Source of the DNA: Paramacrobiotus metropolitanus | Lineage: Eukaryota; Tardigrada; Eutardigrada; Parachela; Macrobiotidae | Reading direction: 5' to 3' | DNA length: 64,000 bases | Assembly: GCF_019649055.1 (NCBI RefSeq) | Contig: NW_026570223.1 | Span: forward strand, 2,356,001 to 2,420,000 | Part shown: one piece after another, positions 1 to 64,000 of the stretch | How the letters are laid out: every line of letters starts with the position of its first letter | How positions within the stretch are numbered: position 1 is the stretch's first letter | Notes under the pieces: generated by a model | The model's input: only the letters and a program-made list of their open reading frames with translations | Told to the model about the DNA's origin: nothing | Database searches by the model: none | Made by a program: the position numbers and the translations under genes

Positions 1-597
1 GTATAGTAGTATTGCCACCTCTTTAAATTAATCGTGTACATCACTCTCGCATTGACAGTGCAGTTTTGTTCGGATTATTTTAAATCAGCGGGACAATTGT
101 CGACATCGCTGATAAGTGATAACCGTGATGTGGGATCATGTGTCGAAGACGCGATAATTTCTTTACTTGGTTTGGGTTGTTCTTCGTCCTGGTAAATTTC
201 GGAACAAAATTTGTTTCGTAAAAGCAAAAGATATTTTGTAACCTATAGAAGCATAAGAAGCATATAGCATTTTATAGCATATTCCAGAAGCATTTTATAG
301 CATATTGCAGAAGTATTTTATAGCATATTCCTGTTTCTTCTTCAGTGTTTTAGTTGATTTTTTGACCAATTTACGAATCGATTCATTGATGCATTTCTGT
401 TGTCCGTGTTTCGCCTTCGACATTTATCTTGTTAAGCAGATTTACTGGTTTTTATGATAATTTATTGATTGGATTTACGGTTGTGATATCTTAGTACAAA
501 AGGATTTTAATTCGAATGGCATCATCTCCGTTTTTCTAATGCGTGGCGTATATTGATTTACCTAACTTATTGAGTCAGGGTCATGTCTTTTCTCCAG
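1..597 (+). other. Intron of the palmitoyltransferase gene (window edge)
   Basis: No coding exon was recognised here. The first exon of the downstream gene starts at 598 with two bases that complete a Cys codon, which should be the C of the DHHC motif, so the exon carrying DHH lies to the left of the window or is hidden in this stretch. I looked for the Asp-His-His codons and did not find them. The segment has short near-repeats of 'agcatatagcattttatagcatat' type around 250-325, otherwise nothing notable. Confidence 0.6.
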
Positions 598-2506
598 GTC
601 CTTGGGTGGCTAATTGTGTGGGTCGACGGAACTATCGGTACTTTTTGTATTTTCTGATCTCCTTGTGCTTGCACATGATGGCCGTCTTCGGTGTGAGTCT
701 GCATCAAGTTATACGGGAAAGCGGGAATCTTGATCATCCAACACAAATCGCCTCGTACGTATCGTTTGTTCACCTTGCATGTACATGCCTGTGAGATTGA
801 AGAGTTACAGCGAGAAAGATAGTTTCCAAGCCGCTTGGTTGTTTGATCGATTTTTGTGGTTATTTTTACAGGATAGTGCTCATGGTACTGATTGGATTGT
901 TAATATTCCCCATTGGTGGATTAACGTGCTTTCATTTCCATCTCGTATCCAAGGCCAACACCACTAATGAACAGGTGCGGTTTGTATTTACGGCTTGAGG
1001 AAATCAGCGGTACATGTCAGGCGTAATTAAGGGCATTATCGGCATGTGTCAGCGATCAAAATGTATTCACTGTGGATCTTATTGATTCATCTGTATCTTT
1101 AGGTGACGGCAAAATTTAAGAATTCTTTGAATCCGTACGACAGGGGATGCCCAAAGAATTGTCTTTTCACATTTTGTGGTCCGCTTTACGGAAAGTATGT
1201 ATTAAATCTCCTTATGAAAATGGCTCGAACCCCCAATGAGGGAGACATTGATTTGCACTAATTTTGTCCATTCTCCAGATACACGCCTGCAGCGGATCTG
1301 AATAACGTGACTGTTCAGCGGCCCAAAGAGCGTGTGCCGTTTTCGCCTTCAGCCTCACCTACACAAATACGTGTGGAGATACCGAAATTCCCAGAACCGG
1401 AAAAGACTGATAACGTCACCGTGAAGTATAAGGTATATTTAGGCTTGATGCACAGTGGGTTTGCCAGTTATCCTTTTGGGCTGTTCTGCTTGTGACCTTG
1501 CGATGCTTGCGTATTTTGCTTCCGATAACAGACTTCAGCTTTTTCACGCTCTTGACCTTAGGTGCCGGCAGCAGCTAGACCCTCGGGTGGGGCTTATGCA
1601 CTAAAACCCAGTACTGCCGATTACGATAACATTCCGCCGCGCTCACCTGATGTTCCCACGGCTGTCCCGGCGGTTAGTCCACCGCTGCCGGTGGTGGATA
1701 ATGCTTTTGCTAACCATAAACCGCCCGTGACCGGCACCGGCGCTCCTCCCAGTTACGCTCAATCCAGTATTAAATCGAAGATGCAGCCTGTGATTGCAGA
1801 GCTTATCGCGCGAGCGCCCTCTTCGTCTGTCAGTAGCGCAGAGGGTTACGGCAGCATCGAGGAGCCCCTCACCGCCACGCCTTCGTTCAATAGCCACACC
1901 AGTAAAGAGTCCCATATTACCCCGTCTAGCGGCGATTCCACCGCCACCAAAATGAACCATGGAATATTGCGGGCTACGTCAAGGCAGGACTCGGTGCTGA
2001 CATCTAGCGCCGCTAGTACCGTCAGTACGTTGGATCGAACATCGGCGGAACTGCAGCAGAGGATCTTTCGCGCGGTCGACGGACGGCAGATAAACAGTCC
2101 CCGACATTCCACTCGCAAGAGTAAAGCGTACGGGAATATGCTGAAGGAGGATGTGGGCGGGACGATGCGCGCGGCACGGGGCGAGGACGGGATGGGGTCG
2201 TACGAACGCGGGAAAGCCGCGCTGTCTTCCAGGGCGGTTAGCACGTCCAATTTAGTCTCGCAGGAGTTGCCGCTTGTGTCGTACAAGAAGAATCCAGCAC
2301 TGACGTCACAGCCGTCGTTAGTGCACATGGAGAAACCCCGAATGCAGCCGCGTCCACCGTCTTTCGTACAGGCGCTGGAAACAACAGACTCAATTGAGCA
2401 GCTGGCGTTGTTGGGGCAGGGACCCGTTAATTTTCGGGAAAGGGATGAACTGCGGAAACAGAAATTAAAGCCAAATAGCGAACATTATGGGGAAATTTCA
2501 GTATAA
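598..2506 (+). CDS. ZDHHC5/8-type protein S-palmitoyltransferase, 5' partial
   Basis: Five exons chain in phase: 598-763, 872-974, 1103-1194, 1279-1432, 1562-2506, giving about 486 residues. The first residues [15 protein letters not shown] are the conserved segment directly after the DHHC active-site motif. Two membrane segments follow ([20 protein letters not shown] and [20 protein letters not shown]), then the family's TTxE motif as TTNEQ, then the juxtamembrane block [12 protein letters not shown] typical of ZDHHC5/8. The last exon encodes a long, Ser/Pro-rich cytoplasmic tail of about 310 residues, as in ZDHHC5/8. The family transfers palmitate to cysteines of membrane-associated proteins at the plasma membrane or Golgi. 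The protein ends in I-S-V, which fits a hydrophobic PDZ-ligand; vertebrate ZDHHC5/8 also end in PDZ ligands. The N-terminal half with the catalytic DHH is outside the window. Family assignment is firm; the exact subfamily is inferred from tail length and post-TM sequence. Confidence 0.88.
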
Positions 2507-3873
2507 TTTATTCTTTAACTTAAACAGTTATTTGTTGTTGAGTTGTGCATTTTTATCACTTGGCAGCTTCTCGGCTTGAGTGAGTGAGTTGACCTAATCC
2601 TGTGTTGCGATCTCCCAGTTTAGTAACGGCTGGATTTGCAGATGATGTTGCTTTTCACCTTCGAGATTTGTACCCGAATGTGGAGTTTGTGGTGGTTTTA
2701 TTTTTTTATGGATTTTAAGCTTTGTGCATATGGTGATTGTGCTAACATTAACCATTTTAAATGAAGATTGAATCTGTCCATTGGTAATTCCGTAATTTGG
2801 AATACGTTTTTGTACCGAACTTGTACGCTTATTACGGTAACTCTCGCTTTTTGTTTTCCTGGACTACGTAAATATTATACAGAAAGAAACTCGTTAAGAA
2901 AATAATAGCATACCATTTAACTGCATTAATTAATGCAGTTAAATGGTATGCTATTATTTTCTTAACGAGTTTCTTTCTGTATAATATAGTCACAGATTCA
3001 AATAGTCCTCCCATTAGTGCAAATGGTCAAAACTTCTCGTTTTGTTTTCACCCGAAGGTATACTTCTATCGAAAGGTTCTGAAGGTGTTAGAATTTAGGC
3101 TATTGATAAATCCTTATAAATGATTTCTGCGGTGTACGGTGTACGCGCGAATAACTTGCAGTTCATGTCTGTTTCGAGTCTCGACAGTCGCAAGGTTCGA
3201 AACATTCATGTACACGGAAATTCATCGTCAGATCGGCGCTACAGGCTTTCGGCACACAGCGCGTCACAGCGGACAGAAGAGTGGCAAACCGCACAGAGTG
3301 GCGGTTCAACTTGTGACTTGGGTGTTGTGACTGTTGTCTGAGCCGAAGTTTGAGCTCGTATTTTGTCTACAATAATCAAGTTTAGTTCCAAGAACTTCGT
3401 GCAATTGTTGATATTTCATACCTCCGTGGCTCCGTTAGACTGTTAATAGCACATTCTGATCATTCAACCGAATTAATTTTACGATTTAATAAGAAGAGCA
3501 ATACAAGATTACTGTGCCTTCGTTTTGTAATTTTTCATACCTTACTCTAGTTTTTACATACTTATGTGACAGTCGTCGACCTGCTTTCATCGCCATCTTT
3601 GGTTAGTGGAACTCGCGTAAGATGGTGCTAAGTGCTAACGTTGTAAAAAGTAAAAACGGCGCGAAACTCATAGCAGCACGTCTGAGTCTGGCGCTTTCAG
3701 AGCAGCATTGTTAAAAAGTTATATGGTTACAAAATGATCGGTTGCTTTCGGTTCGATTTGTGAACAGTCATAATAGATCATGAATTCGTGTGTGCGCTAG
3801 GGAGCGGAATCTTAAGTAGTGTTATCCCGGAATTTGATGTGAAAACATAAAAAGATCCTACAAGTTCAATAAT
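2507..3873. other. Intergenic region
   Basis: Separates the palmitoyltransferase stop codon from the first coding exon of nuclear receptor A. No gene is supported. Short open frames around 3120-3340 have no recognisable domain and no splice support. The region contains the 116-bp palindrome described separately and should include the 3' UTR of the upstream gene and the promoter and 5' UTR of the receptor. Confidence 0.6.
2872..2987. repeat. Perfect 116-bp palindrome
   Basis: Bases 2872-2929 and 2930-2987 are exact reverse complements of each other over 58 bp with no spacer; the symmetry centre is TTAA|TTAA (2926-2933). I checked it base by base; symmetry breaks at 2871/2988. It is AT-rich and lies between two genes. 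It could be a hairpin-type mobile element remnant, a fold-back duplication, or an assembly artefact. Confidence 0.95.
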
Positions 3874-6800
3874 ATGGAAAACAACAACAGCAACCTCACT
3901 GATTACGATACATCTACGATCAGTTCAAGAAATTCTCCACCACCAAGCCGAAGAAGTAAGTTATGCATTTGCATCACTTGGGAAAGATACTTACTAAATT
4001 TTAAAGATACTGCTTAACGACAACATCATCAGTCTGACGGCTCTCGAATCTCGATGCTAAGTAGTACATATATGTTACGCGCAATGCGTGTATTCGGACC
4101 AGATGTTGTTCTACAGTAGTTTTTTTAAGAAATAATTTTTGTTTGGTTGGTTTTTTATCTATCTGACATTGCCGATAGGCGATAGCGATTCAAATTACAG
4201 CATAAAGTTTGTCGACTGTAACTTCTCAATGAATTTCGCACTTCCGGTCTGACGAGTCTGTGGTCTAGCGGGTGTGCGAAGCCGTGATTGGAGGGTGGGA
4301 CTGTCTGGCCCAGCCTCTTTTAGTATTGTTTACATTGTTAAAAAATTTTAATAATAATGCCTGATAATTTTCTCGTTTTCTACATTGCGGCTTGAACTTT
4401 AAAGGCACTACACTTTCTTTCTAAATATTTTTGTAAACCCACTGTGACATTGTGATGGGCATTTTTCCGCTGATTTCAGCAGAATTTTCCCTTGAAACTT
4501 TCTGATCTTGATCCACGTGTACATGTATCTAATGATGGTTAGACTACTGTTGTGTGTGGGAAAACGATAACACAGCAGGATGCATCCAAAACAGCAGCAG
4601 CGTGCTCCCTGACGTTGTGCTGGCTTTTATGCTTACGCCAGACAGAAAAAAGACACCTGTTTGCTCTTGTACATGTGCTCCAAACATCCGTAGCCGAATA
4701 AAGAACATTTTCACCGTAAATCCAGTCGGCTGGTATGACTGGAGTCACCGGACAGAGATCGATTTAATTTCGGCTGATGGCTGAATGACGACTGAGCGTC
4801 AGGCATATTCGGCGCTGGCTGTGCCAAGATCACTTTTTTGTGCTGCGTCGCTCTGATTTTGCGCTACTTACCTTCACCTCCCGCAGCGTGATTACAACTG
4901 GATGGATCCGTGTCTCTGCTGTTTATAAACGTTTTCGGTGTTGAAGTTAATCGGGTTTATCCAACGCGTCAGCCTGCATTTTTCATCTATCTGCATGCCG
5001 CTGCGATTATTGTTTTTGTGGATACCTGTCGATCAGTCATCGATATCAGCTGGTTCGGCCTTTGGAGATTCTTGTGAACAGGAACGTGGTAAACGTTGCC
5101 TGGATTTAATCGTATTCTCTGGATTAATGAGTGGCGCCGGTAAGGATTCATCGTGTCTAATTTGCCATCATAATATTTTACCACATTTTTTTTTTGTTTT
5201 GCATTTCGTAAGCCGCGAAGGTTTTCAAAACGTTTGTGATTTTATTATAGTGCTTGAATATGTGATATTTTCGAAATGCTTTTTTGAAGAGATTTATTTG
5301 AGCTAGAGCTGCATTTAGGCGATTGAAATAGTTTGTTGATTATCCTGTGTTGGCTTTTCTATGCAAGTTTTTTAATTTATTGTTTGTTCATTTTTTTGTC
5401 AACTGCCATTAATAAATAGTTTTAAGCATTACAAAAACTATTAAGTAGTTGATAATTGTTTTATGTCTATGCTGGCGCTTATGATGTTTCGGACCGTCCT
5501 ACTACTCGTACAACTTTCTCTTGAGAGTGTTTGAATTTTGCCAGTCAGCCAGTTCAATTTTAACTGTGACCTTGAGTCGGGACATTGCGCTGTCGATAAA
5601 ACGCTGTCGATAACACACTGACAGTACAGTTTACAGTTAGTGCGCTAACTATCAGTCTTTGTTTGCGTTTTGTCTAGCCGGAAATTAGTTACAGCAGTAC
5701 TTTGAGGAATATTTTGACAACTGACGGAATAACAAAGAGCGTCCCATTCCCATGTATTGATACAGTGTAGTTAGACAGCTTTAAAGCTGGACTCGTTAAT
5801 AGCTCGGTATATAAATTGTGCAAATATATCGATAATCGATGCACCTTCCGTGCAGTGCGATTACACGATTTACATCGTTCCTTAATGCTTGTCAATTTGA
5901 TCAGGTTGCCGGTCCCGTATAATACGATGGATTTAGGCCCTTTGGATCCGGTTTCTGGGTCAACCTCCTCGTCGGAGCTGAAGAGTCCTACTTCCAGCGA
6001 TTCAGCATCCAAACTTCCGGGTGCTGCTCCCTCTTCGCAGTATTCTTCGGCGGCTAATGACAATAAAGCCGGAAGTGCCACGTTGATCGCGCGCGGGAAA
6101 CGCGGTAATCTGTCGCATCTCAGTGAATCGGATCGCCGCTCAGAAGTGTCATACCGCAGTGAGCCCAGTCTGGCCATTTCCGATGCAGCACGCAGTTCTA
6201 AGTTTAAAGTGGTCAAGTTGGGCGACAAGACACCGTATGTGCGAGGACGGTTTACCTGCTTCGACTTCCATGATTTACCGGTGAAGGATCTGATTAGATC
6301 AGACTCATCGCACACTCCGCGGATACAGACGCCGACGATTGCCACAGAAGGGCCCAGTGGGACGTTGACCGCCAGTGCGTCTTTTACGTCGAGTGGTAAT
6401 AACACAGCCGACAGTTCTGCATCTGTCAGTGTTCAAGGTAAAAATAAAAATTAATGCGTATGATTTCACTGCATAAAGTTTTTAAATAAAAAACTGGGTA
6501 ATTTTCGAATAAAAACTAGATGCTTTTTGGATATTGTTATTTGTTACGTGTTTACAGACAAAGGTACACAACGTTGTGACAGCAACATTGTCGTCCTTTT
6601 CGTTAGTTTTAACCCGCTGTACGTGCATTATCTACTTTGAAATACTGTTTATTAAAGCGTTATTTTTCGTACTTAAAATATTGTTGGTTGTTACTAGTTA
6701 CTTATTACATTGTCGTCCTTTTCGTTAGTTTTAACCCGCTGTACGTGCATTATCTACTTTTAAATACTTACTGTTTATTAAAGCGTTATTTTTCGTACTT

Positions 6801-9800
6801 AAAATATTGTTGGTTGTTACTAATTTGACACTTTTGGGTAAATTTCCTGTATTACTAATCATACGATTACTTTAATAGATATTCTCGTTTTAAATCAACA
6901 TCTAATTGTACAGGAAGGTCGACAATCATATTCGCATCTTTGGTCAAATTCACGAAATTGTTTATTAGATGCGCAGTGGTTGATTTGGAAGTTGAATTGT
7001 AAAATGAAATGCTACCGGGGAACTTGACAGTTAGATTTCGGATTACATAACATACCCATTCAAGTGTCGTGTTCTCCGTTTATGACATTTGCCGGTCGTT
7101 CTCTTAATTGACTCGATATATTGATTTTACTCGGCGAAAACATATAATTTTGTCATGAAAAATATTGACACTGTTCTTTTGCAGTCGATGCCGGCAGTCA
7201 GGCTCCCGCTTCAACTAGTGCCTCAGCATCCAGCAGCCGAACTGGTACGCTGATCCGTTCTCCTCTCTCCGTCCAAACGCTCCATCACAAATCTCCCTCG
7301 TCTCGCTCACCTGTTCCGCCCAATACCCCGACATCCCCGAACGTGGATTTCTCCGCTTCACTGGACGGCGCTAGCACTCCGGACCGATTTATCCCCTCTC
7401 CGGCGCCGACCACGCCCATCCCGGGCCACGCAGCTCCTGACCAGCTCATCCAGGACAGCTTAGCGAAGAAGAACCCTACCCCTTACTCGGAAAGTGTGTC
7501 CCGTGTCGCCTCGATGCCGCCGTCCGGCACCATGACGCCGGGGCGGAAAATCTCCGGCGCTACTGGTCCGGATCCCTCGAAACTCCTCCGTTTAAAAGGG
7601 GAGTCGTTTTTCGCCGAAATGATCGATCGTGTCTGGGAGGTGTCGCCCGGAAAACCGGTGGGCGGGGGATTTGACCGAATAGAGGCGAAAATCCAGCAGT
7701 GTATGTCGCTGGTCACCGAGCACGTGCTGTTAGCGGTACGGTCGGACTTGGAGGACCTGAACAAACAAGTGAAAGTACTACGGGAGCGCGCGGCATCGCT
7801 GGAGTGTGAGAATCAGGTGTTGAAGATGGAGAATACACTGCTGCGGAATGTAGTTAATAACTCGACGCAGCCGGATATCACGCCCAGTCGAAGCCGAATG
7901 AAATAAGAATCTGACAGATTCTGACACGAATTTTACCATGACAGATCATTAGAATTTAAATGTTAGATTGCGTTTTTGATCGTTTTGTGTGCCTTTTGTT
8001 TCCGGAAAATGTTGTAAAACAGCAAATCAAAATTCGATGCTGATGAATACGCAGCAAAAGAAGCGAATAAATGGCTGAATATACTTGTAAGACATTTTTC
8101 ATCAACTTGGTAAAGTTAGTGCAGGGTTGTAAAGAATCGAAACGTGATGCTGTACCTCATCGACGATCCAGCTTTTACCAGTGCATTTTGGCTTCGAATT
8201 TAAGTATACGAAACTTGTTAGCTGTTGTAATTTCAGCTTCTGGAGAAAAGCCGTTGTGCACCGTTTGTGGAGATGTCGCGACCGGCTACCATTATGGGTG
8301 CATGTCTTGCGAAGGATGCAAAGTACGCACCGCTTTATTCTTACGACAAATGCACTGGTTGACGTATTTTGACTTGTTTGGGTTACCAGGGATTTTTTCG
8401 ACGTTCTACGCAAAAGGACCTCCAGTACACATGCCGAGGATCGAGCGACTGTGTTATTGATAAGAAAACGCGCAATCGGTGTCCACAGTGCCGTTACGCG
8501 AAATGTGTTCAACAGGGAATGACCACTGAAAGTGAATATACTTTTCTATGCTTTTGTTGCCTCTATTGTGAGATAATTAGGTTATATATGCGCTAGTGCG
8601 GTATGCGCTGTACATTTATCTTTTGAATAGAACGTTGGTTTTGCGACTGCATTTGTCTTTGTAGTAATTATACAGTTTTTCGGTTTCTTTGTGTTAATCT
8701 ATGTCTTCCCTTTTTAGTGGTCCGCAACGACCACCCGCGCACCGTCGTGCGTCAACTATCCTCCGACGAGAACCGCGAACAACGACAAAGAGAAATCATG
8801 CATCATCGGACGATCTTGGAAGCGGTGGAAAGCAAGCTAAATGACCAGGAACGCCAGCTGGTTGGTAACATCGTCGAAGCGGCTCGGCAATTTCTCAGTC
8901 CAAGCTCGTCTCCAAACGGACAAGTGGTTCGTAATATACAATATTGCTTACAAATTAAATAGCGGTATTATTGTCATAGTAGTTGCATTTGTAAATGTTT
9001 TGTCCCATTCAGTACCATTTCCTGATTTTCTTTTCGCATTTACTGAAACATTAATTTGGGCTAAACCGAGGTTTTTTATTAGAGCGTTCAAGAGTATATT
9101 CATCAGATTAAAACAGAAAAGGGTGGAATGATGCACGTTAACCAAATGGGAAAAGTGGTGCAGTTTTTGGACCTGATGGCGCCGGCCATTGCCAAGCTGA
9201 CGCATTTCGCCAGAAAATTGCCGGGCTTCAACGAGGTTCGTATTATCTGTAATTCAGTAACTGATAGAGAAATTTTTTTTGCTACTGTCCTGTACAGTGA
9301 CCTTTACTGCAGTTAATGCCGGGTGATCATGGTGTATTGCTGAAAGCCTCCTGCGTGGAAATTATGTTGTTTCGTACCGCTCTGCGCTACGACCGGGCCA
9401 GCGGCACGTTGGTTCTCAATAACGGCTTCCGTCTGTCCATGGCCCAATTGTCTAATGCAGCGTATCTGGAATCGGAAAGTCTTTTGCGTCCGATTTTGAA
9501 TTTGTCAGCCAGCTTGGCTAATCTTACGCTGGATGATGTGGAAGTTGCGCTGTTTCTAGCTGTGCTGGTATTAAGCGGTACGAAAGGTCACCGGTGCTGA
9601 ACGTCTCTAAAAAGCTTTAAACGAAAGATTTTGACTTGTAGCTTCATTCTGATGGCATTTCACAATATTTTAGCCGATCTGTTTGTCTTGTGCGTTGTTC
9701 TGGTTTTTCTTGTTTTGACGTGGTTTGTGAATTTCCAGAGCGCCCTGGAACGATCGCGAGTGTCGACATGGAAGTAAAAGAAGAGCTGTTGTGGAGCTGC

Positions 9801-10004
9801 TTGCGCAAACACATTGCTGAGCAACATCCATTCGACGCTAACCGTTTTGCGCAGATGATGATGCGGGCGCTGGAACTGCGCACCATTTGCTCGCAGAACG
9901 CCGAAAAGATCCTCTACATCAAGCTGGACGGAAGCAGTGGCTTGCTGGAAATGCTCGTGGCTACCATGTTCGATAACTGCACTGTCCAGATTGTTAACAA
10001 TTAA
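3874..10004 (+). CDS. Nuclear receptor A, thyroid-hormone-receptor-like (NR1A-type)
   Basis: Seven exons chain exactly: 3874-3955, 8237-8322, 8400-8531, 8718-8933, 9083-9235, 9313-9577, 9739-10004; 399 residues. After a short Asn/Ser-rich A/B region, a two-zinc DNA-binding domain starts near residue 35 ([15 protein letters not shown], then P-box CEGCKGFFRRS, then CPQCRYAKC) with the zinc cysteines present. A hinge (MVRNDH...) and a complete ligand-binding domain follow, including the signature [19 protein letters not shown] and [15 protein letters not shown]. Exon phases and positions match nuclear receptor B immediately downstream, so the two arose by tandem duplication. As a transcription factor it should bind DNA in the nucleus, probably with RXR. 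Helix 12 reads [12 protein letters not shown]: the AF-2 glutamate of TR (FLEVF) is replaced by Thr, and the helix-11 His that contacts T3 is Asn. Exon 1 is assigned by phase and by analogy with gene B; its intron encloses a TSC22 gene. Confidence 0.87.
5927..7906 (+). CDS. TSC22-domain leucine-zipper protein (bunched-like)
   Basis: Two coding exons, 5927-6437 and 7185-7906, joined in phase 1, give 410 residues. The start at 5927 (MDLGPLD) is the last upstream ATG before conserved sequence; earlier in-frame ATGs exist from 5816. A conserved long-isoform motif [25 protein letters not shown]-like block (near residue 85) matches the N-terminal motif of TSC22D/bunched long forms. The C terminus has the TSC box ([20 protein letters not shown]) followed by a short leucine zipper ([20 protein letters not shown]). 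TSC22 proteins dimerise through this zipper and act in growth control and transcription. The whole unit, with an AATAAA near 8065, lies inside the first intron of nuclear receptor A on the same strand. An alternative is that the exon at 3874-3955 belongs to this gene, but its phase fits the receptor exon better. Confidence 0.9.
6585..6829. repeat. Tandem duplication, two ~122-bp copies
   Basis: Copy one begins at 6585 and copy two at 6707, both starting ACATTGTCGTCCTTTTCG and ending near GTTGGTTGTTACTA. They differ by a few substitutions and a 4-base insertion (TTAC) in copy two. The repeat lies in the intron of the TSC22 gene and has no coding meaning. Confidence 0.9.
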
Positions 10005-11229
10005 ACTGCACCTACCGATTATTTGCTAGCAGTTTTTTTATTCGTTGTTCTCATTGTTTTAATTGAATTTTAAAACAGATTATTCGCACATGGATAAATA
10101 AGTTGATAACTCACTTGTCAATGACTGCAAGATTTATAATCTGGCGAATTCTGCCGGGTTTATTGTTAGGGAATCGCAGTTTTCTTTAGTTTATGCCGAT
10201 GCTGATCGTATTGTTGTGTTACAAGTGTTTGTTTTTATCACGCTGTGGATTAGTATGATCTGAATCTGATACTATGTAAGTATTTCAAGCAATAAATCTG
10301 AAATTTCTGGTCTTGTTGGACAGTTGGAGAAAGTGCTAAAGCCAAGCTGAGTCAGTAGAATAAACAATTCACACTATTTTTCATGACAGTAGTAATCTGA
10401 CCGCCACTTTAAAAAATGGTTTTAAGCCCGTAATTAAATTAAACTTCGTAGGTAGAGATAGACCGTAAGCGAAACGAACCGAAGATTTTAGACATTTGGA
10501 TGAAATAATATGGGAAGTGAACTGCACAGTGCACAGTGGTTTTGACTTTGCCGGTCCGGTAGAGGAATCAATGCAGACTACATCCCGCCATAACATTTTT
10601 TTAGGCAATATGAATACTTCGTAAACATATTTTAATAATATTATTATAAGGGATCGTTAACTGAATCAGGATCGTGTTCTATGAATATCAACGGTCATAT
10701 TCAGCCAGTTAAGGTCATCAGCTCGAGTCTGCAGTCGCCAAAATACCTGTTGAGTCACTCATTGGTTCGGAAAATTCACTGACCGGGTGGAAGCGTTTAA
10801 TCAGATGTGCCAATCTGCATATCATTGGCGTACGGGCCAATTGTTCTGGCTCAGTTCTGTTGTTTTCGTCTGGCTCTCTGGGTGGATTCGTACGCAACGC
10901 GTACGTACGAAATCCCTCCGAAATCTCAGCCAAGTATCGGCCTTAAGAGGCTGATCTGTTGCCTGATAATAAAAAGAACCCGGATTCTTTCGCTCCGCAC
11001 TCAGCGTGCACTGCTAGTTGCCACTGGCATGAAAAGGCAAATGTTTCAGGTGAAGTCCTGTTGGCTGTTACTATGCCAGTCTGGCAACTGTCCTCAACAG
11101 ATTGTGCGGCTGGCGTTGTTCTTAATTTATCTTATAACATTATTATCGTAATTTATTATACCGAAAGTGATAATTAATTTAAATGCCCATCCGTCCCGTC
11201 GCCTGTTCGAATCTGATCCATGCCAGAAA
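10005..11229. other. Intergenic region between the two receptor genes
   Basis: Contains the 3' UTR of receptor A with a candidate polyadenylation signal AATAAA at about 10291, and the presumed promoter of receptor B. Open frames at 10381-10608 (-), 10718-10933 (-) and 10807-11177 (+) show no domain, codon bias or splice structure that I can support. Confidence 0.55.
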
Positions 11230-14200
11230 ATGAGCAGTTCGTCACTGAAGAAAAAACGAAGTAAGTCCGCTATGAAAAACTAAAAATGTATCCCAAAAGC
11301 TTAAATTCTGAAAGTGGCGAAAAGATATAGTTAATTTTACGCTATTACTAATGCCGGTGAGTCAAGAAAATGCAGATTGTGTTTTGACACTTTAGGCTGT
11401 CACTTCGCAGAAATTGCATATTTTTGTCTGTGTCCCTATGCTATCAGTTGCGCTGTCTGCTAGTGCAGTTCTGCCCTGCGGCCAGCGAAATTAGGACACT
11501 GTCCAGAAGAATCAAATGGCTCAGACGTCGTTTAAGCAGCCAGAGGGTGATCTTCACTTGGTGGTAAACACTTTTGTTCCGAGTCTTTGGCGCTGCGCTC
11601 AGAGCGCCTTGTCTGTTCCTTCGGTTTCTCGGAGGTGTTTTACAGCCATGCTGGGTGAGCAAATAGTATACCTTTTCATATAAGCGATGAGTTTAAGAAA
11701 TCGCAGTTGGATTTCGTGCATAATTCGCCAGAATGTGCGGTAGTGATTTGCTAAATTTTATTCTTCCAGAATTGCGTCATAGCATTTTAAGAAGGTTGCG
11801 TAATCAGTGGGGCAGGCTGCAGAAAACGGATGCGAAACGTTGCTTTACGGATCAGGACTTTGTTTTAACATAAAAGATGATAAAAAAGTGTATGTTGCTT
11901 GACCTTTACAATAACCTGTTGATTCCGCTTGTGGCGATCAGTAACAATTCTGCAGTTTTGAAAATGGTATTGGCTGAATAACGTAAATAACTGCTGAGAA
12001 GCTACTGTCGGCAATAGCATTGCATTGTTTTTGAATATTCCCATTTTGAGCGTTTTATTTTTAATTGTTCGTTATTTTATATAGAAGTATATTTAGTTCG
12101 TAATCTTTGTAAGAATATTTATATCCATTTTTCCAACTGGACGTTCCAGGGTTTCTCATCGACATATGCTCGATAATGCATAGGACATCTGTAAACAAAG
12201 TTGAATTCTGACGAATAAGATAACTGATTGTATATAAATATGACGGAAACTTCTAGTAAACATTTCTGTTTCTGATGATGTAAAGAATAGAATTAGGGCT
12301 ATTTAAAGTTATTGTTATTTCTATTACTGATGGGAGTTAAAGACTAATAAGATCGCACTGCGCAGACGAGATAAGGCACGTCGTGCTCTGCGCGATTAAC
12401 AGCGGATCCGTTGATTGTTGGATCTCTGCTTTGTGGGTGCAGCAGCGTTTCTGCTGTCGTTGTTCTGACAGCGAGTTCGCAGGAACTTTTTGTAAATGTT
12501 GTTCATCCGCCTAAAATCTGACAGAAGCGCAGCACTTCTAAAAAAAGAATACGTATTTTTCTCCAATGCCGGCGTAATGTTGTAATTATCTGATTCTTAA
12601 TATTTAAATTGTTATGATAAGATACTTCGTATTTTTGTGATTAATTTTAGCATTCCCCGTGGGCGATTTTTTATGGCCTGGCAGACTGTTGTCTAATAAA
12701 CCGCTTACCGAATTGTTAGCACATTTTTGGTTATCCGCAGGTGGACCGTATATTCCCAGCTACATGGATCTGAGCAATGGGCCGGAACCGTGCGCCGTTT
12801 GCGGAGATGCTGCCACCGGATATCATTACCGCTGCATGACATGTGAAGGCTGCAAAGTAAAAATTCGGCGATACTGCCATATCTGGCACGTTCATTCACA
12901 TCGTCGATAAGCTGGACATTGGTCTCTTTTAGGGCTTCTTTCGTCGTACGACCCAAAAGAACCTGAAATACATGTGTAAGGACAGTGGCCAGTGCCCCGT
13001 TGATAAGCAATCACGCAATCAGTGTCCTCAGTGCCGCTATCAGAAGTGCCTGCAACAAGGCATGGCTATCGATTGTACGTATTGTACAATGTCCTGAGCG
13101 ACTCCTAGTACACACTTGAACTACAGTTTCTTTGACTTTCGGAAATTTGGTTGATTCCTGTTGTGTTCCGGTCAAAATAGAAAATTTTCCATATTAATTC
13201 AGTTTTTTTTCAAATTCAGCTTGCCTTTGGACTTTTAGTTTAATAAAATTCTGTTTTTCTGTTCTGTTAAATTTTTGCTTTAAGTAAGTATTTGTAAATT
13301 TTTCGGTACTACTGTTGTTTCGGTTGGCACACTGCAACGTACCGTACATCGTAATGGCGATATTAATGTGATTTTTCGAAATCTTGTTAGTGGTTTTAAG
13401 CGAAAATCAGCGAGTTGCCAAACGCCAGTTGATTGAAGAAAACCGGGAACGACGCGAATTGGAGTTGTTGCGCAGTAAACTTGTACAGGAAGCCACTGAG
13501 AAGATTCTCACCGATGCAGATCGTGCTCTGATTCGGGAAATCACGGAAGCGTATCGTCAAGCCCTGATGCCGCATTATGTGACTCAAATAACGGTACGAG
13601 TTCTTACAATCTTACTGTGATGAAAATTTCAAATTAATCGACCAATTCCATTTTAATCCAACCAGAACTCTGTTTGAACTGTGCTGCTTATGCAGTGTAT
13701 TAAATAGTTTAAATCTGCTCGTAGTTTGCAAACACAAATTGCAACGACATGTACAATCTGAAATTTGATGAATTCTGCGACTTGTGTTTTGAAAATCTCC
13801 CTTTTCGCTGCTGCAACTGTTTAATTGTTTAACGTTGCTAAAAACTATTGCTTGCGAATAATTATCTATTTTTGTTTCGACATTACAGCATCCTTATGGA
13901 CATTTGGAGTCGTTATATGGAAACGGGAAGGTTACGGTAGCGCAAAATGGTATGCCGCTGGGCATGGTGAACGGATACCCACGCAACGGAAATGTAGTGC
14001 CGGGAAAGAGCGGTCAGTTATTAGACTTGATGGCACCGGCTATTCGACGCTTGGAATCATTTTCTTTAAAAATTCCTGGATTTTCGGAGGTAAATTGCAG
14101 ACACGTGTGGTGGTGCATCAGTAAATTGTGCGGCTGTGAAGGGTTTTTTTATAACGTTTGAGGCTTTGTAGTTGACGCCAGCTGATCGACAGACACTTTT

Positions 14201-15033
14201 GAAATCATCCTGTGTGGAGATGATGCTGTTTCGTACTGCGCTGCGTTTTGACCGCAACTGTGGGTCAATTATTCTGAATAACGGATTTCAACTGAATTCG
14301 TACTGGCTCGCCAGTAATCACGGTACTTACGATGCGCTCCTGCGTCCTCTGTATAATTTGGGACTGAGTTTGGCGGTGTTGTTCTTGGACGAAGTTGAAG
14401 TGGCTCTACTTTTGGGATTGTTGCTGTTAAGCGGTAAGTATCGATCGCTATATTAGAACTGCATTTAAAAATAATTCTAAGTATAATTATTTCGATGGAT
14501 TTGACTAATTTTGTGATATGTGATGATGTTTATTCTATAGTTGTACTAGTACTCTGTAGCGTGCATAAATTTACGATGTCAACATGATTTGATGAATATG
14601 TATTATTCAGTATAACTCTTTGGCATTATTGGCGTCTTCACTATAAAGAGATTTTTTACTGTTTTGCCCATTAGGACGTCCAGGAGTGCATGCCGCTGCC
14701 GATTTGGAGCGTCAGGAAGAGATTATGTTGACCGCTTTGCGGCGCTACCTTGCTGAGAAATCTCCCAAAGACATGGAACGCTTCACTCGCCTTCTGATGA
14801 AAGTGTTGGAGCTCAGGACGATAAGCGCACAAAATGCTGACAAGATTATGTTTGCCAAATTGGAATCCCTAACGGATGTGCCGGCCATGCTGTTCGCCAC
14901 AATGTTTGAAGACACTGAAACCGAGCCGAAAATCGCCGTGGCTCCATACCCGCACACGGCTGTTTATCATGGTATCATGCCGCATCCGTCCTATCCCAGC
15001 AGTGGATTGCCGCCGTTCGCTACCTTATTCTAA
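11230..15033 (+). CDS. THR: Nuclear receptor B, thyroid hormone receptor orthologue
   Basis: Seven exons chain exactly: 11230-11260, 12741-12856, 12933-13074, 13391-13593, 13889-14089, 14172-14433, 14675-15033; 437 residues. The stretch [11 protein letters not shown] just before the DNA-binding domain corresponds to the SGYIPSYLDK of vertebrate TRs, which is diagnostic. The DNA-binding domain (residues 28 to about 95) has [19 protein letters not shown] and CPQCRYQKC, and the hinge [20 protein letters not shown] matches TR closely. The ligand-binding domain is complete ([36 protein letters not shown]). Arginines equivalent to ligand-contacting Arg228, Arg262 and Arg266 of TR alpha are kept, but helix 11 has Asn in place of the T3-contacting His, and helix 12 reads MLFATMFED with Thr in place of the AF-2 Glu. 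A C-terminal extension of about 35 residues follows helix 12. AATAAA lies at about 15286. Confidence 0.93.
11261..12740 (+). other. First intron of nuclear receptor B
   Basis: Starts GTAAGT directly after the 31-base first coding exon and ends TTATCCGCAG. It is the counterpart of the 4.3-kb first intron of receptor A. I see no embedded gene here; an open frame at 11444-11662 (-) is not supported. Confidence 0.75.
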
Positions 15034-15572
15034 CTGGTCGCACAATGATAGTTGAAATGAAGTTGTTGTGGTTTAAACCTTTTAGCTCTTTTAATTCGTT
15101 TGTTTGAATGTTTTCTGGGATTGGATCTGTGACTGAAGTTGCCGAGGGTTCTTTCTAAATAATGGTTGTGATGTTTTACATTCTGGGGTTTTTATTTATT
15201 TGTTTCGGTCATTAATAATTAAAACGTTACGTAAATTGACCTGATTAAAACTGTAAAATGTATAAAAATATGTTATAAACAAATAATAAATAAACCTGCT
15301 CGTGCATCATTTTGCATTTTGCTACCGGTTTTATTCCAAAGCCGTTTTCACAGTTCATTATGTACTTATCGTTAATACAAGTAAAAAGCATAGTTCGATA
15401 GTTATTCATTCAGTTTCCACTGCAGGAACTTGTATCCATACGAAAAAACTGAGTTCCGTAGACATATTCAGAGAAGCAAAATAAATTTCTTAACATGAAG
15501 CGCCCACATGACCTCCCTAAATAATTTCAGAAAGCCCGAATTTAAAATCTTTGTCTGGCCACAGCTAACAGG
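15034..15572. other. Convergent 3' intergenic spacer
   Basis: Lies between the stop codons of receptor B (+) and TFIIE beta (-). It carries receptor B's polyadenylation signal near 15286 and AT-rich sequence. No gene is supported. Confidence 0.7.
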
Positions 15573-17430
15573 TCATTTTGCTACCTTGGCGGAGTAATCT
15601 TGTAAAATATCAGCAATGTGCTCGTTGTGCTTAGGAACGAATTTTCCAGTTCTGCCCCCTTGTCGACCACGCTTTTTGGCAATCATCTAAAGCAAAAAAG
15701 CCGTTAGACTGCGGTTGAATGCCGGCTGGATTTAATTTGTGCATTACAAAAAAACTGTCAAAAATTAGTACCGGCCGCTTTTGTTCGCTCTTGATGAAAG
15801 AAAAGTTATGTTGTGCCAAGTAATCCGCGATTTTCTTTTCATCCATTCCTTCCACATTGACGGAACGCCATAACTTCACAACGTCCTCCGGAATATCAAT
15901 GGAAACGGCCGGATCTTTGTAGAATACCACGAATTTCTTGTCAGCTGGCCTTTTGATCACAATGATCTGATCCTTGACTTCCTGTGATGCCAGATAAAAA
16001 AACGATGGACTATGTAATGTAAAAAATCGCGATTCTAATGCAGCACACTTTTTATGTTGAGATCTAACACCCTCTGCAGAGCCCCACAGGAAGAGCTGTA
16101 TGATCTATGATACTTGAAGTATATTTCTAGATACAAAAATCCCAGTAGAGAGGTGAAAAAAACAAAGCTTTCGAAAAAACTGAAAACTATACAAAAAAAT
16201 TAAAAATGTTACCAATTTAAATTTAATTACAAAATTTACGCTGTTGTACAAAGGTTAACAAAACCCACTTGCTTAGAAACAACACTACAAAACACCACCG
16301 TACATACTTCTAAAACTTCCTTGGCGTTAGCCAGAGATTCTTCGATATCATCCATATAAATTCCACCCATGCCATCTTCACTGTAACGCTGCAGTAGCTG
16401 GATAAAAGACTTCTTATCGCGAATATTGAATGACGGACGGTAACGATATTTTTCATCGGCATCGATAATTATCTTTGGATTAACCGGTAAAGCCTGGCAA
16501 CAATAAGTTAATAACAGTTTAATTCAAAAATAAATGTGCAGGGATATTCCGTCATGTTCAACTTCCGTGCCACTACTACCGCCATACTTCGTTTCGCAGC
16601 CAGGCGATGATTTTTGCCGGAACATCATACTGTTTCGTTTCATCCAGAATCTCATTCAAAGCCAATCCGTAATCATCACCTTGTTGATGGCGAGTCTGTG
16701 AGGAACAGCATAAAAATTCAAACCAAAATGCTGAATCAAATCGTATGTTATTACGCAAATTATGCCATTTTGCAGGTCTATCGGAAATTCGCCCGGAATC
16801 ACAACCCTCATGTATCTGTAGTCGAAAACGAAACAATTCGAAATAAGAGTGCATCTACTTCTTGTCACTGGTAGCAACTTATGGTTTTTGAATATCCTTT
16901 TTATCTTCTACTTTTCATCAACGCTATAATGCTTGATAGCATAAAAAACTTAGGCCGAACATTTACTGGTTAACGTTTAATATAAGTTCAGAATTGACGA
17001 TAAACAAGCAAGAAGCAAACTCACCCTCATATACTTGACGATGTTGGTTAAAACTTTAAATTTCACGCTGGAAGCTGCCGAAGCAGTCTTATAATCGAAT
17101 TTCTGTCCGCCAGGTTCTGAAAGAAATAAAAGTTATGGACACCACCGCTGTCATCACAGCGCTGACTTGTTAGAAATACTCGCACTGCATACGAAAATGA
17201 TGATAAGAAATTATTTCTGACAGGATCGTCACAAAACAACTACAATCAATTGGACCAAGCTAGATCGAGGACGAGCACCTACCACTCCGTTGCGGTGCAG
17301 TTTTCTGCTTCTTGGGAGGCTCTTCCGTATATGGAGAATCCGTGGGCTTTTGTTTTCGCTTCTCCACAACAGGAAGAGCCATCGCCCGCTTTTTGAAGGC
17401 ATCTCGTTCGCGTAAGAGACTTGGATCCAT
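15573..17430 (-). CDS. GTF2E2: General transcription factor IIE subunit beta
   Basis: Six exons on the minus strand chain in phase: 17283-17430, 17025-17116, 16588-16695, 16308-16493, 15772-15981, 15573-15686; 285 residues, close to the 291 of human TFIIE beta. The N terminus MDPSLLRERDAFKKRAM is nearly identical to the human start and fixes the ATG at 17430. Winged-helix core segments follow: FKVLTNIVKYMRTRHQQGDD, EILDETKQYDV, NPKIIIDADEKYRYRPSFNI, then DQIIVIKRPADKKFVVFYKD and LWRSVNVEGMDEKKIADYL, ending in a basic tail with HNEHIADILQDYS. With TFIIE alpha it recruits TFIIH to the RNA polymerase II preinitiation complex in the nucleus. All diagnostic blocks are present in order and I see no damage. 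Confidence 0.96.
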
Positions 17431-17632
17431 GGTACTGGTAGCTTGCGGTCTGCGGAGATCGTCACCCAACACCGTTTAACAAAACCAAGCACGACCAGTG
17501 TGAGTCCACACCACCTGCCCAAGCTAGGTTTGACGATAAAAAAAAGGGAACGACAAGAGTCGGCTGGGATCCACCATCTGCAGGAATTTACAATTTACAA
17601 TATCGTCTGATGATCCACATCAATGACATCAT

Positions 17633-17862
17633 TCTTAGAAGGGCGGACGCCTGCGACAGGAGAACACTGCTGATTCTATAAATGAAATTTAAATATGAAT
17701 TTCTGAATTTACTGAAGATACTGAAGAAATAAAAATCTGCCGATGACGGGACTCGAACCCGTGCCAGCTGCGTCTGTAGCCGTCCGTCTTACCACTGATC
17801 TACACCGGCTGCATTATTAAATCTTCTTAAGATTTTAGCGCACTGTGCGACTGCCTATCATC
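17633..17862 (-). repeat. 230-bp direct repeat, copy 1, with tRNA-like head
   Basis: Identical, as far as I can read, to 18115-18344. On the minus strand it contains a 72-nt tRNA-like segment (17738-17809): a 7-bp acceptor stem (GCCGGTG with CATCGGC and discriminator A), an A-box-like TAGATCAGTGG and a perfect B box GGTTCGAGTCC with a good T stem (ACGGG/CCCGT). The D stem and anticodon stem do not pair, so it is not a convincing functional tRNA. It may be a tRNA-derived SINE or a tRNA pseudogene. Confidence 0.85.
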
Positions 17863-18114
17863 CCCGCTGCAAGACAGCGAAGCCCCTTGAGCGTAGTCTG
17901 ATAACAACAGTGCAACAGTGCGTGATACGTACTCCTTCGTACAAGCGCCCCCTTCTCTCCCGATAACATTGCTGTTGTACTGCAGGCTGTCCACGTATTG
18001 TCCGTTTTCTTACACGGTGCTACTGCTATCCGTTTTCTTACACGGTGCGTGTGGAGCCAAGCCTATTGCTGTACTTTAAATACACCCGGAGGGGTGAACC
18101 ACGCTCTGCTACCA

Positions 18115-18344
18115 TCTTAGAAGGGCGGACGCCTGCGACAGGAGAACACTGCTGATTCTATAAATGAAATTTAAATATGAATTTCTGAATTTACTGAAGA
18201 TACTGAAGAAATAAAAATCTGCCGATGACGGGACTCGAACCCGTGCCAGCTGCGTCTGTAGCCGTCCGTCTTACCACTGATCTACACCGGCTGCATTATT
18301 AAATCTTCTTAAGATTTTAGCGCACTGTGCGACTGCCTATCATC
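18115..18344 (-). repeat. 230-bp direct repeat, copy 2, with tRNA-like head
   Basis: Second copy, offset by 482 bp from the first and in the same orientation; its tRNA-like segment is at 18220-18291. The identity over the whole unit indicates a recent duplication. The 252-bp spacer between the copies is not repeated. Confidence 0.85.
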
Positions 18345-19526
18345 ATCACAGTTTACAATCCACGGAGTAGTGATAGACGAAGTGGAGTCTCATTCATGGT
18401 CTAATCACAAACGTCCCTACAGCGTCGAATGATTGTTTCCCAGCAGCCGTTATCAACACAATAATTTGGTCATTATTGATTTTATTAATTTAAGGCAACA
18501 AATAAACAAACTGGATCCAAGCCTCGACAATTCCCTCAATATTCCATAAACTGATAAACAATCGTTTTTGCTGGCCCAAGCAACATAAGCCAGCTGCTTC
18601 CATGAGCTGGGCTCGCAACAAATGCACGATGTAAACTGCACCCGCCCTGGGATGCCGCTGTATATTTCATTTTCATTGCGCCAGTGTCCCTGCCCCATTC
18701 ATGGGGTTTGTCCAAAAAAGCTGAGATTCTAAAATTTAGAAAATGTAGGCACTCGTACATTTTTGTACAATATAATAATATTTTCAAATATTTCAGAAAT
18801 TACACAGAAGAGAGATTATATTTCAGAAATTAAATGCGAAACGCGAAACTCATACTGTACTTTCCCTGGCTCTTAATACAGCAGGGGACAAGTACGGTCG
18901 GTCTAGTCCTACATTACTTTTGGGAGTCACGTCATCGCAGTCACTTAACAACTCCAACTGACCCGAATTTTGTGAAAGCTGATGTTTGAGACTTTGAGTT
19001 CGTCGAAACATAAACGAACCGCGTGCATAAGGTTAAAGACCGTTTAATTTCATAATTAACAAATATATAGATTTTTATCAGGGTACATTATCCATGTGCT
19101 CTGATTCCTAAGGAATACGTTATTATCGATCATCGCATTCGCCGATTATCCGAAGAGGTAAGTCCGAGCCCTGGCATTCCCGCAAATGCGACGTGTGCTT
19201 GCTGATTTACGTTCAGTTCGTAACTATTTTTCATCCATGGCCCATGGGATCTCGGATGTGCACACCCACTGGACCTTTCATTTATGATTTATGATAACTA
19301 GATTATTTTCGTTTTTTTTTGGAATCCGAATACGAAGGATTAGTAGTTCAACTCATGGCACGTTAATTCTTTCTTCCTATTACCTTTAGGTGCTTACAGC
19401 TTACAAAATCGAACACTCGTTTTGACTGGCTTTCTGTGGGCTTTCTCCTTACTTGTTAAACTTTGACTGGGTTTTGGATTTAAGGAAACATTTGCGAAAG
19501 CATTCTTTGGCTTGAACACAATAATC

Positions 19527-22500
19527 ATGACGACACCGAGCGATACCCAGGACGGCAAGCAGTCCCGTCGGGAAGAGGCCCACGACGGCGCGACGAGCGG
19601 AGCGCCCTCTGTCGCCGCGGCCACCGCCACGAACGGCAGCAGCGGCGGCAGTGGTGCCGTCAAGGAAAAGGAGCCGAGCAAAGCCCCACCCGAATGGGCT
19701 AAGGAGCGCGAAGATGCCGTCAATAACAGCTCCATTACCAATAGCGAAGACAGTAAACTGCTTAGGGCCCGAATCTTTGTTGGCAATCTGCCGGCTGATC
19801 TGCGTACGGAGCGGGGCGAGCTTTTTGACAAATTTCGCAAATATGGACGCATTCTCGGTCAGTCTTATCTCTTGTCTTGCCACTCTACGTACACTTACTA
19901 CCTTGTCTTAGAGCTTGTTTCTTGTTTGCCGCTTTTTCTTTGTCGGTGTATTGATTCTTGTGCGGTGTTAATAACACGGGCGTCAGAGTATTTTGCTTGT
20001 GGAACGCGATGCCACGTTGGGTGGCAAAGAGGCTTTCTTAGCGGCAGAAAGGGTTTTCTTATATCCATTTTCCAGTGAGGCTTTTGCTGTTTTGCAGGAT
20101 CCTTTGCATTTAATCTTTTTGCTGTGATCCATTTTTCCCGGCTGTTTACAGATTATTTTAAGGTCTTTTGGAGGTTGTGAAGAGTGCTTTTTGGCTATTT
20201 TTTCGAGTGTTTATATTTGTGGATATTTTGGTAATTTCCAGAGAAAGGATTCAGTGAGCGGAAGGCATTGAATTGATAGCTTTGACAGGTTGCGCTTTTA
20301 AAACAATTGCTTGCATCAGATTTAGGAGAGCAGTCCTTGGCCTTGCAGTTTACAACTGAGTTCGATTTTCAAGGGATTTTGATGCATGCTTTTGCTGCAG
20401 TTTTTGCATGAGCTGATTGATCTCGTACCACTTTGCGCCTCGAATACTTTTCTGGCACTTTCAGGATTGCGCTAACAAAGTCATCTTCTTCTCGGTGAAG
20501 TAATGCGCTGTAATTGCAGGTGTTTCGATCCACAATCGATTCGCATTTGTTCAGTACGAACGGGAAGACGACGCCAAAAACGCGGTTAAAGAAGAGCATC
20601 GGACCGAACTTCGGTCCGCGCGACTTGGTAAGTTAACATGTTTCGGAACGCGGATCGTCGTGTGAAATCTTTGCATTGGCTAGATGTGAAAATGTCGATG
20701 GAGGGACGCGTAAATAACCGCGACCGGGATAGAGATCGAGACCGTGAACGTGACCGGGATCGCGATCGTGACCGCCGCCGTAGCCGAAGCCGGTCGCCCA
20801 TCGATCGCCGGAGAAGTCGCAGCCGCAGTCCTCCACGTAGGAGCCGCGATCGCGATTATCGGTAATTATCATCAACTGTTGTGTGTTAGATTTTGGTGTT
20901 TACCGGCATTTGCTTAGTAACTGGCTGAACTTCGTTCAGCGGTTGCAACTATGTATAGTCAAAATAGCGAATAAATAGACAATTCTTGCAGTCGCTACTC
21001 TGCTGATCGCTACCGTGAGTCCAGAGAACGTACTCCGCCTCCCTACGTACCGATTCCCGTGGAGGAACGATTCTGTCATCCTCGCACGTATGGACCGAAT
21101 GACGTGGAAATGGTTATTATTCGCAAACAGCAAGGGTATGGATGTTTTGGGATTGTTAGCATCTTGGATAAATTGCTTATGGGAGCTGTGTTTTAGGCAA
21201 TACGCTGATTCGATTTTGCGTCGACTGTACGATCGACGTATTGCCGCCAATATGTTGTTCCTTGCGGAACATGCTTCTCTGGAAGGTGCGGTGACCGAAT
21301 TTGGCCGGACAGGATCACATTACGTGATCATCATCATGCCCAAGCACGAAGACACCCGAGCAATCACGGTCAATATCTTCGAGACAAACGAAAAGCCGCG
21401 AGGTAAGAAAAAAGTTTCTGGTCATTTTTTTGTTAATGCTGTTTGAAGTTGCAGCAACAATCCGGTCTTTTACAACACGTGTTTTCTTCGTTTGCTGTTC
21501 AAGTAATAATAGTGGTCCTGCACCTTTGTTCGGGAGTCATTTGATTAGATTTACTCGTACATGTCTGAGGTCGACTGCAGATCTAGTCCTCGTGATGGCG
21601 TCAAGGAAGGCAGTTGCGGTTGGCGTTATGGTCGTAAGCTGTCAGGTTACGGAACTGTAGGGCTTAGCGAGTATGATTCGAATAGTGGATCCTCGGTCTG
21701 TCTTGTTCTCTACTCTGCGATTTGAGTCATTTTCCTTCTTTTAAATGGATTTATGATCGATGTAAAAGTACATGATGATGATCGATGTAAAATTTGATGA
21801 TGATTGAGAGGGAATGTAGAGGAATTTCTGAGCTACAATTCGGAGATGCGCTTGCCGGCATTACTATCATTCTCAAGAAGGCTTTGAAATTTTGCCGCGG
21901 TAGAGTTAATTTCTGTATTAAGACAGATCGGAGATGTTTTCGGATTTCTTTCTCACTATCTGCACCAAGCAAATGGCAGATCTGACCGTGTTTTGTACTT
22001 CAGCTTAATTTTGGTTGCGAAGGCGACATAAAATTTCTACAGCAGTCTGTTCACCAACGGTTCCTCTCTCAGCTGATACTTGCTGGATGATGCAGTCTTT
22101 TCTCTGTTTTCCTGTGAATAAGTTGGGTATTCAATATTGCATTAAGATGAACGATCATTTCTCAACAGAATATCGCAACATCAATGTGGAAGAAGGTGTC
22201 AGTCTGATCCATCGCCATTTCCGTGATCATTATCCAGCGCTGGCTCGTGAGTTGTCAAAAAGGCCCACCCTACCATACCCAGTTGAATCGCAGTTTCGAA
22301 ACATCTAATCCCTACTTATAGGTCTCCGTGAGATGGAATACCAAGGAGCCGGCTTTTATCCGACAGGTCCCAGTGAGGTGATGCGCTGTTTGGCCCGTAT
22401 GGTCGAAACGTGCGCAGTGCCCACGAGCAGTCTGGATCAGACCATTCGATACTTGCAAGATATGCGTGATCGTACGGCGATCGCTGAGGGCATTCCGGTT

Positions 22501-23537
22501 AACACTGCAGCGGCTGCACCGCCGAGCGCCGCGCTCGTGGTGCCACAGTCGGCCGCGGCGGCAGCCGCCTATCGTGCTCCAGCTGTTGACAACGGCATAG
22601 GTAAGGAAAATCATTACTTTTGCGTTGTGGGCCAAAGAGACTGACAGACAAAACGGGCAACCATTTGGCAGGCAAACTCTTGGGGCAGCTCGACGGCCGT
22701 GGTGGTGCACCGGCCGAGGAAAGTGTCCGGGAGTCGCTGCTGGGTTTGCTGAAAGCCACGGGTCTGGTGGGGAATCTAGGAGGACAAGTACAAGCCCAGC
22801 CGCCACAGCATGCAGGGTACGCTCCGGCAACAGCAGCCACCACGGAGTACTATAATCAGCCGGCGGGGTATGCCGCCTCCAGCACGTCGTCAAGCGCACC
22901 GTATTCTGCTAATCCACAATCAGGCGGGCCAGGCACGACTTACGGACAGGCAAGCGGCGGGCAGTATAGTTCCAGTACACCTGCGGCGCCGTTTTCGTCA
23001 GGTGCAGCTGCATCGCAGTACGGTGGCGGCGGCCAAGGGGATCGTACAGCCGATGGAGCCATGCATAAGATGTACGACAACCTGGTCAGTACAGGAACGC
23101 TGCGTGCCGGGTCGGCGATGAGCGCGCATACGGCGTCGAACCCCGTGTCCACCACACAGGGACAGGGCAATCGGTTGGATCGGGGTGATGAGCGGGAACG
23201 TCAGCCGCCGCAGCAGCAGCAGCAGCCGACCACGTACCGCACGACGAAAGACACGGAAAACGGGATGGATTACGGCGGGATGCATGGCGGTGGAATGCGG
23301 TATGAACCGATGTCGCAGCAGCCGACAACCGGGCAGTATGCGCCGCAGACCGGGCGAAATGGACCTGCAGGCGGCGGGCAGGATCGTGGGGGTCCAGCAG
23401 CAGGTGGAGGGGCCAGTGCGGCCGGACAGGCAGGGGGATACGCCACAGGAGCTGGGGCGTATATGCAACGGCAGCAGCAGCCTGTTGGACAGCCGGCCAT
23501 GGCGCCACAAGGACAGTACGCTACCGGACGTCGTTAG
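19527..23537 (+). CDS. NCOA5-like RRM/RS coactivator protein
   Basis: Eight exons chain in phase: 19527-19857, 20520-20627, 20684-20861, 20992-21135, 21197-21402, 22169-22246, 22322-22600, 22672-23537; 729 residues. Domains in order: Ser/Ala-rich N terminus; an RRM from about residue 82 (RIFVGNLPADL; later NRFAFVQYEREDDAKNAV); an Arg-Asp/Arg-Ser segment; a domain DVEMVIIRKQ...AITVNIFE resembling the anticodon-binding-like core of NCOA5 (human DCSVIVVNKQ...SCTVNIMF); a helical segment SLDQTIRYLQDMRDR matching the NCOA5 region near IINYLRERKER; and a long Gly/Gln/Ala-rich tail. NCOA5 is a nuclear-receptor coregulator that binds independently of the AF-2 helix. An LxxLL-type sequence LLGLL occurs at about residue 464. 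Low-complexity C terminus and absence of a catalytic core fit a nuclear coregulator or RNA-processing factor. The RRM is not a recognised feature of human NCOA5, so the subfamily name is an inference. Confidence 0.78.
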
Positions 23538-24303
23538 GATCTGGATCTTGGTATTTGTTATTATGCAATTAGGACCGTTATATTCGGATCTAGGTATTTA
23601 TTTATTTGGGCGATTTATTTACGGGAACAGCGCGGCTGTAGGCTGAAAGCTTGTGGGTATCGTTATGGATTTTGGTGCGAACCATCATCATTTCCTCCTT
23701 ATCCATCATTTTCTCCTTATTCCTTGATAATGGATACCTCGACATGAAAGAAAGGACTTCCCTTCGTTTTCTGTCTGAGATTCTCTTTTTTCAGTGGCCG
23801 TATTTCCCTGCACTTTGGCTTGGTAATCATTGCGTATCATATCAGGTTTATTAGTTGGTTTTGAGTATCTGGTGTGTTTTTTCTGAGTACTTTAGTTCTG
23901 AAATTGTTCATCTTTAGTATCGTTTCAAACTGTGTGAGGTATGTTGTTGTTATGGCTTCGCTGGTGCGTGAGGTTGTAAATATCCAAACGTTTAGTTGCG
24001 AAGTTATTCTGAATTCTGAAGAACAGTTGTTACTTGTTGCGCTGGTTGGTGCTGCTTTGTCGGAAATTGTGGAATGCGGTCATAGTCGTGCATGTGCGAT
24101 TAAGGCTTGTAATTAGCAGAGCGGATGTCAGCATTGAGGCTTTAATTTCGTGCCGAATCTTGATTGCAGTAACCATGGTGGCAAAATTACGATGCGTAAT
24201 TTAATGGGTTACGTCAAGTGGATGGCATTAACTTAGCAATCAGAGAAGAGATCAGGAAAAATGAAATTATCGGTTTCTTGGGCGGTCGGTGCAGTGCGAC
24301 TGG
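23538..24303. other. Convergent 3' intergenic spacer
   Basis: Lies between the NCOA5-like stop (+) and the chitinase-like stop (-). AT-rich, with CATCATTTCCTCCTTATC-like short direct repeats near 23690. No gene is supported. Confidence 0.65.
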
Positions 24304-26495
24304 TTATACTTTCAGTTCGGATTTGATAGCATATAACAGAGGATACTTCACTCCACAGTTGCCGAAAAAATCGTCAAAAGTGATATCCCATACGAAAATG
24401 CCGCCGTAGCCTTTTCCGGTAACCCATCGCACCTAATGCACGAAGCGAAAGTGACCTTTTTCTCCATAAATCCGAAGGCTGCATGGTGTACTTACTTTTG
24501 TGCGAAGACTGTTCTCGTCTTCGTAACTGATCCACCATTTGCCGTTGGCGGAATGGGCGTAGGGTGTCTGGATATCGGGCGGGGTTATGGCCAAGAGCTC
24601 TCCTGAACGGATTTTTTCGCAGATTTCGTAGTAGGCCAGATAACCGGGGCTGCGCGTGTAAAAGCCCAACGGTCCATGACCGGCAGCCGGCGCTCCCAGT
24701 CCAAATGAACCGGGCGAGGTGAGGTTCCATGTGTCGCCGTACGTGGCCAGGCCCACGACGATTTTGCTCTTTGGAGCACCGGCTTTCTCCCATCCCTCCA
24801 CCACATCTTTCTGCAGAAGTGCACATTGTTATATAGTCTAATTTAGAATATATAGAATTAATTTTATATATAGAATTAATTTTATCTTATGGTTATGTAG
24901 TCTAACTGTGTGTTATCGCAATTACAGTACCTAGATGCGAAAACAGTATTTTTTACGTGTTGTATGTATGCACTATTAGCACCATCTAAGCAAACCTTGC
25001 CAAAAATTGAAGTACTATTAATTTTGCAAGTTTTTACTAACAACGTTTGTGGAGGATGTATTGGATAAAGGCGGAAACAGTTGGCTGTGATGTCCGGTTT
25101 CTGTGGGTTCCATTAATGGGTTATGCAGATCATACGCCATAATGTTGATCAGATCCAGATTTCTGTGAAAGTCAATTTTTATGCACTATATTGATTTAAA
25201 AGTTTGCGGAAATACCTACTTACTTAATCATTTCTGCTACGTTGTATCCTTCTATGCTGGTGTTTGTAACAGCCGCTGTGAAAATCAGTCGCGGCTTCCC
25301 GCTGTTCTGTGCTTCGATGTTTAACTGTTCGCGGATCTCCTGCAGTGCAAAATCGTTTCAGAAATTGCAGAATTAAAATCATCCTAAAAACAGTCTTGTT
25401 GAAATACCTAGTTTTTTCCTTCACAAGACTCGGAAGTCGGAATACAACAAATCACAACGTTAAAATGATGAATCTGCATTACACGGTTTGAACTACTGGT
25501 CGTTTTAGTTTTATTAAGAATAAATGCAGTACTTACCGAAAATAACAGCGTAGCGTATTGGAGATCCTTTTTGGCTGGATATTCCCAGCTTATATCCAGT
25601 CCGTCATAACCGATCTGTCGTACGACAGAAATCATGGATGATATGAAAAATTTACGTAATTCCGAGGAAGCCGCAATGGCATTAAAAGAATTGACAGTGC
25701 CCCAGCCGCCAACGCTCAAAACGAGTTTGATATTGGGATAGCTTCGCCTAACATAACGGATCTCCATAGCGCTATCCATCACCGATAGAGATGCATTGAA
25801 ATACGGCGACGCGCCGGCTTTGGTCAGGAAACCGAAAGTTGGTTTGGGAGTAGTTTGGACTAAACACCACACATAATAGCATAATTATATTATAGCACTG
25901 TACATGCGAAAAAGCAGAACTGCTTAAAATGACAGTCAAAGAACAAAAATACCTTTAAAACAGCCAAATAACCAAAACAATTTAGAAACAAGATAACCAG
26001 AACAATATAGAAACAATAATACAAATTAACAAATGGTATCATTAATGACAATACCGCTAGGAATGGCATTTGCACTTCCGACTGTGTCCAAATGAATATC
26101 ACCGAATGCGTAATAGATAATTGTGCATAACGATGCATCAATATGTCGAGGAAGAAATCGGGCTTTCCCAACACGATACGTTGACCATGCCGCATAATAA
26201 CAGCCGCGATGTGGTAGCGTGAATGTAGGTTCTATGTAAAAAGGTCAATATTTAAGTTCCTCTTTTACGTATGTCTTATATATTATGCCTCACCGGCTCT
26301 TATCTGGCTAGCTAGTTTTAAATTTTAGCTAGAAAAAATGCTTAAAATTTCTATCATAATTCCGTCCTTTTTACCTGTGACGCTTTGCACTCCTGATAAG
26401 CACAGGAACATTAAAAACAAGCAAATGGCATTAACCACCACAGCAGGTGCGAAATGTTTGGGGAAATGAGTTTGGTCACTTTTGTGTAGCATCAT
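24304..26495 (-). CDS. Secreted GH18 chitinase-like protein
   Basis: Seven exons chain in phase: 26375-26495, 26055-26231, 25537-25859, 25224-25339, 25042-25162, 24496-24810, 24304-24432; 433 residues. The start at 26495 gives a signal peptide (hydrophobic VVVNAICLFLMFLCLSG). The GH18 barrel is complete: GCYYAAWSTYR and SLCTIIYYAFGDIHL (beta 1-2), IKLVLSVGGWGT (beta 3), the catalytic-strand motif YDGLDISWEYP (beta 4), GKPRLIFTAAV, LDLINIMAYDLH (beta 6), KIVVGLATYGDTW (beta 7) and GYGGIFVWDI (beta 8). The GH18 consensus DxxDxDxE appears here as D-G-L-D-I-S-W-E: the proton-donor Glu is kept but the third Asp is Ser. The family hydrolyses chitin through substrate-assisted catalysis in which that Asp helps, so activity may be reduced or changed. 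No chitin-binding domain is visible. An upstream in-frame ATG at 26621 would extend the leader. Confidence 0.92.
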
Positions 26496-27211
26496 GGAAA
26501 GTGGGAAGTGGAGTTTTTGAATAATTTCAGAAACTGCGCTATACAAAAACGCAAAATGAGTGGCCAAAACAGTGCTCGTAATCGAAATGATGGTACGGCA
26601 CGTTTTGCCGGTATGTCTCATGCTCCGGTAATTAAGGCGGTCATTAGCAAAATGTTATACAACTAGGAATCGGTTACATCTTGGCTCTGAAAGGTGCTTC
26701 AAGCATTTTGGCGCCAAATATAGGTTTCTTGGCTTATTCATAACCGGCGCATTTTACACGGATTACCAGCGTAAAAAACTGGAATTTTTTCCCCGGAAAT
26801 TTCTACGGTATCTGCATTGGCAATATTCGGTATGTGTTAATCACATTTAATTCGTGTATGGCGGACTACTACTGCAGACGGTCTGTTAATAACAACGTAT
26901 TATTTTTATTTACATAACGGCACAATTTAAATCGGTTAACGATGGAGACAACTGGCAAACGATCAAAACTTACCAACGTTTACATAAATGTAAAACTGAT
27001 ACTATAATTAAATAACCGCAAACAAATGATCCGTCAATAAACGGCAAGCGGTAAAGGGGAAAAAGGGTCAAACGACCCAAAAATTAATACATAATATACA
27101 TTAGGGTTTAAAAGGCTAAAAACAAACAAGACCGGTATGGAAAAGTGAGAATAACATACAAACAGAGGTAACAAACGATTGAAAACCAGTGACAACACGC
27201 TGCTGACTACG
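26496..27211. other. Spacer between KAT6 3' end and chitinase start
   Basis: Both neighbours lie on the minus strand. The segment should hold the KAT6 3' UTR and the chitinase promoter. No gene is supported. Confidence 0.65.
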
Positions 27212-30200
27212 TCACTGCCGCATAGGGGCGTGGGGATGCTGGGCACCAGGAGCATAATAGGCATAACCCGGATACATGGACTGGGCTTGGTTGGGACCCA
27301 CCGGTCGGTATTGGCCGGGCGGCATCTGCACTTGACCGGGCATGGGCACGCCTTGTCCATGGAAGAACGACTGCGGATACGCTGCAACGGCCAGAAGCAA
27401 TCGGGCTTAGTTTACAACTGACAGAAACGCTTGCAGTTTATAGTTATTTGTAATTAACTGCAGAATCCAAGTCTAGTCGAGAAAAATTTGCATTCAAAAA
27501 ATTTAAGGTAGCAATGTCCTGTTAAACCAGAAACAAAATTAGATAAACAAATGAAGAACTAAAAACGAATAAAATCATAATACCTGCACCACTACTAAAC
27601 AGCACAATAAATACACAAGGAATTAAATATCATCAAGGTTCAAAAAGAATATTATTTACCCACATTCAACAGATTTATGGCAAACGAATCTTGTCAGATT
27701 ACCAGTAAAAGCAATACATGTATTATACAACAATGATGAAATAAACTTAAACACTGCTGATACCACACTAAACTTAAAACAGCGCGATGCATAAACATCA
27801 TCAAATTACCAATGTATCATAAGACTATACTCATATTCCGGATTTTGCGTGATAGTAATACCGCGAATACAATAAAATTTTCTGACCACAAAGCGAAACT
27901 TTTATTACTGCATCTCGTAAGTAACTCAACTTACATGCCGTCATAACTGGCTGCTGGCCCGGATAGGTCTGCATGGTCTTCTGCAGATACGAATGATACT
28001 GCATGGCAGGGGCGCCGGGCATCTGCATGGGCCCAGCCGGTGCCGGCATCTGGTGTTGGGGATGCTGTGACTGGCGCGACGCCTGACTGCTCTGACCACG
28101 CTGATTGGATCCCGCCGCCATGGCAGCCGCCCCGACATTGTACGAGTGGATGCCCATGTGGGGATGCTGGGCGGCGGACAAGCCATGGGTCAGCTGGGCC
28201 AGCTTGGCGATGCTGGGCGTATCGGCCGGCGGCTGCATGCCCATACTGTAACCGGAATACTGGTCTTGCATGCCGGGAAACGGCATCATCATGCCGGACG
28301 CCGGATGCCCGTATACTGACGACGAGGGGTGGAACATGATGGGCGACTGAGGCACTTGCTGATGGTTGACCTGCAAATGATCGAATTCAAAGATATAAAA
28401 AAACTGAATCAAAAAAATATAAAAAAAATTAAACTGAAAAGTATGATAAAAAATTATCAAATTTTATTCGCTTAAATATGTAAAGGCGAAATTCGCTCAG
28501 CACCTTAACTCAAAATAAATATTTTTAATATATAAAATATAAAATAATTTCATTATATACAAATAGTAGAATACTCGTGCAAGATAAAAACATTCACTAT
28601 TATTTCAGTATCGACAAGTGCGCGATCATTTTATCAACATTTAATAATAAACGTAATTTTTGTTCAACGTACCTGAGGATAATTCGTTGAAGGAGCGGGT
28701 TGTTCATTGGCTCGTTGCTTTGTTTTCCGCGACGGCTGATGGTGCGTGGTTTGCTGGCGTTGTTGTTGTTGTTGCTGCTGCTGCTGTTGTGAATGCATAT
28801 GGTGCTGCATCGGCGGCTGTTGTTGCTGCTGCTGCTGCATGACCTTCTGATTATACACAGGGAACGATTCCTGCGCCTGTGCGCAATCCGGATACGCCTG
28901 TTGCTGCACCCGCCCATGTCCACTCCCGTGTACAGCGCGTGTTTGCTGCTCAAATCCCACAACCGACGCGACCGGTGTGCCGTACGGGTCCTGGTACGGC
29001 ATCGGTGTCTGCAGCATGCGCGGCGGTGCATGCGGACTGCTGACGTTCTCCGTGAAGGCCACGGTGGGCCGCGGCGATGGATTCATGTACACGGACGCCG
29101 CGGCGGCGGCCACCGGGGTGGTGGGGGTGTGGGGCGGCCGCAGGATATCATGATAGGGGGTGGGCGGCTGCTGGGAGCGCGGGGATTCCTGGTAGGTGGA
29201 GACGTAGGAGGCCGGTGGCTGGGCGGCCACCGGGGAGGCCTGCTGGTGCTGATGCTGGAAGCCCTGTGGGGAAGTGGCCGACAAGCCCGGCGTGTGCTGG
29301 GGAGTGGCGTACTGGTCGTATGGGGGCTCATATTGCGGTTGACTCATGATCATTTCTGCAAAACAGTTTTTTTACGGTGACTATGCAGTATCAGTTTGCG
29401 AATAACTGTGACGCTGCGTTTACAAGACTTAAATAATTTTTCCTAAATTGTTTAATATCTGCATTTATTTTAAACTTCTTCACGAGATTTATTTTTCGTA
29501 AATTATTTTAAACCTGCATTTATCAACCTACCTTTTTGAATTTACTAATCGGATATTTTAATTAACAATGAAATTTTGTTATTACACATTTCAATAGATT
29601 TAAGGCGTATGAAGAACACTGTATTGAGTCTAACGGCAGAGTTTTGGATTCGTTTATACGAGCGTACCGGTATCTTGCATCTGGTCGTGCATACTCAGCA
29701 CACTGGCCGGCTTGTTAACAGACGGTATGGATCCGACCATTGGACTGGCTTGTTGATGACGGTACGGTGTATGCGGCTGCTGCAAATGCATAGAGGGACT
29801 GAGTGGCATACTCTGTCCCATGGCCACGGTTTGTGACGCTTGTGGCATGTCTCCCGTCGGCATATGCCCCATCACCTGGCTGTTTAAGGCCTCCGACTGG
29901 ATCTCCGCCACCCGGGAATATTCTGGATGGAGATGGCTTGGCGTCTCCGGGACAGTCTCCACCGGCACCGACAGGACAGGCGCCGGCATCGGAGTCAGCT
30001 CCACGGGTTCCGTCTGGATGCAGATCTCGGCGACACGGTGCTGGGGCGCCGCCGACGCTGCCGAAGCCGACAGCGGATGATGCCGGGTTGGTGGTTCAAT
30101 CGCCAACGGGGGGCTATCGGTGGAGATGCCCTGGTCCATGGTGTCGACCGGCTCCGGGGGATGGGGGGCCCGGGGCGGTTGATCGAGATGCGATAGTGAA

Positions 30201-33200
30201 CGGGATGATGATACCTCCGAAGCGGAGGATGACGATTCGTGACCTGCAACGGGACAGTGGTGGATAATGTCATGCGTACGGGAATAATGCTGGGACTGAC
30301 CGGTATCTTTATGGACAAACTGCTTGGAGCCCCTCGAGAATGTACGAGTAGGTTCACTAGCCAGAGATTCATCAGCAGATGACTCGCTCGACATGCTGGA
30401 ACGACGAAAGTGAGCGCCGGTATAACAGCTGGATATATCCGACTCCTGACAAAACACCAATATTTCAAAAGCACTCACACCGGTCTAATGCGGATCATAA
30501 ACGAAACTGCATACAAATCAACTACTAATAATGTAAATTAGAGTGATCAATTATTATTTACAAATTATTATCGCAAAACAGGAAGTTGAATAGTAACTAA
30601 CACTGACCTCTCCTGAATCATCGTGATCAGCCGGACGCCCGTGGTGTTGTTTGCGCCGCTTATCACTGCCAGCCCTCAACTCCTCCCTCCTCCCTTTATA
30701 GTTTTTTGGCTGGCTAGATGTTGCAGTGGATGATGTTGGCTAAATTAGAGAGCAAATCTCAATAAACACATGAACAGCGGAGCTACGCTACCTATAAAAC
30801 TTTACCTCTCCACTTACTCTAGATCTGAATTTTCCGCGCCGTTTCCTCCGCCGTCCCCCAAAGACATCCCGCGTACGACCTCGCCGGCGTGGATAAGTGG
30901 AAGCCGCGCTAGATTTACGCCGTGTGGGACTGAGTGCACTCGGCGGAGGACTGGGTGTGGGTCGGGGTGAGCGTTCCCGGCTGGAGCTTTTGTGGGAACT
31001 CTGCTGCCGTCCGGCACGGGGAGTACGACTGCGCTGCGCCGGTTTTGGGGGTGTTTTACTCTTGCTTTTTTGTTTTGAATGTGGAGGTGGCGATGTATGT
31101 TTCGCCTGCAGCAATTGTTTGCCATTTATAAGAGTCCTTTAAATTCTCGTATTCATCTTAAATCTCTGGCTGCCTCTACCAGACTGCGTTATAATGCTCC
31201 ACGTTATTTTGTTCTAACTGCAAGAACATCGTCGCTATTTGAATCCAGTCATCAGTTGCGCAGGCGCAATTACAGCCACAGATTAAAAATATATACTCAA
31301 TTCTAAAGACACAATGTACTTATACGGCACCCGCGGCCGGTAGTATCTGTATTTCCTCTATTTCTCTCTTGTTTATTTTTATTCCATCTACTGGTAAAAA
31401 ATGTCTCTGGAGACAACGTACGAGTATGTTGATAAAATTGCTGTGAACCGAAATTATGCACAGATAGCTAATAAATAAGCTCAAATAAACTGATCAAAAG
31501 TACAGTACGAGTGTACCATCCATCCGATTCTTTATCGTTGTTGTATTGTTTCGAAATTCAACTAACTCTCTAGTCCCTCAATAACTGACATCAGATTGAC
31601 TCAATTTGGTGTAAAACGATTTTTATTGTGTATATTTAACAGCGCTCGGCAGCTCATGCAGAAGATGACGACTCACAAATTTCAGCACAAACAACAAAAG
31701 AATATGCACTTTATTTCCCTATTTCCATCAGAGTTTTGAACGGAAAAATCATAAATATCACATGCTCTGAGAGGTAAAAAGATAAAAACCAAGCATCACA
31801 GAAAGCGAGAAACCCTCAACAATATGCTGATTAAAAAAGTCACAGATAAAATTTTTTTTTAAAAAAGCCCATACTCGATCCGTAACAAACAACAACGATA
31901 AAGAACCGAACAAATCAAAAAGTTATCATACTTTCAAAAACACCACATTATCGTCAAGACCAACCTGGTCAGTTTCCTCCGACTCCGACGACGCACTGGT
32001 ACGTTTATCCGCCTAAAAATCCATCCATAAATTACGAGAGTGTTTAAAATTCTTGCATTAATAAAAATTTAGTGTCAAAAAGGACAAAGTAATACGATTA
32101 TATTTTAGTGCCACACGCATAAATTCTGAGTTCTTCAAAATACGAGCAACCATACGATGGACAGCAAAATTGCTTTCCATATTTTAGCTACTCAGTAGCC
32201 GAAGGAGCATCAAACTATGCTTACGAGTACTTATAGATATGTAAAAATATACTGACCTTTTGATCATCGCCGGTATCCACTAGCTGGTCAGCGTGATGAC
32301 TGCCACTATGATCGCTTTCCGTGGTTGTCACGCCAGGCACGTCCCCTTTCCAGGGATCCCAACGCAACTTATCGGCATGCAGTGGAATACGCTTTTTGCC
32401 ACCTGTTTTCTTCTCCTGATACGAATCCAGGACGTCTTGTACTAAATTAAACTCCCATGCTAGCGTATCTTCGTTCTTTGTGATAAAATTCAAGCCTTGC
32501 AGCGTATCGGCTACATCCTGCGGCCACATGCCCGTTGCGTCGCAAATGGCTAAAACAAGAGTAAAAGATGATTATGGAGAGCACTTCCAAGGCAAAACCA
32601 TCACCACTATGGAAAAAAATGGAATGCATTGACTATACAGTTAAAATATTTTCATCAGGCGACAGACAGTCTACAGGACAACAAAATAGCAGCCGCGATA
32701 ATTTTACAGAAAAAAAATATACAATAGTACTAAAATTATTCCTGAAAGAAGGAATTGTATAGCACTGTAAAACTGAATCCCTATTCGCGGACCGCAGTCA
32801 TTACCTTTGCCTATTATTAGTACGTTGTACGTGCGACGAATTAAATATCTCTAACAATGTGGGAGTTGATTTTTAAAAAATCTTAAGTAAACAAAATTAT
32901 GAACCAGTTAAATGCAACAAATTTGTCGGAATGCATCTATTTGTCCGCTGAGGGATCCAACAACAAAAAAAAACAGCGGAACCGACCTTTAATAGAGGTT
33001 GTCGCTGACGATTTATTGCGCTGTTCCAGAAAGAAATCCAACACAGCACTCCGCCAATAAGCATTATAACTCCACTGTCCCATTTCTGACAAAGGCTTTT
33101 CAGGTGTACCGTGCTGCGCTTCCACCCGCGACAATAAATAACCTAAGTAAAATAAATGAAATCTTTGAGGGAGCCAGAATTCGAGTTACTAAACGGATGT

Positions 33201-36200
33201 ATACTTACTGAAATCAATTAGAAAACGTCCATAACCATCGCCTTGAAAGGGTGGAAGCACCATAATACAGCTGACGTTGTAACGTTGGGGACTGTTTTTT
33301 TCCTGCAGTAAATGTTATTTTTAGATAAAGACGATAAAGACAAACAACCAGGTGCAAATACTGCAATTACCACAACTCGTATTCAATATACCGCAAAGTT
33401 ATACAGACAGCAAATTAGCAGTACTGTTCGAAAGCAGTACCAATTGTACAGATCACGGCACAAGAAAAGTACGAGACTCTTTGTACAAATTATGGAGTAC
33501 CTTGGAAAAATAGCCAATAAGATGGTCTCCCAATTTATCTCGACGACACAAGACATAAAACAGGAACGGTTCGACATCATAGTACAATGTCTTATGGTCC
33601 AAGTACAATTTCGCCAACAGGCAAATATTCTGACAGTATTCTTTCCAATCATTGCCATCTGTTTCGTAGATAACCAATTCCTGGGCCGTTTCCGTGCTGC
33701 TGACATCCACCGTATCATGATAAATCTCCGCACCCGGCGGTCGATGCCAGGGACATTTCTCCTACAATTTGTACGTCTAAACACTGCGTTCCATAATGCA
33801 CGAAATGTCATCTTCTTACATAGTGGCTTTTCAGCACTCCCAAGGTTTTCATGTATTGCAAACAAAATTCGCACATGTACAGACATTTACATCTGAAATG
33901 GACAATTCAAAGTCAGAAATAATGTATTCCTACGGTTTCTCCGAATGCACTCAATGAAAACGTTTCACTTTATTACCGGATATATTCTTCCGGAAACGGA
34001 GAAGTATACCATGTCTTGATTTTCTTATCACCCAGCTGAATTCGCGGTGGCAACGGTCCATCGTAGCCCTCAGCAACCGTAGGAATCTTCTACGAAATAA
34101 TTCAAACATGGGAGATAAATAAATGCACTTTAAATACGTACTTCCCTATAATGGAGTGCAAGTCAAAACAATTTGGTCTCCAAATAAGTCGCCATTAATA
34201 TTACTTTTAAAGCCCGATCCCGAGCTTTTCGAAAGAGTTCTTCCAAATTGGTGGGAATCACGTCTGGCACTTTAAACTTGGATGTAGTAGATCCAGTCGG
34301 CGAAATGACATCTGCAAAGAAACTCGTTTGAACAATGCACGAAGTACTACAGAAGGCAATCATACGGCAGCATACTGCATAAATGTATGAACGCGCAATA
34401 CCTTCAGAACGCTGCTTCGAACGTGGCTTGCTTGGCGGACCTTTACTACTATCCGAGTGGCTTCTTTCCGATGCACCCTTACTATCAACCGCTTCCCGTC
34501 GACGTCGATACACCGGCCCCACGTAACTAGGCGGCGGACGGCGCTTCCGATCACCCGTTACCGTGAAGAATTTCGTTAACCCATCCTGAAGACTCTTCAG
34601 TTGTGTGCTACCGCATTTTTTGCCCCGCTTCTTCTCCGGTTTCATCTGAGCGGCAGATGAAGATGAGGCACGACGCGGCTTTTCCACCGGCTCTTCACTC
34701 TCCCAATCTGACGATTCTTCCACTTTCACAATTTTTTTCTCTTTTGGTCGGCTCGTAGTGGCGGTTTTCTTACTGAGTGCCGGTGGTCTGCGTGCATCGT
34801 CTTCGGTTGTTTCGCTGTCCGTTGTCTTTTTCGAACTGCGGGATCGTGCCTTGGGTGTGGTCGTACCCGCAGTACTGCTTAGAAGGGTATTGATGGCCAC
34901 GCGTGATTTCCGCTTGAGACTCGGAGTGAAATATTTCGTCAAACCGTCGCGTAGTTCTTTGGGAATGGACTCTTCGAAACCGGGATCCAGAATACCGTCG
35001 GGAACTTCTTCATCACTGGATTTAATGGCCCGGCTTGATGATCGGCTTCCGCTTTTCTTGCGCGGCTCCTCTAGTGGTTTTCTGGAATTCAGAAGTACAG
35101 CCGATTCAGCATAGATACTTTTAAAAGTACCGCTAACGCTTCCCCAAATGCGCATCGAACGCTCTTCAGTTATGTAATGTAACATTATATGTATCGATTT
35201 TATATTAACACCGATCCAATTTCAGTAATTAGCGCAATGGCTATGCGTGCGTGTGTTCCGAGTCAACTTCCGACTCATACAGTTGTTATACAGACTACAG
35301 TCAGAGCTTTTATCACTGCAGGAAAAGCTTAAACCAGTGACTACCTAACACTTGTCAACACCGTTGACAACGACTTGAACAGCAACACGACAGCAGATTT
35401 GAGATTCTGAGATTCCGTACTAATGCAGTGTACCACATATCAGCGAAGACACTCAAAGCAGGTCACTAATTATTTGAATTCATTGCGCTCATGGCTTTGT
35501 GACTTTTTAACTTTTAAGCTAAAAAAACGTAAACGCAAGTGTAGAAAACGCAAAACCAAGAAATCACCTCACTTAAACGAATAGAAGTACTTAAATTTGA
35601 TCGGCTGTATACCAGTATTAAACTTACTTCTTAAATGGTCGTCCGCGTTTTTTCTTTGGTGGATCATCCACCTTCTTCGCTTCCTCTTCCGTTTTCTGCA
35701 CCCCCATTCCACTCGATGTTGAGGGCATAGGCTCGTCGCGGTCCATACTCAGGTTAAGCGGCTTCTGCCGAATGAGCTCGTTCAACTTCGTCGCCTTCTG
35801 GAAGCTCTTCTTTGTTCTGCTGTTTGAATTAATGGTCGATGGCGGGCCCATTGTTTTCTCTATCTTTTCCATTTCTCTGAATTCACGCTGCAAACTCAGG
35901 TCTTTGGCTTTTTCATCGGAAATACTCCGCTTCCTTATAGGACTTCTCAGTAGAACATCCGGAGAGCGAACTGCTGAACGTCGATCTTCCAGCAAAGCCA
36001 CAAGTTTAGGCGTTCTTTCATCCGATCCAAACCGTAACTTTGGCGATGGTGATATCGACGTCTGTTTATCCTTTTCGCTCTTCTCAGTGGAACTTTTCTT
36101 ACTCCATTTGTCATCGGAAACATTCTTCTTCGGGGTTGCACTGCGTGCGTCGACTGGTTCATCCTTGATCGGGGTTTTCATTTCCTGAACAGCTGAACCA

Positions 36201-39159
36201 GCCTTGGAAGAGGATTTTTTCTCGGGAGACTTCGAAGTGGAAAGTCGTCTTTCCGGTGTTTTATCGCGAACCTTCTCAGTGGAGTTCGGCTGTATTTTGG
36301 ATTTCTTTTCTTTCTTTTCCTTCTTTTTCTCCACTGGTTTTACCTTGGATGTTGAGGGGAGCAGGATATCTTCCGAATTAATTGACGGGGATCCGTCGTG
36401 GACATCCATCTTTTTCTTTTTCTTCTTCTTCTTCGTTACTACGACCTCGCTAACAGATGCATCATCAGAGTTCATACTGGATCGTGCTCGAGCGTTCTGC
36501 AAATAAGCACAGATCCAGATTCACTATTCCTGCTACGCAAAGGCAGACAGAGTAATTAAACGCGCGTGCATTCATCCCCTTTACTTTCGGTGGAGCTTCC
36601 CACAGGTCAATAAAGCAGTGAATTTCTGCACCGACGCCACAAAACCAACGCATGCGCACTAATAATCGAGCACACCTTCCTCGTTAGTCCCTACGGTAAT
36701 TCCAGAGCGTACAGTAAAGGCACTACCATTCAACTGAGCCATGCCAGGCGGGCATTCCGCAAGCCTCACCGTCTAATCAATTTACCAGGTCAATCAAGAT
36801 GCTGCACAAAATTACTTAATGTCCTAGTGCATTTTCATTCACTCGAATGTGTGCCGTAAGCTGTCAGATGCCCGGCTTCGACAGGAGTAACCCGATGATT
36901 ATCCCGTTATTGAACCGGCACAAAATACTGTATCATCAACACTGACTGTGCGGCTGCTGCAGATACTCCGTATTAACTGCTCCGCTGGCCATTAAAGATA
37001 CGCGCACTCGCAGGCAATGGGGCACCTATGTATGATATTGTCGCATAAAATCTCCTACAATTTTGCCGTTGCTTCTCAGTTCTCACTACCCAGTTCTGGC
37101 TATTTTATTTAACGGGAATTTGAAGATATCGAACAATGGTCAATAAGGAAATGGATCGATTATCTCTCAGGCACGCACGCCCAGTGTTATTAAGTAATAA
37201 TGTATTCAAAACAAGAAATCCAGGTACAGTATGTATTCAGAGCAGGAAGTCAAGTCATATAACCAAATGGACTATTATTAATGGACTGTAAGTCGATCAA
37301 CAGTAGCCGTAAATAATACAAAAGGATTTAAGGTGCCTAGCAGCTGATAGGGGTTTGCACATTGTATTGTCTGCAAATAACTGGACAAAAATGCCAGAAA
37401 CCAAATGCCGAGCGTTGCAGATGCTTATTTCAGCTGAGAACTTAACAACCGAAGGCAGTCCATACGCACTACAAGGTCCACAAATACACTGCGAGAGTAC
37501 GAGTACACATAAGCTAGGAATTTCCTAATAATTTCAAGTCTGACTTCAAATATTTCGCGCAAAGGTAACAGATTCTCATCACCTGATAGCACAAATCGGA
37601 CAAATGATATGCCCAACCATGTACCCACCATCGAGGGGTCACACACAATTCCTTTATCTGCTATCTCTCTACCGAAGCCAGCACAATACTCCAACGTTTT
37701 ACAACATCAAGTATTCATGAAAGGAACGCTTGATAAAGCACGATGTTGCTGTTTGTTTTCTCTTCAAATGCGCCATAAATATCAACAGATGCATTTAATA
37801 CTACGGCCAGCACATACTCGAGTTTGGTCGCGCTTTTCTACCCTGTCGGGAGAGATACGACGTTGTGTTTCTACTTTCTAGTCGAGATCTGACAGTTAAA
37901 GTTATGTATCCAGCACAACGAATAAACGCCTGCCCAGTGCTTGCTGGCATCAGAGCAAATGCTTATATGGAGCCATTTTTAAAACTGAGTATTCAGATGT
38001 GGCGATTTTCAAGGTTTCACTTCGACTGGAATTGGTTGCAACTTGTAAGCAATCAAATGTACTTGTCCCCATTTTAATCCAGAGAGTTGGGAATAGAGTC
38101 CCTTATTACCATTCCCGAAGCCCTGCTGCTAAATACAGCATCACGGCATCACCGGAAACTTATTCTAGGGATATACGTACCTTTTCTTTCTCATCTACCA
38201 ACTCCTTTGCGAGAATATAACGGTTATTTTTCTTCTCCAGATCACTTTTGGCTAGAAGATGGTTGATAGCTTTGGTGACAGCAGCTGGAAGACCCTCGGG
38301 ATTCTCAACTCTACAAATAAATTTGGGAATATAGATTACAGAGTCGAAAAGAGCTATGCCAGTAGCAGCACAAAGTACGTAGTAAACGAACGTAAATTGC
38401 ATTTTATGGATAAATGCTCACAACTGAATACGCACTCCTAACGCTGAGCGACCGTATGATCCAAGCTAACCACGAATTAATTATCACGATGCTATTACTT
38501 TAAGTTTAAATTGCTTTTTAACTCTCGAAGAATTTCTTGTAAAAGATACACCGTTAATTTATGCAGTTATTTGTTGAATCTACCAAAAATGAGCAATACA
38601 CAGTACTCGTGTCAAGTCAAATAACAGTCATTATGTCTTACGGTTACATTTACAGGTATTACAGAACTCACTTGAACGTGCACTCGATGTATCGTGTAAT
38701 GAGTTCCTCCGTGATACCAGCTTCATTTGGAGCATCTCCCACTTCCCTGATGGCAAACTTCACCGCTCGACGCACTTCAGAATCGCTCTTAACCGTGAAT
38801 TTACGCAGCTTACGGAGATTCTCCGTATCTTTGTAGGACTCTTTACCGTTACTGTACACCATGAACATGTGTCCATCCCGGATGGCATACTGCAGCTGCT
38901 GTTGGACGAAGCCAGATCTGGTCCCCTTCCGGACATGTTTGAGTGCCTGGCAGAGACGGTCGAAACTGGGCCGTTGTTTCTGGCCTTTAATCTTGCCAAT
39001 GGCTTCTTTGAAGAGCGCCAGGAACTCGTGATCGACATGTCCGTCGCCTATGCCCTCCTCCGATATGACAATGGAGCTCCCCGATGCAGCTGCTGATGCA
39101 GGTGACGGAATAGGCGAGGGGGATGGTGAACGGGATGAGGATGATTCGGAAGAAGTCAT
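27212..39159 (-). CDS. KAT6: KAT6 (MOZ/MORF/Enok) histone acetyltransferase
   Basis: Confident exons: 38672-39159, 38181-38310, 35628-36496, 34402-35081, 34205-34311, 33977-34089, 33820-33892, 33501-33761, 33209-33302, 32987-33142, 32257-32549, 31965-32012, 30818-31105, 30608-30739, 29668-30445, 28682-29355, 27935-28370, 27212-27381; at least 1929 residues, all phases consistent. Order: KAT6-type winged helix ([20 protein letters not shown]), second winged helix ([19 protein letters not shown]), unresolved PHD region (36497-38180), Lys-rich segment with AT-hook [10 protein letters not shown], two [18 protein letters not shown] motifs, then the MYST domain. The MYST C2HC finger (CEFCLQYM...HYEKC), acetyl-CoA loop [12 protein letters not shown], catalytic Cys in [10 protein letters not shown] and catalytic Glu in [11 protein letters not shown] are all present. 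A Ser/Arg-rich part and a long Ser, Gln and Met-rich tail follow, like the SM domain of MOZ. KAT6 acetylates histone H3 in a BRPF complex. Confidence 0.93.
31106..31964 (-). other. Intron of KAT6
   Basis: An 859-bp intron between the acidic exon at 31965-32012 and the Ser/Arg-rich exon at 30818-31105. Nothing coding is visible in it on either strand. Confidence 0.75.
36497..38180 (-). other. Unresolved KAT6 segment with degenerate PHD-like pieces
   Basis: In KAT6 proteins two PHD fingers lie between the second winged helix and the MYST part. Here no intact PHD can be read. Two phase-0 pieces, 37583-37657 and 37402-37488, would give [24 protein letters not shown], split across a splice junction, where human KAT6A has CADCGNSGHPSCLKFSPE: the spacing and KFS-E match, but a zinc His is Leu and a zinc Cys is Val. 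At 36585-36659, [12 protein letters not shown]...APPK resembles FCDSCDRGFHMEC...DPPL of PHD2, again with ligands missing. Exon borders here are uncertain. Confidence 0.4.
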
Positions 39160-41141
39160 CGCATTGTTCACCACATACGCGAGCAGCGCTGTGGAGCAGT
39201 CCGTATCGACATTGCCCCCGCGGATAGCTGTCTGCGCTGTCCTCACGGATTACTTTCAAGTTCACCAAAGGGATAACTACTTATTGAGTGTCTATGAAGT
39301 TTCCTCTTTTAGGGCAATCACAACATAATCAACAATCTCACGTTCAGCAGTTCGTGATTATCCTCAGTTATGTGCAAAAGAAAGACCCATCATCAAGTTG
39401 TATCTTGAATAAAGGCAAAGGCCCCGAAATAGGAATACTTCACTTTACAAATTCAACCCATTTCTATAAACGTAGAGAAACAGTTTTTTAAAAGAAAGAA
39501 TCGATAATCTGTTTAAAAAACTTAAGATTCTAATAAATTTATTTAAACAAAAGTTACTAAACAAAGAATAAACTGTCTTTCAGACTCTTTCTCCATGAAT
39601 TCTGGACGCCAAGTATAGCAAATTTTAGGCTTGCTGCGTCAGCGTTTCTGATTCGTGAGTTGTGAGACTCATGACGAAGTAATTTCAGAGGTGTACATAA
39701 AGAGTACTCAGTCCAGAAGCATGAGCAGCATCATGAGATCTAGAGCCAAAGGGTGTGAAAGCTTGGGTTTTGGCGTAATAACGCGAGGCGATGTCTTCAC
39801 CGTCGCAAATGGAGAATTGCATCTTGAAACTGACCATCAAGTGGACGGAACGAATAATAAAATTCTTGTTATGGTTGCTTATCTTAATTTGTAATGTCCA
39901 AAAAAATTATGCGTTGCCTGTAGCTTACGCCTTACGGGCCGGGTATTCATGCTTTTCTCATTTCTTTAGCCAGAAGTAAGTGACTGACGATGAATGCTTG
40001 ATGTAGTACTACATATAGAGTACCTTTATTTCTCATAGTCAAAATATGTACAAGGCGAGCTTCGCTCAACAAATATCTACTATATATGATCAAATGAAAA
40101 ATTTTTCCCAGTTAAAATGGGAAGGGACTGTGGACAATACGATATCAATCATATAATTACCGTATGTGAAAGGATACAGTTACGTGGTGGTATTAATATC
40201 GATTATCAAAGAACAAGCAGTATTACTTCTGCTCTGACTAACAATAAGTTTTGTATTTTAGCTATGCCGACTAAATTCGGCTATCTGTATGTTATAACGA
40301 ATGATTTGTATACAACGGCTTGCTCTGTATAACGGCGACGACTTTATAACGATCGCGACTTGCTCTGTATAATTATACAGAGCCAGTCAAACCCGGCGGA
40401 AATTCAGAGCAAACTATAGATATTTTACTTTGTGAATTGTGATAAATTTTTTGGCAGAGGCAAAGGAGAACCAAAAGCACGAATTTTTATGTGACTACTC
40501 TGCTCTGGCTTTTGAAACAATGGGCTTTTTCGGTTAATACCTTAACCGGATAGTGTAAGATCACTGCTCTCGGTAATATGCATTTTGAGAGGACCCAGGA
40601 GAAACGGTCCACTTAGTTTCTGACGGAGAGAATCAACGTTGTTGTAAATGCAGCGTACTGCTGCTTCCGGAAGCGTTCTGGCGCTTGAATAACTCAATAT
40701 AATCATTCTTTTGCGTTTCATATTTTTTTGGTGGCTTATTAAACAGCAGAATTTAACGCATAGTACTTGACTTTGGTTTTCTTCGCCAACAAGAAGTTCT
40801 GAAAGGACAACAGGTCTTGCAACGAACGATGGGATATGTAGAATACCAGTAACAATGGCACTCCTAGTACTGAAGTACACCAAGCGTTGAAGCCTACTCG
40901 TATACAGTATAAACCACGCAAAATAGGTAAATACAGAGTTGATGCTATACATTAACAAACCAAATACAGCAAGATATAAAAAATTAAAACCGTTCAGTGG
41001 TTTTTGACATTAATTTTGAGTTTGACCAGCGCATGTGCCATTATCACCAGGACGCTGAACATACGCGTATCGTATATTTATACAGTGGATGCGACACCGG
41101 TGAGTAAGTAATTAAATCTGCCATTGCTGTCTAACTGCTAC
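39160..41141. other. Intergenic region upstream of KAT6
   Basis: Lies between the KAT6 ATG and the 3' end of the KAT6-like paralogue, both on the minus strand. It contains a 22-bp perfect palindrome at 40362-40383 (GCTCTGTATAA plus its complement) near two other GCTCTGTATAA copies (around 40322). No gene is supported; an open frame at 40542-40958 (-) has no recognisable domain. Confidence 0.55.
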
Positions 41142-44100
41142 TTATGCACTGCCAAAATCACAACTAACAGCATTTGGCTTTATTTTCTTCACTTTCAAAA
41201 TAATGCGCTTTTTTGTTGCGTCGTGTTGTGGAGCGTATAATGGAGTGGTTGGTTTTGGCAAGTTTATACTGGAATACTGTCCGTGACCAGGGGGAAGCTC
41301 GGGCGCACTTTTTTCGCTCTCTGTGACCGACGAATTCGAAGCAGGAGCGGGGCTTACAGAATCGACATGGTCGTTTATAGTCAGCCCACACGATTTATAA
41401 AACTGTAAATATATAAGCAAGTTCCGTTAAATTTGTGTTTGTTTTGCGTTTGCGCCTTGGAGAATTAACAAAGTTTTAAGCTGTATATAAATACACATAA
41501 TAAAGTAGAGCGCAAATAAAGCATTAATTTTTGTTTTCTTGTAAAGTTACGTTTAGCGTACCGGCATCTCATCCGATAAATCGTCAGTTTCTGCATCTGT
41601 CTCTTTTATACTGGCTTGCTGCTTCAGTAGACGCGATGGATCCTCACCGTCGAATTGGTGATCAATTTCCAGAGGGGTTGCAGCTTGTTTCTCTAGGTTT
41701 ATCCGTAAATCAGTAGCCAAAGGCAGACAACCAGCGCGTCCATTTTCGTGTTGTGTGTGAGACTGGTATTGATTCGGGAATGCGGTCGCTAATTTCTGCG
41801 AAGCTGCCGGATCAAAAAAATTCTGATAACCAGGCGCAAACAGATCAAGAAACGGACTAAAGGATGTTTCCGGAACAGGAGCTTTGCGACTGAATGACGC
41901 GGGTGGCGCTAGATAATTGCGGGTGTTGTTTCGAGGGTAATTATCGTGATTAACGGGAAAAGGCTTTTTTGGTCGTGCAGACATCGACGTCATCCTACAA
42001 AATTCGCACACTGGGGTACCACATAAGCAAATACCTACAGGCTGCACTATTTTATATAGATATCTATAATAGTATACACACCACATATATTTTCAGTAAA
42101 ATCAAGTATAACTTTCTAGTAATTTTTTTCCACAGTGAAACAAGATTACTAGGGTAGCTTTGCTCTAATTCTACAAGTAAAGGTACGAGAATAGTCTGCA
42201 GGTACGGGAATAGTCTGCACAACCTCTGTTAATGCGTGAAAATTGATACTTCTATAGCAAAATATTCATCATTCACCACTATGCAATACCATTTAATATT
42301 CACCATTATGCAATAAATTTTTCGTGTGTTTTCGAGTCTAGCACCTGATTCGGTCACACTCACAGATCAGTAGACATTCCTTTACTCCAGTTTCTAGCAT
42401 ACTCACATTGCTCTTGCAACAGCACGTTTCTGAGCAAGAATATTTGAAAACGGTGTCGGAAATCTGAGCATTTCCGAGCTGCGACTGATTTTGGATTTGT
42501 TGGCCGGTGCACCACTAACATTGCCGATATGCTGCTGTATTCCCGAATGGTTTGTTGTAGCAGTGTTAGCAAAATATGCATTGCCGGCATTCTTTCGAAT
42601 TACATCATTTACAGCAGGTATACTGAAGTAATTCTTTAGACCATCACTTCCGAGTGGGTTTTCAGGCAGGTTACGGCTCACATTTCCCATCTGTATGGGT
42701 ACCGGTACTCTCTGCAACGGTGAGCCAGATGATGTTGGCCCAGTTGGCACAAACGTCGGACGTATCCCACAACTAGATGCTTCCCCTGTTCGCTTATAAC
42801 CGTTAGACTGCATTGCGGATGCCGCGAATAAAGCGCTGTTGTTACCAGGAGAACTCTCATAATTTTGGGCACTTCCGTTGGCTGGTAGAGATTGTAGGCC
42901 GCCATTAAACTGTGGCACCAAATTTGTGTAGTTGTGAGAAGGAACATGTTTGGCTTTGACTGTCACTTTCTCCACCTGACGCATAAAAGCAAAAAAAGAC
43001 ACTAAAAATAAGTAACAACACAACTTGACTGTTACTTTAACGTTATCCTGTTAATTCAACTTAATTGTCAGAAGTTTGAAAAGATTTTACTTGGTTGACA
43101 AATTTTACAGTCAATCGAGAAACTTTGTATGCTAATGTACAACAGCATGTACCAATATGCATGCATATTGCAATCATAATAATAATAACACCTGTTAACG
43201 TAACAGTTATTAATTTCCCCGTTCGATTTTCTTATGCAGGCATGCGATCGATTTAGAGTCACCAGTTTTACTGTTACCGGCAATTCCGTATATTTTTGTG
43301 GTTTGGTAAAGGCGGTCGCAGGGGCATTACCACAGGGAACAGCAAGTGTGTACAGTCCTTCAGGTGTTGTGCGAGCGATTCCAGTCGTAACAAATTCCTC
43401 TAAAACTCTCCCAACGGAATTGAGTAAGCCGGCGGTAGTAGTTTCCAGAAATCTGCATACGGGATATGTTAGCTTAAAATGGCAATATTATAAAGAAACT
43501 TCCTGATAAAACGCTGGCTCTTAATACGGCCTTATTCCGGTAAGTACTTTCAAAACTAGTAACACTACTGCTCTTCATGATCGGCATCGTTAATTTTAAC
43601 TGCCTAAAAGTATTGCCATTTTTCCATAAACGCATAAAAAATGTACGTACACTTAAGAATTACTTAAAAATGTACATGTATAACATTTACGAGTATTTTG
43701 CACTGGATACAACAATGTATAATTTAATGGTAGAACAAGACCGGAACCGAGTTATGATGGATTAGCTTTTGAATCCACTAAAACTTAATCAGCCGAATAT
43801 TGTCAGCTCGCCGTCCACAGGCTTTGCGCTGTTGTTCACGATTGGCATCCGTACTCGTATTTTATATTATTTCAGTTTATATTATCAATTATGCAACGCA
43901 GCCAATGATATTAACTTAATATCTCTATCAAAAAGCAATCGTGGCCGCATGATTTGCGATTTACGTAGTTGTCATGCATATGTACGCCGCTTCATGCATA
44001 ATAATAATAATTATTATCCTACTTTGCAGTTATAGTGAGCCTGTCTAAAATTAAACTGGAAATACACATACTTCTATAGATATAAGTTACATACGTCGGC

Positions 44101-45655
44101 AAGACGAGAACGTCAGCCTTTAATTATGGTTTAATATGTATGTCACACAGTATGTGTACCCGCATGTTTCGTAATTATGTATACCTTACTTGCATTTGAC
44201 ACGGACAAAGCTGACCATTGTATGTCCACCCAGTGGCTGTTTCACGTCGCGCAAGACAACGTAAATGGCTTCATATAGCAACCGCTTTTGAGGAGGAAAA
44301 TTGCAGATCAAATTGGCCAGCAAGGCTTCGCTGAGATCCTGGTATTGATTGGAGTCTGCTCCCGACTGTTCGCTTCCGCCGCTTTTATCGCTACGTGCAT
44401 GCGGAGTATCAGCTTTCTCAGACGATGTATTACTAGAATACTGCTGTTCGCGAACATCAGAAGAGTACTGCAATCCAGGGGTCCCGTTGTTGTGGTATTC
44501 TGTACTTGGGAAAATTGCCGGCTGACCATCTTGCACATGCATCGGTGAAACAATGTTGCCGTTAATAAACCCGTTTACATTACTCACGCTTTGGTTGTTT
44601 TGAGGCGACAAACAATTAGTCTGTAACTGATTAGTAGTGAAATTACAAAACGTATTCTGTGTATTGCTAAATCCCGTTCTGGATGCTGTGAAGTCTAAAA
44701 GGTCTCCTAATTTAACGTTCGACGAATAAATATTCTGATCGAAGTGGTTGTTATCAGGCGCAGGGAAATGCTGATCGTAATTAAACTGAGTAGCAGGATT
44801 ATAAGAGACTGGCGAAGACTTCGGTTCGGTTTTGATGCCAGTATTTTCCACAGCATCGTCACGAAGCATATTGTACTGATTAAGCAGTCCAAAATAGTCA
44901 ATATTTTCCTTTTCCTGCTTGACCACTGATGAGTGTTGGGATATATCATGATCCAACGTGTTTAGGGCATCCATGACAATATTATCGTTAAATGCGAAGG
45001 GGTTATACTGTGAGCTTATATCCACTTCATGATCACCAGGAGCCAAATAAGTATCATAATTAAATTCACAAGTTGCGGTTGACGACACTGCAAAGAAGGA
45101 TTCAGCACCACTGACAACATCACCGCCATATTGCAGCGCCATTTCGGGAACAGGTGCACCCGTGTAATCCGCAGCGCCCTGACAGGCTAACACACCACCG
45201 GAAGTAGTAGAATAAAACGTCTCCGTTTGCGGAGGAGTCTTAGGTGTCAGACGCGCGATTAAATCATCCAGCTGTTCAACCGCAGTATTATTACCGGGAC
45301 TGGGAGTCGATCGGCATAATGAGGATGGACTACTAAATGCCAAGTGTGTTTCGCGCTGATTAGCGGCATCATCACTATTGACGGCTTCGATGATTTGCTG
45401 TACGAGATAACCATCACGTACGGCTGCGTAGAGGCTGGCGCGTACCGATTTGAAAAACACCGTCTCCGCCGATTGATGGGATGCCAATAAGGCATGATAG
45501 ATGTTGGTAAGTGTCGGCAGTGTACCGTTGGTTTTCAGCACGCCGATGATGTTTTTTATTACATCAATCGGGCACAGTGCATCATCGGAGCTGGTGCGTT
45601 CCACATCCTCATCCACTGCAGTGTCGATGTTATCGAAGGGAACATCGAGGAGCAT
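41142..45655 (-). CDS. KAT6 N-terminal-like winged-helix protein without acetyltransferase domain
   Basis: Five exons chain in phase: 44190-45655, 43278-43452, 42407-42975, 41562-41994, 41142-41402; 967 residues. Residues about 27-95 (DVIKNIIGVLKTNGTLPTL...YAAVRDGYLV) align with the first winged helix of the neighbouring KAT6 ([18 protein letters not shown]...YAIRDGHMF). A second winged helix is split by an intron at the same place and phase as in KAT6: ...VRVKCK|FLETTTAGLLNSV here, ...[19 protein letters not shown] there. Between them is a long Asn/Gln/Ser/Tyr-rich disordered region; after them come Ser/Asn-rich segments and a basic end KKRIILKVKKIKP. No PHD, MYST or zinc finger is present. 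It is best read as a paralogue of the KAT6 N terminus, which in vertebrates binds CpG DNA and acylated histones or nucleosomes; a DNA or chromatin role is inferred. A donor inside the exon-4 end is assumed; unspliced, the protein would stop at 41553. Confidence 0.75.
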
Positions 45656-48007
45656 CGTGTTACAATATTATATGGATATGCACCAATGTAGTCAACGGGA
45701 TGCTTTGCAAATGCGATTCGTGTTCGGATCATCACATGAGCGAGCACATGAAATTATATGACTCAACGATCCCGTTTTTGGTAAAAACCACATGCCCATT
45801 CCGCAATATGGCCACTTCGGTGTTGAAGTCGCAGAATCTGTTAGTCCGTTTGCGTGCGCGATTAACAGATATATTGCATGAGCTGAGATCCATGAATGCG
45901 TAGATCTGACAAGAGATTAATAATATGCCTAATAGGGAAATGATCTCACAGTTTTGAGCTGGCTAGCAAATGTCATCCCGCACGGCATATTATAGGGTCA
46001 TTTGCACGACTTGATATTGTCGTTAATCAACAATAATGCTGGCATGATACGCAGCCGTATTATTTATTATCTAACCGGAAACTGGTCCACAGCCCTGACC
46101 TTTACAAAAATCCCGTATTAATTACATATAGATATAACGGAAGATGATCGATTAGCTGTACGTATGCACTAGAAGTGCTACAGTCGAAAAGATAAAGTAT
46201 TATATATATAACAAAAATTCACAATACCATGCCGTTAACGGTTCAACGCATTAGCAGTTAGCACGATACTTAATTAAATTAATACCACTATATAATTAAC
46301 GGATCAGATACATTGAAGCAGAGGTTGCAAGTAGGAATCTACAATTTTGATTACGCAGATCCATCGTAACTTAGAGCACTAACTTTCATAAAGGTGCTTT
46401 AAGACTGTGCACATTGCAGCGCACATGCATGTAGTACACAACCAGTGCATGCTTCTGTGTGGATTGTAAAACTGGATCCTTGGGGAGTACGTAGGCGACT
46501 TGCGCCGCGTAGTCTCTGCAGTCCACTGCACGAGCCTTCCTGTAATATTGTGGGATAAGCTGCTCATTGATAAACAGCGGACTGTTGAAAGGCGCACTGC
46601 GCGCGGCATCACCACTGAACGACCCTGAATATACTGGGTATGGGAAGAAACCGGAAGATTGCGCAACTAAAGTGTTCGTATTACGATATTTATCAGCTGC
46701 AGCATAGCTGTGCAGTAAGTACAACATCTGTGACATGAGAATCCTGATGGGGCAACGTTTGGCGAACTGAGTGTACGTACAGAACGCAGATACATATACA
46801 GTACAACCCTTGCATTAATTTTACAAGTAGTCCGTAGAATGTAGATGCACCACAATAAAATACGCGGCACATCACTCTGTTTTCCAGTCCGTGCACGAAC
46901 TTAGGTTAAAATTTGATCGATAAATCAAAGAGCCGGCCGGCAACTACAGCGCAGACGCTCCCATCCTACTCGTAGATCGATTTTTTACTTTTTTGTGTTG
47001 CGAATGTACGAATGCACCGTGGCAAATAATTGCCCAATAAAAAAATTACAAATTTTTTCAGTCCGCGTTAATTGTGACGGTGTAGATGTTGCATCAGATT
47101 TAATTTGATAACGGTTACAAAGAAACTTTACTTTTTCTTCGGATGGCGATGAATCAGATTTACCTCTTTCTGGGCCCCGTACGTTGAAGACTCAGGCACT
47201 TTCAGCGAACTTCTCGCATAACGCATCAATCTCAATCGTCTACCGTCCGGAACCGTCTAAATGGGCCGGCGATTCATGTCATTCCATATTACGGGTCACT
47301 TCCGCGTGGAATTCAGAAATTTCAACGTTCGGCTTCGAAACAGCAAGAATGATTACGCAGAGCTTTAGCGACTGTAGTGTGCCGATCGGTAGTTATTCAG
47401 CACTGTGCTTTTGTACATTTTTGTATTCATAAAATTAATGCAGGTGACTGAGTACTAATTCTACAACATCGATAATGATCTCCGTAGAAACACGCGGGCA
47501 GGTTCTTATCGCGACATCATAATGGACACATACCAAAACGGTGGCAGGAACGTGGTATACCTTCCATGGTGAGATAAGTTGGCGAAACGGTGGTTCATGT
47601 CATTCAGACCGTTACCCCACAAGCCAGATCCGATTTCCGCCATTGCAATGTGAACAAGACCAAGTAACGTAACTGATCAGGTATAAAAAAATCTAGGTAC
47701 TGTATAGTGTATAAGTATAGATAGAGAGCGGATGCCGCTCTGACAGTACTCTCCAAATTGCCTTCGGATTCTAAACCAAAATTTACCATATATTACGTTT
47801 GATAACTTTGATTTTGTGGTCTCTACGGAATGGCATCATGAAAAAGCACAGCATTGGCAAGTGTCTGGATCACATATCTACAGTTCGACGGGTCAACAAT
47901 TTTCGACACAATTATTTTTAGAACGCTACCAGAAATTAGAAATATCTATACCAAAAAGTTTTAGTGCAACGACCAAATCATAGCTTTTCAAATACGAGTA
48001 CAACAAA
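45656..48007. other. Intergenic region
   Basis: Lies between the KAT6-like start and the BMS1 3' end. Apart from the possible coding frame at 46386-46736, no gene is supported. The region includes AT-rich stretches and the presumed promoter of the KAT6-like gene. Confidence 0.5.
46386..46736 (-). CDS. Possible small coding frame, unrecognised
   Basis: An open frame of 116 residues on the minus strand. The middle part (SGFFPYPVYSGSFSGDAARS...NEQLIPQYYRKARAVDCRDYAAQVAYVLPKDP) has balanced, protein-like composition. I recognise no family. It could be a single-exon gene, or an exon of something with a splice acceptor at GCTGCAG near the start. It could equally be chance; there is no homology or splice chain to decide. 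Confidence 0.22.
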   Translation of the reverse strand: MSQMLYLLHSYAAADKYRNTNTLVAQSSGFFPYPVYSGSFSGDAARSAPFNSPLFINEQLIPQYYRKARAVDCRDYAAQVAYVLPKDPVLQSTQKHALVVYYMHVRCNVHSLKAPL

Positions 48008-51000
48008 TTAGCCATTTTGTTTGCCACCTTTCTGCCTATCAAGCCTTTTACACACGGCCTTCTTAATCCGTTTCTGCGCCGAATTTTTCTTCTCTTCCAG
48101 TAAAGCCATTTCTCTCTTGTACGCTTCCTTCTTTTGCTGTGCATCCAAACGATGTTTTCTGGCTTTGTCTTTATGGATTGCTTCCATGTCTCGCAGCATC
48201 TGTCCAATCGAACGTTCCTTTGGTTCCAGAATGACTGCCACACGTTGCATATCTGGATGCTTCCTCTTTGCGCCCTTGTTCTTCGGTTTATCTTTGTAAG
48301 GTAAACTTTCTTGTAAATCTTTCGGTATTACCAGCGGCTTAAGCCGACGCTCTCTCCGTACGATAGGCTTATACAGAGAATCAGGATTCAACGGTGCTAT
48401 ATCACCCATTTCCTTTCGGATTTCACCAACTCTCCGCATACCCTGCCATTCCAGCTTTTCTCCCCTCGGCAACAGTAAGTTCGGCAACGGATTGTACAGC
48501 TGAGGAACGTCTATTTTGAACCAAGTCCGCACAAAAACAATATCACTGGGCAGGATTTTATCTTCGAAAGTCGCACGGAAAGCACCTTCCGGTTCTTTTA
48601 GAGCGCGCTTAATCTGACCACGAATACCACTAACGGTGCGGATGGCAGCACCTTCAAATCGACTGACTTCCAAGGTGGAATTGAACATTCCTTTGATAAA
48701 AGCTGTTTTTCGGAAAATTTTCAATGGTTCACCAATCAGTTTGAGCTTTTTCACAATGTCCACAGATTTATTCAAGTCCAAAACAACTCCTGTCGAAGTG
48801 ATTCGGAAAGATGTATCCTGACCTGCGGTTTTCACACTTTCGACGGACAGCATGCCTATAATAATAAAAAATGAACGAAAATAAGTAACAAATAAACTAC
48901 AGTGCTTCATAGTTAAACTGGTGAGAGAAGAATTGACAACCTAGCGAATGTCAAGCAGAAACGCAATTCCGGCCAAAATTTTACCTACATATTCACTGTG
49001 ATCTGCTAAAGCAATGGTACAATGGCAAAGCACCTGTCAATTCTTACCGGTTCCCTGTGGCGTAATCGGACCCCAAAATGTGGCTAAACAGTGCAGATGT
49101 TGAGGCGTATATTTGAGCATACGATTTCGCATGTTGTGGTCCTGGGTAGAGAATACCGGGCGCGTTTGGAATCTTCTCCATCCCAATGAGACGATGATCG
49201 GGTCCAAATTCTTCAAGATTTTCGGATACCATCTGTGTTTTTTAATGCGCACCTGCACGTAACCGATATTCTGCTCTTGACTCAACAATCCGCCAACAAG
49301 GTAGGGGTAGGAAGGATCGAAATTCGTCACCACTTCACACGGCACTTTGGTAAACTGCATTCGGACATACAGACCAGGACGATATCCTTCGTACTGAATA
49401 CGCTGGGCTTCGTCCAGACCGGCGAATTCCGTACGATTCAACTGAGCTTGCTGCTCTAATTCTTCTTTCAAAGAATCATAATGCGTCTTCTTGCCCACGG
49501 TTTTCTCTTCGTCGAATTCGGTATCAAAAGCTTCTTTCAGTTTCCGTTTCTTTTCCAGCAGACGGTCTGCTTCATCCTTCTCATCTATCGGCTCTTTAGT
49601 ACTTTCACCCATTTCATCGTCGTCGTCATCGTCGCCGAAGTCTCCATCAACCTAAATCCAAAGCCTTCTAATTATAATAGAGCAATAAATAATTAGTATA
49701 TCGAATTTTACATCATCGTCCTCCTCATCTCCTTCAGGCTCAGAACTCTTGAAGATTTCACCCTTTTCGAGATCTTCGTAATCTCCGAATACTTCCTCAT
49801 CACCATCAACAGTCTTCGTTCCTTTACCGGTGTCACTGGTTTTCTTCTCGACAAAATGACCTCGTAACTTGTTCCGTAATTCCTCTTCCGTCCAGTTCCG
49901 ATTTTCGTTTGGTATATATTTCGTAGACTCCACAACGTTAATCCTCTTTTTAGTCGGAGCGCCTTCGTTATACTTCTGTACCGTTCTAAACAACCCCCCA
50001 ACTGTCTCTTCGTCGCTCTCATCCACGTCATCCGACTGGTTATAGATAAGACGTTTCAAGTTCGTCACTGTTGATAATTTTCCGAAATACATGTCAGAGG
50101 CTTTTTCGGCGAGATTAGACTTCCATTTCATGCTGCCATCGGGAAAATTGTCAGTGGATACATCATCGTCATCGTCGAAAGCCAACTCCTCTTCACCATC
50201 AGCGTCAGAGTCTAAAAGAAAACCTTGGTATAGTTGAGAAAAATGCTACACAAAATCCCAAACAGCTTTATCGGTAGCTCAGGCTGTCAGGCAATAAACA
50301 ATACAGCATCTCAGATACAGTTAAGTGATCCAAACAATACGCATGCACTTCAAACAGTAAGACAAAGAAAATGAAATGATTTTCAAAACAGTTCAGCACT
50401 TTTTATGTTCAGCATAATAAATCAGGTAGGATGCAATCACTGACGTAATTTCATTTCGTACTTACCATTTTCTAGCATTCGACCAACTCGTGCTTCTTCC
50501 ATATCAGAACCAGATTCGTCTTGCTCATCGTCGTCACTACCCACATCATTCATCGCAAGCGGTTCTTCATCGAATAAAACCTTGCGACGACTCCGTCCAG
50601 AATCCTGAACCACTTCGTGACGCTTCCCCATATTTTTCTTCCCGGCTTCGTACTCTTTACCGGTCACTCCTTTGGCGCCAGAAATCAGAGTGAATTCGGC
50701 ATTCTGTAGCTTTTCATCAATCATCTCATTGGACTCTTTAAAAGTATTTAGCAGCTGCTCGAAAGCCGTAGGTTTTCGATCGCGCTGTACGGATTGATCA
50801 ACAGGTCGGTGTGAGTGACTTCCGCCGATGTCGATATAAACCGCATCTTTATCGTACAGGACACCTCCCATTCCCGAAAGCGGCGCATACACAAGCTTTT
50901 CTTTTTCGTTAAGTGAACGCTTCCGTTCTTTATCAGGCAGTGCACACGGATCAGGAAGGACGGAAACTTCAGCAATTTCAAAGTCACCGCAACCTACAAA

Positions 51001-52407
51001 GAATATGGCCCAAAATTATTTAAACGTGGTGCAGCGCGCAAACTTTTGTCACAAGAAGCAGACACGTAGAAGGACCAAATAATGTTACAATGAAACCAAT
51101 GAATGTGACAATGCCAAAAATTTTTTTAAGCGCAGCAAGAACAGCTAATTCAATCAGAAAAATCAAACACCGGCACTTATGTGTTTAATTCGCTGTGACA
51201 ATCACCACCCTTAACAATGCACTGTTTACTAAAACAACTCTGATCCACACTGACTCAAGAATGACCAAGCTAAGGCCACTTTTCTGTACTTATTACTTTT
51301 TACTTCAAACATTTTTTGATACACGTATACTGTGTATTCATAAAGAAATAATACGCAAATGCAATAACTGAACAAGTTTTTTTAGTAATTAAAACAATCA
51401 GCATATGTAAACTAAGGATCAGGCGTATATCAAAAACAGATGCAGCAAGACAAAAAATTAACAAGTCAAAGTTATCAAAAATTGAACTTACCAGCAATAT
51501 GTGCCCACGATTTGCTCCTGAGATGCGTTCCGCGAACATAACCGTAAAGGCACACCGTCCGATCCTCTTTCGGGGTGGTCCGAATTACCTCCGGATCCGT
51601 AATATCCTCCATTCTATCCACCAGCACATAGGGATGCGAACTCCGCCACTGCAGCGGTCGGAATTTCTGAATACTGATAAACCGACCAAGATTCTTCACG
51701 TCCCTGCGCATGTACTCGCCATTTTTCAATCCGGATATGTAAAACAGCTTTGCACCCTGATAAATCTCCGTCCAGAAACGCTGCTTCAGGCGCTTCTTCG
51801 TCTTCTGCATGGCCTTACTTTCCCGAAACATATCCAAATGTGTCAACACACCCATGATCTTCGGGAATCCATGCACCTGACAAATATTCAGGAATTCAAA
51901 GGTTTCCATTTCAAAGCCAAATTTAGCGTCGATCAGGAGCAAAACCAAATCAGCGACTTTTGCCACATCAATCATGGCATTAATATCGTTGTTGCATTCA
52001 ATCAATGTGATTCTGCGCTTCTTTCCCGAGACGATGGTAACGGGTCCTTGAATGTTGTTGATATTATTGCGCGTAAAGCTCTTGATCAAACACTGCATCA
52101 GTGTGGTTTTCCCGACTTTCGGCGGCCCCACGATGGCGACAATATATGGAGGCGGCAGCTGCGGAGTGCGGTCGATTTCCGGGATACGCGTGCGTTTCTC
52201 GCTGATATCAGCCGTCCGGCGGAATGTACGCTCGGCACGGACCACTGACTGAAAGGCGAAGGCCTTGGGATTCCTTTGCTTGGCCGATTCGGCTTTCTTC
52301 TGCTTTTGAAGTGGAATATCATCTTTCAGCTTGCTTTCTTTCTTCTTCGCGAGTTTTCGTCCAGCATGCGTTTTACGATGCGTTTTATGGCTTTCGATAG
52401 ACTCCAT
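48008..52407 (-). CDS. BMS1: Ribosome biogenesis GTPase BMS1
   Basis: Five exons chain in phase: 51492-52407, 50466-50993, 49712-50211, 49048-49651, 48008-48855; 1131 residues (human 1282). The N terminus [17 protein letters not shown] and [16 protein letters not shown] are hallmark BMS1 sequences. The GTPase P-loop is GPPKVGKTT at residues 94-102, followed by the rest of the G domain ([27 protein letters not shown]). A middle acidic, charged region follows, then the C-terminal AARP2CN/DUF663-type part: [81 protein letters not shown]1 partners with Rcl1 in the SSU processome for 18S rRNA maturation in the nucleolus. The gene looks intact, and the ATG at 52407 coincides with the conserved start. 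Confidence 0.96.
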
Positions 52408-53223
52408 CGGACTCGGAATTTAAAAAAAATGCACTATCAATAATCTAAAACTTCCGAACTAAAAATCAATAGAAGTGCACTGTGGAAGACTTGTTGTCAC
52501 TTCGTCATTCACCGGCAGGTAGGCGCTTACCTAAACAGTAGAATTGAGCACCTGGTAAATCGCAATCTTGAAATTAATCTCTTTCTATTTCAATTTCAAG
52601 AATAACATAATATTGTACTATCGAAATCCGTTTTTTCGTTACTTATTATTCTGCTTTAAAGCCGCTAAGTTACCGCAATGACCGCAACATTATCGCAGGA
52701 AAAACCATTACTCAGTAATTTTAGGAGTGAGGATTTTTATTTTTTTTTCGAAATATCGATCGATGCGTCTCGCTCTGCAATTTAATACGCACTTAAAAAA
52801 ATAATATCACTAGTTTTATTTCATGTAGCCGTCATGGAAAAGAACCAAAAAAGAAAAACACGCATTTCTGCATACATACGTCTGGCAGCTTGCCCATTTA
52901 AACTTCAAAGAAATTTATTACCGACTTTCAGGTTTCCAAAAATATATCCAACAGCTGAAAAAGCATGTTCACAGCAAGTTGAAACCAAAAATACGCTTGA
53001 AGCCTTCACCGCATTTCTCCAGATGACTACGTTCAAAATTTCAAAACCGGTCACGTACCCAAGTAAACAACAAAAAGTTTACTAAACACACAAAAAAGAA
53101 CTACTCGTGGCTCTCACAGAAACCGAACAAAGAACGATATACAGAAAACGTCTAACAATTGGAATCAACAAACGTACAAAGCACAAACAAACTCCTTTAA
53201 CTACAGTGAGTCCTCCTCAGGCA
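52408..53223. other. Intergenic spacer
   Basis: Lies between the BMS1 start and the 3' end of the Boule-like gene, both minus. A short plus-strand frame at 52834-53085 is Lys/Thr-rich and not supported as a gene. Confidence 0.6.
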
Positions 53224-56200
53224 TTAGTATACGGCTGCGGGCACTGCAAACGGCACTGATCCATATCCGTGAGCCATCGCGGCACAAGACAATCCACCGG
53301 CCATCCCAGCCGGGCCACACACCGAAGGACCGTAGCCGGATCCAACACCCGGATAATACCCAGCGCCAGGATATCCAGGATTAGGATGATATGCATACCC
53401 CGGCATCTACAGAGCAAAATTGTGGTCGCGAGCGAACTGTCTAATATAAAGAAAACTCGTAAAATTAAATAACCTGAAATTACTCATAATAGCCAACTAA
53501 GAGAGGTAGCGTCAAAAACATGAATCTTGCGTAAAGCTTGCTGCTACCGAGACAACTGCTGTAACTTTCAAGTTTCGACATTTTCAATGCAGCGTCCAAT
53601 GTGCTGAGTACCTTATAGGTAATCTGGCATACTCTACTGTAAACCGGAGCAGATTAAATCCATTTCCTCTTGCAGTAACTCGAGCAAAATTGATAAAGTA
53701 CTGTATTTCGTTTATTAAAAGCAAGTACTGGTCAAAAAACACAGCCGTACTTTGCGATTGCTTTATTCGGCTACCCGCAGTGCTTTCGAAAACGGCTCGG
53801 TTTACATACTCAGCAAATTATTAATGTAAGTAATCAGATGACACTACGGATGATAAGCTGATTAAGCTCAACCGTTTACTGAAGGTTAGCTCTACAGTTT
53901 ACTGACCGGCTGGTAGAATCCGCCGTAGTATACCGGTGCTCCATGCCCATACATCAGAGGGATAGGAAATGCCGCTGTCCACATGCCGTAGTTCTAAACA
54001 AATATAGCGGTTCTATAGTTATCCGCCACGGCGGATGTGTATTACATTTTAAAATGTCATCAGAACGTGAGATGCATACCTGAAAAGCATGCACAGGCGG
54101 AGACGAAAAGCAACTAGCCGCAACTGGACTCGGTCCCATCACGTACGGCACACCATCCGTTCCGTAGGCTACCTGAATCAGTTCGGGCTTTCCCTTCGCA
54201 GGGTAATTTGAATGAGCGATGCTTATGGTTTTCTCCAAAGCGAATGCCGGCTTCTCGGAGTGAGAGCGTGGCGTTTCGGCCCTTTCGGGGAGCGTTGCCT
54301 TTTCAATACGGGCTGATTCATTTGACACGTTCAATGCTGTTACCAAACATGCATACAATTGATAGGGTAATCAAATATTCAAAAACTTTACGATCAATTC
54401 CTAATTCCTAATTGGTACGTCACCATCTCGTACCTATTCTGGAGTGTATATGTATCCTGGCCGCAAGTACAAATTACTTTACAATACAATCTCGTTTTTA
54501 TTGTGCATAAAACATACCAGAGAACAAATATTGGTATACAGAATATTCTAAACCCGTGAATACAAAGATCAGCTATAAATTTGTTATCGATACCGACAGG
54601 TTACTGCGCATTCTCTGCTTTTCAAGATAGAGGCAAACTAATAATAATTTGCAAAAACAAGTTATTTCAATAGACATACCAGCGCTAAATGGCTTTTTAT
54701 AAGCGGGGCCGATGTTCAGATGACGAGCTCCGTTAATCAGGAGATCCACACGAGACGTCTGCATGAAAACGTAACACAAAATGGTAAGACCCAACACAAA
54801 ATGGTAACATTTTAACGTTACACAAAATGGTAACAAATTTTACCGACCTTACTATTAGCACACATTTTAACGACCTTACTATTACTAGGGTAGCTATCTT
54901 ATATGGACACCTACATACAGTACTTCCCGAACATGCTCATTATGGCAGCTCGCTACTTACATGTAGTTAATCTTATGAGTCAGTAAGCGTGGAAATGTAA
55001 AAGAAAATGTAAAATCGTACAATAATACTACTAATAAGTATCAGGGTAGTAAATTCTAAAATTTAGTACTGGTTGACGTGCCCGGCGAATAGACCGGAAG
55101 CATTGCAGCAGTGCAGCTACACGTTTTCTTAAACAGATGATAATCTAACCAATGAGCATGCTGGATAACAGAAAAAAAACAAAAGCAACAGTCAAAAATG
55201 CGACGAATCGCACGATAGAGCGCGCGAAAAAACCAAAATTATGCCAATGATTAACATAATAAAAATTAAGTAGATAATTACAACCATCCGCATTTCAGGT
55301 CACTGGCAAAGCTATAATGCGCAATTGCGCATATGGTATTCAGTATCTACGTTGCATAGCTGTACTTTCGTCGTGGTTTGCCGTCGGCTTTAATTTAGCA
55401 TAAAACGCTACCGTACTACTCATACGTAGCATAAATATGTAGCACAATCACATCCGCACTTACCGTTTTCAACAAATCCTGGGTTTCTTTCTCGGAGGCT
55501 AATTTCACAACAGCATGGCGCAGATAAACTGAATTCTTTCGATCTTTTGGCATCACGTTCCGGAAGATGCTCACGTTTACCGGCTCCACATACGGACGGA
55601 GAGCATCGATTACATCCTGCTTTAATGTCTAAAGAAAAATTAAAATCAATGTTTGTAAATTACTGGCTTGCAACATTCTGAAAACCTGGAATTTCACTGA
55701 CTGCTCTACCGTATTGGCGTATTCTTTGACGTGCTGGCGTTATAGAGCAAAAAGCGTACGCCAACCTTGGCAATAATCAACCTGTCTAAAGCCGCAAAGA
55801 TACTGTATTCCATCCAAATCCTTACTCTATTGTAACCATCAGTTTTAATAATCAGCCTAACGCCTGCAATATATTTTGTAGCAACTTTTTACAGCAGCAT
55901 TCAGATTTTTAACGTCGAATAAGATCGGAATAGTTAGAGTTACCGCGTCGGTGATGTGCGATATGGTTCTCACCGGTGCGGTGCCGGTGTCCTATGCAGC
56001 GTACTGAAAGAACCCGCAGATCTCACTGACCTCATCACAGAATGACGTCATACTGACAAGCAATCATCTCGCGATGTACTGTACAACAACCTCGCTAGGC
56101 GATATCTATTCTGTAGCGGCTAACAGCGTCTTTTAATACCAATGTTCTTCGATCATCATACTGTACTATTCTGGTAATTTGGCGAAACTGAAACGATCGT

Positions 56201-56352
56201 TCTCATGGTCAGAGTAACGCAAAGCCACTTACGTCATGTGGAAGGCCTCCAATGAAGATGCTCGTAGGCATCAGAGTGCCCTGGAAGGGACGCCTGGATT
56301 CTTCCTCGTGGATAGTCCGCAAATACTTTTCTTTCGTCCACATCACCGACAT
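53224..56352 (-). CDS. Boule/DAZ-like RNA-binding protein
   Basis: Six exons chain in phase: 56233-56352, 55464-55628, 54680-54758, 54080-54336, 53907-53993, 53224-53406; 296 residues, similar to Boule. A single RRM spans about residues 25-118: RNP2 is SIFIGGLPHD and the RRM ends with ARHLNIGPAYKKP, matching the KKLNIGPAIRKQ signature of Boule/DAZL. The DAZ family promotes translation of target mRNAs in germ cells. The tail is rich in Gly, Pro and Tyr (GYAYHPNPGYPGAGYYPG), like Boule tails. RNP1 is degenerate: where the family has KGYGFVTF this protein has LRHAVVKL, so both RNA-stacking aromatics are missing. The start at 56352 is the first ATG after an acceptor at TTTTCAG; a 5' non-coding exon is likely. 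Assignment rests on the RRM end signature and the tail, so another RRM family is possible. Confidence 0.68.
54775..54890. repeat. Short tandem motifs in an intron
   Basis: A 14-base block ACACAAAATGGTAA occurs three times between 54775 and 54835, followed by two copies of a ~33-base segment containing ACCTTACTATTA. The repeats lie in the intron of the Boule-like gene. Confidence 0.75.
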
Positions 56353-57689
56353 CGCCGCATTTGAAGAATACCCCTGAAAAGAACCCGAAATGAGAAGCAA
56401 CAAGTGGATAAGTTCACTGACTTGAAAAAAATATCGCCAAGAAGTTCCTGTAGCAGACACTGCTTTAGTTTTAAGACTGAACAGAGAATTACCCATCGCG
56501 CTCAAGTTACATGTACCTGCGTTAAGGGACGTGTAATGCAGCGCAAGCGCTTAGAACAACTGTCACACGACAGATACGAAGCCATCTGGTACAAGAAAAC
56601 TCGCAGCAGCGCTCCATTTAGTACTTACATATCGAAGGTTTGTGATCGGACCCAGTTCTTCTGGATTAGACTGGCACGAATACGAGCTCTGTCCTTTCGA
56701 CTGCTCTGTGCAAACCATTTTAGTACTGTACTGTATTAACAAGATTGAACTTAAATACAACAAAATTTAAGAAAATTAAAAACTTAAAAGACAAAATGTA
56801 AGATTGTAAGACGACTGAAATTAACAGAACCAAACAAAGATGATCGAAAACCAAAAATTTAGTGAAAAAGTGTCATGCGCTGTGAAATAAAAATGCTGGA
56901 CAGAGAAAGTGGCCGACTCGCGAACTGTGGATAAGCAGAAGGGCGGAGTTGATGCAGTTTGCGCTTGTTTGATTATTGGTAAAAGAAAATGTGCATTATT
57001 TTGTTATTCGCCGTGCCATGTGCGAGTTTTTATAATGGAAGTAATCGTAAGTACAGTATATAATATAAAAGTACACCAATGAAGTTGGTGCTGTAAAATT
57101 TCTTCGGCGGAATTTCCGCAGTTCATTTGTTTTGAATCTACAGTAACGTGCCTCTTCATACCACTACAGTGTCTTACGGGAATAAAATCCCGTGAGTAAC
57201 TGGCAGCGAATTCTACTGTTTAACTGAAAGTGATTTTCATTTTTTTCTTTTAGCATTTCCAAGGTGTTTCACGACTATACTGAATAAGTTGTAGCCAGTC
57301 GCAAACTTTTGTTATTTACAGTGGTAGATGGTGAAGATGAATAGCCTTACGGGACTGACCATATCATAATGGATATCTCATTACCTTTATTATTTGCACA
57401 CCATAAAGGCATAAACATAACAACTGAATTAAAGAAGCATAAAATTTGATTTTTACACGCTGTATCCAGACACAAAACATACTTCCTTATCGCTTTCCGC
57501 GTCAAGGATGTGATCCAGGAAACGCAGGAGTGCAGCAAGAACAAAACACATATTACAGTAATATTGCGCTATATCGAACAGCTACTAGCCTACTGCACTC
57601 GCAATTCTGTTTCATTCGCATTCGACCTTCGGTTGTTACTGCTCCCCGTCCCCTTTTACTATTCAGGCTTGTTCTTTTTCAGAAGGCCA
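56353..57689. other. Intergenic region between Boule-like and SLC46-like genes
   Basis: Should contain the Boule-like 5' UTR and promoter and the 3' UTR of the transporter. Open plus-strand frames at 56404-56739 and 57446-57791 lie antisense to the promoter and transporter and have no domains. Confidence 0.55.
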
Positions 57690-59119
57690 TCAAACATCAA
57701 TTTCATTATCGTCCAGAATTGCTTCTTTGTCCGACGCTCTCCTAGCGGTTTTGCGTCTGTATACATAGGCTGTGGAACAGAAGGCGCCTAACGGCAGCAG
57801 CAACACGACGGACTGGATGGCAAAAATAAAACCTGGCCACCAAGCAGCCGTCGCCCCGAAAACTTTGACAAATGCACCGGAACTCAACACTAGACAAACG
57901 GCTTGAATTATTCCAACCAGTGAGCCCATCTTGCCGGTTTCTGACTGAGTGACCAATCCCAGCAGAGCGGACTGGAGGTAAATTGTCATTAAGGGGCGAA
58001 AAACGCCGACACCCAGAGCCAGAAACATTATCCAACTGTACACCGCCTGGGAGTAACAGAGGGCGCAGCCAGCAGCGGACACCGATGCGATAATCCCGAT
58101 TGTTGTCTCTTTGAACTTAACAACGTGCTTCAGTACCGGGATGGCTGCGGTTAAAATTATGCACATCACGATGCCCTGAATTGTTTGGAAATTCCCATAC
58201 TGCTGCACGCTCCAGCTCAACGGTGGAAAGGTCACAAATAGTTGAAGAATTGTGCCTTCCGCTGCAAACAATTAGAAAGCGTCCTTTAAACAAAATGGCT
58301 ACTTATTTCTGTAGTAGTATTATTGTACTGTTATTATTACGTAGTAGTATTACTATTAGTAGTATTACAGCACACCTTGCAGATGTGTTAAACCAACATT
58401 TCCATATCATGTGCCACACTGAACTTTCAGATTGCACTGTAATTGCACCTTTCGGAATAGTATGCTTAAAAAGTTAATTTTCTCTAAACGTGCTCCAAAT
58501 ATACTACCGATTATGTTTCTTCCAATACCTGTTAAAAATTGTCATATACAGATATGCAGCACACGGCAGCGCAAAATTCGTGTGTACTTCGTATTCCAAA
58601 AGTCTCTATGTCTCGATTAGCATTTACGGCATTGTTATATAACATCGCTGCCGGTATGATGATGAGTCTCCAAATTAATGTATTTTATATTATATCTATT
58701 AACGATAAGTTTGCATGAATACTCGTTTTATTTTGTTATACGGCACGTAGTACGTACTATCAAGGCACATTGTTGCGGCACTGTATCCGACAAGCGTGAC
58801 AATAATCAGCAGTCGTCCTCGGTTTGGCCGATTTTGCCGCAACATATGCCAAACATCCACTAATCCTTGGATATCAAATACTCGCATGAGCCGCTTGGAT
58901 AATTTGTTTTCTGATGATCCCGGATCATTATTGGTCTTGCTTACAAAATTTTCATGATCCTTTACTCGAAAATATGTGAAAACTAATCCGGTAAGATGAA
59001 CAGCCAGAAAAACATAGAATGGGGCAGAAAAACCATAGACGAGCAGATTCGTGCCAATCATCGGTCCCAGAGCATTTCCTAATCCCATGAATCCCGCGGA
59101 GATGGCAATCAGTATTGCT
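57690..59119 (-). CDS. SLC46/PCFT-like major facilitator, N-terminal half missing
   Basis: Two exons join in phase 1: about 58758-59119 and 57690-58261; about 311 residues. The first exon begins inside a membrane segment (AILIAISAGFMGLGNALGPM) and continues through another (APFYVFLAVHLTGLVFTYF), a central cytoplasmic loop (RVKDHENF...), and the start of the C-terminal bundle. The second exon has five to six more membrane segments, including LFVTFPPLSWSVQQYGNFQT, which resembles the SLC46 loop FPPLSWTYQQYG, then a basic cytoplasmic tail. SLC46 proteins are proton-coupled transporters of folates or similar solutes. A full transporter has about 12 membrane segments and 450 residues; the first four or five segments are not found upstream to 59460 or beyond. 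It is a 5'-truncated gene, a pseudogene, or its first exons are hidden or displaced. The 5' exon border is approximate. Confidence 0.72.
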
Positions 59120-59459
59120 CTCGTATGAACGGAAGTGAGTAGTAGAGGCGTTTATTCGTATACAGGTTTGTGAGTGATAGGCTAACCTAGCCAAGTTTTT
59201 AATGAGGAGGGTAACCTTTACACTTTAATTGAGAGGAGTCTAAGTGGAACGAGTTTGCTTAATATATGGGTGTAGCGTATGGGAACAGCTAGATAGCTGT
59301 GATAGTGCTAACCGCCTAATGGTGGCAGTTGCTAGGTGGTGTAAAAAAATGTAACCTTGCGGTATAATATTGCAGGTAGTAAAATGCAACTGCAAGTATT
59401 TCAAAATACCGAATATAATAGCAGTCTGATTTGTACTTTACAAAAATTTTATCGCTAAA
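59120..59459. other. Spacer between divergent genes
   Basis: Lies between the truncated transporter (-) and the zinc-finger frame (+). Read on the minus strand it contains no sequence resembling transporter transmembrane segments. Confidence 0.6.
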
Positions 59460-59894
59460 ATGAATACAGACGATTTAACGTGTACTTTATGTAAAACCGT
59501 TTATAAACGCAAAGACGACCGCGACCGCCATGTATTGGAAACCCATTACAAGGTACGCAATTCTGTATGTCCGCATTGCTTCTTATCTATTCGTCAGCGA
59601 TCTCTGCCGCGGCACCTACGGACAGCATGCCCAGTATTACATCCACGAGCACCGAAGCCAGTCAAGCCAACCACAACCAAGCCGGCTAAGAAAATTCCTA
59701 AGCCACCCGTCGAGCCCGTGAAAACGACGTATACGAATTACTCAAGAATTTTAAAATGTGGTTGCGGGAAAACCGCCGATGTTGTTGTTTCTGTTGCCAG
59801 TAAAAGTAAAAATGCAATTTTCTGGGAGTGTTCTGACTGCCGCCACACTGCGGCGGAGCTGTTGCTCGACATGAGTGAGTTCCAATTCCAATAA
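59460..59894 (+). CDS. Small zinc-finger protein, single exon
   Basis: An uninterrupted frame of 144 residues starting at ATG 59460. It has a classical C2H2 finger near residue 8 (CTLCKTVYKRKDDRDRHVLETH spacing C-x2-C-x12-H-x4-H), a second C2HC-like finger (CPHCFLSIRQRSLPRHLRTAC), a Pro/Lys/Thr-rich linker, and a C-terminal Cys motif (KCGCGK...FWECSDC) that resembles a GRF-type zinc finger. It probably binds nucleic acid. It is intronless while its neighbours are intron-rich. A splice donor-like ATGAGTGAGT near 59875 could alternatively join it to the coiled-coil exon at 60145, but the phase then misses the coiled-coil frame. No family is recognised with certainty. Confidence 0.65.
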   Translation: MNTDDLTCTLCKTVYKRKDDRDRHVLETHYKVRNSVCPHCFLSIRQRSLPRHLRTACPVLHPRAPKPVKPTTTKPAKKIPKPPVEPVKTTYTNYSRILKCGCGKTADVVVSVASKSKNAIFWECSDCRHTAAELLLDMSEFQFQ

Positions 59895-60144
59895 AATTAG
59901 CTGACTGTGGAATGGGGGGGTTTGTTCGACTTAATCATAGTACAGAGACGACACGAGACAAAGAAATTCACACGGCACACAAGCACATATTCACGCAAAC
60001 AACGGTTGTTGATTTGATCATTTTTAATTTTAATGTTTGTTTGGTTTTGTTTTCTTTTGATTATAGCCTGATACAAAGTAAGTACATCTAAATTTTAGTA
60101 AAAATAGTTATTTAATTAGAAAATTAATTCAGTAATATCTCTAG

Positions 60145-60793
60145 ATGAATTTACTGATGCGTTACTTTCGCCTGCGATGGCAGAACCGTGCGCTGGAGGA
60201 GAAACTCGACGAGCGCGACGAGCTCATCCATTCTTTGGAGCAGCAGCTCCAGGTAAAATCGTTGTGATTTTTTAAGTACCGATACACAGTTTCGTAAAAA
60301 CTAAAATCTTGTTGTAACGCATATGTGCAGCTAAATGTGTTCGAACCCAGTGCTTGTGTTTTATGCTTAACAAAACTGTTTGTTAGCAATTACGGGTCGC
60401 TGATTTTGTTATTCGATTTATGGGCAGCGACTCGTACTTATATATTTCTGTTTGCCACTGTTTGTTGATTTTATTATTCAACTTTTGAAAAATCGGGGAG
60501 AGGTTGGCCGATTTCCTTTTTATTCCAGTATGAAGGATTTGTTTTTGTTTAAGATGCGTGAACGGGAAACGGATGCACTGCGGGCTGATGCGGAGGCCTT
60601 CCGCAATGGAGAAATTAATCCCCACCCGTGGTGAGCGCTAATTGAAAAAAAAAATGCATATTAATATTAACGTTTCATTTAAAATAAATAAAATAATTCC
60701 ACACTTTTCAAAAAGAATTGTTGTTAATTTAGGGGGCACTGGCACGTGCCGGACATCGTGGGCGCGCACGGAGCTGTTGCAGGAAAAGCCTAA
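60145..60793 (+). CDS. Small coiled-coil protein or fragment
   Basis: Three exons join in phase: 60145-60252, 60554-60630, 60733-60793; 81 residues if translation starts at the ATG that directly follows the TCTCTAG acceptor. The first two exons encode an amphipathic coiled coil (RALEEKLDERDELIHSLEQQ then MRERETDALRADAEAFR), reminiscent of the N-terminal dimerisation coiled coil of cGMP-dependent protein kinase (ALQEKIEELRQRDALIDEL in the mammalian form). The last exon adds GHWHVPDIVGAHGAVAGKA and a stop. Because exon 1 begins at an acceptor, a 5' exon may be missing. It may be a partial duplicate of a larger gene or a short isoform. Function unknown. Confidence 0.5.
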
Positions 60794-61297
60794 CTTACTT
60801 TTCATCGAGAAATACAGTGTTGTTTCTCAGTACATTTAACGACATGGTTGAGAAGGAGAATGTGAATGTTGCTTCCAAGTGAGTTGAACGTAAGCGATGT
60901 CATTATGAATTAATTTCCGTTTATAATTACATCAATAAAGCTGCGTGTCGCACTGTGCACAGTAAAGAAGTGACAAGTACGATAGAAATAATAACGTAAC
61001 GAGTAACATCAATCCTACCGACCTCTGATATCTCATTGTGGTAGAACTAAATAATATGCCTAAATTGCGAACTACGTGAAGCAAAAAAAAATACGACTGC
61101 ATTTCGACGGTAAACTTAGTGGTAAACTCCGACGCTGCCAAAATTCAGAATGCCAGAGCTATGGCAAAAATACTGCAATCCATGGATTTATATAGGCGCG
61201 AAGTGCATCCGGTGTTCAAAACCAAAACTAAATCGAAAACAAACGAAAAACTGCTAGAAAACTCAAAGTACCAGTATCTAAGTAAAAACGCATACAC
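60794..61297. other. Non-coding stretch before the hairpin repeat array
   Basis: No gene is supported. An AAG-rich lead-in at 61205-61297 resembles the lead-in at 62030-62124 and belongs to the repeat family described next. Confidence 0.5.
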
Positions 61298-61512
61298 AAC
61301 CGCGATCCTGAGCGGTTGCCGATTAAAAGCATCTTTTAATCGGAAAAACCCAACCGCGATCCTGGGCGGTTGCCGATTAAAAGCAGCTTTAATCAGATAA
61401 ACACAACCGCGATCCTGGGCGGTTGCCGATTAAAAGCAGCTTTTAATCGGAAAAACACAACCGCGATCCTGTGCGGTTGCCGATTAAAAGCAGCTTTTAT
61501 TCGGAAAAACGC
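61298..61512 (+). repeat. Four-copy 54-bp double-hairpin tandem repeat
   Basis: Units start at 61298, 61352, 61405 and 61459 (periods 54, 53, 54). Each has two inverted repeats: AACCGC...GCGGTT around GATCCTGG, and CCGATTAAAAGC/GCTTTTAATCGG, which nearly meet. Units differ by single bases and a few indels. The lengths are close to multiples of three, so the array is open in a reading frame (TAILGGCRLKAAFNRKN type), but this looks like a consequence of the repeat and not a protein. Confidence 0.92.
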
Positions 61513-62124
61513 TATACTGCCCTCGTACGGCTGCCACATTTCGTCAATGGGGTGGTGGTGATCACCTCTTGTAAAACCATACTGTATGACTAATCCACCC
61601 TCTTAACAAGCATGTCTCGCTACTGGTACTGAAAACCTACCGAGCCATCGCAAAATTCAATCATGTCCGCTGCGATCTCTTAGATTGCTTGCGACATATA
61701 GAACGACTTAATTTTTTTTATTTTACGTGATGGGTTTTTGCGGATGATAGATTTAAAATGTGTACGTAGTCTGAGCAGTAGTCGTGGTTGATGTGCTGTT
61801 GTACCATGGTTGATGTGCTGGGGGTGTTGACATTGTGTACTCGTTAATCTGCATTGAAAAGGAAAGTAAAAACCCTGGCTGGGTGCCCGTGAATGGGTAG
61901 AATGGTGCAGAAAACCCTGGAGTCTAATTACCACATCGGACGACTCGGAGTTCCAGTGTGACGTAGCTAAGCTTAAAAAACTATGTAAACGGGAATCCAG
62001 TTCACAAAAACTGTCCAGTTCAAAGGTAAATGAAAAATGAATCCAGTTCAAAGGTAAATGAAAAAACAAAGCAGAAACTGACAAAAAGCACAAAGTTTAA
62101 GTATAAAAGTAAAAGTACACACAC
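61513..62124. other. Spacer between hairpin repeat copies
   Basis: No gene is supported. Within it, the segment 62000-62060 has a duplicated block (AATCCAGTTCAAAGGTAAATGAAAAA type, twice). A run TTGATGTGCTG occurs twice near 61790-61820. Confidence 0.5.
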
Positions 62125-62173
62125 AACCGCAGCCTTGAGCGGATGGCGATTAAAAGCAGCTTTTAATCGAAAA
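62125..62173 (+). repeat. Diverged single copy of the double-hairpin repeat
   Basis: AACCGCAGCCTTGAGCGG followed by GCGATTAAAAGCAGCTTTTAATCG, with the same lead-in and the same downstream CCCTCATACGGCAACC as after the four-copy array (CCCTCGTACGGCTGCC). This is a duplicated locus in which one copy kept a single unit and the other expanded to four. Confidence 0.85.
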
Positions 62174-63028
62174 TGTGCTAGACCGCCCTCATACGGCAAC
62201 CATATACCGTCACCACCCTGTAAAAGGCAAAAGTAGCGTAATGACTGATCGACACAAGCAGCTGCGTTTTCAGCGTGAGGTAATTGACAGATTACGTTGC
62301 ATTGTGAGTTTAAAACGTAATTTAGCGCAAATTTTTTATAGTTAAATTTTTGGTGGCGATGATGAACCGGCGATTTCCGATAACACTTGATATTAGGATA
62401 CTGTTTTGGTAAATTCGAAGGAACCTGGCTGCTACTTTTTTTTCTCTTTTAATTTGTTTGCTGAAGGGAAGGGTGGTTCGCTCGCACTCGGATATCGCAG
62501 TGTAAAATTATAGTTTCTTTTTGCATCGTTTAAATGTTGAAAATTTTAAGCCAGAAGCACAGGTATAATATTTACACTAGTACGTACATACACCACATCA
62601 ATAGTGCAGATCGTTCAGTCTAATTGCACAGTTGCTTGGTGAAACTGGTTGGATGCAAAAAGTAAAGATTTTATCTCCTATTCTAATTATGCTGCTGGTT
62701 TGATACCAGTTTATTGATTGATTGTGTCATTCATTCATTCATTTGTTGCGTACTGTTTGAATCCACTAAGGGCGGAACCAAGGCATAGCTCTCTCAATTA
62801 ATAAAAGTTCACTAAAAATATAAATAATAAAACAAATTTTTCTATTGGTCTAGCAAATAAATAATGAATTATATACCTATAATCGGGTTGAAAAATCGAA
62901 CACCATCCACACGGCTCGCTTCGGGAATCGCGTGGATGGTTGATCCAGGGATAATTTAATTAAACGATCATCGAAATCGAATTTGATTTTTATTTTCCAT
63001 TAATATAAAGTCGCTTTAAACCTTAACC
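62174..63028. other. Upstream region of the ANP32-like gene
   Basis: AT-rich, no gene supported. A hairpin lies at 62902-62938 (CCATCCAC and GTGGATGG flanking a 21-base loop that itself contains GCTTCGGG). A run of ATTC repeats lies near 62728-62745. Confidence 0.5.
62902..62938. repeat. Hairpin upstream of the ANP32-like gene
   Basis: Arms CCATCCAC (62902-62909) and GTGGATGG (62931-62938) are exact complements; inner bases can add partial pairs. It lies about 90 bp before the ATG at 63029, within the likely 5' UTR or promoter. Confidence 0.7.
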
Positions 63029-64000
63029 ATGGACTCTCTCGCTTCGGTCAACGACGTCACCGCACCGATCCCCGTCGCCGCTGCCGTTCACCATGACGCC
63101 GCTGCCGTCCACCATGCCGCCGCTGCTGTCCATCACGCCGCCGCGGCCGTCCACCACGCTGTCGCTCCACTACCCGACGTCGCTGCCGTCCAGCACGCCC
63201 ACGCCGCTGCTGCCGTCCATCACGACGCCGCTGCCGTTCACCACGCTGCCGCTGCCGTTCATCACGCCGCCGCTGCAGCCCAGCAGGCAGCCGCTCCGGT
63301 TCTTGACGCCGACGATGCTGTGGAGGAGTTTCCAGCCGACGCTGTCATCGCGGCCAAGGTGGACGCGTACCTGCTGACCAAGTCGACGGATGCGGCGATC
63401 CTGGAATTCGATGGGATCAAGATGCCGGCAATCCCCATTACCGAACTGCTGCTGCAGTTCACCAACATCCGGTAAGATTTTTAGCTAATTATTTTATTAA
63501 TAATGCAATACTAAATTGTACTATTTATTGTACGGATTCAGAAATGAATATCAATATTAAAATGCTTATAAATTGAAAATTTAATTAAAATAAATTACCA
63601 CTGTCTTTAGTTCGATTTCCGCCGAGAACTGCGGCCTGCGCTCGTTGGATACGTTGCCGTGCAAGGACCTCCTGGAAACCTTGCACCTGGATGACAACGA
63701 GCTCGCCGGCAACGCCCTCCTGGCGCTGCATCCGTGTATCAAGTTGACGGAAATCCATCTGAAGGGGAACGGCTTTACCAGCGCGGAGCAATTCGCTCCT
63801 GTGCGCAAGTTGCCGCTGGAGTAGGTCGACGTCAGCTTTAATCCGGTGACTCACTGCTCCTCGCTGCAGGAGGCGATGGAGCTACTGTTCCCCCGGGCCC
63901 ACACCGTAGTCGTCACCAGTATCCTGGACCTGATGGCAGACGAGAGCGCACTGGAGGAAAGCGACGACGAGGACGAAGAAGAAATGGATACCGACAGCGG
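63029..64000 (+). pseudogene. ANP32-like leucine-rich acidic protein with AVHH repeats and an in-frame stop, 3' partial
   Basis: Exon 63029-63471 joins exon 63611-64000 in phase (AACATCCG|T). The N terminus has about eleven Ala/Val/His repeats of the form AAAVHH. After it, residues VDAYLLTKSTDAAILEFDGIK, then RSISAENCGLRSLDTLPCKD and LLETLHLDDNEL form the leucine-rich repeats of the ANP32 family (ANP32 has ISAENCGLTSLDNFPKL). The C-terminal acidic tail (EESDDEDEEEMDTDS) runs off the window. A TAG at 63822-63824 interrupts the frame between KLPLE and VDVSFNPVTH, in the middle of an LRR; homologues have a residue there. The acidic tail in the same frame downstream shows the reading frame was recently intact. 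It may be a pseudogene, a sequence error, or an alternatively spliced or readthrough gene. A possible intron 63821-63869 would put the acidic tail out of frame. Confidence 0.7.

Follow-up and report, generated by a model that had tools for sequence, protein, structure and literature searches.

Invertebrate thyroid hormone receptors (TRs) were reported by Wu et al. in 2007 from Lottia, Schmidtea, Schistosoma, and Daphnia pulex, and no tardigrade is among the species named in the accessible part of that paper (PMC2045677). The same part gives the consensus of a TR N-terminal signature, (G/P)YIPSY(M/L)XXXGPE(D/E), and describes four conserved TR splice junctions, JP1–JP4, of which JP3, the one in the ligand-binding domain (LBD), is group specific. 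In the accessible text of a 2009 Daphnia survey, the TR-like receptor HR11 was tentatively given a group of its own (PMC2774871). According to the available passages of two 2021 reviews, ecdysozoans have lost TR, a statement that one of the two qualifies with "probably" (PMC7827873, PMC8222990). In the available text of a 2026 paper, ecdysozoan THR genes are placed in a supplementary tree whose species are not visible there (PMC13195034), so that a tardigrade TR may already stand in it. No description of a tardigrade TR was found among the titles and abstract openings listed in searches of the open-access literature.

The preliminary description of this locus had drawn its interest from the absence of TR from Drosophila and C. 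elegans. This does not equal absence from ecdysozoans, since Wu et al. had described a TR of Daphnia pulex in 2007 (accessible part of PMC2045677). The two genes analyzed here are members of a known family, and an ecdysozoan TR has precedent.

Two nuclear receptor genes in tandem

Both genes lie on the plus strand of the window, the whole 64-kb stretch of tardigrade DNA that was analyzed (GC content 0.396–0.494 per 4 kb). Gene A (3874–10004, beginning with its ATG at 3874) encodes 400 amino acids, and gene B (11230–15033, ending with the last base of its stop codon) encodes 437 amino acids. Each is an intact nuclear receptor gene with seven coding exons and a single clean frame after splicing, and GT–AG sites were present at all 12 introns. 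The Pfam zf-C4 domain scored 101.9 and 103.7 bits and the Hormone_recep domain 64.9 and 61.9 bits for A and B, respectively, all well over the cut-offs. These results bear out the tandem receptor pair that had been described at 3874–15033, with both genes at their coordinates, clean spliced frames, and both domains.

In gene A, the predicted exon 1 (3874..3955; 27 codons plus 1 base, donor GAAGTAAGT) is followed by the first zinc finger (exon 2, 8237..8322) and by the P-box helix and second zinc finger (exon 3, 8390..8531), both placed by splicing and the zf-C4 match. The hinge with a TR-like ENREQR A-box (exon 4, 8718..8926) was placed by splicing, and LBD helix 3 (exon 5, 9083..9235) and helices 4–9 (exon 6, 9313..9577) by splicing and the LBD search; helices 10–12 and the stop codon occupy exon 7 (9739..10004), which carries the activation helix LVATMF. 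In gene B, the predicted exon 1 (11230..11260; 10 codons plus 1 base) was the sole candidate listed in 10005–12700. The TR N-terminal signature PYIPSYM (motif from the accessible part of PMC2045677) and the first zinc finger lie in exon 2 (12741..12856). The second zinc finger (exon 3, 12933..13074) and the T-box, A-box, and hinge (exon 4, 13391..13593) were placed by splicing and the search with the DNA-binding domain (DBD), and LBD helix 3 (exon 5, 13889..14089) and helices 4–9 (exon 6, 14172..14433) by splicing and the LBD search. Exon 7 (14675..15033) holds helices 10–12 with the activation helix LFATMF, a C-terminal extension, and the stop codon.

An identical exon plan had been claimed for the two genes. 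The claim held for the intron phases (1,0,1,0,0,1 in both genes, 6/6 in agreement) and for four of the six positions, which fall in the same column of the protein alignment: CEGCK|GFF in the DBD, the end of the DBD, "GF-S/N-E|L" at helix 3/4, and "LS-G/E-RPG". For introns 1 and 4, the positions are offset by some columns within badly aligned stretches. The first AATAAA after gene A is at 10291, and an AATAAA follows gene B at 15285. A predicted start exon, a stop codon, and a polyA-like signal of its own for each gene argue that A and B are two genes. Prokaryotic-style scans of 9900–11300 found three promoters against 3.6 expected and two terminators against 1.1 expected, and these were given no weight.

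Candidates for exon 1 of gene A were single exons with a phase-1 donor matching at least 7/9 of the consensus. Three were listed in 3001–5900, and no start-exon candidate was listed in 7907–8200. The exon at 3874..3955 was chosen because its donor is identical to that of gene B exon 1, and the two others, which have a common donor at 5139, were set aside. Intron 1 of gene A also contains a TSC22-type gene on the plus strand, whose coding segments (5927–6437 and 7185–7906) join into one clean frame. Its TSC22 match reached 28.2 bits against a Pfam cut-off of 30, and its name is therefore tentative. Gene A exon 1 was rejected as a coding extension of this nested gene, as its phase-1 donor and the phase-2 acceptor before 5905 do not fit in frame. 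As an alternative to the predicted first exon of gene A, 3874..3955 may be a non-coding leader exon of the TSC22-type gene.

The two receptor proteins are identical at 191 of 387 aligned amino acids, far from chance. Identity between A and B at codon positions 1, 2, and 3 was 0.597, 0.682, and 0.380, respectively; shuffled third positions gave a mean of 0.25 and a maximum of 0.33. At fourfold sites with shared first two bases, 18 of 78 were identical, which is about chance, and the Nei–Gojobori dS was undefined, that is, saturated. The random fourfold sites, together with the conserved first and second codon positions, indicate an old duplication in which both proteins are still constrained. 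This conservation also bears on the idea that gene A is a decaying pseudogene. Its faster DBD (end branch of 0.79 in the DBD tree versus 0.11 for B) and its loss of the N-terminal signature would fit decay, but 400 codons without a stop, six GT–AG introns, intact zinc cysteines and P-box, and constraint at codon positions 1 and 2 despite random fourfold sites make decay hardly credible.

The genome (169,799,020 bases in 533 contigs) was searched with both proteins, giving 45 matches with B and 43 with A. Beyond A and B, these were other receptor loci, and LBD matches outside the A/B locus had only 25–33% identity. No third TR was seen among these matches; such searches score the best candidates only, and a missing match does not equal absence. 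The 63 zf-C4 exon matches listed in the genome were grouped by us into approximately 45 genes. A deiodinase search of the genome gave no match, but its control likewise gave no signal, so absence is not implied. HPII-type catalases and Glyco_transf_20 (TPS-type) genes are present in the genome, and in two other tardigrades the catalase loci have been described as bacterial in origin (available text of PMC5531438). A search for SAHS-like lipocalins yielded one good lipocalin match, which resembled an ordinary FABP.

Placement of the two genes among nuclear receptors

The P-box CEGCKGFFRR, Met16, and the lack of a His-Pro insert are common to A and B. Gene B also carries the TR N-terminal signature (PYIPSYM...GPE) with an unchanged length to the first Cys, although GPE stands one residue later than in the consensus and lacks the second acid. 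In gene A, this signature is lost: exon 2 is 30 bases shorter than that of B and reads TSGEKPLC. T-box position 8, which we counted from AIDLVLSE, is Glu in gene B, whereas the gene A T-box, TTEMVRND, has Asp there in place of the Glu mark; Asp is described as the jawed-vertebrate letter in the accessible part of PMC2045677. The LBD intron E|L before helix 4 is present in A and B, but the five further receptors read at this site (EcR, HR3-like, E75-like, ERR-like, and an EcR-like gene) have no break there. The break comes later in EcR (after ALLK) and in the HR3-like gene (after LLKS). Four junctions are common to A and B, and E|L may correspond to JP3, whose exact column is given in a published figure.

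In a sequence search of solved structures, the gene B DBD scored 140.7 bits with TR chain 2nll_B and 139.3 bits with TR chain 3m9e_A, compared with 83.4 bits for RAR-beta and 84.7 bits for RAR-gamma. The gene A DBD plus hinge scored 115 with TR chains, 106 with RXR-alpha, and 104 with RAR-gamma. When the LBD was searched alone, TRs ranked first for both proteins (for B, 95 against 85 with the highest-scoring RAR; for A, 89 against 85). The best whole-chain PDB matches of both A and B were RARs, because the RAR chains hold both domains, whereas the listed TR chains hold one. DBD identity of B to human TR-alpha/TR-beta was 64–65/96, and that of A was 55/96 to TR-beta and 48/93 to RAR-beta. The LBDs of A and B were identical at 103/196 positions. 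LBD identity to TR-beta was 63/194 for A and 63/193 for B; to RAR-beta, 53/199 and 51/192; and to LXR-beta, 53/179 and 49/178.

Trees of 15 rows were built with TR, RAR, PPAR, REV-ERB, ROR, VDR, EcR, LXR, FXR, RXR, and NR4A references, a set that holds no invertebrate TR or RAR and of which seven sequences were entered by hand. The concatenated DBD and LBD tree grouped A with B (100/99) and both with the TRs (98/94); the forced topologies of B with TR excluding A (p-AU 7.5e-5) and of A and B with RAR (0.0056) were rejected. The LBD-only tree gave the same groups (A+B 100/100; A+B+TR 85/79). In the DBD-only tree, A and B were joined at 75/97, and A+B+TR was not a clade in the best tree, yet was tolerated (p-AU 0.16), as was B with TR excluding A (p 0.13). 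After 21 receptor rows from the same genome were added to the DBD tree, A+B+TR appeared with weak support (64/74), and no RAR grouping was found among those 21 rows.

The vertebrate RAR–TR neighborhood provides a different reading, in which gene A is a RAR (NR1B) beside a TR, a remnant of that ancestral arrangement. The RAR-like stretch VRND behind the zinc fingers, the letters YHYG, and the closeness of the RAR-beta and TR-beta identities of its DBD agree with a RAR, as do the whole-chain PDB matches, which are equally true of gene B. However, joining A to RAR was rejected by the concatenation (p-AU 8e-48), by the LBD (p 0.0002), and, less strongly, by the DBD (p 0.035). The LBD letters LFRTALR, NNGF, QNA, and ATMF and four exact intron positions are shared by A and B, and the hinge of A has the TR-type ENREQR. 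A RAR origin of gene A is thus very improbable.

The DBD score, the TR-specific signature, the TR-type A-box, and the tree support the assignment of gene B as an orthologue of TR (NR1A), in agreement with the preliminary description, which had called it a real TR. That both genes are of TR type was upheld by the concatenated tree, in which neither protein fell outside the NR1A clade, the outcome named beforehand as speaking against the idea. It was qualified for gene A by the missing signature and T-box mark and by the DBD-alone grouping. Because gene A lacks the N-terminal signature and one T-box mark, it was filed as a TR-derived paralogue, and the sequence comparisons support an ancient tandem paralogue of B that is TR-derived rather than a classical TR.

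Hormone-site and activation-helix residues

LBD residues were numbered on TR-beta. R282, R316, R320, N331, and H435 are hormone-site residues according to the accessible part of PMC2275733. R316, R320, and N331, as well as K306, are unchanged in A and B, and position 282 is Arg in B and Lys in A. The changes A317T, H435N, and E457T are found in both proteins, and K288 is replaced by Arg in A and by Leu in B; the H435N letter is also that of Drosophila EcR. We take K288 and E457 to be the charge-clamp residues. The activation helices, LVATMF in A and LFATMF in B, both miss the acidic charge-clamp residue. Since this acid is gone and the hormone-contact His is changed in both proteins, classical T3-switched activation by A or B would be unlikely. 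That the two are ordinary T3-responsive receptors agrees with the unchanged R316, R320, and N331 of both and the R282 of B, but, given H435N, A317T, and E457T in both, we consider it highly unlikely.

A317T, H435N, and ATMF are common to A and B and are not found in human TRs. These shared letters weigh against gene A being an older panarthropod receptor, for instance of the NR1M type known from Daphnia as HR10, in which case B would be the counterpart of Daphnia HR11. The random fourfold sites, which mark the duplication as old, would agree with such an origin, and Daphnia does have a RAR-like HR10 and a TR-like HR11; in the accessible table of the same survey, however, the two genes are on separate scaffolds, 17 and 193, if the column is taken as scaffold (PMC2774871). 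We regard an HR10-type origin of gene A as rather unlikely.

As a control for this helix change, the C-terminal ends of further receptors in the genome were read (14 regions in all), with receptor names assigned from their letters. Eight of the 14 clearly keep the acid (HNF4, two ERR-like, SVP-like, EcR, an EcR-like gene, E75-like, and HR3-like, the helix of the last, LHRELF, being read by eye), and one (L054, VLSDM at the frame end) probably keeps it. The remaining five (L041, L042, L047, L048, and L049) are without it, indicating that A and B are not the only receptors of this genome to have lost it. Both RXR-like genes are among these five, with FLYKLI and FLTRLL at the place where human RXR has FLMEML. 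A TR–RXR pair in this animal would thus be without a classical activation helix on both sides.

Proposed role and comparison with known receptors

Taken together, we consider it probable that the locus holds two TR-type (NR1A) genes, of which B kept the TR DBD and signature and A is an old, constrained duplicate, and that both are mainly repressors or T3-insensitive receptors. With their P-box unchanged, the two proteins would recognize half sites of the AGGTCA type, and their partner would most likely be one of the genome's two RXR/USP-like proteins. Given the altered charge-clamp residues of both proteins and the Asn that replaces the T3-contact His, they would act mainly as repressors or independently of T3, and gene A may be specialized to other sites or partners. 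A clear tardigrade TR and the reported Daphnia TR together indicate that TR survived into the panarthropod lineage and that its loss came later, more than once. A more tentative extension, which we hold to be possible but doubtful, is that TR was retained in tardigrades when other moulting lineages had lost it, underwent tandem duplication at an early date, and gave rise to a hormone-insensitive pair that partners acid-less RXRs, a TR–RXR module without the classical ligand switch.

The interest of the pair lies in its phyletic position, its old tandem duplication, and the absence of classical switch residues from both copies, to which a putative functional meaning is given here. Two adjacent copies whose hormone and coactivator residues are altered make it possible to ask what role TR had prior to, or in the absence of, thyroid hormone, and to do so in an animal that has an ecdysone receptor.

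Compared with the invertebrate TRs of Wu et al., gene B likewise has the P-box, PYIPSYM, Met16, no His-Pro insert, the T-box, and the A-box, whereas the signature is missing from gene A (accessible part of PMC2045677). In the same text, flatworm TRs have independent lineage duplications, with which the A/B pair may be compared, and the Schistosoma TRs keep the activation-helix acid (YLHELF, YFHELF), which A and B lack. Daphnia pulex HR11 (NR1N) and HR10 (NR1M) are likewise ecdysozoan TR-like and RAR-like NR1 receptors, but are not in tandem according to the accessible table (PMC2774871). Human TR-alpha and TR-beta (NR1A1, NR1A2) have the same domain plan, the DBD similarity to B given above, and arginines 316 and 320 in common with the tardigrade proteins, whereas their LBDs are identical to A or B at just 62–63 of 193–197 positions and differ at residues 317, 435, 457, and 288.

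Sequence features around and within gene A

Upstream of gene A, the TR-derived tandem paralogue of gene B, a perfect palindrome was found at window positions 2872-2987, with two 58-base arms that are 100% complementary and no spacer between them. The genome search matched no second copy of this palindrome, which could be a genuine hairpin or a fold-back of the assembly. Intron 1 of gene A contains a nested TSC22/bunched-type gene on the same strand (5927-6437 and 7185-7906), whose Pfam score was slightly below the cut-off. An internal duplication of approximately 120 bases, with near-identical copies, was also observed in the intron of this TSC22-type gene (6585-6825). Further along the window, two identical 230-base copies form a direct repeat (17633-17862 and 18115-18344), and each copy includes a minus-strand gene for tRNA-Leu (CAG).

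Catalases of the genome

Two loci of the same genome, L057 and L058 (contigs C5 and C154), correspond to large-subunit HPII-type catalases. The catalase matches at both loci were split over several pieces and frames, and the relatives of solved structure for L057 were KatE/HPII.

Divergent and RXR/USP-like receptors

One more divergent receptor (L008 and L050; C4:1259785-1264434) ends its LBD with LLEEIW, and its DBD clustered with EcR/LXR/FXR in the DBD tree (81/82). The divergent DBDs of loci L020, L025, L028, and L030 together formed one starred own-genome group in this tree (97/95), which suggests that receptors expanded within the lineage. Two RXR/USP-like genes were present (L041 and L042; contigs C155 and C130). 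Human RXR has an acid in the core of its activation helix, whereas the corresponding cores of L041 and L042, FLYKLI and FLTRLL, lack this acid.
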